Shown here piece after piece: positions 1 to 64,000 of a DNA stretch of 64,000 bases (within the stretch, counting starts at the first letter, position 1; each line of letters begins with the position of its first letter). The notes beneath the pieces were generated by a model. The model was not told the origin of the DNA. It saw nothing but the letters and a program-made list of their open reading frames with translations, and made no database searches. Location: positions 310,001 through 374,000 of the forward strand of contig NZ_JAGQEE010000005.1 in the NCBI RefSeq assembly GCF_018304945.1, written 5' to 3'. The stretch is from Collimonas humicola (GTDB lineage: Bacteria; Pseudomonadota; Gammaproteobacteria; Burkholderiales; Burkholderiaceae_D). The translations under genes and the position numbers were made by a program.

Positions 1-348
1 GAAGCCAGCCTGAGCGGAACCGAAATCCGGATGGCAGACGCGGTTGCGCCGGCGGCCAGCCAGGCCAGCACGCCGGTGCATCATGGCGCAGGCAAGGTTG
101 AACGCATCACCAAGGATGAAATCACCATCTCGCATGGACCGATTCCCAGCTTGCAATGGGGCGCCATGACGATGGGATTCAAAGCGCCGGCGGCTGGCCT
201 GCCGGGCAATATCGCGGTTGGCGACAATGTCGTTTTTGAGATCCGCGCCGATAAAGACGGCGCATTCCAGATAGCGGCGATTGCCCCGGCGGCGGCCATG
301 AAAACGCCGGCCGGGCCGGCAGCCAATTTGGCGGGAGCGGCGCCATGA
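1..348 (+). CDS. Copper/silver efflux periplasmic adaptor (CusB-type), C-terminal end with fused CusF domain, partial
   Basis: The reading frame is open from the first base, so this is the 3' end of a longer gene cut by the window edge. The visible part is a Pro/Ala linker followed by a CusF-like copper-binding domain: the run [16 protein letters not shown] carries the His, Trp and two Met that bind Cu(I)/Ag(I) in CusF. In the family, CusB adaptors link the inner-membrane pump CusA to the outer-membrane channel CusC, and many betaproteobacterial CusB proteins carry such a C-terminal metallochaperone domain. The stop overlaps the next start as ATGA, so it is translationally coupled to cusA. 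The fold upstream of the linker cannot be seen, so the CusB assignment rests on this domain and on the neighbour. Confidence 0.85.
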
Positions 349-3300
349 TCGCCAGGCTGATCCGCTGGTCCATCGCCAACCGCTTTCTGGTGCTGCTGGC
401 GACGCTGATGGTGACCGCCTGGGGCATGTGGTCGCTGTCGCGCGCGCCGCTCGATGCCATCCCCGATTTGTCGGATGTGCAGGTGATTATCCGTACCAGT
501 TATCCGGGCCAGGCGCCGCAGATCGTCGAAAACCAGGTCACCTATCCGCTCACTACCACCATGTTGTCGGTGCCGGGAGCAAAGACTGTGCGCGGGTATT
601 CCTTTTTCGGCGATTCTTTCGTCTACGTTCTGTTTGAAGACGGCACCGATCCCTACTGGGCGCGTTCACGGGTGCTGGAATACCTCAACCAGGTGCAGTC
701 GCGCCTGCCGCCGCAAGCCAAAACCGCGCTTGGGCCGGATGCCACCGGCGTCGGCTGGGTCTACGAATACGCGCTGGTCGATCGCAGCGGCAAGATGGAC
801 CTGTCGCAGTTGCGCGCCTTGCAGGACTGGTTTCTCAAGTACGAGTTGAAGGCGCTGCCGAATGTCTCGGAAGTGGCCAGCATAGGCGGCATGGTGCGGC
901 AGTACCAGATCGTGCTCGATCCGGACCAGATGCGCGCCTATAACATCCCGCAAGCGAAGATCATCGCCGCCGTGCAGAATGCCAACCAGGAAACCGGAGG
1001 TTCCGTGCTGGAACTGGGAGAGGCCGAATACATGGTGCGGGCTTCAGGCTATCTGAAGTCGCTGGACGACTTCCGCAAGATTCCCTTGATGACGACAGAC
1101 GCCGGCGTTTCGGTGCGCCTGGGCGACGTCGCCCGCATCCAGGTCGGCCCCGAAATGCGGCGCGGGATTGCCGAGCTGAATGGCGAGGGCGAGGTTGCCG
1201 GCGGGGTGATCATCATGCGCTCCGGCAAGAATGCGCTGGAAACCATCGCTGCGGTGAAGGCCAAGCTGGAAATATTGAAAGCCAGCCTGCCGCCCGGCGT
1301 CGAGATCGTCGCGACTTATGACCGCTCAAGCCTGATCAAGCGCGCAGTCAGCAATCTGCAAGAGAAGCTGGTCGAGGAATTCATCGTTGTCGCCGCGGTG
1401 TGCGCCATCTTCCTGTTTCATATGCGCTCGGCGCTGGTGGCCATCGTCACGCTGCCGATCGGCATCCTGATCGCCTTTATCGTCATGCACTACCAGGGAG
1501 TCAACGCCAATATCATGTCGCTTGGCGGGATCGCGATCGCTGTCGGCGCCATGGTCGATGCCGCCGTGGTGATGATCGAGAACGCTCACAAGCATATTGA
1601 AGCCTGGAACCGCGCTCATCCTGGAGAAAAACTGAAAGGCGATGAACATTGGCGCGTCGTCGGCGACGCCGCGGCTGAGGTGGGGCCGGCGTTGTTTTTC
1701 TCGCTGCTGATCATCGTGCTCTCGTTCATCCCGGTGTTTACGCTGGAGGCGCAGGAAGGGCGGCTGTTTTCTCCGCTGGCCTTCACCAAGACCTATGCCA
1801 TGGCTGCCGCGGCCGGACTGGCGGTGACGCTGATTCCGGTCTTGATGGGTTACCTGATTCGGGGCCGGATTCCGGAGGAGCAAAAGAATCCGCTCAATCG
1901 CTTCCTGGTTGCACTCTACCGTCCGTTGCTCGATATGGTGTTGCGCTTCCCCAAGCTGACCTTGCTGGCAGCGGCCCTGGCAGCGGCCGTGACGATATGG
2001 CCGATGACGCGGCTGGGCGGCGAGTTCATGCCGCCGCTGGATGAGGGCGATGTGCTGTACATGCCGTCGGCGCTGCCAGGTCTTTCGGCCGGCAAGGTGC
2101 AGCAATTGCTGCAGCAGACCGACCGCCTGATCAAGACCGTGCCGGAAGTACAGAGCGTGTTCGGCAAGGCCGGCCGCGCCGAGAGCGCTACCGACCCGGC
2201 GCCGCTGGAAATGTTTGAAACCATGATCCAGTTCAAGCCGCATGAACAGTGGCGCCCCGGCATGACGCCGGAAAAGCTGATCCAGGAACTGGACCGCATC
2301 GTCAAGGTGCCTGGGCTGTCGAACATCTGGGTGCCGCCGATACGCAACCGTATCGACATGCTGGCCACCGGCATCAAGAGTCCGGTCGGGATCAAGGTCG
2401 CCGGCGTCAGCCTGCAGGAAATCGACCGCATCACCGGCGAGATCGAACGTGCCGTCAAACATGTGCCGGGAGTATCGTCTGCGCTGGCCGAGCGCCTCAA
2501 TGGCGGACGCTATGTCGACGTCGATATCGACCGCGACGGCGCCGCCCGCTATGGCTTGAATATCGCCGATGTGCAGAGCGTCGTGGCGGCAGCCATAGGC
2601 GGCGATAACATCGGCGAAACCATCGAAGGACTGCAGCGCTTCCCGATCAATGTGCGCTACCCGCGCGAGCTGCGCGATTCGGTCGAAAAACTGCGGCAGC
2701 TACCGATATTGACGGAACGCGGCGCGCAAATCCGGCTGGGCGATGTGGCGGCGATCCGCATCGACGACGGCCCGCCGATGCTGAAAAGCGAGAATGCGCG
2801 CTTGTCGGGCTGGGTCTACGTCGATATCCGCGATCGCGACCTCAGTTCCACCGTGCACGACATGCAGCAGGCCGTGGCGAAGGAAGTCAAATTGCCCGCG
2901 GGGTATTCCATCGCCTGGTCGGGGCAGTTCGAATATCTGGAACGCGCTAGCGCCAAACTCAGCATCGTGGCGCCGGCCACCTTGTTCATCATTTTCGTCC
3001 TGCTGTACCTGACCTTCAAGCGCTTTGACGAAGCGTTCCTGATCATGGGAACGCTGCCGTTTGCGCTGGCCGGCGGCATCTGGCTGCTGTGGCTGCTCGA
3101 TTACCATCTGTCGGTCGCAGGCGGCGTCGGCTTCATTGCCTTGGCCGGCGTATCGGCTGAATTCGGCGTGATCATGCTGCTGTATTTAAAACACGCGTGG
3201 GAGGAACGGCTTGTTGCAGGCAAGGACAGCGAAGCCGATCTGCTCGATGCGATACGCGAGGGAGCCGTGCTGCGGGTACGGCCCAAGGCGATGACGGTGG

Positions 3301-3548
3301 CCGTCATTATCGCCGGACTGGTGCCGATCATGCTGGGGACCGGCACCGGATCGGAAGTCATGCAACGCATCGCTGCGCCCATGGTGGGCGGCATGATCAC
3401 GGCGCCGCTGCTGTCGATGTTTGTGGTTCCAGCGGTTTATCTGCTGCTGCGCCGGCGCCGGATGCGCGCTGCCGGCATAGCCGCGATGAAAGCCGGAACA
3501 GATCGGATGGATGCTTCGCATAAATTCATAACGGCCGTTGAAAAGTAA
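345..3548 (+). CDS. cusA: Cu(I)/Ag(I) efflux RND inner-membrane pump CusA
   Basis: 1067 residues, the normal size for heavy-metal RND pumps (E. coli CusA 1047). It exports monovalent copper and silver from periplasm and cytoplasm through a CusCBA complex, driven by protons. The transmembrane-4 signature of the Cu/Ag subclass, [20 protein letters not shown], is present with Asp405. The three periplasmic metal-binding methionines fall exactly at 573, 623 and 672, as in E. coli CusA. The start overlaps the adaptor stop (ATGA) and a separate cusF follows 116 bases after the stop. The C-terminal tail after the last membrane helix is hydrophilic. Substrate class is strongly supported by these residues; regulation is not visible because the promoter lies outside the window. 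Confidence 0.96.
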
Positions 3549-3664
3549 GGAAGTCGCAGGAAACGCGCGAGAAACCGGACGCGGCGCCCATCCGCTGCAT
3601 GCCTCTGAAACGGATGGGGGCAATCTGTTTCACACATCTCTCTCAATTTTAAAAGGAAACAAGC

Positions 3665-4039
3665 ATGAAACCTACCGCAGCCCTGTCCCTGTCCCTGATC
3701 CTGGCACTGTCCTCATCCGCAGCGGCTTTCGCGCAGTCAGGCGCCGCCAAGAGCATGGAGATGAAAGGCATGGACGCCATGCCGATGGCGAACATGAATT
3801 CCGGCTCCGCAGCGAAAACGGCAACCCACCAGGCTACCGGCGTGGTGAAGGCAGTCGACGCGGCGAAGGGCACAGTGACGCTGGCGCATGGACCTGTCAA
3901 AAGCCTGAACTGGCCGGCCATGACGATGACTTTCACTGTGAAGGACAAGATGTTTTTCGACAAGCTTGCCGCCGATAAGAAAGTGACCATCGATTTCATC
4001 AAGCAGGATGCGGACTATGTCGTTACCAGCGTGAAGTAA
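3665..4039 (+). CDS. cusF: Periplasmic copper/silver chaperone CusF-like protein
   Basis: 124 residues with a signal peptide (positively charged start, hydrophobic core, likely cleavage after AFA near residue 23). The mature part has a Met-rich stretch (about residues 29-45) and then the CusF OB-fold with the ligands His75, Trp83, Met86 and Met88 in HGPVKSLNWPAMTMTF. CusF hands Cu(I) or Ag(I) to the CusB/CusA pump in the periplasm. A good ribosome site, AAAAGGAAAC, precedes the ATG. It is the last gene of the cus group here and duplicates the domain fused to the adaptor at 1-348. Convergent with the next gene on the minus strand. Confidence 0.92.
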   Translation: MKPTAALSLSLILALSSSAAAFAQSGAAKSMEMKGMDAMPMANMNSGSAAKTATHQATGVVKAVDAAKGTVTLAHGPVKSLNWPAMTMTFTVKDKMFFDKLAADKKVTIDFIKQDADYVVTSVK

Positions 4040-4108
4040 GTACTGCCATGGGCGGGCGCATGGTTCCGATCCATGCATGCTGCCGCGCCCTTTGACAATA
4101 CAGCGAGA

Positions 4109-4888
4109 CTAGCGGCCGATCGGGCGGGTCACTGCGATGATGACGCCGAAGGCGGGAGCGAACAATGGGCCGGCGACCGGGAACAGCCGCGATACCTTGC
4201 TATCCAGGTGCAAGGCGTCGGTACACGCCAGTTTATCTCGCAGGAAGCGCGCAAATTCGTAGAAACTGACCGGTGTGCCGCTCAGCGCCAGTACTACCTC
4301 ATGCGAAGAGCGGATGCACACGGCATTCCGAATGAGCAGATTGACGGACTGAAGAGAAAATTGCGGATTGATATTGCCGTGTTGTATCAGCATCGGGCCC
4401 GATTGAGTGGCGAAGCGCACGCTGGATAAAAGTTCCAGCGGACTCGCTTGAAAAGTCTCTATATCAAGGATCTGCGCCTGTTGGTCTTGAACCAGGAAAA
4501 CGCCTTTAGGCTCAAGATAGAAATTGCCATAGGCATTCTTGCGTGAATTCAGGCGCCGCAAGACATGGCCTTCCTCCACGTACAACCCGAGCGGCCGCAG
4601 ATTTTCTTCGTAGATGCCGCCGTTGGTGGCGCAAACCAGCGTCTGTTTGCGGGATTGCAGCCAGGAATTGAGTTGATCAAAGTCGCCGAATACCTTGCCT
4701 TGATCATCTTTCCAGAACATGCGCAGGGGATCCTGGCGCAAATCGATGCTGCAAACATGGATTACGCCATCATGGAAGGGATATTCCATCAGCTTGGCTG
4801 CGTGACTGCCGGCCGCGAGCAGCGCAAGCCACAGCGCAGGCGCGAAGCGGAGGTATTTAAGCGGCAAGAAGGAAAAAAGGGTTTGCAC
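4109..4888 (-). CDS. Exported phosphodiester glycosidase family protein (DUF2233)
   Basis: 259 residues with an N-terminal hydrophobic signal segment (about residues 10-30, ending near SHAA). The body matches the DUF2233/NAGPA-like phosphodiester glycosidase pattern: CATNGGIYEENLRPLGLYVEEG near residue 90-110, ATQSGPMLIQHGNIN near 165, and LSGTPVSFYEFARFLRDKL in the C-terminal third. Family members are exported proteins related to the human uncovering enzyme; bacterial substrates are mostly unknown, so no reaction is assigned. It stands alone, convergent with cusF and divergent from the HAD phosphatase at 5083. Nothing suggests truncation. Confidence 0.78.
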   Translation of the reverse strand: MQTLFSFLPLKYLRFAPALWLALLAAGSHAAKLMEYPFHDGVIHVCSIDLRQDPLRMFWKDDQGKVFGDFDQLNSWLQSRKQTLVCATNGGIYEENLRPLGLYVEEGHVLRRLNSRKNAYGNFYLEPKGVFLVQDQQAQILDIETFQASPLELLSSVRFATQSGPMLIQHGNINPQFSLQSVNLLIRNAVCIRSSHEVVLALSGTPVSFYEFARFLRDKLACTDALHLDSKVSRLFPVAGPLFAPAFGVIIAVTRPIGR

Positions 4889-5082
4889 GGCGATGATAAC
4901 TTGATGGTTGCGTTAATCGGCTGATGTAGATGGTAGCATTGGGTAATGATCATCACTGGAACGATAGAACCCTACGATGCAGATATCGACGGAAGAACAT
5001 AGCGCATTTTTTTGCAAGGGTTGCATCCGGCTGCAAGCCGCGCCTCCGGTTGTATTTGACTTGCAGTTTCTTCGGGCAAGCA

Positions 5083-5730
5083 ATGGAACTTGATCATACT
5101 GTTGCCGCCTTCGATTTCGACGGCACTATCACTACCAGGGACAGTCTGCGGGACTTCGTGCTTTATGCGGTCGGCCGTGGCCGCTTTGCAGCCGGTGTCG
5201 TAGGGGCTTCGCCGTGGCTTCTTGGCTTGTTGATCGGCGTATGCGATCGCGGTTCCGCCAAGGCGCGCTTCCTTGCTGCCGCCATGGGCAGCATGGGACA
5301 AGTCAGGCTGGAGCAGCTGGCGCGCGATTTTGCCTCTCACCGGCTGCCAGCCATGGTCCGCCCCGAAATGGTGGCCAGAGTCCAGGAGCATAAGCGTCTT
5401 GGCCACCGGCTTGTGCTGGTCAGCGCGTCGCCGTCCTTATATCTCAGGCATTGGGCGGCAAGCGCCGGTTTCGACGCTGTGCTGGCGACTGAGCTTGCGT
5501 TTCGCGATGGGCGTTTCTCCGGAGCCCTGGCTTCGCCGAATTGCTGGGGACCGCAGAAGGTGCGGCGCTTGCAGCGATGGTTCGATAACTGTCCGCCGCG
5601 GACCTTATATGCGTATGGCGACAGCCGGGGCGATCGAGAGATGCTCGCGCTCGCTGATTTTGCATGGCTGCGAGGGGCCGGGGAGATGCCGCGGCTGGAC
5701 AGCTGGCCAGGTAAAACGACCGCAAGCTGA
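5083..5730 (+). CDS. HAD-IB family phosphatase
   Basis: 215 residues from the ATG at 5083. An upstream ATG at 4930 is in frame but adds a Arg/Cys-rich stretch that does not look like family sequence, so the internal start is preferred. Motif I, FDFDGTITT, gives the nucleophile Asp11 and general acid Asp13; motif II is the Ser in LVSASPSLYLRHW; motif IV is GDSRGDREML. This is the layout of the HAD-IB subfamily that includes SerB and phosphatidylglycerophosphatase-like enzymes. A hydrophobic, non-canonical segment around residues 28-50 could associate with the membrane. The substrate cannot be told from sequence alone. Single gene, divergent from the DUF2233 gene. Confidence 0.82.
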   Translation: MELDHTVAAFDFDGTITTRDSLRDFVLYAVGRGRFAAGVVGASPWLLGLLIGVCDRGSAKARFLAAAMGSMGQVRLEQLARDFASHRLPAMVRPEMVARVQEHKRLGHRLVLVSASPSLYLRHWAASAGFDAVLATELAFRDGRFSGALASPNCWGPQKVRRLQRWFDNCPPRTLYAYGDSRGDREMLALADFAWLRGAGEMPRLDSWPGKTTAS

Positions 5731-5784
5731 TCCGCCGCTTCATGCTGATCGGCAGACCGCTTCACCGGACGTTTTTCCTTCGTT

Positions 5785-6405
5785 CTAGGCGCTCGCCGCC
5801 TGGCCGCTCCAGCCCGGCAGATGCGCAGCTGCCGGGCTGTGCGATAGCTGCAAGGCTTCCGCCACGGCCTGGCTCGGCTGGTTCTTGATCATCTTGACCG
5901 GCACCCGGCGCCGGAAAAAATCCGCCCACAGGAATTCGGCAAACGGCTGCTGGTCTTTCGGAAACCCACCCGCCTGCCGGACCTCGCCGGCCAGGCTGCG
6001 ATAGGGATCGTCAACCAGCTCGGTGATTTTCTTGGGAATGGCGTCGAAGCTGCAGCGTTTGCCCTTGGCGTCATAGGGGTGGACCCATTGGTTGTGGTCC
6101 ATGACGACCCAGAATTCATCAATGTTCAGCGCGCTCAGATCCTTGAGCATGATCAGTTTGACTGTCTTTATGTTTTCTTCAATCAGGGACAGGCCCAGAT
6201 GGTGATGGTCGACGATGTAATAATGATCCTTGGGGCCCAGCACTCCGGGAAAGCAATGGTTTTCCAGGTAGCTCTGGCGATTTTCAGCGTTGAGGTTTTT
6301 CCAGGACAGGCGCTTTTGCTCTACCTCGGCAAGGCCCACCGTGAGTTGGGTAGGGCGCAGCGATTTCAACGACACTTCAAGCAGATGCGGATGACGTGTA
6401 TGCAT
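5785..6405 (-). CDS. ParB-like nuclease domain protein (ParBc_2 type)
   Basis: 206 residues. The N-terminal part, HLLEVSLKSLRPTQLTVGLAEV followed by YYIVDHHHLGLSL near residues 62-76, matches the putative ParB-like nuclease family (PF08857 type), not the chromosome-segregation ParB: there is no helix-turn-helix domain and no parA nearby. The DHHHL stretch aligns with the ParB/Srx catalytic loop. Family members are mostly uncharacterised; a phosphotransferase or nuclease activity is only inferred. The ATG has a clear ribosome site, AAGGGG. It lies alone, with a degraded kup remnant upstream on the same strand. Confidence 0.75.
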   Translation of the reverse strand: MHTRHPHLLEVSLKSLRPTQLTVGLAEVEQKRLSWKNLNAENRQSYLENHCFPGVLGPKDHYYIVDHHHLGLSLIEENIKTVKLIMLKDLSALNIDEFWVVMDHNQWVHPYDAKGKRCSFDAIPKKITELVDDPYRSLAGEVRQAGGFPKDQQPFAEFLWADFFRRRVPVKMIKNQPSQAVAEALQLSHSPAAAHLPGWSGQAASA

Positions 6406-6445
6406 GATTTTCCCCTTCGAGTAGTTTTAATATGAGACAGCAAGA

Positions 6446-6879
6446 TCAGATTGCCGCCTGTCTGCCGATCAGGATAACGCGGTCTTTCGGCAAAAGGAAG
6501 AAATCGCTGACATGCATGGATTTCCTCTCCATCAGTCCGAACATGCTGGCTAGGAAAAAGGCGGAATCGATACAGATGAATGCACCGGCAATAACGCCGC
6601 TCTTGAGCAGGCGCCAGCCCCAGATATCACGCATGGCGATGAACAGCAAGCCGGAAGTGAGCAGCATGGTCGCGGCGACGGCAATGCCTTAGGCGAAAGC
6701 CAGGTTGTCGGATTTCCGGAAAGCCAGGACCAGGCCGACCGTCACAATCGTCAGCAGCCAGTTTGCGCCGCCGGTTATTCCGAGCACGGTCTTCAGTGTA
6801 TACAAGGGGCTGGTGCCGATGTCGCCGAAAACAATGCCAAATGCCGAGAGGCCTAATGCAGATACGCAGGCGCGACGAG
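6446..6879 (-). pseudogene. kup: Remnant of Kup-type potassium transporter
   Basis: Reading the minus strand in one frame gives pieces of a Kup protein: the N-terminal signature [20 protein letters not shown] (near 6864-6805), then a jump to the mid-protein helix [15 protein letters not shown], a TAA stop at 6689-6691, and [18 protein letters not shown]. The end at 6446 resembles the Kup C-terminus (LPKDRVILIG). Kup normally has about 620 residues, so roughly three quarters is missing through at least two internal deletions that kept frame. The stop sits where the family has Tyr in AYGIAV, so it looks like a Tyr codon changed to TAA. No intact kup is in the window. Confidence 0.8.
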
Positions 6880-7145
6880 TCGAGGATATGGAAAGATGCG
6901 CTGAAGACGGCCAGAGGCATGGCCGACGGGGCGAAGACAACCGCGTTCGTCTATCTGGGCGCGAAGATCGCCCACGACATCTGCTGGAACGGTTCCATCG
7001 GCGGCGCCAGGCAGGATCTGGACCGGAAAGCGCTCGCTATCCGCCAGAATTTCGTTAAAAATGTTCCTATCGACCGGGTGGGGCGTTGTTCTCGTCACCT
7101 TGCTGCACCGGCCAGCATCTGCCCGGATTCTTCCCGCGCCGGATT
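6880..7145. other. Degenerate intergenic stretch, no recognisable gene
   Basis: Between the kup remnant and the methyltransferase. Short open frames exist on both strands but none shows family motifs, a ribosome site or sensible composition. It probably belongs to the same decayed patch as the kup remnant. Confidence 0.4.
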
Positions 7146-8021
7146 TTATTTTTTCGCGCATATCAAGCGGAAGCCAAGGCGGGTTCGCAAGCCGTCTTGG
7201 CGTTCTCCCAGATATCGCTTATTCAACTCTGCAGGACCAAGATCCTTGGTGACGTGCAGCCCCATGCTCTGCAGTTTCTTTTGCAGGGACATCGGATTGA
7301 ACGATGTTCTCCACGGCTCTCCTTGCTCCTCGACGAGGTTGCTTATGTATTCGCCTAAAGCATAGTCGATGGGGCTGAGCATGGAGGGCAGCACCCTGTA
7401 ATCGAACGTGATGCCGCTTTCCCTGGGCAACGATGCGACGAATTTCAGCGTGTCGAATATTGCTTCCTCGGACAGGTAGACGGTGACGCCGAGCCAGGAA
7501 AAATAGGCCGGCCGGTCCGTGCGGAAGCCGGATTCCTGCAATCTGTCGGCCAGGGTGCTTTTTTCAAAATCGATGGCGACAAAGGTCATCGAATCGGGTA
7601 TGCCGATGCGGGCCTCTTTCAATATGTCGATCTTCCAGGCCTGGGTCGAGGGGTGATCTACTTCGTAAACATGCAGTCCCTGGTCGCGGTAGCCGTTCCG
7701 GAACGCAAAGGTATCCAGGCCCGCGCCCAGGACGACGTATTGTTTTACGCTGGCGTCTACCGCCCGGCGCAATTCATCCTCCGCCAGCAGGCTCCGCGTC
7801 GCCAGAGCGGCGCGCAAGTCGCGGGATATGGGGTCGTTGAACTGGGCCGGGTCGCGACGGATATTGGCCTCTCCCGCGGGACCAAGTATGGACAAGGCCA
7901 TCGGGTCGCTGAATATGACGGGCTCGTCCAGCAATTGGTGGGCGGCCCGCATTGCCGCGACCCAGCGCGCGGTCCAGCTCGGTTTTCCTGCCTGAACGAT
8001 ATTCTCTTGCAGCGGATTCAT
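7146..8021 (-). CDS. Class I SAM-dependent methyltransferase, leucine carboxyl methyltransferase family (TIGR00027 type)
   Basis: 291 residues from the ATG at 8021, chosen because AGGAG lies just upstream and the longer in-frame extension is Arg/Trp-rich without family similarity. The order of motifs is that of the LCMT-like putative methyltransferases: [19 protein letters not shown] and FSDPMAL at the N-terminus, [15 protein letters not shown] as the SAM-binding motif I, and [12 protein letters not shown] as the acidic motif with the conserved Asp-His-Pro. The family methylates carboxyl groups of small molecules or polyketide-like products; the substrate here is unknown. Adjacent genes give no pathway hint. 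Confidence 0.85.
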
Positions 8022-8187
8022 CCTGCTTCTCCTGTATCTGAACACGACAAGGCGTCGCTTGAGACCGGCACGGGTTTGATTCTGCGCAAGCCGCCAAGGC
8101 CAGCCCCGACGCCATGGCAAGACGGCGCTCCGGGAAAGCCTGAAGCTCTTGCGCGATTGCAGGCACTTGCGATCGATGAAAGTAGAC

Positions 8188-8478
8188 TCAATTGATCACT
8201 GAAAACGGAAGATAAATGTAGCGGGGAAGAATCGGGTACCCAAAGGTGCTTCTTTCCACGCAGGCTTCAGCGTTGACGGCAAGAAGGGCCTGCCAGTCCT
8301 GCTCGGAATATTCCACGCCTGCTCGCGTCTGGTCTGTGATGAGGCGATCTATCGCTCGTGTATTACATTCGAAAAACACTTCTTTTTTTTCCTGGGTAAG
8401 CGGAATGGCTAGGTGTGCCGTCATGACACAGGCAAATATTGCACTGACAAATAAAATGCTTACGCGTATTTTTTTCAT
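8188..8478 (-). CDS. Small exported or membrane-anchored hypothetical protein
   Basis: 96 residues with a Lys-rich start and a hydrophobic segment (about residues 5-26) that can act as signal peptide or anchor, followed by a charged domain with two Cys (CNTRAIDRL and AEACVERS). I do not recognise a family. It is co-directional with the methyltransferase downstream, 166 bases apart. The signal segment, start codon and amino-acid mix suggest a real gene, but there is no motif to prove it. Confidence 0.5.
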   Translation of the reverse strand: MKKIRVSILFVSAIFACVMTAHLAIPLTQEKKEVFFECNTRAIDRLITDQTRAGVEYSEQDWQALLAVNAEACVERSTFGYPILPRYIYLPFSVIN

Positions 8479-8727
8479 GTGCCGCTTTCATTGTTCAAGC
8501 AGTTTTGATATCGAATTGCAAAGTGCCAGAGAGACGGATCGGCCATTACAGCCGCCGCTCCAATCCCGGCAATGCAAATGCTGCCGATGGCCGGGACTCC
8601 GTCTGGGGTTGCTTATTGCTTGAGCCAATATAAATTGAATGAGAGCGGCGCGGAACTGCCGGAACTTACAGGTCGGGGCGGAGCAGCGCTGCCGGCGGCA
8701 GCTGCCCGGTAGAACAACCAGTACTGC

Positions 8728-9006
8728 GTGTGCGGCCGGGCATGCTATTATTTTTTTGAACCCGAAAGGAGCGTCATCATTCACGAGCTTGAATTTCGAT
8801 ATAAGGATTATTTGGTCTCTCCTCGCGCGCGGAAAATATCCCTGCATGGCCTGGAGAGGCTTTGTGCTGAGTTCGTCATAGTTCATCTCGGCGAAGCTTC
8901 CCGGGCCGAGATATTCAGCACCGAACAATACTTCGATAGCGAAACCGAGGCATTGGATTGCGCTCGGCAGCGGGCAATTGGCTACATCGATGAGCTGCTT
9001 CCCTGA
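8728..9006 (+). CDS. Small hypothetical protein, start uncertain (probably a non-ATG codon at 8776-8779)
   Basis: The conserved-looking part begins at IIHELEFRYKDYLVSPRARK and runs to IGYIDELLP (about 76 residues), with an alternating hydrophobic pattern and no membrane segment. I do not recognise a family. The GTG at 8728 would give a start inside what looks like the promoter: an extended -10 (TGCTATTAT, 8743-8751) is followed by AAAGGAG at 8763-8769, which is 6 bases from an ATC (8776) and 9 from an ATT (8779). There is no ATG in frame. The true start may therefore be ATC or ATT, or the gene may be damaged at its start codon. Confidence 0.5.
   Translation: MCGRACYYFFEPERSVIIHELEFRYKDYLVSPRARKISLHGLERLCAEFVIVHLGEASRAEIFSTEQYFDSETEALDCARQRAIGYIDELLP
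8743..8751 (+). promoter_or_regulatory. Extended -10 promoter element
   Basis: TGCTATTAT is an extended -10 element about 25 bases before the proposed start of the small hypothetical gene. No good -35 is seen, which is usual for extended -10 promoters. Confidence 0.4.
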
Positions 9007-9210
9007 TTGGGCTTTCTCATGAGTGGCGTTCATGCCGCAATTTGAAATAAAGCAGCAAGAGGGGCGGCCGCCAGAGGCGGAAAGCATGGCCGGTCGTTTC
9101 AGGCGGGCAGCATGCTGCGGCGGCCGCTGTTGGCCGCGCCGTCCGCTATACGGAACGGCGCCTTTGACCGGGCCGGGCCATGTGTTTGGCTGCGGCCCGC
9201 CTTGCTTTGT

Positions 9211-11463
9211 TCAATCGTAGGTGGCGGACAATGTCACACCGCTAAAAGCCTGCCTGGCGTTGAGCAATATGTAATACCAGCGCTTGCCAGCCGGCGCGGC
9301 GATCGTGATGCTCTCGCGGTTGCCGGCGCTGTTGCTCGCGGCATCGTAGGAGGCCGAAGTGGGATAGCGATCCAGCGCAACATACAGATCGACGTCGCCG
9401 CTGCCGCCGCTGGTCCGCAATTTCAGGTTTTTTGCGCCATCGGGCAGCTGGATATAGGCGTAAGCGCGTTCGGTGGCGGAGAAGCCGTTGATTGCGCAAT
9501 TTTTCCCCAGGTAGCTGGATGAGGCGCAGCTTGGCAGTTGCGGGCTGTCCGGCAGCGGCGGTTCGCCGCCGGTGCCGGCGCTCATGGCCCAGCTGGCAAA
9601 CTCGCTGTCGTAGCGGGCGCCGATATACGCCATGGTGTTCTGGTAACCCTCGTAGTCGCCGACGCGGAATTTTCCGGTAATGACATCGACATCATTGCGA
9701 TGGCGCTCGAACATGAAGCGCGTCGCCATGTATCCCCAGCGGTATGCGCGCACCTGATAATCGTTCATGGCGTAGGTATTGCCAAAAATCTGGCTCAGGC
9801 GGTAGGCGCCGCTGCGGCTGCTGTCGATCGCCTCCTGGTCGTCATTTTTCTTGGACAGATATTCCGCCAGGCCTTCAATCCACCAGACGGTCGGCTTGGC
9901 GGTGCTGGCGCTGAAATCGCCATACATGTCGAAACGGCCGTCAAGGTAGTGGATATATTCATGTTCCAGATTCCATATCTTGAATACGGGACGCATCCAG
10001 GACGCCTCGTGGGCAATGAAGCGGGCCTGGTTGCCGGCGACGTCAGGACTGCCTTCCAGATACATGCCGCCGTTGTTGGTGCTGATGCCGTAGATCGCCG
10101 CCGCATATTTGCTGTAATTGGTGTAGTCGTCGAACACCACGACTTCCAGCGATGTATTGTGGTCATTGGCGACCGGCTTGCCGCCGGTTTGCAGCATGTC
10201 GTGGAAATACGCTTCTTCCGTCTTCAGCAGTGCACAGGAAGCCTGCATCTGCGCCGGGTTCATCTCCTGGGCGCGGATGCTGATGGATGGACTGCAGATG
10301 TATTTGTTTTGCAAGACGGCGTCGGCCAGCCTGGTTTCGAAATTGCAGGTGCCGTATTCGGCGCAATTGGCGTTGTCGTTATATTTAACTGACATCGCCG
10401 CAGCCAGCCATAGATCGCTGCTAGCCCCGGTCATGCTGGTGTCGGCCAGGAGCGCCTGGATCATTGCCTTGATGGCGTTTTTCTGGGCCGGATACTGGAA
10501 GAAGCGGAAAGCTTCGTTGGCGGCGTCGGTAAGCTGGTAGGCGGTTTCGGTGGGCAGCAGGGCGCTCTTGTTGCTGACGACAAAATTGTTCAGCGCGGCG
10601 GCATACGTCGCATCGTTCTGCAGCAGCAACTTGCCTTCGGCTCTGCCGTGGGCATAGAAAATCACCGTCAGCGCGCCGGTAAAGCCGCCGGCTGCGCTCG
10701 GCTGGCGCAGTGCCTGCGCGGCATTCGGGTTGCTGACGGTGTTGGTGTAGCGCAGCACCAGGTTCTTCATGCTGGCCAGATAGTATGGTTCGTCCCCCAT
10801 GTTGGTGATCAGCTTCAGCGTTTCGCTGGCGCTGGTCGGCGCCACGGCGTTTTCCCTGAACAGAAGATCGCCGTCGACCAGTTGCCGGATTGGCGGACGC
10901 AGGACGGCAAGCAGCGACGAGGAAGGAGCGGAAATGACGTTGCCGCTGGCAAGATAATAGCCGGCGCGCAGGTAGATCAGCAGATTGACCAGGGCGCGGT
11001 TGCTGGCGTTGTAGATACGGGCCTCCTGCGCGAAGCGGTTGGCGACGGCGCTGAAGTTGCCGGGCGAGTATGCTTTGGCAGCCTGGGCGGCGGTCAGCGA
11101 GAACAAGCCGTAATGGCATTCGTAGTCAGGCAGGTTGACGATATAGTCGGCCAGGGCATTGCCGTCATATCCCGTCAATACATCCATATCCCGGCAATCC
11201 GGCGCGGTGGCCGTGCTTTTGCTGCGGTTGCCGGCGGCTGGCCGGTTCTGCGGCGGCAGCAGGTCGGTCCTTGGCTTTTTGCTGGGAGACAGGTTGAATC
11301 GCGACTGTTCCGGCGATGGCGGCAGGGTTTGCCGGGCGTGCGGCATCGGCGCCTGGGTCGCCAGCGCTGGTTCCGGCGCGGCGGCCGGAGCGCCGGCGGC
11401 GTAGGACTGCAGGCTGAGCGCCATCAATCCCGCCAGCAGCAATATATTCTTTGGAATTTTCAT
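9211..11463 (-). CDS. Secreted microbial collagenase (peptidase family M9) with C-terminal PPC domain
   Basis: 750 residues. Signal peptide at the N-terminus (hydrophobic core about residues 7-20, cleavage near YAAGAP), a Pro-rich linker to about residue 95, the M9 activator-like helical region, and the peptidase domain with the zinc site His501-Glu502-x2-His505 (HEYIH) and the third ligand Glu530 in WWIEGLAEYLS. The last about 85 residues form a pre-peptidase C-terminal (PPC) domain, DVDLYVALDRYP. M9 enzymes cleave native collagen or gelatin outside the cell. The neighbouring two-component system lies upstream on the same strand and could control it. Degradation of fungal or animal protein is an inference. 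Confidence 0.93.
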   Translation of the reverse strand: MKIPKNILLLAGLMALSLQSYAAGAPAAAPEPALATQAPMPHARQTLPPSPEQSRFNLSPSKKPRTDLLPPQNRPAAGNRSKSTATAPDCRDMDVLTGYDGNALADYIVNLPDYECHYGLFSLTAAQAAKAYSPGNFSAVANRFAQEARIYNASNRALVNLLIYLRAGYYLASGNVISAPSSSLLAVLRPPIRQLVDGDLLFRENAVAPTSASETLKLITNMGDEPYYLASMKNLVLRYTNTVSNPNAAQALRQPSAAGGFTGALTVIFYAHGRAEGKLLLQNDATYAAALNNFVVSNKSALLPTETAYQLTDAANEAFRFFQYPAQKNAIKAMIQALLADTSMTGASSDLWLAAAMSVKYNDNANCAEYGTCNFETRLADAVLQNKYICSPSISIRAQEMNPAQMQASCALLKTEEAYFHDMLQTGGKPVANDHNTSLEVVVFDDYTNYSKYAAAIYGISTNNGGMYLEGSPDVAGNQARFIAHEASWMRPVFKIWNLEHEYIHYLDGRFDMYGDFSASTAKPTVWWIEGLAEYLSKKNDDQEAIDSSRSGAYRLSQIFGNTYAMNDYQVRAYRWGYMATRFMFERHRNDVDVITGKFRVGDYEGYQNTMAYIGARYDSEFASWAMSAGTGGEPPLPDSPQLPSCASSSYLGKNCAINGFSATERAYAYIQLPDGAKNLKLRTSGGSGDVDLYVALDRYPTSASYDAASNSAGNRESITIAAPAGKRWYYILLNARQAFSGVTLSATYD

Positions 11464-11718
11464 CTATTTATCGTCCTCATGTGGATTACGGCGGGGTACC
11501 TCGCCGGAGGAGGTCAATGGCCGCCGGTCGGATAAAGTACCTCGCCTGGAATGGGGTAAATAGCTGTCAGAGTTTGCAGGTAGGCGACGGCCGGCAGCAG
11601 GGCATGGCGACTGGGCAGCAAAAGTGCCGGTGCTTTGCGGTTCCGGGGACTTTCGCGTTTCTGGAATAATTTCGCTAAAGGGGGCTTGAAAATACGGTTG
11701 GCGACGCAATATCGGTAA

Positions 11719-11784
11719 AGTCTCCTCCAACTCTCCCTAAGTTTTGGATTTAACCCGCCGCCGCAAGGCAGGCGGGTTTTTTTT
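11719..11784 (+). ncRNA. Candidate small RNA with an anti-Shine-Dalgarno motif
   Basis: On the plus strand, opposite to both flanking genes, TCTCCTCCAACTCTCCCT (11721-11738) is followed by a perfect intrinsic terminator at 11752-11784. A possible promoter is TTGAAA (11686-11691) with CAATAT (11707-11712), spacing 15. The transcript would be about 65 nt with a free CU-rich region complementary to ribosome-binding sites. Known CU-rich betaproteobacterial and alphaproteobacterial small RNAs have this design. No protein frame explains the terminator on this strand. Start position is a guess. Confidence 0.45.
11752..11784 (+). terminator. Strong intrinsic terminator on the plus strand
   Basis: AACCCGCC (11752-11759) pairs with GGCGGGTT (11771-11778), and inside it GCC-GCAA-GGC closes a GNRA tetraloop; eight T follow (11777-11784). 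On the minus strand there is no T-tract after the hairpin, so it does not obviously serve the response regulator gene that ends at 11783. Confidence 0.8.
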
Positions 11785-12526
11785 AGATCGACATGCTGCG
11801 CAACATCTTCGACGCTTCCCGGTTGGCGACCAGCAGGGTGCCGTCGCGCATCTGGATTTGCAGCTGAGACTGGTCATCCGCCCTCATCGATTCGACAAAA
11901 TCCAGGTTGATCAAGGTTGAGCGGTGGATGCGGATGAATTTTCCCGGGTCGAGCCGCGTACTCAGTTCCGATAGTCCGATGCGCACCAGGAAGGTTTTTT
12001 TCCTGGCTGCGATCACGGTGTATTTTTCTTCCGATTTCAGATATTCGATCTCATCCGTCGCCAGCGGGAAAATATGGCCGCGGTCGCGTACCAGGATCCG
12101 CTTCAGCATGGCGGTTTCCTGCTCGGCTGCCTGCTTCAGCGCCAATTGCAGCAGATCCTTGGATGGCACGGCAACCTCCAGCAATCGTTCGACAGCGGCA
12201 TCAAAGCGCTCGCGCGAGAACGGCTTGAGGAGATAGTCGATCGCGTTCAGCTCGAACGCGATGACCGCATACTGGTCATAGGCGGTGGTAAAGATGAAGT
12301 CCGGCGCGTGGGTCAGGCGCTGCAGCACTTCCAGGCCGGTCATTTCCGGCATTTGAATATCCATGAACACGGCATCGGGCGCCAGCTTGTCGATCTGTTT
12401 CAGGGCGCTGGCGCCATCGGCGGCTTCGCCGATCAGGCGCAGCTGCGGATGCGCCTGGATCCAGTCGCGCAAGGTTTCCCGGGCGAGCGGTTCATCTTCT
12501 GCAATAAAGACGGTTTTCGTTTTCAT
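11783..12526 (-). CDS. LytTR-family response regulator
   Basis: 247 residues: receiver domain (about 1-125) with the acidic pair in IAEDEP, phosphoacceptor Asp56 in VFMDIQMPEMTG and Lys in YLLKPF; then a LytTR DNA-binding domain (about 140-245) with IEYLKSEEKYTVI and the IRIHRSTLINLDFV motif. It is the output partner of the histidine kinase encoded immediately upstream (gap 45 bases). LytTR/AlgR-type regulators typically control exoproteins, polysaccharide or surface functions. The collagenase lies downstream on the same strand after a 319-base gap, so it is a plausible but unproven target. Confidence 0.93.
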   Translation of the reverse strand: MKTKTVFIAEDEPLARETLRDWIQAHPQLRLIGEAADGASALKQIDKLAPDAVFMDIQMPEMTGLEVLQRLTHAPDFIFTTAYDQYAVIAFELNAIDYLLKPFSRERFDAAVERLLEVAVPSKDLLQLALKQAAEQETAMLKRILVRDRGHIFPLATDEIEYLKSEEKYTVIAARKKTFLVRIGLSELSTRLDPGKFIRIHRSTLINLDFVESMRADDQSQLQIQMRDGTLLVANREASKMLRSMSI

Positions 12527-12571
12527 GGCTCTTTATGAGGTTGGTGAGATGGCGCCCGGGGGACGGGCAGT

Positions 12572-13639
12572 TCAGGCAGCTTCGAGCGGAATCGACAGGT
12601 GTATGGCGCAGCCGGCGCCTGGCGCCGTCCTGATCTCCAGATTGCCGCGCCGGCCGTATTCCAGCTGCAGGCGCCGGGCGACCGTCTTTACGCCTAGCCC
12701 GGCTGATTCCTTCATGGCGAGCGCGTCGCAGCCGGGGCCGTCGTCGCTGACCGTGATGTCGATGCCTTTGCTGGCGGTATTGATACGGGCGCTGATAGCC
12801 AGTTTTCCCGGCCGGCTGTGCGGATTGAAAGCATGCTTGATGCTGTTTTCCACCAGCGGCTGCACGGTCAGCGCCGGCAGCAGATGGTAGCGGGCGGCAT
12901 CGTCGATATCCCATTCAACGTGCAGGCGGCTGCCCAGGCGCAGCGCTTCGAGGGCAAGATAGTCGCGCACAAACTTGAGTTCCTCATCCAGCGTCACCAT
13001 GGTGTCTCCGCTTTTTTCGGTATCGAGAATATAGCGCAGCATGTCCGAGAATTTAAGCAGCGCAGCCTCGGCTGCGCTTGATTCCTTGCGGGTGAGGGCG
13101 ATGATGGAATGCAGCGTGTTGAACAGGAAGTGAGGATTCAATTTATTGCGCAGCGCCGTCAATTCCGACTTTGCCAGCAAGGCTTCGGCCTGCGCAATCG
13201 CGATAGACTGCAAGCGGGTGGTCTCGATGGCGCGGATGGCGTGGAAAATGCCTGCGCTGACCGCATACATCATGAGATAGCCCCAGGATTGCCATATGAG
13301 CCATTGCTCTACATCTGATTTGGAAGCCTCCGGGTTGCCATAGTAGAAAACAAAGATGGCTGCCAGAGACATGCACAGCACGGTGAGGAACAGGGCCGAT
13401 CCGATGTGAATTGCGGCCGACGCAGCCGTACTGCGATTGCTGCGCTTGAGGTACCCGGTCAACGGCCATACCAGGAACAGAAGAGGGATCGCCGGACCAA
13501 GGCAGCATGCTGCCGAAAGCAGGCCTTGTCCAACCCGGATATTGCCGTTGAACAGGCCTTCGCCCTGGGTCGCAAGAAAATAAAATAGAAAAACGGGCAA
13601 CCAGGCAGCCAGATAGAGTAGCCAGATGCGACGACGCAT
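12572..13639 (-). CDS. LytS/AlgZ-type sensor histidine kinase
   Basis: 355 residues. About four or five transmembrane segments in the N-terminal 150 residues form the sensor, without a large periplasmic domain. The catalytic part has the His_kinase (PF06580) motif NPHFLFNTLHSIIALTRKE with the phosphorylated His, then an HATPase domain with NSIKHAFNP and SDDGPGCDAL. It phosphorylates the LytTR regulator encoded 45 bases downstream. The signal is unknown. The gene order kinase then regulator is typical for this family in Burkholderiales. Confidence 0.92.
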   Translation of the reverse strand: MRRRIWLLYLAAWLPVFLFYFLATQGEGLFNGNIRVGQGLLSAACCLGPAIPLLFLVWPLTGYLKRSNRSTAASAAIHIGSALFLTVLCMSLAAIFVFYYGNPEASKSDVEQWLIWQSWGYLMMYAVSAGIFHAIRAIETTRLQSIAIAQAEALLAKSELTALRNKLNPHFLFNTLHSIIALTRKESSAAEAALLKFSDMLRYILDTEKSGDTMVTLDEELKFVRDYLALEALRLGSRLHVEWDIDDAARYHLLPALTVQPLVENSIKHAFNPHSRPGKLAISARINTASKGIDITVSDDGPGCDALAMKESAGLGVKTVARRLQLEYGRRGNLEIRTAPGAGCAIHLSIPLEAA

Positions 13640-13809
13640 GCTCGGTCCTTGTCAAATCTCCGATGCCTGATTGTCTACCAGAACGCAGCATTTGCGGCAT
13701 GCCTTGGGCTGAATTGAGGAAATCAGTGGCTGAAATGCGGGAATCGGAGATTTTCGGATTCTTGCCCAGGCCAGGTCGGTACTGCGCTAACCGGCCATTA
13801 TTCCCGATT

Positions 13810-14421
13810 TTATCTCTCGGTCAGCGCCAGCTTCACCGCCAGCGCGCCGAACGCGGTTGCAAAGCTGCGGCGCATCCATGTCATCACGCTTGGCCGCGTT
13901 ATCACATGGTCGCGCATGACGGCGGCAAAGATGCCGTAGAGGGAAAAAATCACGAACGTGGCAAGCATGAAGGCGCCGGACAGCTCGAGCATGCGGAATA
14001 GCGGATGGCTTTCTTGCGGGCTGACGAATTGCGGCAGGAAGGCGACAAAGAAGATGGACAGCTTGGGATTGAGGATGTTGATGAGGATGCCGTCGATGAT
14101 CACGCGCAGGTCGGAGCGCTGGTCGACGGCGCCCTCCACGCGCAACGCGCCTTTTTCGCGGAGCGAATTCCAGGCCATGAACAGCAGGTAGGCGATGCCG
14201 GCATATTTGATGGCATTGAAGGCTATGGCGCTCGAATGCAGTACCGCCGCCAGCCCCAGCATTGCGGCGGCAAGATGCGGCAGGATCCCAAGGGTACAGC
14301 TGAAGGCCGCCAGTACGCTGGCTTTGGTGCCGCGCGACAAGCCGGCGGAAAGCGTATAGATGACGCCGGTGCCGGGCGAGGCGACGATGATCAAGGTGGT
14401 CAGCAAAAATCCCAGCGTCAT
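13810..14421 (-). CDS. LysE-family amino acid exporter
   Basis: 203 residues from the ATG at 14421; GGAG precedes it, and the longer frame to 14493 lacks family similarity. The N-terminal signature FLLTTLIIVASPGTGVIYTLSAGLSRG is the LysE/RhtB pattern (SPGP-like motif), with six predicted membrane helices across the protein. Members export amino acids such as Lys, Arg, Thr or homoserine lactones; the substrate here is not predictable. Single gene, upstream neighbour is a cold shock gene on the same strand but 357 bases away with a terminator-like hairpin between them. Confidence 0.88.
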   Translation of the reverse strand: MTLGFLLTTLIIVASPGTGVIYTLSAGLSRGTKASVLAAFSCTLGILPHLAAAMLGLAAVLHSSAIAFNAIKYAGIAYLLFMAWNSLREKGALRVEGAVDQRSDLRVIIDGILINILNPKLSIFFVAFLPQFVSPQESHPLFRMLELSGAFMLATFVIFSLYGIFAAVMRDHVITRPSVMTWMRRSFATAFGALAVKLALTER

Positions 14422-14603
14422 GAGCTTGTCTCCACGATTCAACTTGCGCGCCCGATGCGGCTGCGCGGTTTCAAAGTCTATCATTGAAAGCAAGCGGAGA
14501 TTGCCCGAGAGCAGGAATTTGCTGAAGAAGGGAGCCGGGATTCAAGGCAAGGGGAATTTCAAGAACGGCGGCCTTGCCGCGGTCCGCTGAAAAGACTGAA
14601 AAG

Positions 14604-14637
14604 AAAATGGGAGCACAGTGCGGCTCCCATTTTTTGA
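14604..14637. terminator. Hairpin with T-tracts on both strands
   Basis: AAAATGGGAGC (14604-14614) pairs with GCTCCCATTTT (14624-14634); T-rich runs follow on both strands. On the minus strand it can end the cold shock transcript, though 140 bases after its stop codon. The rest of the 14422-14778 gap shows nothing else. Confidence 0.6.
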
Positions 14638-14778
14638 TTCTTAGATCGCTTGCGACAATGCCCTCCGGACAGGACTGGCAATGGCAACAGACTCAAGGTC
14701 CTGGCGAGTCTTTGAATAAGCTGGTTTTCCTGCCTGACGGACGAAGAATTTCCAGTTTTCTCCGTTCGCTATTTCACA

Positions 14779-14982
14779 TCAAGGAGCTTTGATATTGGAT
14801 GCTTGCTTGCCCTTAGGGCCCTGGGTGACATCAAATTGCACTTTTTGACCTTCTTTGAGTGTCTTGAAGCCATCCATGGTAATTGCGGAAAAGTGCGCAA
14901 ACAAATCTTCGCCGCCATCGTCCGGGGTAATGAAGCCGAAACCCTTGGAATCATTGAACCACTTAACAGTACCTGTTGCCAT
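14779..14982 (-). CDS. Cold shock protein, CspA family
   Basis: 67 residues, a single cold-shock domain of normal length. RNP1 is KGFGFITP and RNP2 is DLFAHFSAI (family usually VFVHF), so it binds single-stranded nucleic acid as an RNA chaperone. [13 protein letters not shown] is close to textbook. It has a long upstream leader (14983 to about 15130), as is common for cold-shock genes and their post-transcriptional control. Downstream of otsA on the same strand but with 226 bases between and its own likely promoter. Confidence 0.97.
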
Positions 14983-15207
14983 GATAATCTCTCAATTAAT
15001 TACACATCGTATTAGTGCTAAAGCGCTTGGCTTTTCACTAACTAATTTACACACGATCAAACTTTGAAGTGTGGCCACGCACTCAGACTAATGGTGCCAA
15101 GAGGTCGCTTCTGTACGCTAACCAACTTAAGACGGTTCGTCAATAGCGAATATGCATGGGCAGTGTTGTTTTCGTGCCAATCCTCTATTTTGTCATCTTG
15201 TTCACTG
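14983..15207 (-). promoter_or_regulatory. Promoter and long 5' leader of the cold shock gene
   Basis: On the minus strand TTGACG (15137-15142) is followed 16-17 bases later by a weak -10 (TTAGCGT). Transcription from there gives a leader of about 130 bases that is AT-rich and can form several small hairpins (for example around AAAGCGCTTGGCTTT at 15018-15032). Such leaders act as cold sensors in other bacteria; here it is inferred only. Confidence 0.4.
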
Positions 15208-16584
15208 TCAGCGGACCGCCGTCAGCGTCTGCAGAAACTGCCTGCACCACCAATGCACATCGTATTTGCGAACATTCGCCAGCAGCGCCGCATGGCGCGC
15301 CTGGCGTTCGGCCAGCGGCATTTGCAAGGCGCGCTGGATTGCCTGCGCGGTGCCTGGGATGTCATAGGGATTGACCAGCAGCGCTTGCTTGAGCTGTTCG
15401 GCGGCGCCTGCGAAGCGGGACAGCACCAGCACGCCCGGATCGGCTTCATCTTGCGCCGCAATAAATTCTTTGGCGACCAGGTTCATGCCGTCGCGCAGCG
15501 GTGTCACCAGGGCCACGTCGCAAGCCCGGTACAGGCCGGGCAGCCGTTTGCGCGCCACAGTGCGGTGGATGTAGCGGATCGGCATCCAGTCGAAATCGCC
15601 GTAGTTGCCGTTGATGGCGCCGCACAGGCTTTCCAGTTCGTGCTGGATGTCGGCATAGGCGTCGACGTCTTCGCGGCTGGGCGAGGCTACCTGCAGCAGG
15701 GTGGCGCTGTGCTGGTTCTCCGGATATTCGCGCAGCAGTTCGTTAAAGGCGCGTATGCGCTGCGGCAAGCCTTTCGAATAATCCAGGCGGTCGACGCCGA
15801 CCAGCAAGCGCCGCCGTGAATATTCAGTGCGCGTGCTCTCGTAGGTGTCGATTGCTTCGCGCGCGCGCCCCAGCAGCTGGAATTCGTCTACGTCTATGCC
15901 GATCGGGAAGGCGCCGGCTTGCACGGTGCTGTTGAAGGCGCGGAACTGGCCGGCGCCTATGGTTTCGGCGGTGGCTTCGGCTTTCACGTAATGCGAGAAA
16001 TTCAGCAGGTCGGCTTCGCTCTGGAAGCCCACCAGGTCGTAAGCGAAGAGGGCGCGCATCAGCCATTCGTGCGATGGAATCGCCGCCAGTATCTGCTGCG
16101 GGGGCAGCGGGATGTGGAGGAAGAAACCGATGCGGTTGTCGCAGCCCATGGCGCGCAATTCCGCAGCCAGCGGAATCAGGTGGTAATCGTGGATCCAGAT
16201 CATGTCGTCCGGCTTGAGCAGCGGCATCAGCTTGCGCGCGAACAGATGGTTGACGCGCCGATAGCCGCTCAGGTAGCCGGACTCCAGGTTGGCCAGGTCG
16301 AGCCGGTAATGGAATACCGGCCACAGCACGCCGTTGGCGTAACCGCGGTAATAGGCATCATGGTCTTCCTGGCTCAGATCTATTTCGGCCAGCGTCACCG
16401 GCCCGGCCTGATGCACGTGCAGTTCACCCTCTCCGGGAGCGCCGTCCTTGACTGTCGTGCCGCTCCAGCCGAACCACAGTCCGCCGGTGTTTTTCAGGGT
16501 TTCGCCGAGCGCTACCGCCAGACCTCCCGCCGCCGGTTTGCGCGGATCGGCAAGTCGGTTGGATACGACTACCAGGCGTGACAT
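15208..16584 (-). CDS. otsA: Trehalose-6-phosphate synthase OtsA
   Basis: 458 residues, normal for bacterial OtsA (GT20). It joins glucose from a sugar nucleotide to glucose-6-phosphate, making trehalose-6-phosphate in the cytoplasm. Visible family features: [20 protein letters not shown] at the N-terminus, [44 protein letters not shown] and the C-terminal [14 protein letters not shown]. Start supported by AAGGAAG. It is the last gene of an otsB-GH15-otsA operon; the gap to the GH15 gene is 54 bases. The product protects against osmotic and desiccation stress. Confidence 0.97.
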
Positions 16585-16638
16585 GGGCGCTTCCTTTCTT
16601 GGTTTAATACATGGGATGGAAGGAGCTGCGGTCGGGAT

Positions 16639-18483
16639 TCAGATGGCGCTCTCCCAGGCGGCCGACAAGCGCATCGCACAGTTGATGATGCCGACCATGG
16701 AATAGGTCTGCGGGAAATTTCCCCACATTTCGCCGGTGACCGGATGGGTGTCTTCCGACAGCAGGCCGACATGGTTGCGGGCCGCCAGCATGGCTTCGAA
16801 GATCTCGCGTGCCTGTTGTTTGCGGCCGATGCGCGCCAGCGCGTCGATGCGCCAGAAGGTGCAGATATTGAAAGCGGTTTCCGGCCGGCCGAAATCGTCA
16901 GGCGCTTCGTAGCGCCGCATGTAGGGACCGTCGCACAGGTATTTTTCGAGCGTATCGACGGTAGCGATAAAGCGCTCGTCGGTCGGCGCCACGAGGCCGA
17001 CTTCCACCATCAGCAAGACGCTGGCGTCGAGATCGCGGCCGCCGAAACTTTCAGCATAGGCTTGCCGTTCTTCATTCCATGATTCGCTCAGGATGCGCTG
17101 TCCGATGACTGTTGCGCGCTCATGCCAGTAGCCGGCGCGTTCGCTCAGTTCCAGTTTGCCGGCGATCTTGGCCAGGCGGTCGCAGGCGGCCCAGCTCATC
17201 AGCGCCGACGAAGTATGGATGCGCGAACGGGTGCGCAGCTCCCACATGCCGGCGTCCGGCTGGTCATACAGCGCGAACGCGCGTTCACCCACCGCTTCCA
17301 GATGCCGGAACTGCTCGACGCCGGAGCGATGCAGCAGGCGTTCGTCGTGAAACGATTGCGCCGCGCCGAGGATGATATTGCCGTAGACATCGTGCTGGAA
17401 ATGCTCGTAAGCCTGGTTGCCGACCCGGACCGGCGCATGATGGCGGTAGCCGGGCAAGTGGTCGAGGGTCAGTTCCGGCAAGGCTTCTTCCAGGCCGATG
17501 CCGTACAAGGGCTGCACATGGCCGCCGGCGCTGCGCACCACGACATTGCCGAGCCAGCGCAGATAGTCTTCCATGGTGCCAAGTTCCGACAGGCTGTTGA
17601 GCGCGCGCACCACGAAAAAGGCGTCGCGCAGCCAGCAATAGCGATAGTCCCAGTTGCGCGCGCTGCCGGGCGCTTCCGGCACGCTGGTGGTCATGGCGGC
17701 GATGATCGCGCCGGTGTCTTCATACAGCGACAGCTTGAGCGTGATGGCGGCGCGGATCACCGCCGCCTGCCATTCCAGCGGCGTCGCCAGGGCCCGGCTC
17801 CAGCCGCGCCAGTAGGCCAGCGTTTCCTGTTCCAGGCGACGCGCGGTATCGCCGATGCCTTCGCTCATGGTCTCGTCCGGCCCCAGGATGAAATTCAGGG
17901 GGCGGCTGACGACGAACGACGTCTCGGCCAGCAGATAGCTGAGCGGAGCGTCGGTATTGAGGCGCAAGGTTTGCGCTGCGCCGATATAGCGGATGTGATT
18001 GCTGCCGCGGCTGATCGCCGGCGCCTCGCGGCCCCAGTCGAAACGCGGACGCAGCATGACGCGCAGGCGTGGCGCGCCGCTCAGCGGCTGGATGCGGCGG
18101 ACGATCGTCAGCGGCCGGAAGAAGCGCCCGCGGCTGGCAAAGCGCGGCGCGAAATCGGTGATTTCCACACTCTGGCCCAAGGTATCGTGCAAGCGTGTAT
18201 GCAGTACCGCGGTATTGGCTTCATACCACTGCTCGCTATGCGAAAAATTCTCTAGCTGGAAACTCCACAGGCTGCCGCTGTCGTTGGGATCGAGCAGGGC
18301 GTTGAACACCGGATCGCCATCGAAGCGAGGCAGGCAGCACCACACGATGCGCCCCAGTTTGTCGATCAGCGCGTTGAAGGAACAATTGCCGATAACGCCA
18401 AGATCGAGCGACGAGGTGGAGGGAATGGCCGCATCGGCGACAACCGAGGCGGCGGCCGACGTTTCCGTGGGGAGCGTGGTCAT
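16639..18483 (-). CDS. Glycoside hydrolase family 15 protein (glucoamylase/trehalase-like)
   Basis: 614 residues from the ATG at 18483, chosen over the GTG at 18498 because the latter overlaps the ribosome site GAAGGAAG. N-terminal beta-sandwich (about 25-230), then the (alpha/alpha)6 barrel. GH15 motifs: RNWDYRYCWLRDA with the substrate-binding residues, the acid region around SALMSWAACDRLAKI and the base region TGEMWGNFPQTYSMVGI. Bacterial GH15 proteins hydrolyse alpha-glucosides, including trehalose in some lineages. It is located between otsB and otsA (20 and 54 bases), so a role in trehalose turnover is likely. No signal peptide, so cytoplasmic. Confidence 0.92.
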   Translation of the reverse strand: MTTLPTETSAAASVVADAAIPSTSSLDLGVIGNCSFNALIDKLGRIVWCCLPRFDGDPVFNALLDPNDSGSLWSFQLENFSHSEQWYEANTAVLHTRLHDTLGQSVEITDFAPRFASRGRFFRPLTIVRRIQPLSGAPRLRVMLRPRFDWGREAPAISRGSNHIRYIGAAQTLRLNTDAPLSYLLAETSFVVSRPLNFILGPDETMSEGIGDTARRLEQETLAYWRGWSRALATPLEWQAAVIRAAITLKLSLYEDTGAIIAAMTTSVPEAPGSARNWDYRYCWLRDAFFVVRALNSLSELGTMEDYLRWLGNVVVRSAGGHVQPLYGIGLEEALPELTLDHLPGYRHHAPVRVGNQAYEHFQHDVYGNIILGAAQSFHDERLLHRSGVEQFRHLEAVGERAFALYDQPDAGMWELRTRSRIHTSSALMSWAACDRLAKIAGKLELSERAGYWHERATVIGQRILSESWNEERQAYAESFGGRDLDASVLLMVEVGLVAPTDERFIATVDTLEKYLCDGPYMRRYEAPDDFGRPETAFNICTFWRIDALARIGRKQQAREIFEAMLAARNHVGLLSEDTHPVTGEMWGNFPQTYSMVGIINCAMRLSAAWESAI

Positions 18484-18503
18484 GGTTTCTTCCTTCACAT
18501 TGG

Positions 18504-19229
18504 TTATTGCAGAACCCGGGCCAGCATGGCGCGCACCGCGGCGGCGCTGGCGATGCGCGCGTGCGCCAGGCTGTCGCCGGGGCCGACCTTGATGCCGAGG
18601 CCGCCGCCTGACTGCACCCAGGCGAAGCCGGCCTCGTCGGTGATGTCGTCGCCGATGAAAACCGGGCGCCTGCCGATGAACGGCGGCTCCTGCATGAAGG
18701 CCGCAATCGCGCTGCCTTTGTCGGCATCCGCAGCCTTGGCTTCCACCACCATCTTGCCGCGCAGCAGAGCAAATCCGGCTTCATGGCGCAGCGCCGCCGT
18801 CATTGCCTTCACGCAGGCCTGTTCAAGTTCCGGCGCGCGGCGGTAGTGCAGCGCCAGGGCGCCGCGCTTGACTTCCAGCAGCAGGCCGGCGTGCTGCGCC
18901 ACCAGTGGATTGAGATGCGCCAGCAGGCGCTCGATCGAGGGCACCGGAAGCTGCGTCATGCGGCCATCGGCGCTGCGCCGCTCGACGCCGTGGACGCCGG
19001 CCGCAGGCAAACGCAAGGGCGCGAGGAAGTAATCGATCTGTTCCAGCGGACGGCCGCTGACGATGGCAAGGGCGCCGTGGGCCGCTCGTTGCAGCCGTTG
19101 CAAGCTTGTTATCAGGCTTGGCGGCACCAATACGCTCTCCGGGCGGGGAGCAAGATCGACCAGGGTATTGTCGAAGTCCAGGAACAGCGCATCGACGCTA
19201 AAGTCGTAAGCATGGTTTGATAGGGACAT
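18504..19229 (-). CDS. otsB: Trehalose-6-phosphate phosphatase OtsB
   Basis: 241 residues from the ATG at 19229; a TTG at 19298 would extend it but adds unrelated sequence. The ribosome site for 19229 is weak. HAD motif I, ALFLDFDNTLVDLAP, provides the nucleophile and acid aspartates; the cap region has VHGVERR; motif III/IV is KGSAIAAFM and PVFIGDDITDEAGF. It dephosphorylates trehalose-6-phosphate to trehalose. First gene of the operon with GH15 and otsA. Confidence 0.95.
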   Translation of the reverse strand: MSLSNHAYDFSVDALFLDFDNTLVDLAPRPESVLVPPSLITSLQRLQRAAHGALAIVSGRPLEQIDYFLAPLRLPAAGVHGVERRSADGRMTQLPVPSIERLLAHLNPLVAQHAGLLLEVKRGALALHYRRAPELEQACVKAMTAALRHEAGFALLRGKMVVEAKAADADKGSAIAAFMQEPPFIGRRPVFIGDDITDEAGFAWVQSGGGLGIKVGPGDSLAHARIASAAAVRAMLARVLQ

Positions 19230-19341
19230 GCTATGTATGGCGGATCCAGCAAGGATTAGTTCCCGTGATAAATACGAGGCATGCCAGTTTGATATCAACG
19301 CGAAGGCTGGCTTGCGGCAGGGTGGGCCGCAAGCCAGCGTT

Positions 19342-19659
19342 TTAGAATCCCTGCGCTTTCATCGCCTCGAATTCCATGGCGGCGTTGCGTTCTTCGCTGG
19401 CTTCAATCGGCTCCATCGCGTCATCGACAAAGGTGGCGGCGCGTTCGGCTGCGCACTTTGCCGAATCCAGGTTGAGGGCTGATTCTTCCTCATCTTCGCC
19501 GGGCGGTTCCAGCATGTCCCTCAGCATGGCGTTCAGTTCCGGCGTATCCCACGGCTCGCCATGGCGCTTCTTGACGTTGATGTAATGGCGGATTTCCGCA
19601 TCTTGCTCTGGCGTCAACGGCAGCCCGCGAAAACTGCTTTTCGGATCAATCTCGGTCAT
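19342..19659 (-). CDS. Small acidic hypothetical protein
   Basis: 105 residues from the ATG at 19659, preceded by GGGAGAGG. Very acidic (DEEES, EPPGEDEEE) and helical, no membrane segment, no Cys cluster. The N-terminal MTEIDPKSSFRGLPLTPEQDAEIRHYI is reminiscent of small conserved betaproteobacterial proteins but I cannot name a family. It lies upstream of otsB on the same strand with a 112-base gap. Function unknown; reading frame, ribosome site and composition make it likely real. Confidence 0.65.
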   Translation of the reverse strand: MTEIDPKSSFRGLPLTPEQDAEIRHYINVKKRHGEPWDTPELNAMLRDMLEPPGEDEEESALNLDSAKCAAERAATFVDDAMEPIEASEERNAAMEFEAMKAQGF

Positions 19660-19784
19660 GATGCCTCTCCCGATCTGCACTGCTTGAACTTTGAGTGTAG
19701 ACCTATTGTGGCCGCTAGTGGCGGCCCGGGAGAATTTTATGCCGATTTTTTTTCATGATTTTTATCCGCTGCCCGGCTGGCGCC

Positions 19785-20402
19785 CTACAGCTTGGGGATG
19801 CGGATGCGGCTCACCATCAAGGCGCCCGACACCGCAAACATCAGCGCCATGGGATGAAACTGGAAGCCGCCGACATACACCACGCCCAGCCACAGCTGTG
19901 CGCCGAGAGCGTCATTCCAGGCGGCAGCGGCCAGCACCAGCACCAGCAGCATGGAAGTCGGGATCGGTGTGCCTTCGAAATATTTCACCTTGCCCTCGCC
20001 GTCGGACAGCTTTTCCGAGGTGACGTTGTAGCGCGCCAGGCGCGATACCCCGCAGGCGACGAAAAATACCAGGATGATGCGATCCACCAGTCCCTGCATG
20101 CCGCAGCCGTAGGCGATGATCGCCGGCGCCACGCCAAATGAAATCACGTCGGCCAGCGAATCCAGTTCGCGCCCCATGGCAGAGCTTTGCGCGCGCCAGC
20201 GGGCGATGCGGCCGTCGAGAATATCGAATACCAGCGCCGCCGGAATCAGGGCGCAGGCGATGAGCAGATGCAGTACTTCGCGCGTCTGCAGATAGGTCAT
20301 GACGGAAAACAGGGAGCCGACGCCGCAAAATGCGTTGCTCAGGGTGAACCAGTCGGCGAGATGGAACTCGCGTATCATCGAAAACGGCTTTGGTTTGGTC
20401 AT
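19785..20402 (-). CDS. pssA: CDP-diacylglycerol-serine O-phosphatidyltransferase
   Basis: 205 residues, a multi-pass membrane CDP-alcohol phosphatidyltransferase. The catalytic signature D-G-x2-A-R-x8-G-x3-D-x3-D is complete in DGRIARWRAQ through GRELDSLADV (about residues 64-86). The start of the mature part, HLADWFTLSNAFCGVGSLFSV, is typical of membrane-type PssA. It condenses CDP-diacylglycerol with serine to phosphatidylserine, the first step to phosphatidylethanolamine. No psd neighbour in the window. Single gene. Confidence 0.93.
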   Translation of the reverse strand: MTKPKPFSMIREFHLADWFTLSNAFCGVGSLFSVMTYLQTREVLHLLIACALIPAALVFDILDGRIARWRAQSSAMGRELDSLADVISFGVAPAIIAYGCGMQGLVDRIILVFFVACGVSRLARYNVTSEKLSDGEGKVKYFEGTPIPTSMLLVLVLAAAAWNDALGAQLWLGVVYVGGFQFHPMALMFAVSGALMVSRIRIPKL

Positions 20403-20570
20403 TGCTTTAATCCGGGAGCTTATAGTGATAAGAGGGGTGGAAAAATCTCAGCCCTGAATTTATCACATAGAGTATGCACGCCGGTAACTGCCGCTCTCTG
20501 TCACCGGACAGCGCGGATGACAGAGAATGCGTTAAAAAGCCGGGAACCGCCCGGCTGGGGCCGCCAGGCG

Positions 20571-21317
20571 TCAGCGGCTGTCGGCCTTGGCCAGCACCGG
20601 CTGGGCCCGGTACATGTCGGGGAACAGGCGCTTGAGATCGTCGATCTTGGGTAAATCGTTGACGACAATGTAGGGATAGCTCGGATTGCGCGTCAGGAAG
20701 TTCTGGTGGTAAGACTCGGCGGGATAGAAGCCGCGCAGCGCTTCCACCTTGGTGGCCAGCGCATTGCTGAACACTTTGGCGTGGTCGATCTGCGCCACAT
20801 AAGCTTGCGCAACCTTGCGCTGCATGTCGTTGGCCGGGAACACCGCGGAGCGGTATTGGCTGCCGGTATCCGGCCCCTGCCGATTCAGCTCGGTGGGATC
20901 GTGCGCCACCGAGAAAAATATCTGCAGCAGCTTGCCGTAGGTGACCTGGGTCGGGTCATAGGTGATCTGCACCGATTCCGCGTGGCCGGTATCGCCTTCG
21001 CTGACCCGGTTGTACTGGGCGGTGTCGCGGTTGCCTCCGGCGTAGCCCGAGACCACATTGCTGACGCCGCGCACGTGCTGGAACACGCCTTGCACGCCCC
21101 AGAAGCAGCCGCCGGCAAACACTGCTGTCTCCGAATGTTCAGTCGCGACGACCGCTTCGTCGCTGACAGGGGCGGGAACCATCTTTGCGGATTCTGACGA
21201 AAAGGCGAGATTCTGGCTAAACAGCAATGCCGCGCCGAGCGCGCAGGCGGCCAGCACGCCTCCGGTCCAGGGCAAGGCGGCGCCCGCTGGTTTTGTCTTT
21301 GTTGGCAATTTGTCCAT
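20571..21317 (-). CDS. msrA: Membrane-anchored peptide methionine sulfoxide reductase A
   Basis: 248 residues from the ATG at 21317, which has AAGAGG nine bases upstream; the frame upstream lacks similarity. One N-terminal transmembrane segment (about 17-35) places the catalytic domain in the periplasm. The active-site motif FAGGCFWG carries Cys71, and YAGG, GHAESV and YRSAVF follow as in MsrA. A second Cys near the C-terminus is not seen, so the resolving mechanism may differ. It repairs methionine-S-sulfoxide in exported proteins. Single gene. Confidence 0.94.
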   Translation of the reverse strand: MDKLPTKTKPAGAALPWTGGVLAACALGAALLFSQNLAFSSESAKMVPAPVSDEAVVATEHSETAVFAGGCFWGVQGVFQHVRGVSNVVSGYAGGNRDTAQYNRVSEGDTGHAESVQITYDPTQVTYGKLLQIFFSVAHDPTELNRQGPDTGSQYRSAVFPANDMQRKVAQAYVAQIDHAKVFSNALATKVEALRGFYPAESYHQNFLTRNPSYPYIVVNDLPKIDDLKRLFPDMYRAQPVLAKADSR

Positions 21318-21505
21318 GATGGTCATCCTCTTGGTTGTGATAAGTAAGGCAGCACTGGTACTTGGTCGGCAGCGGGGAGATTTCCTTACGGACGATCTGT
21401 TACGTTTCCGTGTATCGCTTGAGCTGATGTTGCTTTGCCAATTCGCCCGTGGCAACATGCCATGGCCGCTTGCGGCTGCTTTAACTTACCTGCGAGAGAG
21501 AGTGT

Positions 21506-22021
21506 ATGACGGTTTCATTAAGGTTGCCGGTGGCTGCGGATTACGCCGTAATCGCAGGGTGGATTGCCGATGCGGCAGCCTGTGCCCGCTGGGCCGGTCC
21601 GCAGCTGGCCTATCCCTTCGACCCGGCACAGCTGCCGCGGCTGCTGCAGGTGCAGGCTGGCGCCAGCTACGTGCTGCGCCAGGGAGATGCCGACATCCTC
21701 GGTTTTGGCCAGTACCGCCTGCGCCAGCCTGGCGTTGCTCATCTGTGCCGCATCGTCATTGCGCCGCAAGCGCGCGGCAGAGGCCTGGGCAAGATCTTGT
21801 GCAGCTTGCTGCTGGAAGAAGCGGTTCGAGCCTATAGCGTCAACGCCGCGACCTTGCGTGTATACCGCGACAATCCTGCGGCGCGCGCGATTTACGCCGG
21901 GCTCGGGTTTGCCGAGGTCGAAGCGGAATCGACTCCCGAAGTGCTATGGATGCAGGCGCAGATCAGCCGCGCTGGCCAAGCGACGCCGCCGCTGGCCGCG
22001 GACGCAGCAAAGCCTGCCTGA
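21506..22021 (+). CDS. GNAT-family N-acetyltransferase
   Basis: 171 residues. The acetyl-CoA site is CRIVIAPQARGRGLGKILCSLLLEEA (about 78-103), followed by the NPAARAIYAGLGFAEVE motif near the C-terminus, both standard for GNAT enzymes of the RimI/small-molecule type. Substrate unknown. The last 59 bases overlap the 3' end of the convergent acyltransferase gene, so the last about 19 residues (Ala/Pro-rich) are read from shared DNA. Confidence 0.87.
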   Translation: MTVSLRLPVAADYAVIAGWIADAAACARWAGPQLAYPFDPAQLPRLLQVQAGASYVLRQGDADILGFGQYRLRQPGVAHLCRIVIAPQARGRGLGKILCSLLLEEAVRAYSVNAATLRVYRDNPAARAIYAGLGFAEVEAESTPEVLWMQAQISRAGQATPPLAADAAKPA

Positions 22022-23117
22022 GCCAGGCGTTCACCGGCTCCGAATAGAAGCGTGCGATCAGGCCGGCAGCCAGGGCGGAGACCAACAGGAACAATGCCAG
22101 CACCGGCAGCTTCCAGGCATAGGGCATGGCGCCTTTCGGCACCACGCTGCGCATCAGTCCGAGGATGACGATATGGAACAGGTACAGCTCATAGCTGTGC
22201 CGTCCCAACCAACGGATTGCGGCCAGCAGGCGGCTGCCTTGCAGCCAGGCCGGCACCTTTTCATTACGCGCGCCCAGCAGCAGCACCGAGGTGCCGGCGG
22301 CGATCAGGCTGAAGCCGAAGATCTCATGGCCATCGATGCCGCGAAGGTAAATGCTCGCCACCAGGCACGCGGCGGCGACCTGGGCCAGGCGCCAGAGCCA
22401 GCCCCGCAGGCGCACCTTGCCGGCAAACAGCGCGGCAAGGCAGCCGAAGGCGACCGCATCGAAACAGGCGGCGTAGCCGTACATGAAATAGATTTCGTCA
22501 GCGGTATGGAAACTGCGGTAAATCGGCCCCACGGCAATCGCCACGACCCACACTGCGGCGATGGCCCACTCGCGCTTCAGGCCGAAGCAGAGCAAGGGAA
22601 ACAGCAGGTAAAAAACCTCTTCCACTGACAGCGACCAGTAGATATTCATCGCGTAATTGAAATACCAGGCATGCTGCATCAAAACGTTGTGCCAGAAGGT
22701 CAGCACCGACAGCACCGCCAGCGGCATGCCGACGGCCGGCCAGCCTGGCTTGGCGACGTTCATGAATGCCGGCAGGCCGAGCAGGCCGAGTATGGCGATG
22801 ATGGCCAGCACCGCCAGCAGGCAGGGGAAGATGCGCGCCATGCGGAAGACATAGAAGCGCGCAATATCGACCTGGGCCAGGCCGCCGTAGCGCTGGATGG
22901 TGGTGGCGGTGATCAGGTAGCCGGAAATCGCGAAGAACATGGTGACGCCGTAGTTGCCGTTGAGCGTCAGCGCGCGGATGGCTTCCTTGGAGAGCAGATA
23001 GCGCAGCGGGCTGTCGGTCAGCGAATAGGACAGCTGATAATGCAGCAGCAGGACCAGGCAGATTGAAATCCCTCTGAGTAAATCTATTCTGAAGTTACGG
23101 TCGACATGAAGCGTCAT
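21963..23117 (-). CDS. Membrane acyltransferase family 3 (OafA/YrhL-like)
   Basis: 384 residues from the ATG at 23117; the longer frame adds basic, unrelated residues. About ten membrane helices. The signature RIDLLRGISICLVLLLHYQLSY (about residues 9-30) carries the catalytic-type His, and FFAISGYLITATTIQRYGG with FYVFRMARIFPCLL follows as in acyltransferase-3 proteins. The family acetylates or acylates O-antigen, Nod factors, peptidoglycan or macrolides. No carbohydrate cluster is adjacent, so the acceptor is unknown. Converges on and overlaps the GNAT gene by 59 bases. Confidence 0.9.
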   Translation of the reverse strand: MTLHVDRNFRIDLLRGISICLVLLLHYQLSYSLTDSPLRYLLSKEAIRALTLNGNYGVTMFFAISGYLITATTIQRYGGLAQVDIARFYVFRMARIFPCLLAVLAIIAILGLLGLPAFMNVAKPGWPAVGMPLAVLSVLTFWHNVLMQHAWYFNYAMNIYWSLSVEEVFYLLFPLLCFGLKREWAIAAVWVVAIAVGPIYRSFHTADEIYFMYGYAACFDAVAFGCLAALFAGKVRLRGWLWRLAQVAAACLVASIYLRGIDGHEIFGFSLIAAGTSVLLLGARNEKVPAWLQGSRLLAAIRWLGRHSYELYLFHIVILGLMRSVVPKGAMPYAWKLPVLALFLLVSALAAGLIARFYSEPVNAWLRQALLRPRPAAASLGQRG

Positions 23118-23206
23118 CGGATTTTCTGGTGGGTTCCTGATAGGGCAGATTCTACTTTTTATTCGCGCACGGCTGCAGGCAGAAATGCGCTTTTTTCTCA
23201 CCCGGA

Positions 23207-23803
23207 CTAATTCACGCCGGTAGCGGCCGGCAGCAGATGCAGCTGCGCGTACTGCAGCAGCATGATGGTTTTGCCGTCGGCGATTTCGCCGCTGGCGACC
23301 ATCTGCATGGCGCGTTCCAGCGTCAGTTCCAGCACCTGGATATCCTCGCCTTCGGCCTGCAGGCCGCCGCCGTCGCCGATGCGCGCATCCGGCGCGTATT
23401 CAGCGACGAAGAAATAAAGTTTTTCCGTCACCGATCCCGGGCTCATGAAGGCTTCGAACACCTTGCGCACCTCGCTGACGCTGTAGCCGGTTTCTTCTTC
23501 GACTTCCGCTCGGATGCGCTGCTCCGGGCTGGCGTGGTCGAGCAAGCCGGCGGCGGTCTCGATCAGGAAGCCGTCATGGCCATTGCCGAAAGTGGGAAAG
23601 CGGAACTGGCGGATCAGGATGACGCTGCAGCGTTCGCGGTTGTAGAGCAGGATGGTGGCGCCGTTGCCGCGGTCGTAGGTTTCGCGCGTCAGGGTTTGCC
23701 AGCTGCCGTCGCCGCGGCGATAGTCGAAGGTGGTTTTTTTCAGCAGATACCAGTCGTCCGACAATACTTCAACCTTGCGGATCTTGACTCTGTCGTCGTG
23801 CAT
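23207..23803 (-). CDS. nudK: NUDIX hydrolase NudK-like (GDP-mannose/ADP-sugar pyrophosphatase)
   Basis: 198 residues. The Nudix box runs over GLLDHASPEQRIRAEVEEETG (about residues 84-105), with the REVEEETG-type core altered to RAEVEEETG. The N-terminal WYLLKKTTFDYRRGDG, the stretch QFRFPTFGNGHDGFLIE and the segment MSPGSVTEKLYFFVAEY match NudK, which hydrolyses GDP-mannose. Exact substrate preference cannot be proven by eye because ADP-ribose pyrophosphatases are close. Single gene, upstream of and divergent from the DeoR regulator. Confidence 0.85.
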   Translation of the reverse strand: MHDDRVKIRKVEVLSDDWYLLKKTTFDYRRGDGSWQTLTRETYDRGNGATILLYNRERCSVILIRQFRFPTFGNGHDGFLIETAAGLLDHASPEQRIRAEVEEETGYSVSEVRKVFEAFMSPGSVTEKLYFFVAEYAPDARIGDGGGLQAEGEDIQVLELTLERAMQMVASGEIADGKTIMLLQYAQLHLLPAATGVN

Positions 23804-23830
23804 GCGGTGCTCCCGATAATGTTTGGATGG

Positions 23831-23863
23831 ACTTACGTCGTGAACTTACGTCGTGGACTTGCG
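23831..23863 (+). repeat. 13-bp tandem repeat in the nudK/deoR intergenic region
   Basis: ACTTACGTCGTGA is repeated directly as ACTTACGTCGTGG and a third partial copy ACTTGCG follows. It lies between the divergent nudK and DeoR-type genes, 60-90 bases before the regulator start. It could be an operator or a slipped-strand duplication. Confidence 0.6.
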
Positions 23864-23922
23864 CCAATGAAATTTATCATGCAATATCGTGAAATATCAA
23901 GAAAAAACGTGCAAATCAAATT

Positions 23923-24678
23923 ATGCTAACCCTGCAACGCAAACAGCATTTGCTGGAAATCCTGGAGCGCGACGGCCAGATCGTCGCCAAAGCGCTGAGC
24001 GAACAACTGGGCCTGTCAGAGGACACCATCCGGCGCGACCTGCGCCAGCTGGCGCAAGAAGGCCTGCTGCAACGCGTGCACGGCGGCGCCTTGCCGGCAT
24101 CGCCGGCGCTGGCCGGTTTTGCCGAACGCCAGCAGATTTCGGCCGACGCCAAGCCCGCCATCGGCCGCGCCGCCGCAGCCATGATCCAGCCCGGCCAGAT
24201 CGTGTTCGTCGACGGCGGCACGACTGCGCTGCAATTGGTGCGGCAACTGGCCCTGACCTTGCGGGCGACAGTGGTGACGCATAGTCCGTCCATCGCCATC
24301 GAACTGGTGTCGCATCCGCATATCGAAGTGATCATGATAGGCGGCCGCCTGTTCAAGCATTCGATCGTGGGGGTAGGGGCGGCTGCGCTGGAAGCGATAG
24401 GGCGGATTCGCGCCGACCTGTATTTCATGGGAGTGTGCAGCTTGCATCCGCAGGCCGGCATCAGCACGGGCGATTTTGAAGAGGCCGGCGTCAAGCGCGC
24501 ACTCAGCGATGCGGCGGCCAGGACGGTGGTGCTGGCCTCGCCGGAGAAACTGGACACAGCCTCGCCATTCCAGATCGCGCCGCTGAGCCAGGTCAGCGAC
24601 ATTGTGGTCAATGCCGGGGTGGAGGAAGCCCTGGTTGCGCCTTATCGCAAGATGGGGATTGCAATTACCTTGGCTTAG
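23923..24678 (+). CDS. DeoR/GlpR-family transcriptional regulator
   Basis: 251 residues: N-terminal winged helix with RKQHLLEILERDGQIVAKAL and LSEDTIRRDLRQLAQEGLLQRVHGGA, then the sugar-phosphate-sensing DeoR domain with FVDGGTTALQLVR (about 100) and the D-loop region ISTGDFEEAGVKRAL. The family represses carbohydrate catabolic genes and is released by phosphorylated sugars. No sugar operon is adjacent, so the target is unknown; nudK is the divergent neighbour. Auto-regulation through the AT-rich region just before its start is possible. Confidence 0.9.
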   Translation: MLTLQRKQHLLEILERDGQIVAKALSEQLGLSEDTIRRDLRQLAQEGLLQRVHGGALPASPALAGFAERQQISADAKPAIGRAAAAMIQPGQIVFVDGGTTALQLVRQLALTLRATVVTHSPSIAIELVSHPHIEVIMIGGRLFKHSIVGVGAAALEAIGRIRADLYFMGVCSLHPQAGISTGDFEEAGVKRALSDAAARTVVLASPEKLDTASPFQIAPLSQVSDIVVNAGVEEALVAPYRKMGIAITLA

Positions 24679-24719
24679 CCGGCTTTGACATCAGGGCATG
24701 TTCCACGCTTCTTAGGTGA

Positions 24720-24745
24720 CCGGTTCGACCTGTCGGGCGAACCGG
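24720..24745. terminator. Hairpin between convergent genes
   Basis: CCGGTTCG (24720-24727) pairs perfectly with CGAACCGG (24738-24745). It sits between the convergent DeoR and lipoprotein genes, but no T-tract follows on either strand, so an intrinsic terminator is only possible. Confidence 0.35.
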
Positions 24746-24769
24746 ATCTATAAAACCACTGCCTGAAAA

Positions 24770-26014
24770 TCAGAACGAGATTTTCAGAATCTGCGCGCCG
24801 GTGCCACGGGTATCAACAAATAGATTTCCACTACTGTCAGCGACCATCGAGGTTATAAATCCAGAGCTTATGCCGGTGGTAAATGTCGTGACATTACCCT
24901 TGGCGTCCAGGCGGATTATGTTTGAGACGCCGTCAGTGGTATAAATGTTTCCGGATGGGCTGACGGCAATCGCGGTGCCCAGCGTTCCCAAAGTAGCTAT
25001 GGTGCTGACTGCGCCGTTCGCCGTGATTTTTCGAATGGTCGATTTTTGCGGATTGGATGATGAGTCGATAAAATAGAGATTGCCGTTGGTATCGATCGCC
25101 AGGTCCAACGGATTATTCAGCGTTGCGGCCGTACCCGTGCCGTCACTATTTCCACTGCTGCCGTTACCGGCAAGTATCGACATGACACCGTTAGCCGTGA
25201 ATTTCACTATGCGATTATTTGGTCCGTCAGCCAGATACAGATTTCCGCTGCCGTCAATTGCCAGTCCTCCAATAGAAATTGCATTGAAATTTGTGGTGAC
25301 ATTCCAATTTTCCGCGAAGCTTTTGACGACCCCTGTCGTGCTTAATTCATTGATCGATGATCCCCATGTAGCTGGTTGCATCGACAATATTCCTGAACTG
25401 CCGTCCCCGAAGACGTTTCCGTTGCCATCGACCGCGATTCCCTCCCAGTTGGCGGGTTGACCAGTCGGAGCAAGGGTTGTTACGGCGCCGGCTTGGGTTA
25501 CAGTGCGTACTACGTTGCGATCCGAAACGATGATGTTTCCGCTGGGAGCTAGCGCTATATGACCACCGCCCCAAAAAACAGCTGCAGCGCCGACACCGTC
25601 GACCGGAGTCTGATTGGTGGTCGCCGAACCTGCAATCGCGGTGACCGTAATGGCAGACGTGGCAACCGCACCGCTAGGTGCTTGCCCGGTCGATACAAGA
25701 TTGTTAGCCGGGCCGGCAGCATTGGCCGGCACACTGACCGTCGCGCCAACTTGGGTGTAGATGGTATTGGATGTGCCATTGATAGTGACGACACTGCCGT
25801 TGGGCGAAGTCACGGTAGTACCCGCCGGCACCAGTACGGAATTGTATTGCGTCATGGTCACGGTGCTGCCATTTGGCACGACTGCCGGCGTGGTCGCCGC
25901 GGTAGTCGTTGTGTTGGCGGGCGCCGCCGTACCACCTGAATCACCGCCGCCGCCGCACGCCGTCAATATTGAAATTAGTGCGAGTACCAGCGTTGACCGA
26001 ATATAGGGACGCAT
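24770..26014 (-). CDS. NHL-repeat lipoprotein
   Basis: 414 residues. Lipoprotein signal with lipobox LTAC (Cys at about residue 20), then Gly- and Thr-rich linkers, a beta-rich segment with repeated GSVVTINGTSN-like units (about 50-110), and a C-terminal half built of NHL-type beta-propeller repeats (IAVDGNGNVFGDG, LAIDGSGNLYLADGPNNRIVKF, LAIDTNGNLYFIDSSS). Such proteins are surface or periplasmic and of varied binding functions; no enzyme motif is seen. Converges with the DeoR gene and has no operon partner. Confidence 0.87.
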   Translation of the reverse strand: MRPYIRSTLVLALISILTACGGGGDSGGTAAPANTTTTAATTPAVVPNGSTVTMTQYNSVLVPAGTTVTSPNGSVVTINGTSNTIYTQVGATVSVPANAAGPANNLVSTGQAPSGAVATSAITVTAIAGSATTNQTPVDGVGAAAVFWGGGHIALAPSGNIIVSDRNVVRTVTQAGAVTTLAPTGQPANWEGIAVDGNGNVFGDGSSGILSMQPATWGSSINELSTTGVVKSFAENWNVTTNFNAISIGGLAIDGSGNLYLADGPNNRIVKFTANGVMSILAGNGSSGNSDGTGTAATLNNPLDLAIDTNGNLYFIDSSSNPQKSTIRKITANGAVSTIATLGTLGTAIAVSPSGNIYTTDGVSNIIRLDAKGNVTTFTTGISSGFITSMVADSSGNLFVDTRGTGAQILKISF

Positions 26015-26090
26015 GCATTTGCCTCATTGTTGTTAGTTATATAGGAGATTCCAATTTGCGTTGAGGAGTATAAATTGACATTTTTTCTAT

Positions 26091-26390
26091 TTGGAAACAA
26101 AGTTGTTTCCAAATGTTTCGGTGCGGATTGTTTTGGTGACGCATACCGACTGGAGCCGCAGCCGCGACATCAACGGTAAAGAGACGGTGGTTAACAAGCC
26201 GCTTTCCTTCCCCTGGGCCGCCGGAAAAACCTGCGAAGTGCAATATACGGAACAGCATCCGAACAAGATGCACCGGTTCGAACAATGGAATAACAAATTC
26301 ACCGTAGTCGGATTTGAAACGATCGAAGTGCCTGCCGGGAAATTTAAGGCTATCAAGGTCGATGAAGAAGGCCGCTGGATGGCAGCATGA
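26091..26390 (+). pseudogene. Probable remnant of an exported hypothetical protein
   Basis: 99 codons from a TTG without a good ribosome site. The stretch THTDWSRSRDINGKETVV, then FPWAAGKTCEVQYTEQHPN and FETIEVPAGKFKAIKVDEEG, reads like the middle of a family of secreted proteins with a Trp-x-Val-x-G-x-E-x-V-x-V-PAG-x-F pattern, but there is no signal peptide and the frame stops right after the segment. It looks like an N- and C-truncated copy. An 8-bp inverted repeat (GGAAACAA/TTGTTTCC, 26092-26109) lies at its left end. Confidence 0.45.
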
Positions 26391-26478
26391 ACGCTGACCG
26401 GCATCGTGGCGGGCGGAGCTGGCGTCATGTTTCTTTGCGCTATGATGAAGCGGTCCACCCACTTCATTCCGGTTAGCC

Positions 26479-27024
26479 ATGCAACACATCAATCCGCCAG
26501 AACTGCAGAACGATCTTGTTCGTCTGCGCCCGCTAAACCGCGCCGACGCACCCGCCTGGCATGCCTATCTGACCATGCCGCATGTGCTCGAACACACCAG
26601 CTGGCAGCTGCTTTCCATCGACGATCTGCTGCAAAAATTCGACGCCCTGGAGTCTTCGGATCCGGCTTCGGAACTGCGTTTTGCCATCGTGCTGCGCAGT
26701 TCCGGCAAACTGGTTGGCACCATCGGTTTTCACAGCCTGTCGCCGCTGAACAAGACTGCGGAGATTGCCTATGACCTGGCGCCCGGCGTCTGGGGCATGG
26801 GCATTGCGCCGTCTGCCTGCGCGGCGATGGTGGATTGGGCTTTCAACCATCTTGACGTGGTGCGGATCCAGGCCACCGCGCTTGACTCCAATATTCGCAC
26901 GGTGAGGGTCCTGGAAAAATGCAGCTTCCAGCGCGAGGGCCTGCTGCGCAACTTCAGGATGGTGCGTGGCCAACCTCGGGATTTCTGGGTGTACGCGCGC
27001 ATCGGTGGCATCAAGCCGGTTTGA
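26479..27024 (+). CDS. GNAT-family N-acetyltransferase, RimJ/RimL type
   Basis: 181 residues. The N-terminus RLRPLNRADAPAWHAYLTMPHVLEHTSW and the core AEIAYDLAPGVWGMGIAPSACAAMVDWAF, NHLDVVRIQATALDSNIRTVRVLEKCSFQREGLLRNF are those of the Acetyltransf_3/RimJ-RimL group, which acetylate protein N-termini or small amines. The substrate is not defined. The stop overlaps the 3' end of the convergent soxR by 14 bases. Confidence 0.9.
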   Translation: MQHINPPELQNDLVRLRPLNRADAPAWHAYLTMPHVLEHTSWQLLSIDDLLQKFDALESSDPASELRFAIVLRSSGKLVGTIGFHSLSPLNKTAEIAYDLAPGVWGMGIAPSACAAMVDWAFNHLDVVRIQATALDSNIRTVRVLEKCSFQREGLLRNFRMVRGQPRDFWVYARIGGIKPV

Positions 27025-27496
27025 CAACGCCTGATTCGGCGAGGCCCGCCTCGGAGCGGTCGCCCAGCAGGTAGCGCGGGCCGCTGCCGCGCCGTTGCGC
27101 CGTATCCTCAGGATTGTAGAGTGCGCACTTCTTGAGCGACAGGCAGCCGCAGCCTATGCACGAGGTGAGCTGGTCGCGCAGCGCGGTCAATGTGTCGATG
27201 CGCTGCTGCAGCAACGGTTGCCACGAGCGCGACAGGCGTTCCCAGTCCTGCTTGGTCGGGGTGCGCTGCAATGGCAGGGCAGACAAGGCCAGCCTGATTT
27301 CGTCCAGGCTTAGCCCTACCGTTTGCGCGACGCGGATGAAGGCGACCCGGCGCAGCACGTCGCGCGCGAACTGCCGTTGCCTGCCTGCTTCGCGCTTGCT
27401 GCCGATCAGGCCCTGCTCTTCATAGAAACGCAGTGCGCTGGCGGCGACGCCGGAGCGCTTGGCCAGCTCGCCGATGGTGATCAATTGATCGCTCAT
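27011..27496 (-). CDS. soxR: Redox-sensing transcriptional activator SoxR
   Basis: 161 residues, MerR family. Winged-helix DNA-binding region at the N-terminus (ITIGELAKRSGVAASALRFYEEQGLI), dimerisation helix, and the [2Fe-2S] cluster Cys113-x2-Cys116-x-Cys118-x5-Cys124 in CIGCGCLSLKKC with the E. coli SoxR spacing. It activates promoters when the cluster is oxidised by superoxide or redox-cycling compounds. Ribosome site GAGGGACATC. It is divergent from a questin-oxidase-like gene, with a promoter of MerR design between the two. Confidence 0.96.
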   Translation of the reverse strand: MSDQLITIGELAKRSGVAASALRFYEEQGLIGSKREAGRQRQFARDVLRRVAFIRVAQTVGLSLDEIRLALSALPLQRTPTKQDWERLSRSWQPLLQQRIDTLTALRDQLTSCIGCGCLSLKKCALYNPEDTAQRRGSGPRYLLGDRSEAGLAESGVVKPA

Positions 27497-27516
27497 GATG
27501 TCCCTCGAAATTCATG

Positions 27517-27547
27517 TTGACTTCAAGTTTACTTTAACTTTGATAAT
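27517..27547 (+). promoter_or_regulatory. SoxR-type promoter/operator with a 19-bp spacer
   Basis: TTGACT (-35, 27517-27522) and GATAAT (-10, 27542-27547) are separated by exactly 19 bases, the overlong spacing typical of promoters activated by MerR-family regulators. The spacer contains CTTCAAGTT with a partial inverted copy (TACTTTAAC), resembling the SoxR box CCTCAAGTTAACTTGAGG; 6 of 9 dyad positions pair. It drives the plus-strand gene at 27579. Confidence 0.65.
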
Positions 27548-27578
27548 CGGGTCGTCATATTAATTTCGAGGCTACGCA

Positions 27579-28610
27579 ATGAGCGAACTGATCCAAGACC
27601 TTGCACTCCAGCAGCTGCTCGACGCCAACGGCCGTTTTGCGCTGAACGGCAAAGGCACCACCAATCATTGCCCGATGGCGCTATGCGCGCTTGCCGCCAT
27701 GGGGGCGCCGCCGGCGCGCCTGCATGAATTCTTCGAGCAGTGGGAGCGTCGTTTTGCGCTGCCGGAGGCGCCGTCCGGCTTGCGCATCGCACGCGAATCG
27801 TGGCCGGCATATATCAGCCAGGCTGACGCGTTCGCCGCCTTGCGCCTGTGTTTCCAGGAGTGGATGATGGAAGAAGGGCCGGATGCGGTGATCGGGCAGG
27901 TTTTCAGCCGGCTGCCGTTTGCGCCGGCCAGCGGCGCATTTCACGCGGTAATCCGGCTTGCCTATGGATTGGAAGCGATGCACGACGGTGAAATCGCTGC
28001 CGGCCTGGCCGCGCTGGTCAGCGGCAATCTGCCGATCGAGATCGCCGTTGACGAGCATCGCGTGGCAGCCTCCGTCGGCGCCGGCCTTGCCAGCCTGTCG
28101 GCAGCCTTGCAGGGCGCCGTATTCAAAGGCGACATGATTACCGCCCGCCTGCGCGCGGTGGCGCTGGATCCGCTGTTCCGCTCGGCGCTGCCGGCGCCGC
28201 CCAGGCTGACGCCGCTCAGCACCATGCTGCTGGACGATATGGCGCGCGTGGCGATCCAGTTGTATTGGCAAACAAATAATTTCACCGCCATGCATATGGT
28301 GACCGGCCTGCACGCGGTACGCCGCGTTTTCAGCCATTTGCCGGAACAGCTCGCAGAGGGTCTGCTGCCGGACTTGTGGCAGGCCTTCTGCGCCGCCTAT
28401 GTATCGATCGGGGCGCCGCCGCTTGCAGAGGGCAAGGGCCATGCCCTGGCGGACGGCGCCGATCCCTGGCCGCAGCTGTTCAGGCTGGCGCTGTCATCCG
28501 ATGACGATCATGACATCAAGACCGTGTACACCTGCTACTGCGAAAACCTGCGGGCGCCGTCGCTCCTGTATTCGGCCGCCGCGGCGCGAAGGGTGCGGCA
28601 TCTGAGTTGA
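27579..28610 (+). CDS. Questin oxidase family protein (DUF4243)
   Basis: 343 residues, cytoplasmic, mostly helical. The opening LLDANGRFALNGKGTTNHCPMALCALAAMGAP, the HGEIAAGLAALV-like HDGEIAAGLAALVSGN segment and the C-terminal FTAMHMVTGLHAVRRVF with HDIKTVYTCY match the questin-oxidase-like family (PF14027). The founding fungal enzyme opens the anthraquinone questin in a Baeyer-Villiger-like step; bacterial members are uncharacterised. Ribosome site CGAGG. Its divergent partner is soxR and its promoter has SoxR architecture, so oxidative or quinone induction is likely. Confidence 0.82.
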   Translation: MSELIQDLALQQLLDANGRFALNGKGTTNHCPMALCALAAMGAPPARLHEFFEQWERRFALPEAPSGLRIARESWPAYISQADAFAALRLCFQEWMMEEGPDAVIGQVFSRLPFAPASGAFHAVIRLAYGLEAMHDGEIAAGLAALVSGNLPIEIAVDEHRVAASVGAGLASLSAALQGAVFKGDMITARLRAVALDPLFRSALPAPPRLTPLSTMLLDDMARVAIQLYWQTNNFTAMHMVTGLHAVRRVFSHLPEQLAEGLLPDLWQAFCAAYVSIGAPPLAEGKGHALADGADPWPQLFRLALSSDDDHDIKTVYTCYCENLRAPSLLYSAAAARRVRHLS

Positions 28611-28687
28611 TTTGCGACGGCGGATTCATGGTAAATTCGACCTGAATTCTTTAACCGGCTGCCGTGCCCAGCTTTGGATCCGCCGCA

Positions 28688-29146
28688 ATGATCGACGCCA
28701 TACAATCAGTTGAATCCCATGACCTTGAGCAGCTGCGCCAGTTCACGGAAAGCATCATCGTCGCCGAGAAGCTCGCCAGCGATCCCGTCCTGCAAGCGGA
28801 GCTGATCCATAACGTCCATCAGAACCTCGACTGGTGGCTGGCGAACCAAGAGCATTGCTGCCATCTCAAATACACCCGCGACGGCCGGATAGTCGCCGTG
28901 GTGCTGGTCAAGAATTTCTGGAATCTGTGTAGCTTGTTCGTCACGCCCGAGCTGCAACGCCAGGGCATAGGCCGCGCATTGACGCTGGCGGCGATCCAGC
29001 AATGCCGCGCCTTGAGCGAACGGCCTGCGATCCGCCTCAACTCGGCCCCCAATGCCGTGGCCTTCTATGCGGCCCTGGGATTCCTGCCGGCGGAAAGCAG
29101 CAGAACGCTGCCGCCCGGATTCCGCGCCATGGCGTTGCGATTGTGA
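28688..29146 (+). CDS. GNAT-family N-acetyltransferase
   Basis: 152 residues from the ATG at 28688; a GTG at 28664 is an alternative. The acetyl-CoA binding pattern is LFVTPELQRQGIGRALTLAAIQQ (about 80-102), followed by RLNSAPNAVAFYAALGFLPAES, standard for GNAT. The N-terminal half is less conserved. Substrate unknown. It follows the questin-oxidase-like gene by 77 bases on the same strand and may share its transcript, but this is not shown. Confidence 0.85.
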   Translation: MIDAIQSVESHDLEQLRQFTESIIVAEKLASDPVLQAELIHNVHQNLDWWLANQEHCCHLKYTRDGRIVAVVLVKNFWNLCSLFVTPELQRQGIGRALTLAAIQQCRALSERPAIRLNSAPNAVAFYAALGFLPAESSRTLPPGFRAMALRL

Positions 29147-29204
29147 GCGGCCTCTGATCCCTGCATCATGCTCATTGCCGAACTAAACCGAGAGGAGTGC
29201 TGAG

Positions 29205-29729
29205 TTGAGCGAAAAACCGACGTCAAAGAATGCCGAGGGCGTATTCGAACCCTTCCATGTCAGCCGCGTGCCCTGGGTGGAATTCTCACGCGGCGAGCGC
29301 TTCGGCCTGCGTTACAAGCACCTCAGCTCGTTTGGCGGCGCCTCGCAGATTGGCGTTTCGATGGAGGTGCTGGAACCTGGCAGGCAAGCCAACCAGTCGC
29401 ACTACCATTTGCTGGAAGAGGAGCATGTCTTCGTCCTGGAGGGCAGTTTGACGCTAGAACTGGGCGCCCAGGTTTATGAACTCTCTGCCGGGCATTACGT
29501 TTGTTTCCCCGCCGGCCAGAAAGTCGGCCATGCCATGATCAATCGCAGCCCGGCGCCATGCCGCTACCTGGTGTTCGGCAATTCTCATGCGGGCGATGTA
29601 GCGGTATTTCCCGAGACCGGGCGGGTGGACGTGAAGCTGATGGGAGAAGGCTATCGCAAGTCAGCCGTGATTGCGTACTGGGAAGGCGTCGATGTCGGGC
29701 AGCAGGCGCGGCCCGACGAAACCGCTTAG
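29205..29729 (+). CDS. Cupin-domain protein
   Basis: 174 residues with a TTG start supported by GAGAGGAG. A single cupin barrel: motif 1 is in QANQSHYHLLEEEHVFVLEG (His-x-His replaced by His-Tyr-His) and motif 2 in GHYVCFPAGQKVGHAMIN. Members bind a divalent metal and range from isomerases to storage or regulatory proteins; no partner gene defines its job. Convergent with the small exported protein at 29734, only 4 bases apart. Confidence 0.85.
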   Translation: MSEKPTSKNAEGVFEPFHVSRVPWVEFSRGERFGLRYKHLSSFGGASQIGVSMEVLEPGRQANQSHYHLLEEEHVFVLEGSLTLELGAQVYELSAGHYVCFPAGQKVGHAMINRSPAPCRYLVFGNSHAGDVAVFPETGRVDVKLMGEGYRKSAVIAYWEGVDVGQQARPDETA

Positions 29730-29733
29730 AACG

Positions 29734-30024
29734 TCAGCATTTCGCAAAGAACATCTTGGTCTTTGCATCCTTGCGTTCCTTGTCTATCCATTCCTTGGTC
29801 TGCACCGGGCTTTGCTGCAAGCCGGCATGGCCTTTGCGCGCCACCCGTTCGTCATCCATGCGGTCGAGTTCCTGCACGCGTTCTTGCAAGCGCCGGCATT
29901 CTTCGCTGGCGCCGGGTTTTGCATTGTCCAGCGAGGCGCGCGCACCGTTATCCTGGGCATGGGCGACGGAAAGGCCGGCTGAAGCCAGCAGCATGGCGAT
30001 GGCGAAGGATTTTTTAATTGTCAT
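29734..30024 (-). CDS. Small exported hypothetical protein
   Basis: 96 residues with a clear signal peptide (MTIKKSFAIAMLLASAGL, cleavage near AHA-QDN). The mature part is charged and helical, RLQERVQELDRMDDERVARKG, with two Cys (CRRLQ and the C-terminal Cys) that could pair. I do not recognise a family beyond small betaproteobacterial periplasmic proteins. Upstream on the same strand, 81 bases away, is the YXWGXW protein. Confidence 0.65.
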   Translation of the reverse strand: MTIKKSFAIAMLLASAGLSVAHAQDNGARASLDNAKPGASEECRRLQERVQELDRMDDERVARKGHAGLQQSPVQTKEWIDKERKDAKTKMFFAKC

Positions 30025-30105
30025 GTCTGTCCTTGAGTCCTGTATATATTGAAATTGAAGGGCAGCCGGCCTGGTGCGTCAGCCTTGCCGGGTTGCCGGA
30101 AAAAA

Positions 30106-30495
30106 TCAGCGATGGCGGTGATCGTTGCCGCGCCGATGATCGCGCCGCTGGTCATGGCGTCTGCCATGATGACCGCCGCCGTGCTGCCAGCCGCCGCGAT
30201 GCAGTTCCCAGCCGTTGCGGCCGTGCTGCCATTGCGGCCGGTCGTAGCGATAGCCGTTGCGCGCCCTTTCCCAGTGTCCGCCAGCCCAGACATGGCGCCG
30301 GCCATCCCAGTTCCAATAGCCTGGCGCCCACAGGTAGCCGACGCGCGGCGGCGGCACGCGCTCATAGCGCGGCGGCGGTGGCGGCGTGCCGATGATGATG
30401 TTGACGCCGATTTGCGCCATTGCCTGGGCCGGCAGCAGAGCGGCCGCGCCGACCGCGGCTAGCGCGAGTGCGCAGAGAATACGTTTCATAGTCAT
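30106..30495 (-). CDS. YXWGXW repeat-containing exported protein
   Basis: 129 residues: signal peptide (about 1-27, cut near AMA-QIG), a Pro-rich run, then the Trp-rich repeats YLWAPGYWNWDGRRHVWAGG and HWERARNGY that define the YXWGXW family, and a His/Arg/Gly-rich tail (GGHHGRRHDQRRDHRRGN). Family members are common in Burkholderiales and are periplasmic or outer-membrane associated with unknown function; the His-rich tail could bind metal. Confidence 0.85.
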   Translation of the reverse strand: MTMKRILCALALAAVGAAALLPAQAMAQIGVNIIIGTPPPPPRYERVPPPRVGYLWAPGYWNWDGRRHVWAGGHWERARNGYRYDRPQWQHGRNGWELHRGGWQHGGGHHGRRHDQRRDHRRGNDHRHR

Positions 30496-30770
30496 TTTCC
30501 CGTATTGTTCGATCGAGGGTCACTATACCTGGGATTGTTTAAGCGCCAAGTAATGATGCAATTAATTACATTCAAGTCTGTTCCGATGGCGCATCTGTCG
30601 ATGCCTGGCGCCGGGCGCAAAAGGCTTGGCGCGCCTGGCCTATCTGGGTAACATGGTCGGCGCCGGCAGCTCCCTGCCTGCCGCAGCGCTGCTGGTCTGC
30701 GCCGGATCGTTTCGCTCTGGCAGCCGGCTCCAGCATCGTTTGCGCCACTGCGCTCATACGAAAGACCGCC
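30496..30770. other. Intergenic region, nothing recognised
   Basis: About 275 bases between divergent genes. Short frames on the minus strand lack family motifs and ribosome sites. It must hold the promoters of the YXWGXW gene and of the VOC-like gene, but I see no confident elements. Confidence 0.3.
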
Positions 30771-31439
30771 ATGCTGCATAGCTGCATTGACCACCTTGTG
30801 ATCACCGCGCCTTCATTGGCGGAAGGAACTGCATACGTACAGCAGGTGCTCGGCGTCGCGCTTCAGGCCGGCGGCGAACATCCGCGCATGGGCACCCATA
30901 ATGCTCTGCTGCGGCTGGGCGAAGGGCTGTTTCTGGAAGTGATTGCGGTGAACCCGGAGGCGCCGCCGCCGGCGCGGCCGCGCTGGTTCCAGCTTGACCG
31001 GATCACGCCCGAAGCCCGGCCGCGCCTGGCGACCTGGGTCGCGCGCACCAGCGACATTGCTGCCGCATCCGCTGCATCCGCCGTCGCGCTGGGGCCGATT
31101 GTGCCGATGACGCGCGGCCAGCTGCATTGGCTGATCACGATTCCTGACGACGGCAGCCTGCCGATGCAGGGCATCGCCCCGACGCTGATCGAATGGCAAG
31201 CCCAGCCGCATCCGGCCAGCAGGCTGCCTGACCTGGGTTGTTCCTTGCTGGGCCTGGAGGCCGACCTGGCGCCTGCCGATGCGGAGCAGCTCAGCAACAT
31301 GCTGGCGCTGAACGCTTTCCACGGAGTGTTTTCCGTGAACCTTATCGGTCCAGGCATGGCGCCTCGCCTGACGGCGTATATCCAGACGCCAGCCGGGGTG
31401 CGCCGGCTTGGTCCTCCCGCAAGTGTCATCCCTGTGTAA
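30771..31439 (+). CDS. VOC/glyoxalase-like domain protein
   Basis: 222 residues. The N-terminal CIDHLVITAPSLAEGTAYVQQVLGV with GGEHPRMGTHNALLRLGEGLFLEVIAVNP is the glyoxalase-like (PF13468 type) pattern: His5 and the Glu in LEVIAV would be metal ligands of a VOC fold. The second half is more divergent. Members are mostly uncharacterised. Single gene; the next gene downstream starts over 600 bases away. Confidence 0.82.
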   Translation: MLHSCIDHLVITAPSLAEGTAYVQQVLGVALQAGGEHPRMGTHNALLRLGEGLFLEVIAVNPEAPPPARPRWFQLDRITPEARPRLATWVARTSDIAAASAASAVALGPIVPMTRGQLHWLITIPDDGSLPMQGIAPTLIEWQAQPHPASRLPDLGCSLLGLEADLAPADAEQLSNMLALNAFHGVFSVNLIGPGMAPRLTAYIQTPAGVRRLGPPASVIPV

Positions 31440-31469
31440 TTTTCCCCGTGTATATTCCTTGTTTTGTTG

Positions 31470-31488
31470 TAATGATAATAATTTATTC
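31470..31488. promoter_or_regulatory. Fur-box-like sequence
   Basis: GTAATGATAATAATTTATT resembles the Fur consensus (AATGATAATxATT core). It lies just after the VOC gene and about 590 bases before the RND operon, so its target is unclear. AT-rich chance similarity cannot be excluded. Confidence 0.35.
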
Positions 31489-32072
31489 ATACGGCAAAGC
31501 GTCGCTTCACATGTCAGTCTGAGGGTATTCCTGGCCTGTCAGGATTTTGTCAGCTTCCATTCAGGCTTTTGACAGGATAGCTCTGTAGCCTGTAGCAGTC
31601 CCAGTTTGGGGCCACGTGCAGAGCGCGGTAAAAGGCGTTCGCATGTGTCAGGTTTTCCGCGAACTGCTGGTTGGCGGCTGATTGAGATCAACGGGTATTC
31701 ACTGGCGCTGCTTCGATGTTTAAAAATTCTCTATTGCTAAGGCGCCAGGCCCCTGTGCTTTCAATGCTGTCGGCGCCGCTGGCCGGGCAGCTTGCGGCGC
31801 ATCTGCTTGGCCTGCTTGAAAAGAGCGGCTGCGCTGACGTGCCGAAATTCTCTTTGGTCAAGACTCCCGCAGATCCCAGTCCCTGATATTCCCGGTCCGG
31901 AACGCCGGCACTGCGCGCTGTACATGTTGCCGGCGCGGTTTGCCTGCCGCGCCGGATTAAGCCGGATCCGCCAGCGCTGGCCGCATCCGTTGCCAATAAA
32001 TAGTATCCCGCCTTTGCAAAAGCTCAGCTTGCGGGATGACGTGAAAACCGATCTTCCAATACGAGCATCATC
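31489..32072 (+). other. Long upstream region of the RND operon
   Basis: About 580 bases with no established gene. It contains one short frame (31716-31886, listed separately). No clear promoter pair or terminator was found by eye. The region upstream of the adaptor gene has no strong ribosome site. Confidence 0.3.
31716..31886 (+). CDS. Possible small ORF upstream of the RND operon
   Basis: ATG at 31716, 56 residues, MFKNSLLLRRQAPVLSML at the start, then a hydrophobic stretch around APLAGQLAAHLLGLLEKSG. I do not recognise it and no good ribosome site precedes it. Some metal-efflux operons carry a small leader gene, which is the only reason to list it. Confidence 0.2.
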   Translation: MFKNSLLLRRQAPVLSMLSAPLAGQLAAHLLGLLEKSGCADVPKFSLVKTPADPSP

Positions 32073-33236
32073 ATGAAAAATAATCTCTTGCAACGCCAGC
32101 CCCTTGCGATCGTTGCCGTCGCCACGCTGATTGCCGGCGCCATCGCTTTCGTCGCCTTCGGCCATCAGGGCAAGGCCGCTGCCGCTGAAGCCGGCGCTGC
32201 CGCCGACCCTAATTTCATCAGGCAGGGCGCGCGCATCACGATTCCGGAACATTCGCCGCTGCGCTCGCGCGTGGCCGTGCAAACCGTCGCCTCGCTGGAT
32301 GCCACCCATGCGCTGGAACTGCCGGCGCAGGTGGAAGCCGATCCTGGCCGCACCATCAATATCCTGCCGCCGGTGGCCGGCAAGGTGCTGGAACTGAAGG
32401 TCGGCCTGGGCGATCATGTGCGCAAAGGGCAGTTGCTGCTGGTGATGACCTCGGGGGATTTTGCCCAGGCTACGTCCGACCTGCAAAAGGCACGCGATAC
32501 GCTGCAGCTCACCAAACGCGTGCTGGACCGCCAGCGTGGCGTGCAGCAGGCCGGGGCCGGGGCCGCCAAGGACCTGGAGCAATCGGAAAGCACCTATGTG
32601 CAGGCGCAGGCTGAATTCGCCCGCGCCGATACCCGTCTCAAATCGCTCAGCGCCAGCGGCGCCAGCGCCGCCGACAGCGGCGGCCAGCGTCTCAACCTGG
32701 TAGCGCCAAGCTCCGGCAGCATCACGGTGCTGTCGATAGGCGCCGGGCAGTCGGCCAACGATCCGAATGCGGTCCTGATGACCATCGCCAACCTGGACAA
32801 TGTCTGGATCACCGCCAGCGTGCCGGAAAACATGCTGTCCGCAGTCAAGAAGGGACAGGCGGTGAACATCAGCCTGCCAGCCTATCCGGGTGAGAAGTTC
32901 CGCGGCAACGTGTCGTTTGTCAGCGATGTACTGCAGCCGGATACGCGGCGGGCGCTGGTGCGCATCAGCGTGCCGAACGGCGACGGCAAGTTCAAGCCCA
33001 ATATGTTCGCCAACGCCTCGTTTGCGGTGGCGCAGTCCGCGGCGCCGGTGGTGCCGCCATCGGCCTTGCTGATGAATAATGAAAACACCACGGTGTTCGT
33101 CGAGGTGGCGCCATGGACCTTCGAACGGCGCACCATCGAAACCGGCAACCAGGAAGACGGCAGCGTGCGGATCCAGAAGGGTCTGCTGGTCGGCGATCGC
33201 GTAGTGATCAAGGGCGGAGTGCTGCTCAATGATTAA
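32073..33236 (+). CDS. Efflux RND periplasmic adaptor subunit (CzcB/HlyD type)
   Basis: 387 residues. N-terminal membrane anchor or signal (about 12-30), barrel-sandwich lipoyl halves (VEADPGRTINILPPVAGKVLEL and LVAPSSGSITVLSIGAGQS), a coiled-coil hairpin between them (about 130-195, rich in Gln/Ala/Glu), and the beta-barrel segment VWITASVPENMLSAVKKGQAV. It bridges the RND pump to the outer-membrane channel. First gene of a three-gene pump operon; its stop overlaps the pump start by 8 bases. The His-rich N-terminal domain of classical CzcB is absent. Confidence 0.92.
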   Translation: MKNNLLQRQPLAIVAVATLIAGAIAFVAFGHQGKAAAAEAGAAADPNFIRQGARITIPEHSPLRSRVAVQTVASLDATHALELPAQVEADPGRTINILPPVAGKVLELKVGLGDHVRKGQLLLVMTSGDFAQATSDLQKARDTLQLTKRVLDRQRGVQQAGAGAAKDLEQSESTYVQAQAEFARADTRLKSLSASGASAADSGGQRLNLVAPSSGSITVLSIGAGQSANDPNAVLMTIANLDNVWITASVPENMLSAVKKGQAVNISLPAYPGEKFRGNVSFVSDVLQPDTRRALVRISVPNGDGKFKPNMFANASFAVAQSAAPVVPPSALLMNNENTTVFVEVAPWTFERRTIETGNQEDGSVRIQKGLLVGDRVVIKGGVLLND

Positions 33237-36200
33237 CAAGATCGTTCGTTATTGCCTGCAAAAGCGTTATGCGGTGATCCTGGTGGTGCTGATGGTGACC
33301 CTGTTCGGCTATTACTCGTGGACGCGGATGGCGGTGGAAGCCTATCCTGAACTGTCCGACGTCACCGCCCAGGTCACGACCCAGGCGCCCGGCCTCGCAG
33401 CCGAAGAAGTGGAGCAGCAGATCACCATCCCTCTGGAGCGCCAGCTGAGCGGTACGCCTGGCCTGGTGCACATGCGCTCGTCCAGCACTTTCGGCTTGTC
33501 GCTGATTACCTTGACGTTCAAGGATGGCGCCGAGGATTACTGGGAGCGCCAGCGCGTCACCGAACGCATGACCCAGGCCGCGCTGCCGGCCGGCATCACG
33601 CCCAGCCTGGATTCGGTGACCAGCGCCGCCGGAGAAATTTACCGCTATACCCTGGAATCCGACAGCAAGAACCTGATGGAGCTGTCCGAGATCCAGCGCT
33701 GGATCGTGATCCCGGAATTGCAGCAGGTTCCGGGCATTGCCGAAGTCGGCAATTTCGGCGGCCTGACCATGGAATACCAGCTGGAAGTAGACCAGCAGCA
33801 GCTGCAGCGCTTCGGCGTTTCGCTGTCAGATGTCACCACCGCGATCAACAGCAATAACGCCAACGCCGGTGGCAGCCGCATTACCCGCGGCGAGCAGGGC
33901 TATGTGGTGCGCGGCATCGGCCTGATGCGCAGCCTGACCGATCTCGGCAACGTGGTGGTCAAGCAGTCCGGCGGCGTGCCGGTGCTGGTGCGCGATCTCG
34001 GCAAGCTGCAGTACAGCCACCAGGAGCGGCAGGGCATCCTGGGCAAGGACCGCAATCCCGACACCATCGAAGGCATCGTCAAGCTGCTGAAATACCAGAA
34101 CGCTTCGGAAGTGATCAAGGACGTGCACGCCAAGGTCGCGCAGCTGCAAAAGCAGCTGGCGCCGATGGGCGTCAAGATCGTGCCCTACATCGACCGCGAC
34201 GACCTGATTGAGCTGACCATCCACAAGGTCGGCCATACCGTGCTCGAAGGCATCGGCCTGGTGTGCATCGTCCTTATCCTCTTTCTCGGCAGCCCGCGCA
34301 GCGCGCTGGTGGCGGCGGTGACGATTCCGCTGGCGTTGGTGGCGGTGTTCATCATGATGTACCTGACCAAGATGCCGGCCAACCTGTTCTCGCTGGGCGC
34401 GATCGACTTCGGCATCATTGTCGACGGCGCCATCGTGGTCACCGAAGCGGTCCTGCGGCGGCGCGAAGCCAAGCCTGAGGCGGAGCTGAGCGAGACCGAT
34501 GTGCGCGACGCCACCACCGAGGTGATACGGCCGATTTTCTTCGCCACCCTGATCATCATCGTCGCCTATCTGCCGCTGTTCGCTTTCGAGCGCGCCGAAG
34601 GCAAGCTGCTGTCGCCGATGGCGTTTACCGTCAGCTACGCGCTGATCGGCGCGCTGGTGTGCAGCATCGTGCTGGTACCCGGCCTGGCTTACATGGCCTT
34701 GCACAAACCGCGCCGGATTTTCCATAACAAGCCGCTGGAGTGGCTCAGCGCCGGCTATCGCAAGACCCTGGGGCGGCTGCTGGCCAATCCCGCGGTGTCA
34801 TACGGCCTCGGCGCGCTGGCGCTGGCCGGCGTGATCGTCCTGGGCGCGGCTACCGGCAGGGAGTTCATGCCGAACATGGATGAAGGCACCCTGTGGCTGC
34901 AAGTGCAGATGCCGTCCGGCCTGTCGCTGGAAAAGGGCAGCGAGATGGCCAGCGAGCTGCGCCGCACCTTGCTGGAATTCCCGGAGGTGTCGTATGCCGT
35001 GACCCAGCTCGGCCGCAGCGACGACGGCACCGATCCCTGGACCCCTTCGCACATGGAAGTGCCGGTCGGGCTGAAGCCGTACAGTACATGGGCCAACGGC
35101 GAGACCAAGGAACAGTTCGTGCACAAGTTGAACCAGCGCCTGTCTCAACTTCCAGGCTTTTCGATCGGCATCAGCCAGCCGATCAGCGACGGCGTCAACG
35201 ATGCAGTCGGCGGCGCCCACAGTCCGCTGGTGATCCGCGTGTACGGCGACGATTTCAAGGAATTGCGCCGCATCGGCGAACAGATCGTCACGGTGCTCAA
35301 GCAGGTCAGGGGCACGGCCGACGTAGCCATCTTCCAGGAGCCGCCGGTGCCGCAGGTGGCGATCGATATCGATCGCGCCGCCGCCGCGCGGCTGGGGATC
35401 AATGTCGCCGATATCGCCGCCCTGATCCAGACCGGCATCGGCGGCGCTCCGGTCACGCAGCTGTATGTGGCGGACCGGGTGCACAACGTCACGGTGCGCT
35501 TCGCCAAGAACAGCCGCAATAGTCCGGAGGCGCTCGGCAACCTGTTGCTGACCACGGCCAGTGGCGCGCGTATTCCGCTGTCGCAGGTGACCCATATCCG
35601 CACCACCACCGGCGAGAGCACGATCGCCCATGAAAACACGCACCGCCAGCTGACCGTGCGCCTGGATTACGCCGATCGCGACCTGCTTTCCTATTACCAG
35701 GAAGCGCAGGTCCAGGTGGCGCAGAAAGTGAATTTCGACAAAGCCAGCTATCGCCTCGAATGGGCCGGTCAGTTCGAGAACCAGGAGCGCGCGCAGTCGC
35801 GCCTGATCCTGGTGTTCGGCCTGGTGCTGGGCCTGATGGCGGTGATCCTGTACGCCGGCTTCGGCAAGTTGCGGCAAGCGCTGCTGATACTGGGCGTGGT
35901 GCCGCTGGCGGCGCTGGGCGGCCTGATTGCGCTGCGTGTCACCAACGGCACCATCAACGTCGCCACCGGGGTCGGTTTCATCGCCTTGTTCGGGGTGGCG
36001 GTGCAGAACGGCATTATCATGGTTTCCAACATCAACCGCGTGCGGCGCCAGGGCATGGCCTTGCGGGATGCCGTGCTGGCAGGGGCGTTCGAGCGATTCC
36101 GGCCGGTGCTGATGACGGCTACGGTCGCTTCGGTCGGCATGCTGCCGGCGGCGTTGGCGACCGGGGTCGGCACCGACGTCCAGCGCGGCTTGGCGACGGT

Positions 36201-36324
36201 GGTGGTGGGCGGGCTGGTGGTCGCCACCATGCTGACCCTGTTCATCCTTCCCGCTTTCTATTATTCGCTGGAAAACTGGATTGAACGCCGCCGCGGCATC
36301 AGTAAAGAGCGTGACGGACGCTAA
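33229..36324 (+). CDS. Heavy-metal-type RND efflux pump (CzcA/CusA family)
   Basis: 1031 residues, complete. Twelve membrane helices and two periplasmic loops are expected. Transmembrane helix 4 reads LGAIDFGIIVDGAIVVTEAV: the Asp-Phe-Gly and Asp399, Glu406 of divalent-cation HME pumps are present, but the usual Glu-Asn pair is Glu-Ala. The three Met ligands of CusA are not matched, so copper is unlikely. The neighbours are an adaptor without metal-binding extension and a lipoprotein channel. Divalent metal export is the most likely role; an organic substrate is possible. Confidence 0.9.
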   Translation: MINKIVRYCLQKRYAVILVVLMVTLFGYYSWTRMAVEAYPELSDVTAQVTTQAPGLAAEEVEQQITIPLERQLSGTPGLVHMRSSSTFGLSLITLTFKDGAEDYWERQRVTERMTQAALPAGITPSLDSVTSAAGEIYRYTLESDSKNLMELSEIQRWIVIPELQQVPGIAEVGNFGGLTMEYQLEVDQQQLQRFGVSLSDVTTAINSNNANAGGSRITRGEQGYVVRGIGLMRSLTDLGNVVVKQSGGVPVLVRDLGKLQYSHQERQGILGKDRNPDTIEGIVKLLKYQNASEVIKDVHAKVAQLQKQLAPMGVKIVPYIDRDDLIELTIHKVGHTVLEGIGLVCIVLILFLGSPRSALVAAVTIPLALVAVFIMMYLTKMPANLFSLGAIDFGIIVDGAIVVTEAVLRRREAKPEAELSETDVRDATTEVIRPIFFATLIIIVAYLPLFAFERAEGKLLSPMAFTVSYALIGALVCSIVLVPGLAYMALHKPRRIFHNKPLEWLSAGYRKTLGRLLANPAVSYGLGALALAGVIVLGAATGREFMPNMDEGTLWLQVQMPSGLSLEKGSEMASELRRTLLEFPEVSYAVTQLGRSDDGTDPWTPSHMEVPVGLKPYSTWANGETKEQFVHKLNQRLSQLPGFSIGISQPISDGVNDAVGGAHSPLVIRVYGDDFKELRRIGEQIVTVLKQVRGTADVAIFQEPPVPQVAIDIDRAAAARLGINVADIAALIQTGIGGAPVTQLYVADRVHNVTVRFAKNSRNSPEALGNLLLTTASGARIPLSQVTHIRTTTGESTIAHENTHRQLTVRLDYADRDLLSYYQEAQVQVAQKVNFDKASYRLEWAGQFENQERAQSRLILVFGLVLGLMAVILYAGFGKLRQALLILGVVPLAALGGLIALRVTNGTINVATGVGFIALFGVAVQNGIIMVSNINRVRRQGMALRDAVLAGAFERFRPVLMTATVASVGMLPAALATGVGTDVQRGLATVVVGGLVVATMLTLFILPAFYYSLENWIERRRGISKERDGR

Positions 36325-36355
36325 GGCGCGGGATAAAAAACGAGCAGGTAAAAAT

Positions 36356-37846
36356 ATGAATACAACGAAATTGCATTTCAATCGGCCGCTGAGAATCTCC
36401 GTGATGGCAGTAGCGCTGGCGCTGGCCGGTTGCGCCGCCGGACCGGATTTCAAGCAGCCGGATGCGCCACAGGTCAAGGGGTACACGAAAGAGCCGCTGC
36501 AGACAAGAACCTCGTCCGCAGAGACCGTCGGCGGCGCTGCCCAGCAGTTCGTCGAAGGCATGGATATTCCCGCCCAGTGGTGGACTCTGTTCAATTCGCC
36601 GGCATTGAATGCCGTCATCGAACAGGCGCTCAAGGCCAATCCGGATCTGCAATCGGCGCAGGCGGCGCTGCGTGCCGCCCAGGAACAGGTGTCGGCGCAG
36701 CAGGGCGCGTTCCTGCCGAGCGTCAACGCCAGCCTGGCGCCGACCCGGCAGAAGCAGCCGGTGTCGGCGGGACAGGGCACATCGCCGTTCAACCTGCACA
36801 CCGCCCAGGTCAGCGTTTCCTACACGCTGGACGCGTTCGGCGGCAACCGCCGCCAGGTGGAAGCTTTGCAAGCCCAGGCCGAGCAGCAGAAATACCTGCT
36901 GGAAGCGGCTTACCTGACGCTGACCTCGAACGTGGTCGCGGCCGCCGTGCAGGAAGCCGCACTGCGGGCGCAGATCGCGGCGACACAGGAAGTGCTCAAG
37001 GTGCAGGGCGAATTGCTGACGCTGCTGCAGCGCCAGTACCAGCTGGGCGATGTGGCCCAGGCCGACGTCCTGGCGCAGCAGGCGGCCCTGGCGCAGACCC
37101 AGGCCAGCCTGCCGCCTCTGCTGAAATCGCTGGCGCTGCAGCGCGACCTGCTGACGGTATTGGCAGGGCGTTTCCCGAGCGAAGAGCTGGAGCAGAAATT
37201 CGATCTGGCCAGCCTCAGCCTGCCGCAGCAACTGCCGCTCAGCCTGCCTTCAAGCCTGGTGCAGCAGCGCCCTGACATCCGTTCGGCGGAAGCGCAGCTG
37301 CATGCCGCCAGCGCCGCTGTCGGTGTGGCTACCGCCAATATGCTGCCGCAGATTACCCTGAGCGCCAATATCGGCAGCGCCGCCGCGCAGATGGGGGATT
37401 TGTTCACCTCGGGCACCGGCCTGTGGAGCCTGGTCGGCGGCCTGACCCAGCCCCTGTTCGCCGGCGGCGCATTGCTGCACAAGAAGCGTGCCTCGGAAGC
37501 CTTGCTGGAACAAGCCGCGGCACAGTATCAAAGCACGGTGATACACGCCTTCCAGAACGTCGCCGACAGCCTGCGCGCCTTGCAGTACGATGCCGACGCC
37601 CTGCAGGCGCAGTATCTGGCCGAGCGCGCTGCTGCGCGCAGCCTGGAGATTTCGCGCAAATCGGTGCAGCTTGGCGCGGCCACGCCGCAGACCTTGCTGA
37701 CGGCGCAGCAAACCTATCAGCAGGCGGTAATCAGCCTGGCGCAGGCGCAGGCGGCGCGCTTTGCCGATACGGCGGCGCTGTTCCAGGCGCTGGGCGGGGG
37801 CTGGTGGAATCGCGGCGAGCCGTTGGCGGCCGCAACAGCGCGGTAA
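36356..37846 (+). CDS. Outer-membrane efflux lipoprotein (NodT/OprM family)
   Basis: 496 residues from the ATG at 36356, preceded by AGCAGGTAAA; the frame is open from 36281 inside the pump gene but that extension is unlikely. Lipoprotein signal with lipobox LAGC at about residue 22-23, then two outer-membrane efflux repeats (ALKANPDLQSAQAALRAAQEQ and QRPDIRSAEAQLHAASAAVG) typical of the TolC-like channels of RND pumps. Last gene of the operon; supplies the exit duct for the adaptor and pump upstream. Confidence 0.93.
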   Translation: MNTTKLHFNRPLRISVMAVALALAGCAAGPDFKQPDAPQVKGYTKEPLQTRTSSAETVGGAAQQFVEGMDIPAQWWTLFNSPALNAVIEQALKANPDLQSAQAALRAAQEQVSAQQGAFLPSVNASLAPTRQKQPVSAGQGTSPFNLHTAQVSVSYTLDAFGGNRRQVEALQAQAEQQKYLLEAAYLTLTSNVVAAAVQEAALRAQIAATQEVLKVQGELLTLLQRQYQLGDVAQADVLAQQAALAQTQASLPPLLKSLALQRDLLTVLAGRFPSEELEQKFDLASLSLPQQLPLSLPSSLVQQRPDIRSAEAQLHAASAAVGVATANMLPQITLSANIGSAAAQMGDLFTSGTGLWSLVGGLTQPLFAGGALLHKKRASEALLEQAAAQYQSTVIHAFQNVADSLRALQYDADALQAQYLAERAAARSLEISRKSVQLGAATPQTLLTAQQTYQQAVISLAQAQAARFADTAALFQALGGGWWNRGEPLAAATAR

Positions 37847-37911
37847 ATGCGCCGTTCAGCCGGAAATTGGGCGGCGCTTTAGGCAGATTAGCAACAGCGC
37901 ATGTTGCGCGC

Positions 37912-37942
37912 TTGCCATGCAGCATAAATTTTCTGGTATGAT
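37912..37942 (+). promoter_or_regulatory. Promoter of the thrS operon
   Basis: An extended -10, TGGTATGAT (TATGAT at 37937-37942), with TTGCCA at 37912-37917 as a weak -35 (spacing 19). Transcription would begin near 37949, about 75 bases before the Thr-rich leader ORF. Confidence 0.5.
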
Positions 37943-38025
37943 CGGAAGCATCCTGTTGTCGTCATTCCCGGCGGCGCAGCTGTAATGAATTCAACATCTG
38001 TAAGAGCGAGAAAGGCATCCCGGTT

Positions 38026-38067
38026 ATGACACCGCGAACTACCACCACAATCTGTGAGCGACGCTAG
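38026..38067 (+). CDS. Putative Thr-rich leader peptide of thrS
   Basis: ATG at 38026 starts a 13-codon ORF, MTPRTTTTICERR, ending with TAG at 38065-38067. Five of thirteen residues are Thr, four of them consecutive (ACT ACC ACC ACA), followed by Ile. AAAGG (38011-38015) lies 10 bases before the ATG. A terminator hairpin follows 28 bases after the stop, and thrS, encoding threonyl-tRNA synthetase, begins at 38205. This is the classical layout of ribosome-mediated attenuation, in which shortage of charged tRNA-Thr would stall the ribosome and allow read-through. The peptide itself would have no further function. Confidence 0.7.
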   Translation: MTPRTTTTICERR

Positions 38068-38094
38068 TCGAGGCCTTTTTCTACCTGCAAGATG

Positions 38095-38124
38095 AAAAAA
38101 GCGCGGCTGGTCCGCGTTTTTTTT
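38095..38124 (+). terminator. Intrinsic terminator (attenuator) before thrS
   Basis: CGCGG (38102-38106) pairs with CCGCG (38112-38116), flanked by A6 (38095-38100) and T8 (38117-38124). TCCGCGTTTTT is repeated at 38127-38137, giving a second possible 3' arm. CTTTTTC (38075-38081) can pair with GAAAAAAG (38094-38101) and would compete with the terminator stem. Confidence 0.75.
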
Positions 38125-38204
38125 CGTCCGCGTTTTTGTAAAGCAACCGTTCAACTTAATTCAATCCGGCGTCGTTCCAAGTGAGCGCCGATATGAGGCC
38201 CAAA

Positions 38205-40112
38205 ATGATAGCAGTCAAACTTCCCGATGGTTCACAGCGTCAATTCGAAGCGCCGCTGACTGTGGCGCAGGTCGCCGCCAGCATCGGCGCCGGCCTGGCC
38301 AAGGCGGCTTTGGCCGGCAAGGTCGACGGCAAGCTGGTCGACACTTCTTTCCTGATCGAGCGCGATGTCGAGCTGGCGATCGTGACCGACAAGGATGCCG
38401 ACGGCCTGGAAGTGATACGCCATTCGACAGCGCATTTGCTGGCCTACGCGGTCAAGGAGCTGTTTCCTGACGCGCAGGTGACGATCGGACCGGTGATCGA
38501 AAACGGCTTTTACTACGATTTCGCCTACAAGCGTCCGTTTACGCCGGAAGACTTGCTGGAAATCGAAAAGAAGATGGCCGAGCTGGCCAAGAAGGATGAG
38601 CCCGTCACGCGCAAGGTGGTGGCGCGCGATGAAGCGATTGCCTATTTTGAATCGATCGGCGAAGCTTACAAGGCGGAGCTGATCGGCTCGATCCCGCAAG
38701 ACCAGGAAGTCTCGCTCTACACAGAAGGCAAGTTCACCGACCTGTGCCGCGGCCCGCACGTGCCGTCGACCGGCAAGCTGAAGGTATTCAAGCTGATGAA
38801 GCTGGCCGGCGCATACTGGCGCGGCGACGCCAAGAATGAAATGCTGCAGCGGGTGTACGGCACTGCCTGGGCCAAGAAGGATGAGCAGGAAGCCTATCTG
38901 CACATGCTGGAAGAGGCGGAAAAGCGCGATCACCGCAAGCTGGGCCGCGCACTCGACCTGTTCCACTTCCAGGACGAAGCGCCGGGCCTGATTTTCTGGC
39001 ACGCCAAGGGCTGGACGATCTGGCAGCAGGTCGAACAGTTCATGCGCCGTGTCTATAACGACAATGGTTATCAGGAAGTCAAGGCGCCGCAGATCCTCGA
39101 CCGTTCCTTGTGGGAAAGGACCGGCCACTGGGAAAATTATCGCGAAAGCATGTTCACCACCGAATCGGAAAACCGCAGCTATGCGCTGAAGCCGATGAAC
39201 TGCCCTGGCCATATCCAGATTTTCAATTCCAGCCTGCACAGCTATCGCGACCTGCCTTTGCGTTTCGGCGAATTCGGCCAGTGCCATCGCAACGAGCCGT
39301 CCGGCGCCTTGCACGGCATGATGCGGGTGCGCGGCTTTACCCAGGATGACGGCCATATTTTCTGTACAGAAGAGCAGATACAGGAAGAGGTTGCCGTCTT
39401 CGACAAGCTGGTGCGCAAGGTCTATCTCGATTTCGGCTTTAGTGAAGTGGCGGTCAAGCTGGCCCTGCGTCCTGAAAAGCGGGTCGGCGAGGAAGAGGTC
39501 TGGGACAAGGCGGAAAGCGCCTTGCGCGAAGCCATCCGTGCTTCCGGCGCCGAGTGGGAAGAATTGCCGGGCGAGGGCGCCTTCTATGGCCCGAAGATCG
39601 AGTACCACCTGAAGGATTCGATCGGCCGTTCCTGGCAGTGCGGCACCATGCAGGTCGATTTTTCCATGCCGGGCCGCCTCGGTTCGGAATATGTCACTGA
39701 AGATAATGGCCGCAAAGTACCGGTCATGCTGCATCGTGCTATTGTCGGCTCGCTGGAGCGTTTTATCGGGATGCTGATCGAAAATCACGCCGGCGCCATG
39801 CCCTTGTGGCTTGCGCCAGTGCAAGTTGTTGTTTTGAATATCTCCGACGCCCAGTCGGAATATGTCCAAAATGTTGCACAAACGCTGAAAAAACAAGGGT
39901 TTAGGGTAGAGACGGATTTGCGTAATGAGAAGATTACCTATAAAATACGGCAGCATTCTTTGCAGAAGCCGCCTTATATACTGGTTGTCGGTGATAAAGA
40001 GCGGGATGCAAACACAGTGGCCGTGCGAGCGCGGGGCAATGTCGATCTGGGTGTGATGCCTATCGACGTACTGGTGGAGCGCCTCAGGAACGAGGTCGAG
40101 ACCAAAGCCTGA
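38205..40112 (+). CDS. thrS: Threonine-tRNA ligase
   Basis: 635 residues (E. coli 642). Start at 38205 ([10 protein letters not shown]) because TGAGG is 7 bases upstream; a GTG at 38181 and an ATG at 38193 are in frame. Domains: TGS (1-62), editing domain with [16 protein letters not shown] and the [11 protein letters not shown] zinc-like region (about 65-225), class II catalytic core with motif 2 [11 protein letters not shown]-type [15 protein letters not shown] and the zinc Cys in LKPMNCPGH, then the anticodon domain. It charges tRNA-Thr. First gene of the translation operon and probably controlled by the Thr-rich leader upstream. Confidence 0.98.
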
Positions 40113-40171
40113 ACGGGATGACCCAAGCGCAAGAGCACGGCTTAATTATTTGATTTTTAAAGGAAACTGCA

Positions 40172-40696
40172 ATAGCTACGGACAAGTCACATCGCATCAA
40201 CGGCGAAATTACGGCGCCAGAATTGCGCTTATCCGGTGTCGAGAACGAAGCACTCGGTATCGTCAGTCTGGCTGAGGCTTTCCGCCTGGCGGAAGAGGCA
40301 AACGTTGATCTGGTGGAAATCGCACCGACAGCCCAGCCGCCGGTAGCCCGTTTGATGGACTACGGCAAGTTCAAGTACCAGGAACAGAAGAAGGCGCACG
40401 AGGCCAAGTTGAAGCAGAAGGTCATCCTGGTGAAGGAAGTCAAATTCCGCCCGGGTACCGATGATGGTGATTACAACATCAAACTGCGCAACCTGACCCG
40501 CTTCCTGGACGAAGACGGCGACAAGGTCAAGATCACGCTGCGTTTCCGCGGTCGTGAAATGGCTCACCAGGACATCGGTATGCGCATGCTGGAACGTCTG
40601 AAAGCAGACCTGGAGCCGTACGGACAGGTCGAGCAGTGGCCGAAGATGGAAGGGCGCCAGATGATCATGATCATTGGCCCGAAGAAGAAAAAGTAA
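40172..40696 (+). CDS. infC: Translation initiation factor IF-3, ATA start codon
   Basis: 174 residues starting at an ATA codon (40172) seven bases after AAAGGA. The reading [21 protein letters not shown] from that codon matches the N-terminus of betaproteobacterial IF-3; the first usual start codon (TTG at 40223) would remove 17 conserved residues. Domains: N-domain to about 80, linker [19 protein letters not shown]-domain to the basic end PKKKK. IF-3 proofreads start codons, and a non-standard start codon in its own gene lets it repress its synthesis, as with AUU in E. coli. Lies 59 bases after thrS. Confidence 0.95.
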
Positions 40697-40892
40697 TTTG
40701 GGTTTAGGCGACTTGGATGAGCAATTGTCCAGATCGCCCAAAAGCAGCAGGCGAGATCCTGCTGCGAAATCCAGCTGTGGCAGTCGTGCAGCTGGGTTTA
40801 AACAAGTGAGAGCAGGCATCCAAGCGTAACGATATTGTTGCCACCTGCAATCATGTTAAAAAAGGAGCTGTCCCTAGAGGACAGATAGTGTC
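40697..40892 (+). other. infC-rpmI spacer with three hairpins
   Basis: Three consecutive inverted repeats: TTGGG/CCCAA region (40698-40741), GCAGCAGG/CCTGCTGC (40744-40751/40758-40765) and CCAGCTG/CAGCTGG (40771-40777/40789-40795). None has a T-tract. In E. coli the region before rpmI contains the binding structure for ribosomal protein L20, so an autoregulatory role is plausible. Confidence 0.45.
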
Positions 40893-41090
40893 ATGCCTAA
40901 AATGAAAACGAAGAGCAGCGCCAAAAAGCGCTTCCGCGTCCGTCCAGGTGGTACCGTTAAACGCGGCCAAGCGTTCAAACGTCACATCCTGACCAAGAAA
41001 ACCACCAAGAACAAACGTCAATTGCGCGGTTCCGTCGGTGTCCATGATACAAACATGGCTTCCGTTACCCGCATGATGCCAACCGCTTAA
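40893..41090 (+). CDS. rpmI: 50S ribosomal protein L35
   Basis: 65 residues, the normal size. [20 protein letters not shown] and the [18 protein letters not shown] core are diagnostic of bL35, a small basic protein of the large ribosomal subunit. It follows infC after a 196-base structured spacer and precedes rplT by 20 bases, the conserved order. AAAAGGAG lies about 26 bases upstream and a nearer AGAGGACAG is the likely ribosome site. Confidence 0.98.
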
Positions 41091-41110
41091 CCTCATACTA
41101 AGGAGTTATT

Positions 41111-41470
41111 ATGCCTAGAGTAAAACGTGGGGTTACAGCTCGTGCCCGTCATAAAAAAGTTCTCAACCTTGCCAAGGGTTACCGCGGTCGCCGCAGCAGA
41201 GTCTACCGTGTAGCCAAGCAAGCAGTCATGCGCGCTGGTCAATACGCATACCGTGACCGCCGCAACAAGAAGCGCGTATTCCGTGCATTGTGGATCGCCC
41301 GTATCAACGCCGCTTCCCGTGAGCATGGCATGACATACAGCGTATTCATGAACGGTCTGAAGCGTGCTTCGATCGAACTGGACCGCAAGGTTCTGGCTGA
41401 TATGGCAGTGATGGACAAGCCAGCGTTTGCTGCGATTGTCAATCAAGTCAAAGCCAACATCGCTGCGTAA
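41111..41470 (+). CDS. rplT: 50S ribosomal protein L20
   Basis: 119 residues, typical. [30 protein letters not shown] is the conserved basic N-terminal arm of bL20, and the globular C-terminal half has [20 protein letters not shown]. It is required early in assembly of the large subunit and, in E. coli, represses the rpmI-rplT message. AAGGAG is 6 bases before the ATG. A strong intrinsic terminator follows before pheS. Confidence 0.98.
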
Positions 41471-41485
41471 GTTTCTTATGTAGTT

Positions 41486-41518
41486 TTGCCAATGCCGCGC
41501 AGTTCTGCGGCGTGGCAA
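41486..41518 (+). other. Strong hairpin after rplT
   Basis: TTGCCA (41486-41491) pairs with TGGCAA (41513-41518) and GCCGC (41494-41498) with GCGGC (41507-41511). No T-tract follows; it is just upstream of a second hairpin that has one. Confidence 0.5.
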
Positions 41519-41525
41519 TCCCGAG

Positions 41526-41565
41526 CGGGGCAGAGGTCAACACCTTGTGCCCCGTTTGTGTTTTT
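41526..41565 (+). terminator. Intrinsic terminator between rplT and pheS
   Basis: CGGGGCA (41526-41532) pairs with TGCCCCG (41548-41554), with AGGT-CAAC-ACCT inside, followed by TTTGTGTTTTT. It separates the L20 gene from pheS; partial read-through or attenuation would set pheST expression. No Phe-rich leader ORF is visible in front of it. Confidence 0.7.
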
Positions 41566-41687
41566 AACCGCCACTTTTCGTGTTTGCGGAAGAGTTCAAG
41601 AGGCGCCTGGCCTGTCCCGTGGCGCATTGCTCTGTCCCTGACTGGATAGATGGATGTATTTCGGCTTCAATGGAGCAGGAAAACTGC

Positions 41688-42704
41688 ATGAACTCCCTAG
41701 AACAACTAGTAACGCAAGCCCAGGCTGATTTCATCGCCGCCGTCGACGCCGCCGCGCTGGAAAACGCGAAAGCCAAATATCTCGGCAAGACCGGCCAGAT
41801 CACCGAGCAGATGAAGGGGCTGGGCAAGCTGGCGCCGGACGAGCGTAAAGTCCAGGGCGCAGTCATCAATAACGCCAAAGAGCAGATCGAAGCCGCGCTG
41901 ACCGCACGCCGCGATGGCTTGGCCAATGCGCAGATGCAAGAGCGCCTGAACGCGGAAGCAATCGACGTCACCTTGCCGGGCCGCGGCCGCGGCGTCGGCG
42001 GCATCCATCCTGTGATGCGTTCCTGGCAGCGCATCGAAGAAATTTTCCGTTCGATCGGTTTCGATGTGGCCGACGGCCCCGAAATCGAAACCGACTGGAC
42101 CAACTTTACCGCCCTGAACAGCCCGGAAAACCATCCGGCGCGTTCGATGCAGGATACCTTCTACATCGAAGGCAACGACACTGAAGGCAAGCCGCTGCTG
42201 CTGCGCACCCACACCAGCCCGATGCAGGTGCGTTACGCGCGCATGAACAAGCCGCCGATCAAGGTCATCGCTCCGGGCCGCACCTATCGCGTCGACAGCG
42301 ACGCCACCCATTCGCCGATGTTCCATCAGGTCGAAGGCTTGTGGATTGCCGAAGACATCAGCTTTGCCGACCTCAAGGGCGTCTACCTGAATTTCGTCAA
42401 GGCCTTCTTTGAAACCGACGATCTGCAAGTGCGTTTCCGCCCGTCCTATTTCCCGTTCACCGAGCCTTCGGCCGAGATCGACATTGCCTTCGGCAGCGGT
42501 CCGCTGAAAGGGCGCTGGCTGGAAGTGTCGGGCGCAGGCCAGGTGCATCCTAACGTGGTGCGCAACATGGGCCTGGATCCGGAACAGTTCATCGGTTTTG
42601 CGTTCGGCTCCGGCATCGAACGCCTGACCATGCTCCGTTACGGCATCAACGATCTGCGCCTGTTCTACGAAGGCGATCTGCGTTTCCTGAAACAATTTAA
42701 TTAA
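41688..42704 (+). CDS. pheS: Phenylalanine-tRNA ligase alpha subunit
   Basis: 338 residues from the ATG at 41688, preceded by GGAGCAGGA; the frame from 41580 has no family similarity. N-terminal coiled coil (about 1-90), then the class II core with [19 protein letters not shown], the motif 2 region [18 protein letters not shown] and [15 protein letters not shown], and the ending [19 protein letters not shown]. Together with PheT it forms the alpha2-beta2 enzyme charging tRNA-Phe. The gap to pheT holds a palindromic repeat. Confidence 0.98.
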
Positions 42705-42739
42705 ACTGGCGAGCTTTGGTGCTGGCACGAACACTACAC

Positions 42740-42807
42740 CGTCATCCCCGCGAACGCAGGGATCCAGGTTACGAGCAAAATGGATTCCCGCGTTCGCGGG
42801 AATGACG
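42740..42807. repeat. Palindromic repeat element between pheS and pheT
   Basis: CGTCATCCCCGCGAACGCAG at the left (42740-42766) is an inverted copy of the right end (42781-42807, ending CGCGGGAATGACG), 24 of 27 positions matching; each arm has its own palindrome around ATTCCCGCG. This type of GTCATTCCCGCG element is dispersed in many betaproteobacterial genomes. Confidence 0.75.
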
Positions 42808-42878
42808 CCAAGGGTGATTTTCTGCAGGCGCCGAATAGTCACCTAAAATCCTGATACAGGTTTTTGAAGGTTTTACCT

Positions 42879-45305
42879 ATGCAATTCTCTGAAAGCTGGC
42901 TGCGTTCCATGGTCGATCCGAAGATGACTTCGGACGAATTGTCCCATCTGCTGACCATGTCCGGTCTCGAAGTGGAAGAGGTCGAGCCGGTCGCGCCGCC
43001 CTTTACCAATATCGTGGTGGGCCTGGTGGTCGAGACCGCCAAGCATCCGAATGCCGATCGCCTGAATGTCTGCCAGGTCGATGTCGGCGCCGGCGCCATG
43101 CTCAATATCGTGTGCGGCGCGCCTAATGTGCGCCCTGGCCTCAAGGTGCCTTGCGCCATGGTCGGCGCCATCCTGCCGCCGGGCGCGGACGGCAAGCCGT
43201 TCGAGATCAAGCTGGGCCAGCTGCGCGGCGTCGAGTCGCAAGGCATGCTGTGTTCGGCGCGCGAACTGAAGCTGTCGGAAGACCACGGCGGCTTGCTGGA
43301 ACTGCCGGACGATGCGCCGGTCGGCCAGAATTTCCGCGATTACTTCGAACTGAACGACCTCAAGTTCACCATCAAGCTGACGCCGAACAAGGCGGATTGC
43401 CTGTCGGTGCTGGGCGTGGCGCGCGAAGTGTCAGCCTTGACCGGCACCCCGCTGAAGCAGCCGGTGTTCAAGGCTGTCAGCGCCAACATTACTGAAACGC
43501 TGCCGGTCAAGATTTCGGCGCCCGATCTGTGCGGCCGTTTCTCCGGCCGCGTGATCCGCGGCCTCAACGCCAAGGCGCCGACGCCGCAATGGATGAAGCA
43601 GCGCCTGGAGCGCAGCGGCCAGCGCCCGATCTCGGCGCTGGTGGACATTTCCAACTACGTAATGCTGGAGCTGGGCCGCCCTAGCCACGTGTTCGACCTC
43701 GACAAGATCCACGGCGGCCTCGATGTCCGCTGGGGCAAGGCCGGCGAATCGCTCAAGCTGTTGAACGGCAATACCGTCAGCGTTGACGAATGGATCGGCG
43801 TGATCGCCGACGACCGGCAGATCGAATCGCTGGCCGGCATCATGGGCGGCGACGCCACGGCAGTTTCGCTGGAAACGCAAAACATCTACCTGGAAGCCGC
43901 CTTCTGGTGGCCGCAAGCGATCCAGGGCCGCGCCCGCCGCTTCAATTTCTCGACCGATGCCGGCCATCGCTTCGAGCGCGGCGTCGATTTCGCCTCCACC
44001 GTGGAACATATCGAGCGGATTACCGCCTTGCTGGTCGAAATCTGCGGTACGCCTGCGACCCAGATCGGCCCGATCGACGATCAAAGCGTCAATCTGCCGA
44101 AGCGCGATCCTGTCAAGGTGCGCACTTCGCGCGCGATCCGCGTCATCGGCGTGCCTTTGTCGGATAGCCAGATCGCCGATATCTTCACGCGCCTGGGCCT
44201 GGCGTTCACGCAAGAGAACGGCGTGTTCTCGGTGACGCCGCCGTCCTACCGTTTCGATATCGAGATCGAGGAAGACCTGATCGAGGAAATCGCCCGCGTC
44301 TACGGCTTTGAAAATATCCCGGCCTTGCCGCCGGTAGCGCCGAACGCCATGTACATCGCGCCGGAGAATCAGCGCTCGCTGTTTACCACGCGACGGCAGC
44401 TGGCGGACCTGGATTACCAGGAGGTGATCAACTTCAGCTTCGTCGAAGCCGCATGGGAAGCCGATTTCGCCGGCAACCTGGCGCCGATCAAGGTGCTCAA
44501 TCCGATCGCCAGCCAGATGGGCGTGATGCGCTCGACCCTGATCGGAAGCCTGATCGCCAACGTCAAATACAATCTGAACCGCAAGCTGAACCGGGTGCGG
44601 ATTTTTGAAACCGGCGCGGTCTACATGCGCGACCAGCAAGTCGAGAACGGTCCGCTGTCGGTAGCCGGCTACGCGCAGCCGAAGCGGGTCGCTGCCCTGG
44701 CCTACGGCCCGCAAGCAGACGAACAGTGGGGCCAGGCCAGCCGCACCGTCGATTTCTTCGACGTCAAGGCTGATCTGGAAGCCCTGTTTGCGCCGGTGGT
44801 TTTGCGTTTCGCTAAACTTGAACATCCGGCGCTGCATCCCGGCCGTTCGGCGCAAGTGCTGCTGGGCGATAAAGTCGTCGGTTTCATCGGCGAGCTGCAC
44901 CCGCGCCTGCAACAGAAATATGAGCTGCCTTTGGCGCCGGTTGTGTTCGAAGTCGACGGCTTGGCGTTGCAGCAAAGGCAAGTGCCGGCTTACGTCGAAA
45001 TTTCGAAATTCCCGGCGGTGGTGCGCGATCTTGCAGTGGTGGTGAAACAAGCGGTTTATGCGCAGGATTTACTGGACGTTTTTGCTGCTGAGCAGCAAGG
45101 AAATCCAGCATGCCGGATTCTGCAAGCCATTGTTTTATTTGATGAATATCATGGCAAAGGGTTGGAAAATGACGAAAAAAGTCTTGCTTTCCGTTTTACC
45201 TTGCAAGATACTGAAAACACCCTCCAAGATGACACCGTAGAAGCCGCCATGGCTGCTTTGATCGCTGCTGTCAACAAGGTGCCAACAGCAAGATTACGCG
45301 CCTGA
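42879..45305 (+). CDS. pheT: Phenylalanine-tRNA ligase beta subunit
   Basis: 808 residues from the ATG at 42879, with GAAGG 8 bases upstream. N-terminal tRNA-binding domain (about 40-150, [19 protein letters not shown]), B3/B4 editing region ([25 protein letters not shown]), B5 domain ([20 protein letters not shown]), core-like region and the C-terminal anticodon-binding fold ([15 protein letters not shown]). Length and domain order are normal. It partners PheS. The next gene is ihfA, as in E. coli. Confidence 0.98.
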
Positions 45306-45428
45306 TTTGCCCTCGGACAGCGTAATCTAATGATAAAACCTGCAGCAAAAAAAGCCGGATGCACGCGTTTGTAGAAGCACGCGTGGCGCCGGCGGCAGCA
45401 ATCCAGAAGACAGGGGCGTAACAACAGA

Positions 45429-45872
45429 ATGAACAATATGCAGACAGTAGAATTTGAATCCGTTCTGGACGCCGATCTGAACCGGGCGATGCGTGAAGCG
45501 CAAGCCCGCTCGCAGGCAGAAAAGAATTTGCCGACACTGACCAAGGCGGAGCTGGCTGAACTTTTGTTTGAACAGGTTGGCCTCAACAAGCGTGAAGCCA
45601 AAGACATGGTGGAAACATTTTTCGATGAAATCCGCGATGCCCTGGAGCGTGGCGAGTCGGTGAAGTTGTCCGGCTTCGGCAATTTCCAGCTGCGCGACAA
45701 GCCGCAGCGTCCGGGCCGCAATCCGAAAACCGGGGAAGAGATTCCCATCACTGCCCGTCGCGTGGTGACTTTCCACGCCAGTCAGAAACTCAAGGGCATG
45801 GTTGAAGCCGCAAGCCTGCAACCCATCCAGCCTATCCAACAGTTTGCCGCCGCTCTCCCAGCTAATTCATGA
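45429..45872 (+). CDS. ihfA: Integration host factor alpha subunit, extended
   Basis: 147 residues, longer than the 99 of E. coli: about 36 extra residues before the conserved [29 protein letters not shown], and a tail [19 protein letters not shown]. The DNA-binding arm carries the expected [30 protein letters not shown] bends DNA and works in transcription, recombination and replication. The ATG lacks a strong ribosome site; an internal ATG at 45489 would give a shorter form. Overlaps the next start as ATGA. Confidence 0.94.
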
Positions 45873-46276
45873 ACGATCGCATTAGTAAATCCGAGCTTGT
45901 CGTATTGCCGCCGATTCCGGCCAAGCGTTATTTCACCATAGGCGAAGTCAGCGACCTGTGCGGCGTCAAGCCGCATGTGCTGCGCTATTGGGAACAGGAA
46001 TTCACCCAGCTGAAGCCGGTCAAGCGGCGCGGCAACCGCCGTTATTACCAGCATCACGAAGTGTTGTTGATCCGTCGCATCCGCGAGCTGCTGTACGAAC
46101 ATGGCTTCACCATCAGCGGCGCGCGCAACAAGCTTGACGGCCGCCTGGGCGCCGCCGCGGAAGCCGAGCAGGCTGTTGAAGCCAAGCAGAACGAGGTGAA
46201 TCTGGTCGAGGTGCGCCACGAGCTTGAGCAGATACTTGAACTGCTGATACCTAAAACCGAGCCAGCCGTAGAATAA
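45869..46276 (+). CDS. MerR-family transcriptional regulator (ihfA-linked)
   Basis: 135 residues. One MerR winged helix, [26 protein letters not shown] with [37 protein letters not shown], and a short helical tail without Cys or a ligand domain. This protein is found directly after ihfA across proteobacteria; its target is unknown. Start overlaps the ihfA stop (ATGA), so translation is coupled. Terminator follows immediately, ending the thrS-ihfA operon. Confidence 0.93.
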
Positions 46277-46292
46277 CTACTGAACACAGAGG

Positions 46293-46315
46293 GGAGAGAA
46301 ATCTCTCCTTTTTTT
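46293..46315 (+). terminator. Intrinsic terminator of the thrS-ihfA-merR operon
   Basis: GGAGAG (46293-46298) pairs with CTCTCC (46303-46308) around AAAT, followed by T7 (46309-46315). Confidence 0.85.
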
Positions 46316-46363
46316 ATATACGGCCGGGCCTTATTTTTTCTTTATTCGTCTACGTTATCTATC

Positions 46364-47014
46364 ATGCTCAGCGACCCACGTTTCCCCAATCTTCTCATCC
46401 TCAACCATCCGCTGATCCAGCACAAGCTGACGCATATGCGCAGCAAGGAAACCTCAACCCGCACTTTCCGCCAGCTGCTGCGGGAAATTACCTTGTTGAT
46501 GGGTTATGAAATCACGCGCGACCTGCCTCTGACAACCCAGCTGATCGAGACGCCGATGCAGAGCATGGAGGCGCCGGTGATTGCCGGGCGCAAGCTGGCG
46601 GTGGTGCCGGTGCTGCGGGCGGGCATAGGCATGAGCGACGGTTTGCTGGACCTGGTGCCATCGGCGCGGGTGGGGCATATCGGGGTGTACCGCGATCCGG
46701 ATACGCATCAGCCGGTGGAGTATCTGGTGCGTTTGCCGGATCTGGCGGAGCGCATCTTCATCGTCTGCGATCCGATGGTGGCGACCGGCAATTCGGCGGT
46801 GCATGCGGTGGATGTGCTGAAGAAGCGCGGCGTCAGCGATGACCAGATTATCTTCCTGGCGCTGGTGGCTGCGCCTGAGGGGGTGCAGGTGTTCCAGGAT
46901 GCGCATCCTGGCGTCAAGCTGTATGTGGCGAGCCTGGATTCGCACCTGGATGCGCATGCCTACATCGTGCCGGGCCTGGGCGATGCCGGCGACCGCATAT
47001 TCGGCACCAAATAA
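46364..47014 (+). CDS. upp: Uracil phosphoribosyltransferase
   Basis: 216 residues (E. coli 208). It salvages uracil with PRPP to UMP in the cytoplasm. Visible: [22 protein letters not shown] at the N-terminus, [27 protein letters not shown], the PRPP-binding loop [18 protein letters not shown] and the uracil-binding end [17 protein letters not shown]. All family positions look intact. Single gene, followed 13 bases later by a palindromic repeat that can also end transcription. Confidence 0.98.
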
Positions 47015-47026
47015 GCCGTAGCAGTC

Positions 47027-47083
47027 AAATGGGGGCAGAGTTTTTTTTCGCGGCCTTTTGCGAAAATTACTCTGCCCCCATTT
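47027..47083. repeat. 57-bp palindromic element, REP/MITE-like
   Basis: AAATGGGGGCAGAG (47027-47040) is perfectly inverted at CTCTGCCCCCATTT (47070-47083), and TTTTCGC/GCGAAAA (47045-47051/47060-47066) pair inside. The GGGGNCAGAG...CTCTGNCCCC pattern is known from repeats linked to REP-associated tyrosine transposases; no such transposase is in the window. Confidence 0.7.
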
Positions 47084-47135
47084 AACGGACCACGGAGTAC
47101 ATCAGGCCGTGATCGATGCCTTACCAGCTACAACC

Positions 47136-47813
47136 TTAAGCCAGCATTTTCAGCACCAGCTCCGCCACCGCAACCGAAGAAGCAGGATTCTGTCCGGTAA
47201 CCAGGTTGCCGTCGGCTACCGCATAACTACCCCAGTCCTCTCCCTTGCTGTAGTTGCCGCCGAGGCGTTTCAGTTCGGCTTCCACCAGGAAGGGCACGAT
47301 ATCGGTCAGCTGCACTGCGGCTTCTTCACTGTCTGAAAAGCCGGTGACCTTCTTACCCTTGACCAGCGGCGTGCCGTCTGCAGCGCGGACGTGGCGCAGT
47401 ACGCCGGGGGCGTGGCAAACCGCGGAGACCGGCTTGCCGGCGGCATGCATGGTTTCGATCAGTGCGATCGAGTCCTTGTCTTCCGCCAGGTCCCACAGAG
47501 GACCGTGACCGCCCGGATAAAACACGGCGTCATAATCTTTCGCCTGAGCCGAAGACAGCTTGATGGTCGAGGCCAGTGCGGCTTGCGCGGCGCTGTCTTT
47601 GCGGAAGCGCTCGGTGGCTTCGGTCTGCGCGTCCGGTTCGTCGCTTTTCGGATCCAGCGGCGGCTGGCCGCCATGCGGCGAGGCCAGGGTCAGCTTGGCG
47701 CCGGCGTCCAGGAAAGCGTAGTAGGGGGCGGCGAATTCTTCCAGCCAGAAGCCGGTCTTCTTGCCTGTGTCGCCCAGTTTGTCGTGCGAGGTCAGTACCA
47801 TTAATATGTTCAT
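47136..47813 (-). CDS. DJ-1/PfpI family protein, Hsp31/glyoxalase III-like
   Basis: 225 residues. The nucleophile elbow is SAVCHAPG with Cys133-His134; Glu25/26 in GFWLEEFAAPYYAF completes the class I amidotransferase-like triad region; YPGGHGPLWDL forms the oxyanion loop. The close relatives are HchA/YajL-like glyoxalase III or chaperone proteins that deal with methylglyoxal. It is the last gene of a group with a NemR-like regulator, YqhD and a medium-chain reductase, which supports reactive-carbonyl detoxification. No signal peptide. Confidence 0.9.
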   Translation of the reverse strand: MNILMVLTSHDKLGDTGKKTGFWLEEFAAPYYAFLDAGAKLTLASPHGGQPPLDPKSDEPDAQTEATERFRKDSAAQAALASTIKLSSAQAKDYDAVFYPGGHGPLWDLAEDKDSIALIETMHAAGKPVSAVCHAPGVLRHVRAADGTPLVKGKKVTGFSDSEEAAVQLTDIVPFLVEAELKRLGGNYSKGEDWGSYAVADGNLVTGQNPASSVAVAELVLKMLA

Positions 47814-47847
47814 ATGAATTCCTTTTGTGCGGTGTCGGCCGGGATGC

Positions 47848-48879
47848 TTATTCGTCGCCGGCGCGTATCACCAGCTTGCCGAAGTTCTTGCCTTCCAGCA
47901 GACCTATGAAGGCTTGTGGCGCGTTCTCCAGCCCTTCAACGATATCTTCCCGGTACTTGATCTTGCCGGCGGCGACCCAGCCGCCCATCTCTTTGAAAAA
48001 TTCCATGTAGCGCGGCTGGTAGTCAAAGATGATGAAGCCTTGCATCTTGATGCGGCGTACCAGCAGGCTGCTCATTAGTGCAGGCAGATGGTCCGGTCCT
48101 TGCGGCTTTCCGGTGGCGTTATAGTTGGCGATCAGGCCGCATACCGGCACCCGGGCGTGCAGGTTCAGTAGGGGCAGCACGGCGTCGAATACGGCCCCGC
48201 CGACATTTTCAAAATAGACGTCGATGCCCTTGCCGCAGGCGGCCGCCAGCTGCTGCGGGAAGTCGGCGGCGCGATGGTCGATGCAGGCGTCGAAGCCCAG
48301 CTCTTCCACTGCGTATTTGCATTTGTCGGCGCCGCCGGCAATGCCGACTACGCGGCAGCCCTTGAGCTTGGCGATTTGTCCGACCAGCGAACCGACCGCG
48401 CCGGTGGCGGCAGCCACCACCACGGTTTCGCCGGCTTGCGGCTGGCCGATGTCGAGCAAGCCCATATAGGCCGTGAAGCCGGGCATGCCGAGCAGGCCCA
48501 GTGCAAAGGATGGCTTGCCCAGTTTCGGATCCAGTTTGGTCAAATCTTTGCCGTTGGATAGCGCATAGTCTTGCCAACCGCTGTAGCTCAGCACCAGGTC
48601 GCCGACATTGAAAGCGGTATTTTCCGACGCCTCAACCCGCGCTACCGTGCCGCCGACCATGACTTCGCCGACTTCGACCGGCGCCGCATAAGAAGGTGCA
48701 TCGCTCATGCGGCCGCGCATGTACGGATCAAGCGAGAGATAAACCGTGCGCAGCAAGACCTGGCCGGCAGCAGGCGCGGGCAGCGGGCTTTGGTCGAGCT
48801 TGAAATTTGCGGCCGTCGGCGCGCCGTGCGGACGCGAGGCCAGCAGAATGCGGCGGTTGATGGTTTTGCTTTGTGACAT
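47848..48879 (-). CDS. NADP-dependent medium-chain oxidoreductase (CurA/leukotriene B4 dehydrogenase type)
   Basis: 343 residues. Pattern of the zinc-free MDR subfamily: NRRILLASRPHGAPTAANFKL at the N-terminus, YLSLDPYMRGRMSD, GLLGMPGFTAYMGLLDIGQPQAGETVVVAAATGAVGSLVGQIAKL containing the NADPH-binding AATGAVGS, and VYFENVGGAVFD. These enzymes reduce the C=C bond of alpha,beta-unsaturated ketones and aldehydes, a role that fits its place between YqhD and the DJ-1 protein. 34 bases upstream of the DJ-1 gene on the same strand. Confidence 0.93.
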   Translation of the reverse strand: MSQSKTINRRILLASRPHGAPTAANFKLDQSPLPAPAAGQVLLRTVYLSLDPYMRGRMSDAPSYAAPVEVGEVMVGGTVARVEASENTAFNVGDLVLSYSGWQDYALSNGKDLTKLDPKLGKPSFALGLLGMPGFTAYMGLLDIGQPQAGETVVVAAATGAVGSLVGQIAKLKGCRVVGIAGGADKCKYAVEELGFDACIDHRAADFPQQLAAACGKGIDVYFENVGGAVFDAVLPLLNLHARVPVCGLIANYNATGKPQGPDHLPALMSSLLVRRIKMQGFIIFDYQPRYMEFFKEMGGWVAAGKIKYREDIVEGLENAPQAFIGLLEGKNFGKLVIRAGDE

Positions 48880-48953
48880 GTTCGCTACTCCTTGAGTGGA
48901 ATGAATGCCGGCACTGTTTTGCCGGCGCGTGCAGAATCAGTTAAGCGTCGATC

Positions 48954-50111
48954 TCACAACGCCGCTTCGAGGATCTTGCGGCTGACTGCGAGGGTGTGGT
49001 CCTGGTGTTCGCCGAGCCTGGTCATGCCGTGCTGTTCGAGTTGCAGCAGCACTGTTTCGACCGCAGCCTGGCCCAGCTCATAGTCCGACAAGCGGGTCTT
49101 GATGCCGATGCTTTCAAAGAAATCGCGGGTGCGTTCGATGGCGAGGTCGATGCGGGCATCTTCGCTGCCTTCGGTAATCTGCCAGACGCGTTCGGCGTAT
49201 TGCAGCAGTTTGGCATGCTTGCTGTGACGGCGCACCGTCAGCAGGGAAGGCAGGACGATGGCCAGGGTGCGCGCATGGTCGATATCGTATTGCGCGGTCA
49301 GTTCATGGCCGAGCATATGGGTAGCCCAGTCTTGCGGCACGCCGGCGCCGATCAGGCCGTTGAGCGCCAGTGTCGCCACCCACATCAGGTTGGCGCGGGC
49401 ATCGTAGTCGTCCGGTTCGGCCAGTACTTTGGGGCCGGTTTCGATCAGGCTCAGCAGCAAGCCTTCGGCGAAACGGTCTTGCACCTGACCTTGCACCGGA
49501 TAGGTCAGGTACTGCTCGATGGTGTGCACGAAAGCGTCGACCACGCCGTTGGCGATCTGCCGCGGCGGCAGGGTGAAGGTTTTGCTCGGATCGAGGATCG
49601 AGAATTGCGGAAACACCAATGGGCTGTGGAAGGCCAGCTTGGCCTGTATCGATTTGCGGGTGACAACGCCGCCGTTGTTCATTTCCGACCCGGTGGCCGG
49701 CAAGGTCAGCACGCTGCCGAAGGGCAGGGCGCTGGTGATGTTGGCGCCGCGCTTGACGGCGATATCCCAGGCTTCGCCTTCGAAATGCGCAGCGGCGGCG
49801 ACAAACTTGGTGCCGTCGATGACCGAGCCGCCGCCTACCGCCAGCAGGAAATCGATCTTTTGCGCGCGCACCTGCTCAACTGCCTGCATCAGCGTTTCAT
49901 AACTCGGATTCGGTTCGATGCCGGCGAATTCATAGACTTCGCGCTCGCCGAGCGCTGCCTTGACTTCGGCCAGGGTGCCGGTTTTCTGGGCGCTGGAACC
50001 GCCGTACAGGACCAGCACGCGGGCCTTCGCCGGCACCAGCTGGGACAGCTTGGCGATGGTGTCGCGGCCGAAGACGATTTTGGTGGGGTTGTAGAATTCA
50101 AAATTCAGCAT
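48954..50111 (-). CDS. yqhD: NADPH-dependent alcohol/aldehyde reductase YqhD
   Basis: 385 residues from the ATG at 50111 (ribosome site AAAGGAAAT; E. coli 387). Iron-containing alcohol dehydrogenase family. N-terminal NADPH fold with VLVLYGGSSAQKTG and LLAVGGGSVIDGTKF, then metal ligands in NGVVDAFVHTIEQ (Asp, His) and THMLGHELTAQYDIDHARTLAIVLP (His, His). It closely follows E. coli YqhD over its whole length. It reduces short aldehydes such as methylglyoxal, acrolein and malondialdehyde. Lies downstream of the NemR-like gene after a terminator-like hairpin. Confidence 0.96.
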   Translation of the reverse strand: MLNFEFYNPTKIVFGRDTIAKLSQLVPAKARVLVLYGGSSAQKTGTLAEVKAALGEREVYEFAGIEPNPSYETLMQAVEQVRAQKIDFLLAVGGGSVIDGTKFVAAAAHFEGEAWDIAVKRGANITSALPFGSVLTLPATGSEMNNGGVVTRKSIQAKLAFHSPLVFPQFSILDPSKTFTLPPRQIANGVVDAFVHTIEQYLTYPVQGQVQDRFAEGLLLSLIETGPKVLAEPDDYDARANLMWVATLALNGLIGAGVPQDWATHMLGHELTAQYDIDHARTLAIVLPSLLTVRRHSKHAKLLQYAERVWQITEGSEDARIDLAIERTRDFFESIGIKTRLSDYELGQAAVETVLLQLEQHGMTRLGEHQDHTLAVSRKILEAAL

Positions 50112-50155
50112 GGGGATTTCCTTTGGCAAGTAGGCCGCTCAACCAGCCGAGCGGC

Positions 50156-50199
50156 AAAAAAATAAATGCGCTTGCAAGTAACAGGAAATAAGCAAGCGC
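50156..50199 (-). terminator. Intrinsic terminator between the TetR gene and yqhD
   Basis: Reading the minus strand, GCGCTTGC (50199-50192) pairs with GCAAGCGC (50175-50168), followed by ATTTATTTTTTT (50167-50156). It lies 20 bases after the regulator stop and would limit read-through into yqhD. Confidence 0.6.
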
Positions 50200-50220
50200 G
50201 CGTAGCGATGTGCGGTTTGA

Positions 50221-50826
50221 TCAGGGCGAGGCCAGGACGCTCAAGGTGATTTCCATAGCGTTTTCGAGCGGGCTGCGGTCGCGCTGGAGTTTGGCCAGCA
50301 GGCTTGCGCCCAGCCAAAGCTGATAGAGCATCTGCGCGGTTTTCTGCGGCTCCAGGCCGACCTGCAAGGAACCGTCGGCGATGCCTTCTGCGATGCAGTC
50401 GGCCAGCCGCGCCATCACCTGCTGGGTGCCTGCGCACAAGGCCAGCCGCATATCGTCCGACAGATCGGCCACTTCAGCGCTGAGCTTGACCACCAGGCAC
50501 TTGTCCATGGCTTCGCCGCCGGCCTGGGTCTCGCGCCAGTTGCTCCAGTAGCGCAGCAAGCGCTCGCGCGCCGGTTCGGCGGCAGGTGGGCGGGCGCCGA
50601 TCTGCAAGACCTGGTCGAGCGCCTGCAGGTAGTCTTCCACGTATTGTTCCATCAGCGCCCGGCCGTACTGCTCTTTCGAGCCGAAGTAGTGATAGAAGGA
50701 GCCCTTGGGTATCGCCGCCGCGCTCAGGATCTCGCTCAGCCCGACTCCGGAGAAGCCTTTGACTGCGATGATTTTCTGTCCTGCGTCGAGGATGTGGCGC
50801 TTGGTGGTGTCGTAAGTGGTTCGCAT
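50221..50826 (-). CDS. NemR-like TetR-family regulator
   Basis: 201 residues. TetR helix-turn-helix (about 10-55) with SEILSAAAIPKGSFYHYFGSKE. The ligand domain resembles E. coli NemR: KCLVVKLSAEVADLSDDMR matches CLTVKLSAEVCDLSEDMR, with Cys110 at the place of the redox-sensing Cys106 and Ala120 replacing Cys116. NemR senses electrophiles, quinones, methylglyoxal and hypochlorite. The 19-bp palindrome 23 bases upstream is NemR-like, so autoregulation and control of the downstream detoxification genes is likely. Confidence 0.85.
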   Translation of the reverse strand: MRTTYDTTKRHILDAGQKIIAVKGFSGVGLSEILSAAAIPKGSFYHYFGSKEQYGRALMEQYVEDYLQALDQVLQIGARPPAAEPARERLLRYWSNWRETQAGGEAMDKCLVVKLSAEVADLSDDMRLALCAGTQQVMARLADCIAEGIADGSLQVGLEPQKTAQMLYQLWLGASLLAKLQRDRSPLENAMEITLSVLASP

Positions 50827-50848
50827 GATGGATCGATTCTACATCAAA

Positions 50849-50867
50849 ATTAGACCGGTCGTCTAAT
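50849..50867. promoter_or_regulatory. NemR-type operator palindrome
   Basis: ATTAGAC (50849-50855) and GTCTAAT (50861-50867) are perfect inverted arms around CGGTC; the whole reads ATTAGACCGGTCGTCTAAT. The NemR site of E. coli is built on TAGACC...GGTCTA. It lies 23 bases before the regulator ATG. Confidence 0.75.
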
Positions 50868-51057
50868 TGAGCCGAAACTGACAATTTTTAATCAAATTTC
50901 GACAGAATCAGGTTGATTCGATACTTTAGCGTTATCCAGTCATGCTTTACCGGCGACTATTCATGTTTACGCATATCCGTTATGCTGGTGGGGTTGATTA
51001 TGCAATTTTCATATCTATCCGAAAGTTGACAGTTCCCCACCTTTTTTAGCGGCGCCC

Positions 51058-52017
51058 ATGACATCCCGTACCAACCACCATCTTGATACCTACCTGCTGC
51101 GTGTGCTGCACACCTTGCTGGTGGAAAAAAGTGTCTCGCGCACTGCCATCAAGCTGGGGCAGTCGCAGCCGACGATCAGCAATACGCTCAAGCGTTTGCG
51201 CGAGCTGACCGGCGATGCGATCCTGGTGCGCGGCAAGACCGGCATGGTGCCGACCGAACGCGGGCAGGAGCTGCTGGCGCTGGCCAAGCAGGGCCTGGAA
51301 GTGATTGAAAAAATCGCCGCGCCGGTAGCGGCCTTTGAAGCGGACAGCACCTCGCGCGTGTTCCACATCGGCACGCCGGATTACCTGAACATGCTGCTGA
51401 TCCCATCGATCATCGAGCAGCTGCGCAAACGCGCGCCGGGCGCCAGCCTGATGGTGCACGCGCTGGACGCCAACCTGGATTACGCCAGCGCGCTGGAAAC
51501 CGGCCGTTTCGACATGGTGATCGGCAACTGGCCGGACCCGCCCGAGCATCTGCACCTGGCGCAACTGTTCGACGACGATGTGGTGTGCATGATGCACCGC
51601 GACCATCCGGTGGCGAAAAAGGGCCTGACCCTGAAATATTACCTGGAGATGCCGCACCTGGCGCCGACGCCATACATAGAAGGGCACCGCAGCGGCATCG
51701 ACGCCGCGCTGGCCGAGCAAGGCTTGAAGCGCAACGTGCAGGTGACGATTCCGTATTTCGCGCTGGTGCCGCACGTGCTGTCGAAATCCGACCTGATCTT
51801 CACCACCGGCCGCCAGTTCGCCGAGCACATCATCGAAGACTGGCCGATCGGCATGTTCACCCTGCCGTTCGACATGCCGAAGATGCGTTTCTACATGCTG
51901 TGGCATGCGCGTTCGCATGTTGCGCCGGACGTGGTCTGGCTGCGGCGCCTGATCGCCGAAGTGGCGGCCGGGCTCGGCAAGGCGCCGGCCAGGCAGCCGG
52001 TGCAGCAGACCCCGTAA
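51058..52017 (+). CDS. LysR-family transcriptional regulator
   Basis: 319 residues. N-terminal winged helix RVLHTLLVEKSVSRTAIKLGQSQPTISNTLKRLRELTGDAILVRG (about 12-56), linker helix, and a periplasmic-binding-protein-like effector domain with IGTPDYLNMLLIPSIIEQLRKRAPGASL and DMVIGNWPDPPEHL. The HTH variant (LGQSQPTISNTLKRLRELTGDAILVRG) is that of the NodD/NahR-like LysR branch that sense aromatic compounds. The target is unknown; the convergent neighbour is an old-yellow-enzyme reductase and the divergent one the NemR-like gene. Confidence 0.92.
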   Translation: MTSRTNHHLDTYLLRVLHTLLVEKSVSRTAIKLGQSQPTISNTLKRLRELTGDAILVRGKTGMVPTERGQELLALAKQGLEVIEKIAAPVAAFEADSTSRVFHIGTPDYLNMLLIPSIIEQLRKRAPGASLMVHALDANLDYASALETGRFDMVIGNWPDPPEHLHLAQLFDDDVVCMMHRDHPVAKKGLTLKYYLEMPHLAPTPYIEGHRSGIDAALAEQGLKRNVQVTIPYFALVPHVLSKSDLIFTTGRQFAEHIIEDWPIGMFTLPFDMPKMRFYMLWHARSHVAPDVVWLRRLIAEVAAGLGKAPARQPVQQTP

Positions 52018-52052
52018 TCATCCGCCGCACCTTTTTTCACACAGTTCCTGCT

Positions 52053-55014
<2,962 letters not shown>

Positions 55015-55330
55015 GTTGGATTCTGTGTGGGCGCCGTTGGACCTGGCCCTGCGGTTTGCTCTGCATTAAGCTGCAATGGCAGGGCGCGTCGTGGATTCAT
55101 ATTGCCATCCGTTAAGAGAGCGAACGCGCTATGCCATCTATTCAAAGGGAACTTCAACCAATTGCGGATTATCGATATACTTACTGCATTGCCTGGCAGT
55201 TTGCTAGTGTAGTGGATGTTGCGCGATAGCGCAGGATCTCGCTGCGAAGGACGTGATTTTTTGTAGCTGAACAAGCAACTAAATGTGTCGTTCCACTGAT
55301 ATCCACTGATAGCTACCTCAGGAGAATCCT
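55015..55330. other. Intergenic region between ABC exporter and egtD
   Basis: About 316 bases holding the divergent promoters. No convincing -35/-10 pair, operator or terminator was found by eye; AGGAGA lies directly before the TTG start of egtD. Confidence 0.3.
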
Positions 55331-56299
55331 TTGGCTCAACTGCAGCAACCGGCGCATCCGGAAAACTGCGTAGCGCAAGACGAGGTTCAAGATCAGCTGG
55401 TAGCCGGCCTGCTGGCGCCCCATGCCCACGTCTCTCCCAAATATCTATACGATGTGCTCGGCTCGCGCCTGTTTGCCGCGATCTGCGAACTGCCAGAATA
55501 CTATCCGACCCGTACCGAAGCGGCGATCTTCGAACAGCACGCCGGCGCGATCGCGGCAGCGCTCGGCGCCGATGCGACGCTGATCGACCTCGGCGCCGGC
55601 AATTGCAGCAAGGCGGCGCGCCTGTTTCCCAGCTTGCGGCCGAAGCAGTATATAGCGATCGATATCTCGGAAAAATTCCTGCGGGAAGCGGTGGCCGCAT
55701 TGCAGCAGCAGTTCCCGAAAATTAAGATGACTTGCCTGGGCATGGATTTTTCCTCCGAGCTGGAGCTGCCGGCTACGCTGGGAGCGCAGCGCCGCCAGTT
55801 TTTCTATCCAGGTTCGTCGATTGGCAATTTTGCGCCGCTGGAGTCCCTTAAGTTCTTGCACGATATCCGCAAGGCCATCAACGGCAGCGACGGCGGCCTG
55901 CTGATCGGCGTCGACCTGGTCAAGGACAAGCCGATCCTGGATGCGGCCTACGACGATGCGCTGGGCGTCACCGCGGCCTTCAACCTGAACCTGCTGAATC
56001 ATGTGAATCGTTTGCTGGCGGCGGATTTCCAGCCGCAGCAATGGCGCCATCGGGCCTTTTACAATGAGGGCCTGCATCGCATAGAAATGCATCTGGAAGC
56101 GCGTCGGGATCTCACCGTCCACTGGCAGGACGGCGGCATGCGGCGCTTCTCCCAAGGCGAAAGCATCCATACCGAGAGCAGCTACAAATACACCGAGCAG
56201 GGATTTATCGACCTGCTGCAGCAAGCCGGTTTCGGCAAGGTCCAGACCTGGAGCGATGAGCGCAACTGGTTCATGGTGTGCCACGCCCGCATCGCTTGA
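55331..56299 (+). CDS. egtD: L-histidine N-alpha-methyltransferase
   Basis: 322 residues with a TTG start five bases after AGGAGA. It trimethylates histidine to hercynine with SAM, the first step to ergothioneine. The N-terminal HAHVSPKYLYDVLGSRLFAAICELPEYYPTRTEAAIFEQH is diagnostic, followed by the SAM motif LIDLGAGNCSKAARLF, FFYPGSSIGNF and the His-binding ending. Start of a two-gene operon with egtB. No egtC or egtE-like gene is nearby, so the last lyase must lie elsewhere or be supplied by a general PLP enzyme. Confidence 0.96.
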   Translation: MAQLQQPAHPENCVAQDEVQDQLVAGLLAPHAHVSPKYLYDVLGSRLFAAICELPEYYPTRTEAAIFEQHAGAIAAALGADATLIDLGAGNCSKAARLFPSLRPKQYIAIDISEKFLREAVAALQQQFPKIKMTCLGMDFSSELELPATLGAQRRQFFYPGSSIGNFAPLESLKFLHDIRKAINGSDGGLLIGVDLVKDKPILDAAYDDALGVTAAFNLNLLNHVNRLLAADFQPQQWRHRAFYNEGLHRIEMHLEARRDLTVHWQDGGMRRFSQGESIHTESSYKYTEQGFIDLLQQAGFGKVQTWSDERNWFMVCHARIA

Positions 56300-56335
56300 G
56301 CGTCACAAGAAAACGAACTACTGAACGGGACTACC

Positions 56336-57589
56336 ATGGATACGGCGACAAGACAGAGGCTGGCTCCCGCGCCTGCCGGCCAGGCGATGCATCACTTGGC
56401 CGAAGCCTTCGCACGCGTGCGCGCACGGAGCTGCCAGCTGGTGCAGCCCCTGTCGGCGGAAGATTGCTGCGTGCAATCGATGCCGGACGCCAGCCCCGCC
56501 AAATGGCATCTGGCGCACACCACCTGGTTTTTCGAGACCTTCATCCTGGAACGGTTCGAAGCCTGTTTCCAGCCGTTCCATCCGGCCTTCCGGGTGCTCT
56601 TCAATTCCTATTACGAAGGCGTCGGCGAACAGCATCCGCGCGCCCAGCGCGGCCTGATGACGCGGCCGGCGCTGGCGGAAGTGCTGGCCTACCGGCAGAA
56701 CGTCGATCAGCGCCTGCAGGCGCTGCTGGCGCAAGTACAGGCGCCGGACATTGCCGGCGAACTGGCGATGCTGGTCGAACTGGGTTTGCAGCACGAGCAG
56801 CAGCATCAGGAACTGCTGCTCACCGATATCAAGCATTTGCTGTCGATGAATCCCTTGCTGCCGCCCTACCTTGGGTCTGATGCCATGGCCGATGCGGGAC
56901 AAGGGCAGGCCGGCGCGCGTGCGATGCAGTGGCAGCCGTTTGCAGCCGGCATCGTGGAAGTCGGGCACGACGGGCCGGGATTTTTCTTCGATAATGAAAC
57001 GCCGCGGCACCGCCAGTTTGTCGAGCCGTTCTGCATGGCTTCGCGGCTGGTCAGCAATGGCGAGTACCTGGCGTTCGTTGAGGATGGCGGCTACAGCAAT
57101 CCCTTGCTGTGGCTGGCTGCCGGCTGGGAATGGGTGGTGCAGCAGAAAATCACGCGGCCGCTGTACTGGCAACAGGCGCAGGCGCAATTCGATTCAGCCT
57201 GGCGCGAATTCACCCTGCACGGCTTGCAGCCGCTGGCCATGCACGAGGCGGTCACCCATCTGTCCTTTTTCGAAGCGGAAGCCTATGCGCGCTGGGCCGG
57301 CGCCCGTTTGCCGACCGAAGCGGAATGGGAGACCGCCGCCGCGGCGCAAGGCGAGGATTATTTCGGCGTCGCCTGGCAGTGGACCACCAGCAGCTATGCG
57401 CCATATCCCGGCTACGTCGCCTTGCCCGGCGCCGTCGGCGAGTACAACGGCAAGTTCATGGTCAACCAGTACGTGTTGCGCGGTTCTTCGGCGGCGACGC
57501 CGCATGGCCATGCGCGCCTGAGCTACCGCAACTTCTTTCCAGCCACCGCGCGCTGGCAATTGAGCGGCATCCGGCTGGCGCGTTCCTGA
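56336..57589 (+). CDS. egtB: Hercynine oxygenase (EgtB)
   Basis: 417 residues. N-terminal DinB-like iron-binding bundle with the ligands HLAHTTWFFETF and His153-x3-His157-x-Glu (LQHEQQHQELLLTD), then the FGE-sulfatase-like domain (about 190-417) with SRLVSNGEYLAFVEDGGY, LSFFEAEAYARWAGARLPTEAEWE and the C-terminal VLRGSSAATP-HARLSYRNFF. The non-haem iron enzyme joins hercynine to a thiol (gamma-Glu-Cys or Cys), forming a C-S bond and sulfoxide. Starts 36 bases after egtD. Which thiol it uses cannot be told by eye. Confidence 0.95.
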   Translation: MDTATRQRLAPAPAGQAMHHLAEAFARVRARSCQLVQPLSAEDCCVQSMPDASPAKWHLAHTTWFFETFILERFEACFQPFHPAFRVLFNSYYEGVGEQHPRAQRGLMTRPALAEVLAYRQNVDQRLQALLAQVQAPDIAGELAMLVELGLQHEQQHQELLLTDIKHLLSMNPLLPPYLGSDAMADAGQGQAGARAMQWQPFAAGIVEVGHDGPGFFFDNETPRHRQFVEPFCMASRLVSNGEYLAFVEDGGYSNPLLWLAAGWEWVVQQKITRPLYWQQAQAQFDSAWREFTLHGLQPLAMHEAVTHLSFFEAEAYARWAGARLPTEAEWETAAAAQGEDYFGVAWQWTTSSYAPYPGYVALPGAVGEYNGKFMVNQYVLRGSSAATPHGHARLSYRNFFPATARWQLSGIRLARS

Positions 57590-57604
57590 ATTTTTTTTGG
57601 CGCG

Positions 57605-58537
57605 TCATTTCGGGCAGCGGTCGATAGGGAATTGCATCTTGCTGAGATGTTCGATCAGGAAATCGACGAACACCCGCACCGCCGGCAGCAAGCCTCTCTG
57701 GGTCGGATACACCACTTGCACATGTCCGGCCGGCGTGGTCCAGCCGGGCAGCACATGGATCAGCCGGCCTTGCGCCAGCTCTTCGCTGCAATACTCGGTA
57801 GGGAGCATGGTCAGGCCGAGGTGCCGCAGCGCCGCCCGCTTGCGCAAGGGAAAATCCTCTACCGCCAGGCGCGCTTCCGTCACCAGCTCGTAACGTTCAT
57901 CGCCCGGGCCGTCGAGCAGCTGGTGGATGCGGCGATCACGTTCAACCGCGCCGAGGAAGGGCAGTTTTGCCAGTTCGCGCGGGTGGCTAAGCGCACCATA
58001 TCTGGCCAGCAGCTCCGGCGTCGCCACCAGCACGCCGGAGGCGGAACGCAAACGCCGCGTAGCAAGGTTGGGATCTTCATCATCGGTAGCGCGCACCCGC
58101 ACTGCGACATCCACCCCTTCCTCCAGCAGGTTGATGCGGCGGTTGGTGAACATCAGGTCGATATTCACCTTCGGGTAGCGCTCCAGGAAAGCCGGCAGCG
58201 CAAACGCCACTTCTGTCTGCGCAATCGCCACCACGCAGCTGACCCGCACCGTGCCGCTCGGTTCCGCCAGCGAACTGGTGACGGCCAGTTCGGCCGCGTC
58301 GGCGGCGGCAATCACCACCTGGCAGTGCTGATAGTAGCGGTTGCCGAGATCGGTGAGGGCGATGCCGCGGGTGTTGCGCTGTAGCAGGCGTGCGCCCAGA
58401 CGGGTTTCCAGCTCGGAAATCCGGCGCGACAAGCGCGATTTCGGGATGCCCAGGCTGCGGCCGGCGGCCGTGAAACCGCCTTCCTGCACCACGTTGGCAA
58501 AGAAATAGAGGTCATTCAAGTCTTGCATGATTGTCAT
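57605..58537 (-). CDS. LysR-family transcriptional regulator
   Basis: 310 residues. N-terminal winged helix LNDLYFFANVVQEGGFTAAGRSLGIPKSRLSRRISELETRLGARLLQRNTRGIALT, the PgrR/DmlR-like branch, followed by the effector domain with GTVRVSCVVAIAQTEVAFALPAFLERYPKVNIDL. ATG at 58537, or an inner one at 58528. Divergent from azoR, and a palindrome lies between, as expected for an LysR gene acting on its neighbour. Convergent end 16 bases from egtB. Confidence 0.93.
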   Translation of the reverse strand: MTIMQDLNDLYFFANVVQEGGFTAAGRSLGIPKSRLSRRISELETRLGARLLQRNTRGIALTDLGNRYYQHCQVVIAAADAAELAVTSSLAEPSGTVRVSCVVAIAQTEVAFALPAFLERYPKVNIDLMFTNRRINLLEEGVDVAVRVRATDDEDPNLATRRLRSASGVLVATPELLARYGALSHPRELAKLPFLGAVERDRRIHQLLDGPGDERYELVTEARLAVEDFPLRKRAALRHLGLTMLPTEYCSEELAQGRLIHVLPGWTTPAGHVQVVYPTQRGLLPAVRVFVDFLIEHLSKMQFPIDRCPK

Positions 58538-58541
58538 CCAC

Positions 58542-58559
58542 TGTTCTGTATATAGAACA
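58542..58559. promoter_or_regulatory. Operator-like palindrome between lysR and azoR
   Basis: TGTTCT (58542-58547) and AGAACA (58554-58559) are inverted around GTATAT. A further GTTCTAT half copy follows at 58583. It lies five bases upstream of the LysR start, a place expected for autoregulation and activation of azoR. Confidence 0.5.
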
Positions 58560-58720
58560 ATATATCTTATTTTTGATGACTAGTTCTATTGTTGATGCAA
58601 AGGTAGGATGTCCCCAATGGTTCAACAACCAGCCAATCAAACTCTCTGGCATCGAGAAATGTGTTCTCCGGATTGCTATGGATTTTGATCCACTCATCAT
58701 TTGATAGAACGGAATACATC

Positions 58721-59338
58721 ATGAAACTCTTGCAAATCGACTCCAGCATTCTCGGCGACGCTTCGGCTTCGCGCCAACTCACACGCGAAGTAGTGGCCAC
58801 CCTGATGGCCGCCGACAGCGATATCGACCTGAGCTATCGCGACCTGAGCAAAGATGTGACCGCCCATCTGTCCGGCGCCACCTTTGCCGCCAAGGGTACG
58901 CCTGCTGAAAAGCGCAACCTGGCGCAAAAACTGGAAGTGGAACTGAACGAAGCCATCCTCAATGAATTCCTGGCAGCGGACGTGATCGTGGTTGGCGCGC
59001 CGATGTACAACTTCAGCGTGCCGACCCAGCTCAAGGCATGGATCGACCAGATCAGCGTCGCCGGCGTTACTTTCCGCTATACCGAAAAAGGCCCGGAAGG
59101 CCTGGCCAAAGGCAAGCGCGTGGTGATCGTGTCGACTTCCGGCGGCAAGCATGCAGGCGGCCCTACTGGCGTGGCGCATGAAGACTACTTGAAGCTGGTG
59201 TTCGGCTTCCTCGGGATTACCGATATCGACGTGGTCCGCGCCGACGGCCTGGCCTACAGTCCTGAAGCGAAAGAAGCCGGCTTTGCGACAGCCCGCGCGC
59301 GCATCAATGATCTGACCAGCGCAGTGGCGATGGCCTGA
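58721..59338 (+). CDS. azoR: FMN-dependent NADH azoreductase
   Basis: 205 residues from the ATG at 58721 (GGAAT 6 bases before); the frame upstream is not similar. Flavodoxin-like fold: KLLQIDSSILGDASASRQLT is the FMN phosphate loop, MYNFSVPTQLKAWIDQISVAGVTFRYT the family core, and VVIVSTSGG the second FMN contact. It reduces azo dyes and quinones with NADH in the cytoplasm, protecting against thiol and quinone stress. Divergent from a LysR gene; an intrinsic terminator follows. Confidence 0.95.
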   Translation: MKLLQIDSSILGDASASRQLTREVVATLMAADSDIDLSYRDLSKDVTAHLSGATFAAKGTPAEKRNLAQKLEVELNEAILNEFLAADVIVVGAPMYNFSVPTQLKAWIDQISVAGVTFRYTEKGPEGLAKGKRVVIVSTSGGKHAGGPTGVAHEDYLKLVFGFLGITDIDVVRADGLAYSPEAKEAGFATARARINDLTSAVAMA

Positions 59339-59360
59339 TCGACAGGGGTGAAATAAAAAA

Positions 59361-59384
59361 ACCGCTATCCGTAGCGGTTTTTTT
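59361..59384 (+). terminator. Intrinsic terminator of azoR
   Basis: ACCGCTA (59361-59367) pairs with TAGCGGT (59372-59378) around TCCG, followed by T7 (59378-59384). Confidence 0.85.
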
Positions 59385-59549
59385 ACGTCGACTGCTTTTA
59401 TTCCGCGTAAAAGAAGTAATAGCGCGGCGGGTCGTCACTGGTAACTGACGCCCGGCCGCGCTGATGAAAGCATGTAGTACGGTAATACCCAGCCTGCACG
59501 ATGCCAGCCTGCCGCGTGATCGCCGCGGCAAGCGGATAAAAACGGCTCT

Positions 59550-61256
59550 TTACGCCGCAGCGGCGCTGCTGCCGATCTCCTGGTTGGCGGCCTGGCCGGC
59601 GATTTCAATCTGTCGGTTGACCGCACTCAGGATCGCCTTGAACGAGGCGGTCAGGGTATTGGCGTCGATGCCGACGCCGAAGCCGGTAGGGGCGTCGTTC
59701 AGGCGCAGCTCGATATAGCTGGCGGCCTGGGCGTCGGCGCCGGCGCTGATCGCATGCTCATGGAAATCCATCAGCTTGATGTCCAGTCCCAATGCATTGA
59801 CGAAAGCATCGATCGGACCATTGCCGTGGCCGCTGCTGGTGTGCGCCTGGCCGTCGCGGACGATGTCGATTTCAATCCTGACCGGCTGCGCCTGGCTTGA
59901 ATCCTCGCTCATGCGGTGGCCGCGATACACATACGGCGTTTGCTTGTCCAGGTATTCCTGCTTGAAGATGCTGTAGATGTCGCTGGCGGCGATTTCCTTG
60001 CCGCTCGCGTCCGCGGCTTTCTGGATCGCGCGGCTGAATTCGATCTGCAGGCGGCGCGGCATCGCCAGGCCGTATTCCTGTTCCAGCAGGTAAGCCATGC
60101 CGCCCTTGCCGGACTGGCTGTTGACGCGGATCACGGCATCGTAGCTGCGGCCGAGATCGGCCGGGTCGATCGGCAAGTAGGGAATTTCCCAGATGGCGTC
60201 GGCCTTCTGTGCGGCGAAACCTTTTTTGATCGCATCCTGGTGCGAGCCGGAGAAGGCGGTAAACACCAGGTCGCCGACATACGGGTGGCGCGGATGGACC
60301 GGAATCTGGTTGCAATCCTCGACGCATTGGCGCACTTCGTCGATGTCGGAGAAGTCCAGGCCGGGATTGACCCCCTGGGTGTACAAGTTCAAGGCCAGGG
60401 TTACCAGGTCGACATTGCCGGTGCGCTCGCCGTTGCCGAACAGGCAGCCTTCGACGCGGTCGGCGCCGGCCATCACGGCCAGTTCGGCGGCGGCGACGCC
60501 GGTGCCGCGGTCATTGTGCGGATGGACGCTGATGATGGCAGCGTCGCGGCGCGCCAGGTTGCGGTGCATCCATTCGATCTGGTCGGCGAACACGTTCGGC
60601 GTGCTGCACTCGACCGTGGTCGGCAGGTTGAGGATGACTTTGCGGGCCGGCGTGGCTTGCCAGGCGTCGACCACGGCATCGCAGACTTCCTTGGAAAAAT
60701 CCAGTTCCGCCATGCTGAAGGTTTCCGGCGAATATTCATAGCGCCACTGGGTTTCCGGACGGGCGTCGGTCAGTTCCTTGATCAGGCGCGTGCCGGAGAC
60801 GGCGATTTCCTTGACTTCATCGCGGCTCTTGTCGAATACGATACGGCGCCAGGCCGGGGCGATAGGGTTGTACAGGTGGACGATGGCTTGTTTCGCATCT
60901 TTGAGCGAGTCGACCGTGCGGCGGATCAAGTCTTCGCGCGACTGGGTCAAGACGATGATGGTGACGTCGTCGGGAATATGCTTTTCCTCGATCAGCTTGC
61001 GGACAAAATCGAAGTCGGTCTGTGAACCGGATGGAAAACCGACTTCGATTTCCTTGAGGCCGATTTTCACCAGCAGCTTGAAGAAACGCAGCTTGCGCTC
61101 GGCGTCCATCGGCTCGATCAACGCCTGGTTGCCGTCGCGCAGATCGGTGCTCATCCAGATTGGCGGCGCGCTGATGACTTGATTGGGCCATGTGCGATCG
61201 CTCAGCGGGATGGGCGGAAATGGGCGGTATTTGACAGCGGGGTTTTGCAACATCAT
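59550..61256 (-). CDS. leuA: 2-isopropylmalate synthase
   Basis: 568 residues, the longer LeuA type. It condenses acetyl-CoA with 2-oxoisovalerate, the first step of leucine synthesis. The N-terminal [23 protein letters not shown] and [22 protein letters not shown] with the catalytic Arg-Asp-Gly-Asn, HPHNDRGTG for the metal His, [23 protein letters not shown], and the C-terminal regulatory (LeuA dimer) domain from about residue 430 are in place. Ribosome site AGAGAGG, six bases from the ATG at 61256. Upstream lie a Leu-rich leader region and a promoter; leucine feedback is expected through the C-terminal domain. Confidence 0.97.
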
Positions 61257-61350
61257 GGGAAGCCTCTCTGGGAGCTGGTTAAGTGTGCTGGATACGTTTG
61301 CTAGATACGTGTGCCGACGAAACAGGGAAACGGACAGGTCGGTGGCGGCG

Positions 61351-61399
61351 CGGTTGCCTGGCTGCCACTCGAAAAAATCAACGCGAGGCCAGGCAACCG
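61351..61399 (-). other. Long hairpin in the leuA leader
   Basis: CGGTTGCCTGGC (61351-61362 on the plus strand) is perfectly inverted at GCCAGGCAACCG (61388-61399); inside it CTCG and CGAG can also pair. On the leuA transcript it covers the end of the second Leu-rich ORF and sits about 95 bases before leuA. No T-tract follows, so it is not a plain terminator. Confidence 0.55.
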
Positions 61400-61509
61400 A
61401 TCGGTAGCTTTAGCAGGGATAGCGATAGTGCGCAGATGCATGCCGCAGCGGTGGCGGCAAATGTGCTGGCGATGCTGGAGAGCGAAGGGTGGCGCTGAGT
61501 GCGGTACAT
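61378..61509 (-). CDS. Possible second Leu-rich leader ORF
   Basis: ATG at 61509 begins a 43-codon frame ending with TGA at 61378. The section [10 protein letters not shown] contains five Leu codons, four of them CTA, much as in the upstream leader; the remainder is not Leu-rich. A weak AAAGAG lies 9 bases before the ATG. Its end overlaps the 12-bp hairpin before leuA, which would couple ribosome position to RNA folding. It could be fortuitous. Confidence 0.4.
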
Positions 61510-61623
61510 GGAATCGGGCTCTTTAAAATTGAAACGCCTGGTCGGAATTTCAGTTTTACTACTGTGATTTCTTGGTTTGGCGGTGCTGCTGCCAGGATGC
61601 CCCCCGTCAGAACGGGGTCGAGA

Positions 61624-61731
61624 TCATAGTGCGCGTAGTAGCGATAGCGCTAGTAGCGGCACTAGCAGCATTGCCGGCAGTAAGCCAGGATGCTGTAGTA
61701 GGGAGCGGGATTGGATGCGTGGGGAAGACAT
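61624..61731 (-). CDS. Putative Leu-rich leader peptide of leuA
   Basis: A 35-codon ORF on the leuA strand, 12 of its residues Leu, ending MLLVPLLALSLLRAL then TGA at 61624. Nine of the twelve Leu codons are CTA, otherwise rare in this GC-rich window. This is the composition expected for a leucine-sensing leader. No ribosome site is seen; the likely promoter -10 (61738-61743) is six bases before the ATG, so the message could be leaderless, or translation may begin at the internal ATG (61671) to give a 15-residue peptide. A short hairpin (61602-61617) follows the stop. Confidence 0.6.
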   Translation of the reverse strand: MSSPRIQSRSLLQHPGLLPAMLLVPLLALSLLRAL

Positions 61732-61737
61732 GGGCTT

Positions 61738-61767
61738 AATGTATGAGATAAAGTCGGGGCTTGTCAA
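61738..61767 (-). promoter_or_regulatory. Probable leuA promoter
   Basis: On the minus strand TTGACA (61767-61762) and TACATT (61743-61738) are 18 bases apart. Transcription would start at about 61731-61732, at the ATG of the Leu-rich ORF. Confidence 0.6.
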
Positions 61768-61884
61768 GCGTGACTTGGCATCCGGCCAAAAATAGCCGGG
61801 AATCAGCACTGTTCGCGACGCCGTTCCCGCAAATATTGCATTTTGGCGGATGAGACATGACACGATGCTCGTGCCGCAAGGCAT

Positions 61885-62025
61885 TCAGCGGGTGCCGAAC
61901 AGGCCAATCAGGCCGATGACGATCAGGTACAGCGCGATGATGTAGTTCAGCAGCCGCGGGATTGCCAGGATCAGCACGCCGGCGATCAGCGAAACGACAG
62001 GGGTCAAGTGCAGGGCGGTAATCAT
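61885..62025 (-). CDS. DUF3096 small membrane protein
   Basis: 46 residues from the ATG at 62025, with AAAAAGGA six bases before it; another in-frame ATG at 62031 abuts the ribosome site. MITALHLTPVVSLIAGVLIL followed by IPRLLNYIIALYLIVIGLIGLFG gives two membrane helices, matching the DUF3096 family of tiny inner-membrane proteins of unknown function. It is transcribed toward leuA, ending about 120 bases before the leuA promoter. The gene is short but sequence similarity to the family pattern is clear. Confidence 0.75.
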   Translation of the reverse strand: MITALHLTPVVSLIAGVLILAIPRLLNYIIALYLIVIGLIGLFGTR

Positions 62026-62392
62026 ATGCATTCCTTTTTCGAGCCGCGCAGCGGCATCTGACTCGATGATACGTCGCCGGCCGCCTTTCCAATGTAGGAG
62101 AAGGCCGCCATCGGCTGTAGGAAGGCATGGAAGACGGCAAAAAAACGGCTTGGCTGACCACCGTGGCAGGAGGAGAAACCGCCACGGTGTTGGCTAATGC
62201 CGATAAGGACACACACACCGTCAATTGCACGCATTGAAACTTGGCGGTCGGCGTCAGCAACGGGCAGGTCGTCGGCGCTAACCATTTCAGAGCGGGCAGG
62301 AGACGGATTTACTCCCTTCCCGGGGAATACATTAGCGCTGCGGTGGTCGCCGCCGCGCTTGGTTCAGGCAGAGCCTCAGGCTCTTTGATCAT
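62026..62392. other. Intergenic region, nothing recognised
   Basis: About 370 bases. A short plus-strand frame (from 62130) gives TTVAGGETATVLANADKD-like sequence but stops early and continues only after a stop, so it may be a decayed gene of unknown type. A small hairpin AGAGCCT/AGGCTCT (62369-62385) lies after the 3' end of the next gene on the minus strand. Confidence 0.3.
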
Positions 62393-62716
62393 TTACAGCG
62401 CCCTGGTGCCTGAAATCAGGCGGGTGATAAAGGCCGAGCGCTCGTTTTTCTGTTTAGGCAACGCTCGTTCAATCATTGCGGTCCATTGCTCCGACAGCTG
62501 CTGGCAAGTGGCGCGCAGCACCGGCGCCAGTTCCGGCCAGTCGGACAGGGTGCGCAGGTGCCGTTCAATGGTGCGCGCCGACTGCACGCAGGCGCCGGTC
62601 GCCAGGTTATGCATATTGTATTGCGATATCAAGTGCAAGACCGCTGATATCAGGAGCTCTGGCGGGGTACGATAGTTGTCGGCCGGGCCGTCTGCTGCAT
62701 CGCGCGTACTAGTCAT
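62393..62716 (-). CDS. Small hypothetical protein, probably iron-regulated
   Basis: 107 residues from the ATG at 62716, preceded by AAGGAG eight bases upstream. Helical and cytoplasmic; PPELLISAVLHLISQYNMH, then HLRTLSDWPELAPVLRATCQQLSEQW with one Cys. I do not recognise a named family. A Fur-box-like palindrome lies 34 bases upstream of the start, in the promoter position, so the gene is likely repressed by iron. No siderophore or haem gene is adjacent in the window. Confidence 0.65.
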   Translation of the reverse strand: MTSTRDAADGPADNYRTPPELLISAVLHLISQYNMHNLATGACVQSARTIERHLRTLSDWPELAPVLRATCQQLSEQWTAMIERALPKQKNERSAFITRLISGTRAL

Positions 62717-62745
62717 CAAATACTCCTTGGTCGCTTGACTTTAAA

Positions 62746-62764
62746 TAGTAATGATTCTCATTTA
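62746..62764. promoter_or_regulatory. Fur-box-like operator
   Basis: AATGATTCTCATT (62750-62762) with inverted AATGA/TCATT arms inside an AT-rich stretch matches the core of the Fur box. It sits in front of the small gene at 62716. Confidence 0.55.
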
Positions 62765-62854
62765 AATTATTATCCAAGGCAGGCTCGAATGCAAGCACTT
62801 TGCGATTTTTTTCATGAGGGATGAAGTGCGGTGCCGCGGCCGAGGCAAGGACGC

Positions 62855-63301
62855 CTAGGCAGCGGGACAGGACATCAGCCATGCCACGCCGTCCCGGCCG
62901 ACCTCTTTGAAGCCAGCCGCTTCGTACAGTTTTTTCGCCGGGTTGCCGTCCAATACGCTTAAGGTCGTCGGCAACTGCTCGCGGCGGGCCTGGGCTAGCA
63001 CTTTGTCGACCAGGATGCGGCCCAGTCCTTGCCCCTGGAACTCGGGTGCAATCTGGATCTGGGCAATATGCCACTGACCGGGCTCGCGATACGCTTTCAG
63101 CAGCCCGACCGGCTTGCCCGCAATGGAGACGATCTGAGCGTGCTCAAACCGGAACAGGATGCGCGCCAGCTGTGCGGCGTCGTCGCGCGCTGCATTCACG
63201 CGCGCCAGGTGCTCGCTCATGGTGGCATGGCGCAAGGCTGTCAGGAACGGCAGGTCGGCGCTGGTTGCCGGCCTGAATTCGAGCTGTATTTCCGCTGCCA
63301 T
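62855..63301 (-). CDS. GNAT-family N-acetyltransferase
   Basis: 148 residues. Acetyl-CoA site IAQIQIAPEFQGQGLGRILVDKVLAQARR (about 78-106) and the ending LSVLDGNPAKKLYEAAGFKEVGRDG are standard GNAT motifs. The N-terminal half PATSADLPFLTALRHATMSEHL is also family-like. Substrate unknown. 12 bases downstream of an MFS transporter gene on the same strand, so the two may be co-transcribed. Confidence 0.88.
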   Translation of the reverse strand: MAAEIQLEFRPATSADLPFLTALRHATMSEHLARVNAARDDAAQLARILFRFEHAQIVSIAGKPVGLLKAYREPGQWHIAQIQIAPEFQGQGLGRILVDKVLAQARREQLPTTLSVLDGNPAKKLYEAAGFKEVGRDGVAWLMSCPAA

Positions 63302-63313
63302 GCTTTTCCTTTT

Positions 63314-64000
63314 CTATTTGTTCACCAGATGTTTCGGCACCGACAGCGTCAGCACCGCGCCCAGCAGCAGCGACGCTGCCAGCACGTACATGCCGCTGTT
63401 GGTGCTGTGGGTCTGGTCTTTCAGCCAGCCAACCAGGTAGGGACTGACGAAGCCGGCCAGGTTGCCGAGCGAGTTGATCAGGGCAATCCCGGCCGCGGCT
63501 GCGACGCCGCCGAGAAACGCGGTCGGCAAGCTCCAGAACAGCGGCAGCACCGTAATGATGCCGACCGTGGCCAGCGTCAGCGCCGACATCGCCAGCAGGG
63601 TATTGTGGTCATACACGGTGCTGAAAATCAGGCCGATGCAGCCCAGCGCCGCCGGAATTGCCACATGCCAGCGCCGCTCGCGCCGCTTGTCGGCGCTGTG
63701 GCCGATCAGGATCATGGCGATCGCCGCCGTGGCGTAGGGAATCGCGGTCAGCAAGCCGATGTCGAAGGTATCGGTGACGCCGGTGGTCTTGATGATGGTC
63801 GGCAGCCAGAAGCTGACGCCGTACAAACCCATGACGAAGCAGAAATAGATCAGCGCCATCAGCCAGACGCGCGGATTGGCGAACATCCGGCCTAGCGACA
63901 CTTCTTGCTTGTGGCTGGTTTCAGCCTGGATCTGCGACTCCAGCAACTGCTTTTCCTGCTCGCTCAGCCAGGCGGCGCCGCGGATCCGGTCCTGCAGGTA
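63314..64000 (-). CDS. MFS transporter, anion:cation symporter family, C-terminal part
   Basis: The frame is open at the right edge of the window, so the N-terminal part is missing. The 228 visible residues start in the central loop (IRGAAWLSEQEKQLLESQI) and continue through six C-terminal helices, with VWLMALIYFCFVMGLYGVSFWLPTIIK and NSLGNLAGFVSPYLVGWLKD. This is the pattern of the ACS (phthalate/tartrate/glucarate permease) family, which imports organic anions with protons or sodium. The substrate is not predictable. Ends 12 bases before the acetyltransferase. Confidence 0.9.
   Translation of the reverse strand, partial: YLQDRIRGAAWLSEQEKQLLESQIQAETSHKQEVSLGRMFANPRVWLMALIYFCFVMGLYGVSFWLPTIIKTTGVTDTFDIGLLTAIPYATAAIAMILIGHSADKRRERRWHVAIPAALGCIGLIFSTVYDHNTLLAMSALTLATVGIITVLPLFWSLPTAFLGGVAAAAGIALINSLGNLAGFVSPYLVGWLKDQTHSTNSGMYVLAASLLLGAVLTLSVPKHLVNK

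Follow-up and report, generated by a model that had tools for sequence, protein, structure and literature searches.

A threonine-codon leader ORF and intrinsic terminator upstream of thrS in Collimonas humicola and its relatives: a likely transcription attenuator

Features of the leader locus

In the window, i.e. the whole 64,000-nucleotide stretch of Collimonas humicola DNA that was analyzed, the threonyl-tRNA synthetase gene thrS (635 aa, 38205-40112, + strand, ATG at 38205) was recognized by its Pfam domains tRNA-synt_2b, HGTP_anticodon, tRNA_SAD and TGS. All leader features described below lie ahead of it on the same strand. An outer-membrane efflux gene (36281-37846, Pfam OEP) ends upstream of a promoter-like site at 37912-37942, read from the sequence as TTGCCA and TATGAT separated by 19 nt, with an extended -10 (TGGTATGAT) that is retained in 11 out of 12 same-genus relatives, the exception (L237) having TATCAT. 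A consensus scan with a spacer limit of 18 returned no promoter-like site at the leader, the spacer of the candidate itself being 19 nt. A Shine-Dalgarno sequence, AAAGG (38011-38015), is followed by a leader ORF of 13 codons, MTPRTTTTICERR (38026-38067), which starts with ATG at 38026, stops with TAG at 38065-38067 and is supported by the sequence, by relatives and by an in-frame excess of Thr codons. Four of its Thr codons stand in a row, ACT ACC ACC ACA (38038-38049), and a further ACA is codon 2.

Between the ORF and thrS lies an intrinsic terminator, consisting of the 5' arm GAAAAAAGCGCGG (38094-38106), an intervening CTGGT, the 3' arm CCGCG (38112-38116) and a run of eight T (38117-38124), from which 80 nt separate thrS in the window. 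A generic terminator scanner did not list this + strand terminator, presumably because its stem extends into A/T pairs and thereby uses up the T run; folding does show it. The ORF with its AAAGG, the Thr run, the terminator with T8 and thrS had all been placed by an earlier note on this DNA, and every one of its coordinates agrees with our reading of the sequence. The same is true of the tract CTTTTTC at 38075-38081 and of the tandem repeat of the terminator 3' arm, whose second copy, TCCGCGTTTTT (38128-38138), is a candidate alternative partner of the 5' arm. Stretches similar to this copy occur in several relatives, and it could be a backup terminator.

Recurrence before thrS in relatives

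Named thrS loci were taken from the best 80 of at least 582 relatives and are hence not a random sample; together with the window they make 81 loci. A leader pattern with open synonymous sites, ATGACNCCN(CGN/AGR)ACN, was searched for up to 1.5 kb upstream of thrS, and ORFs starting with MTPRT were found in 30 of the 81. The close named kin of the window among these best 80 are Massilia, Duganella, Janthinobacterium and Oxalicibacterium. A 17-base core pattern was present, nearly always once, in 247 out of 294 genomes of the same family, the reversed-pattern control matching in 5 out of 294; no match was obtained in 13 of the 44 genera of the window's family. Altogether 154 distinct leader sequences were collected. 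All of them are followed, at most 600 nt further on, by the LPD motif found at the ThrRS N-terminus, which is a lenient test. Part of this set was supplied by a pattern search in which most core bases were fixed, and the invariance of these bases within it is therefore no evidence; statements on codons rest instead on the open-pattern search (81 loci) and on a codon-blind search for R-T-x-T leaders (see below).

For a sample of the whole order, 144 of 149 thrS matches were used, leaving out the window's own and the partial or edge matches G147, G060, G089 and G127, and removal of a duplicate (L126) gave 143 loci. Beyond the window's group, other Thr-rich leaders occupy the same place in this sample, e.g. 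MSFRTTTTGTLNLG, MFRTCTTTWC, MFKRTTTTRISR, MPRTRTTTGFFSRRG and MQLNRTTTTS. A terminator was called by script at 89 of the 143 loci and a Thr-rich short ORF preceded it at 23; when the sequences were dinucleotide-shuffled 40 times, such loci numbered 1.2 on average and never more than 3. At the class level, 20 out of 68 genomes from other orders of the same class were picked by hand; none of the 20 had an R-T-x-T leader, one of them (L360) having MSTTTAQR. The latter peptide, and MSTTSSQR upstream of thrS in L048 (a Lysobacterales record), are possibly independent Thr leaders.

Among 31 terminator-bearing leaders there are 13 in which 24-35 nt lie between the end of the terminator and the thrS match. 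Since this leaves little room for a promoter, the terminator probably belongs to thrS and transcripts most likely pass it. The earlier note had held that the leader would be fortuitous if relatives kept the terminator without the Thr codons; when their upstream regions were compared, many were found to keep both together. Because of this recurrence before thrS across relatives, sequence comparison indicates that the arrangement of Thr ORF and terminator is not fortuitous.

Selection for threonine

At leader positions 6-8, Thr codons account for 93 out of 207 in frame, whereas the two remaining frames give 7 and 6 out of 207, and the Thr codons at position 6 vary in their third base (ACG 12, ACC 11, ACA 11, ACT 3). 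This in-frame excess, together with the varied third bases, argues that threonine itself is under selection as an amino acid. Short ORFs rich in a given residue and located before terminators were also counted for all twenty amino acids, a count in which single matches can be spurious (e.g. L052). Among the named loci (best 80 of at least 582 relatives; 58 out of 80 with a terminator), Thr led with 25 out of 80, followed by Ser with 8. In the order sample (143 loci), Thr gave 23, Val 20 and the next residue, Arg, 5. The Val signal is attributed to a tRNA-Val gene read as protein, because the same ORFs recur among those of the order sample, and among the named loci no other residue comes comparably close to Thr. 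A tRNA-Val(GAC) gene was seen upstream of thrS in four of five relatives scanned (L085-L088) and was absent in the fifth (L084) and in the window; the leaders of the four may be co-transcribed with it. Fourteen of 69 non-redundant MTPRT leaders contain only two Thr, which is unexpected under a plain Thr-run model.

Competing RNA helices

The leader RNA was divided into regions by complementarity. Region 1a is the Shine-Dalgarno stretch GAGAAAGGC (38008-38016), which is complementary to 38073-38081 and forms nine contiguous pairs in the fold of the window, so CTTTTTC can pair with the leader's own Shine-Dalgarno sequence; in relatives such pairing runs reach 12 (L037). Region 1b (38035-38041) is the CGA-ACT dicodon plus the next A, i.e. 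CGAACUA, complementary with one bulge to UAGUCG at the stop codon. Region 2 (38064-38081) comprises CUAGUCG (38064-38070) and the pyrimidine tract CUUUUUC (38075-38081), whereas region 3 (38094-38111), the terminator 5' arm with the loop, can take as its partner either region 2 or region 4, the terminator 3' arm with T8 (38112-38124). Regions 2 and 4 are backed by folding and by pair counts.

Folding of the window gave three alternative structures: Shine-Dalgarno/region 1 with the post-stop stretch (-23.9 kcal/mol), the region 2:3 antiterminator (-16.7 kcal/mol) and the terminator (-15.2 kcal/mol). The similar energies of the latter two were counted in favor of an attenuator. When the whole 2:3:4 stretch was folded, the window, L279 and L315 adopted the antiterminator, whereas the nine further sequences that were folded adopted the terminator. 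The earlier note had cast CTTTTTC as the antiterminator strand. An antiterminator can indeed form by folding, but within the terminator stem CTTTTTC pairs solely with the A-tract, and the predicted structure also includes the pairing of CUAGUCG at the stop codon with CGGCUGG (38104-38110), which had been omitted.

For the comparison of helices, the 10 out of 154 leader sequences in which the script found no terminator were dropped, and 69 were kept at less than 88% similarity, the window included. In this kin of the window, region 2:3 pairs were formed in 95.4% of cells (slid controls 24-43%), region 3:4 pairs in 97.2% (52-79%) and region 1b:2 pairs in 91.7% (6-40%), the helix model having been derived from the same 69 sequences, which favors it over the slid controls. 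In addition, own pairs of Shine-Dalgarno and post-stop stretches beat swapped ones in the 69 sequences (permutation p 0.0002, with a statistic that ignores kinship). Thus, of the stem conservation with compensatory changes that the earlier note had looked to, the first half is borne out, as the named pairs are mostly formed, but the changes are mainly one-sided (U-A/U-G/C-G) or the positions invariant, and the few two-sided changes lie in the terminator. Shuffle tests gave mean z values over the 69 of -1.22 for Shine-Dalgarno:post-stop, -0.60 for Thr-codon region:post-stop and -1.90 for post-stop:terminator arm; in the window itself the values were -1.10, -0.38 and, for region 2:3, -1.29. Shuffling thus lends the predicted helices moderate support, and for the protector helix 1:2 the mean z values of -0.60 and -1.22 stand beside the 91.7% of pairs formed. 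In 24 other sequences, p was at most 0.1 in 2 out of 24 (1:2) and 6 out of 24 (2:3), and the support for the modeled helices is weak there. By folding, the leader RNA is capable of a series of mutually competing helices of the trp type.

As a whole, the 251-nt region folds no better than its shuffles (z -0.57; 57 out of 200 shuffles at least equal), and this score was set aside as uninformative. RNAalifold, run on a different set of 69 sequences (less than 93% similarity, window included), mainly recovered the terminator and short local hairpins. Named helices were therefore counted instead, because mutually exclusive helices cannot appear together in such a consensus. Another candidate antiterminator strand, a CCGCG in the leader facing CGCGG of the terminator, was rejected by eye, as L007 and L010 alter the terminator and not the leader. 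The stretch GGTTATGACACCGCG (38022-38037) is conserved beyond coding needs, and folding predicts that CGGU and ACCG form a hairpin there whose loop contains the start codon.

Interpretation as an attenuator

An ORF with a ribosome-binding site after a promoter-like site, Thr codons in frame, a terminator and a predicted antiterminator overlapping the leader stop are all found at this locus, and the leader very probably acts on thrS as a transcription attenuator of the ribosome-mediated kind, with charged threonyl-tRNA as the signal sensed. The ORF, the selection for Thr, the terminator, the helix complementarity and the recurrence were computed; from them we infer the regulation, i.e. the transcription start, leader translation, ribosome positions, switching, the response to Thr-tRNA and the reach to downstream genes. 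Of the proposal in the earlier note that stalling at Thr codons controls thrS, this analysis bears out that a Thr leader with a terminator recurs before thrS and that Thr is selected in frame.

RNA polymerase would start near 37950 and transcribe the leader ORF. With scarce Thr-tRNA, the ribosome would halt when one of the Thr codons at positions 5-8 is in its A site and, given the usual footprint sizes, cover approximately 38020-38050, which would mask region 1b and leave region 2 free to pair with region 3, so that no terminator would form and thrS would be transcribed. With ample Thr-tRNA, a ribosome at the stop codon would cover region 2, and regions 3 and 4 would pair and cause termination. 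If the leader were not translated at all, Shine-Dalgarno/region 1 would pair with region 2, making the terminator the default. The leader would thus most likely raise enzyme output when charged threonine tRNA runs short.

Three other explanations were weighed. That ThrRS binds its own leader, the short ORF being incidental, would match the autoregulation known for E. coli thrS and the conservation of GTTATGACACCGCGAAC, which exceeds what Thr codons need at the nucleotide level; it is nevertheless improbable, given how strongly Thr codons are enriched in frame while their third bases vary, the terminator between ORF and thrS, and the leaders of other lineages, which keep the Thr codons and not the surrounding RNA. 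Nor do we give much credit to a leader that sets basal, translation-coupled read-through or senses translation in general, for example by Shine-Dalgarno:pyrimidine-tract pairing that controls leader translation, with Thr being incidental. The helix in question (9 pairs in the window and up to 12 in L037) and the leaders with two Thr only would fit such a role, but it leaves the Thr enrichment before thrS unaccounted for, even though Val is nearly equal in the order sample (20 versus 23), a signal ascribed to the tRNA-Val gene. Finally, the terminator could simply end the transcript of a gene or tRNA further upstream, with the thrS promoter lying behind it, a reading for which the tRNA-Val in four out of five relatives scanned and the 80 nt between T run and thrS in the window would leave scope; it is very improbable in view of the 24-35 nt spacing in 13 of 31 leaders, the conserved ORF directly before the terminator and the promoter-like site ahead of the leader in the window.

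Relation to known systems

Ribosome-mediated attenuators such as those of pheST, trp and thr are of a textbook kind. The pheST attenuator of enterobacteria shares with the leader proposed here a leader peptide rich in the cognate residue, an intrinsic terminator and the same gene neighborhood, whereas here thrS and Thr codons are concerned, at the head of the cluster. The thrABC leader (Rfam RF00506) likewise has Thr codons read by the ribosome and a terminator with an antiterminator, but precedes a biosynthetic operon and not a synthetase gene. The E. coli thrS operator controls the same gene; there, however, a protein binds the mRNA and acts on translation, while the present locus has a Thr leader ORF followed by a terminator. 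RF00506 (Thr_leader) scored 16.6 bits at the window leader, below its gathering score of 55, which places the leader outside that family. No T-box riboswitch was matched in the window at the gathering threshold, nor was one among the eight Rfam matches that 37850-38240 gave at E values of 10 or less. At the gathering threshold, Rfam 15 gave no family for the thrS leader, the window's one match at that level being elsewhere. A Betaproteobacteria toxic small RNA (RF02278) was matched at 11719-11785 with 51.1 bits (gathering 50).

No description of a thrS leader peptide was found in the literature searched; Lopatovskaya et al. 2010, reportedly on attenuation of amino acid and aminoacyl-tRNA operons, may already list one, and Vitreschak et al. 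2004 is another possible source of an earlier thrS prediction. A thrS attenuator in betaproteobacteria may therefore be new, or it may have been predicted before. E. coli thrS is mentioned as being under ThrRS control in PMC2965389, which also reports that in bacilli His leader peptides precede hisZ as well as an additional (second) paralog of hisS. These His leaders resemble the leader proposed here in that a leader of the cognate amino acid stands before a gene of the synthetase family, but they concern another amino acid and another phylum. If the attenuator reading is true, thrS, whose repression by its own enzyme is the classic case in E. coli, would be controlled by a ribosome-read leader in many betaproteobacteria.

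The CGA-ACT dicodon

The codon-blind search for R-T-x-T leaders before thrS, with ten shuffle rounds, returned 31 of the 80 named loci (best 80 of at least 582; shuffles 2.3) and 28 of the 143 order-sample loci (shuffles 3.6). It found none at the remaining 49 out of 80 named loci (again of the best 80 of at least 582) and 115 out of 143 order-sample loci, and it misses some known MTPRT leaders. In the resulting 59 leaders (including those from the best 80 of at least 582), whose loci share ancestry and are not independent events, the Arg codon was CGA in 57; the first of the Thr codons was ACT in 51, ACG in 7 and ACA in 1. A hand count of the 33 that do not start with MTPRT (same named-locus scope, best 80 of at least 582) gave CGA in 32 and ACT in 26. 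A plain Thr-run model would not have predicted that CGA-ACT is so nearly constant. CGA is a rare codon, making up 4 out of 274 Arg codons in ten ORFs of the window. At the 30 MTPRT loci (among the best 80 of at least 582 plus the window), the codons were ACA in 30 out of 30, CCG in 30 out of 30 and CGA in 29 out of 30.

Pairing of region 1b was considered as a general cause of the CGAACU conservation and rejected, since its complement is not clearly enriched in divergent leaders: after the stop codon, GTTCG was found in 6 out of 28 of them (shuffles 3.3, maximum 8) and AGTTCG in 3 out of 28 (shuffles 0.9, maximum 4), and in 24 other MTPRT sequences GTTCG occurred in 5 (shuffles 2.2, maximum 6). 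In the window's kin, TAGTCG is present in 28 of 45 sequences (shuffles 0.8, maximum 6). Because the complement is enriched in these kin and not clearly in divergent leaders, pairing may explain the conservation in the window's kin and, as far as the sequences indicate, does not across the order. Neither the Thr codons nor pairing thus appears to account for the conservation of CGA-ACT across otherwise unlike leaders.

One tentative and rather doubtful explanation is that the sensor is the CGA-ACU dicodon and not the Thr run. A rare Arg codon in the P site, presumably read by inosine wobble, would weaken the next decoding and make ACU exceptionally sensitive to threonyl-tRNA, and this dicodon would be what betaproteobacterial thrS leaders retain as the remaining peptide and the RNA helices drift. 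Such a codon-context effect on stalling at CGA-ACT is a guess, to which the inhibitory CGA codon pairs reported in yeast (PMC6301793) are a parallel. The dicodon offers a direct way to ask whether codon context tunes attenuators.

The downstream gene cluster

Downstream of thrS, on the same strand, Pfam domains identify infC, rpmI, rplT, pheS, pheT, an IHF/HU-family gene and a MerR-family gene (40172-46276). A terminator scan of 37800-43500 gave a single + strand terminator-like site, at 39806-39829 inside thrS. Judging from the gene order, co-transcription of the infC-to-MerR cluster with thrS is possible, and uncharged Thr-tRNA would then, if the attenuator reading is true, be a single signal that may govern a group of clustered translation genes. 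A hairpin, CGGGGCA..TGCCCCG, followed by TTTGTGTTTTT (41526-41565), is located right before pheS and is a possible pheST attenuator; no Phe-rich leader was seen by eye near it. The start codon of infC is apparently ATA (40172-40174), which is non-standard, with AAGGA upstream at 40160-40164; the start codon of E. coli infC is AUU.
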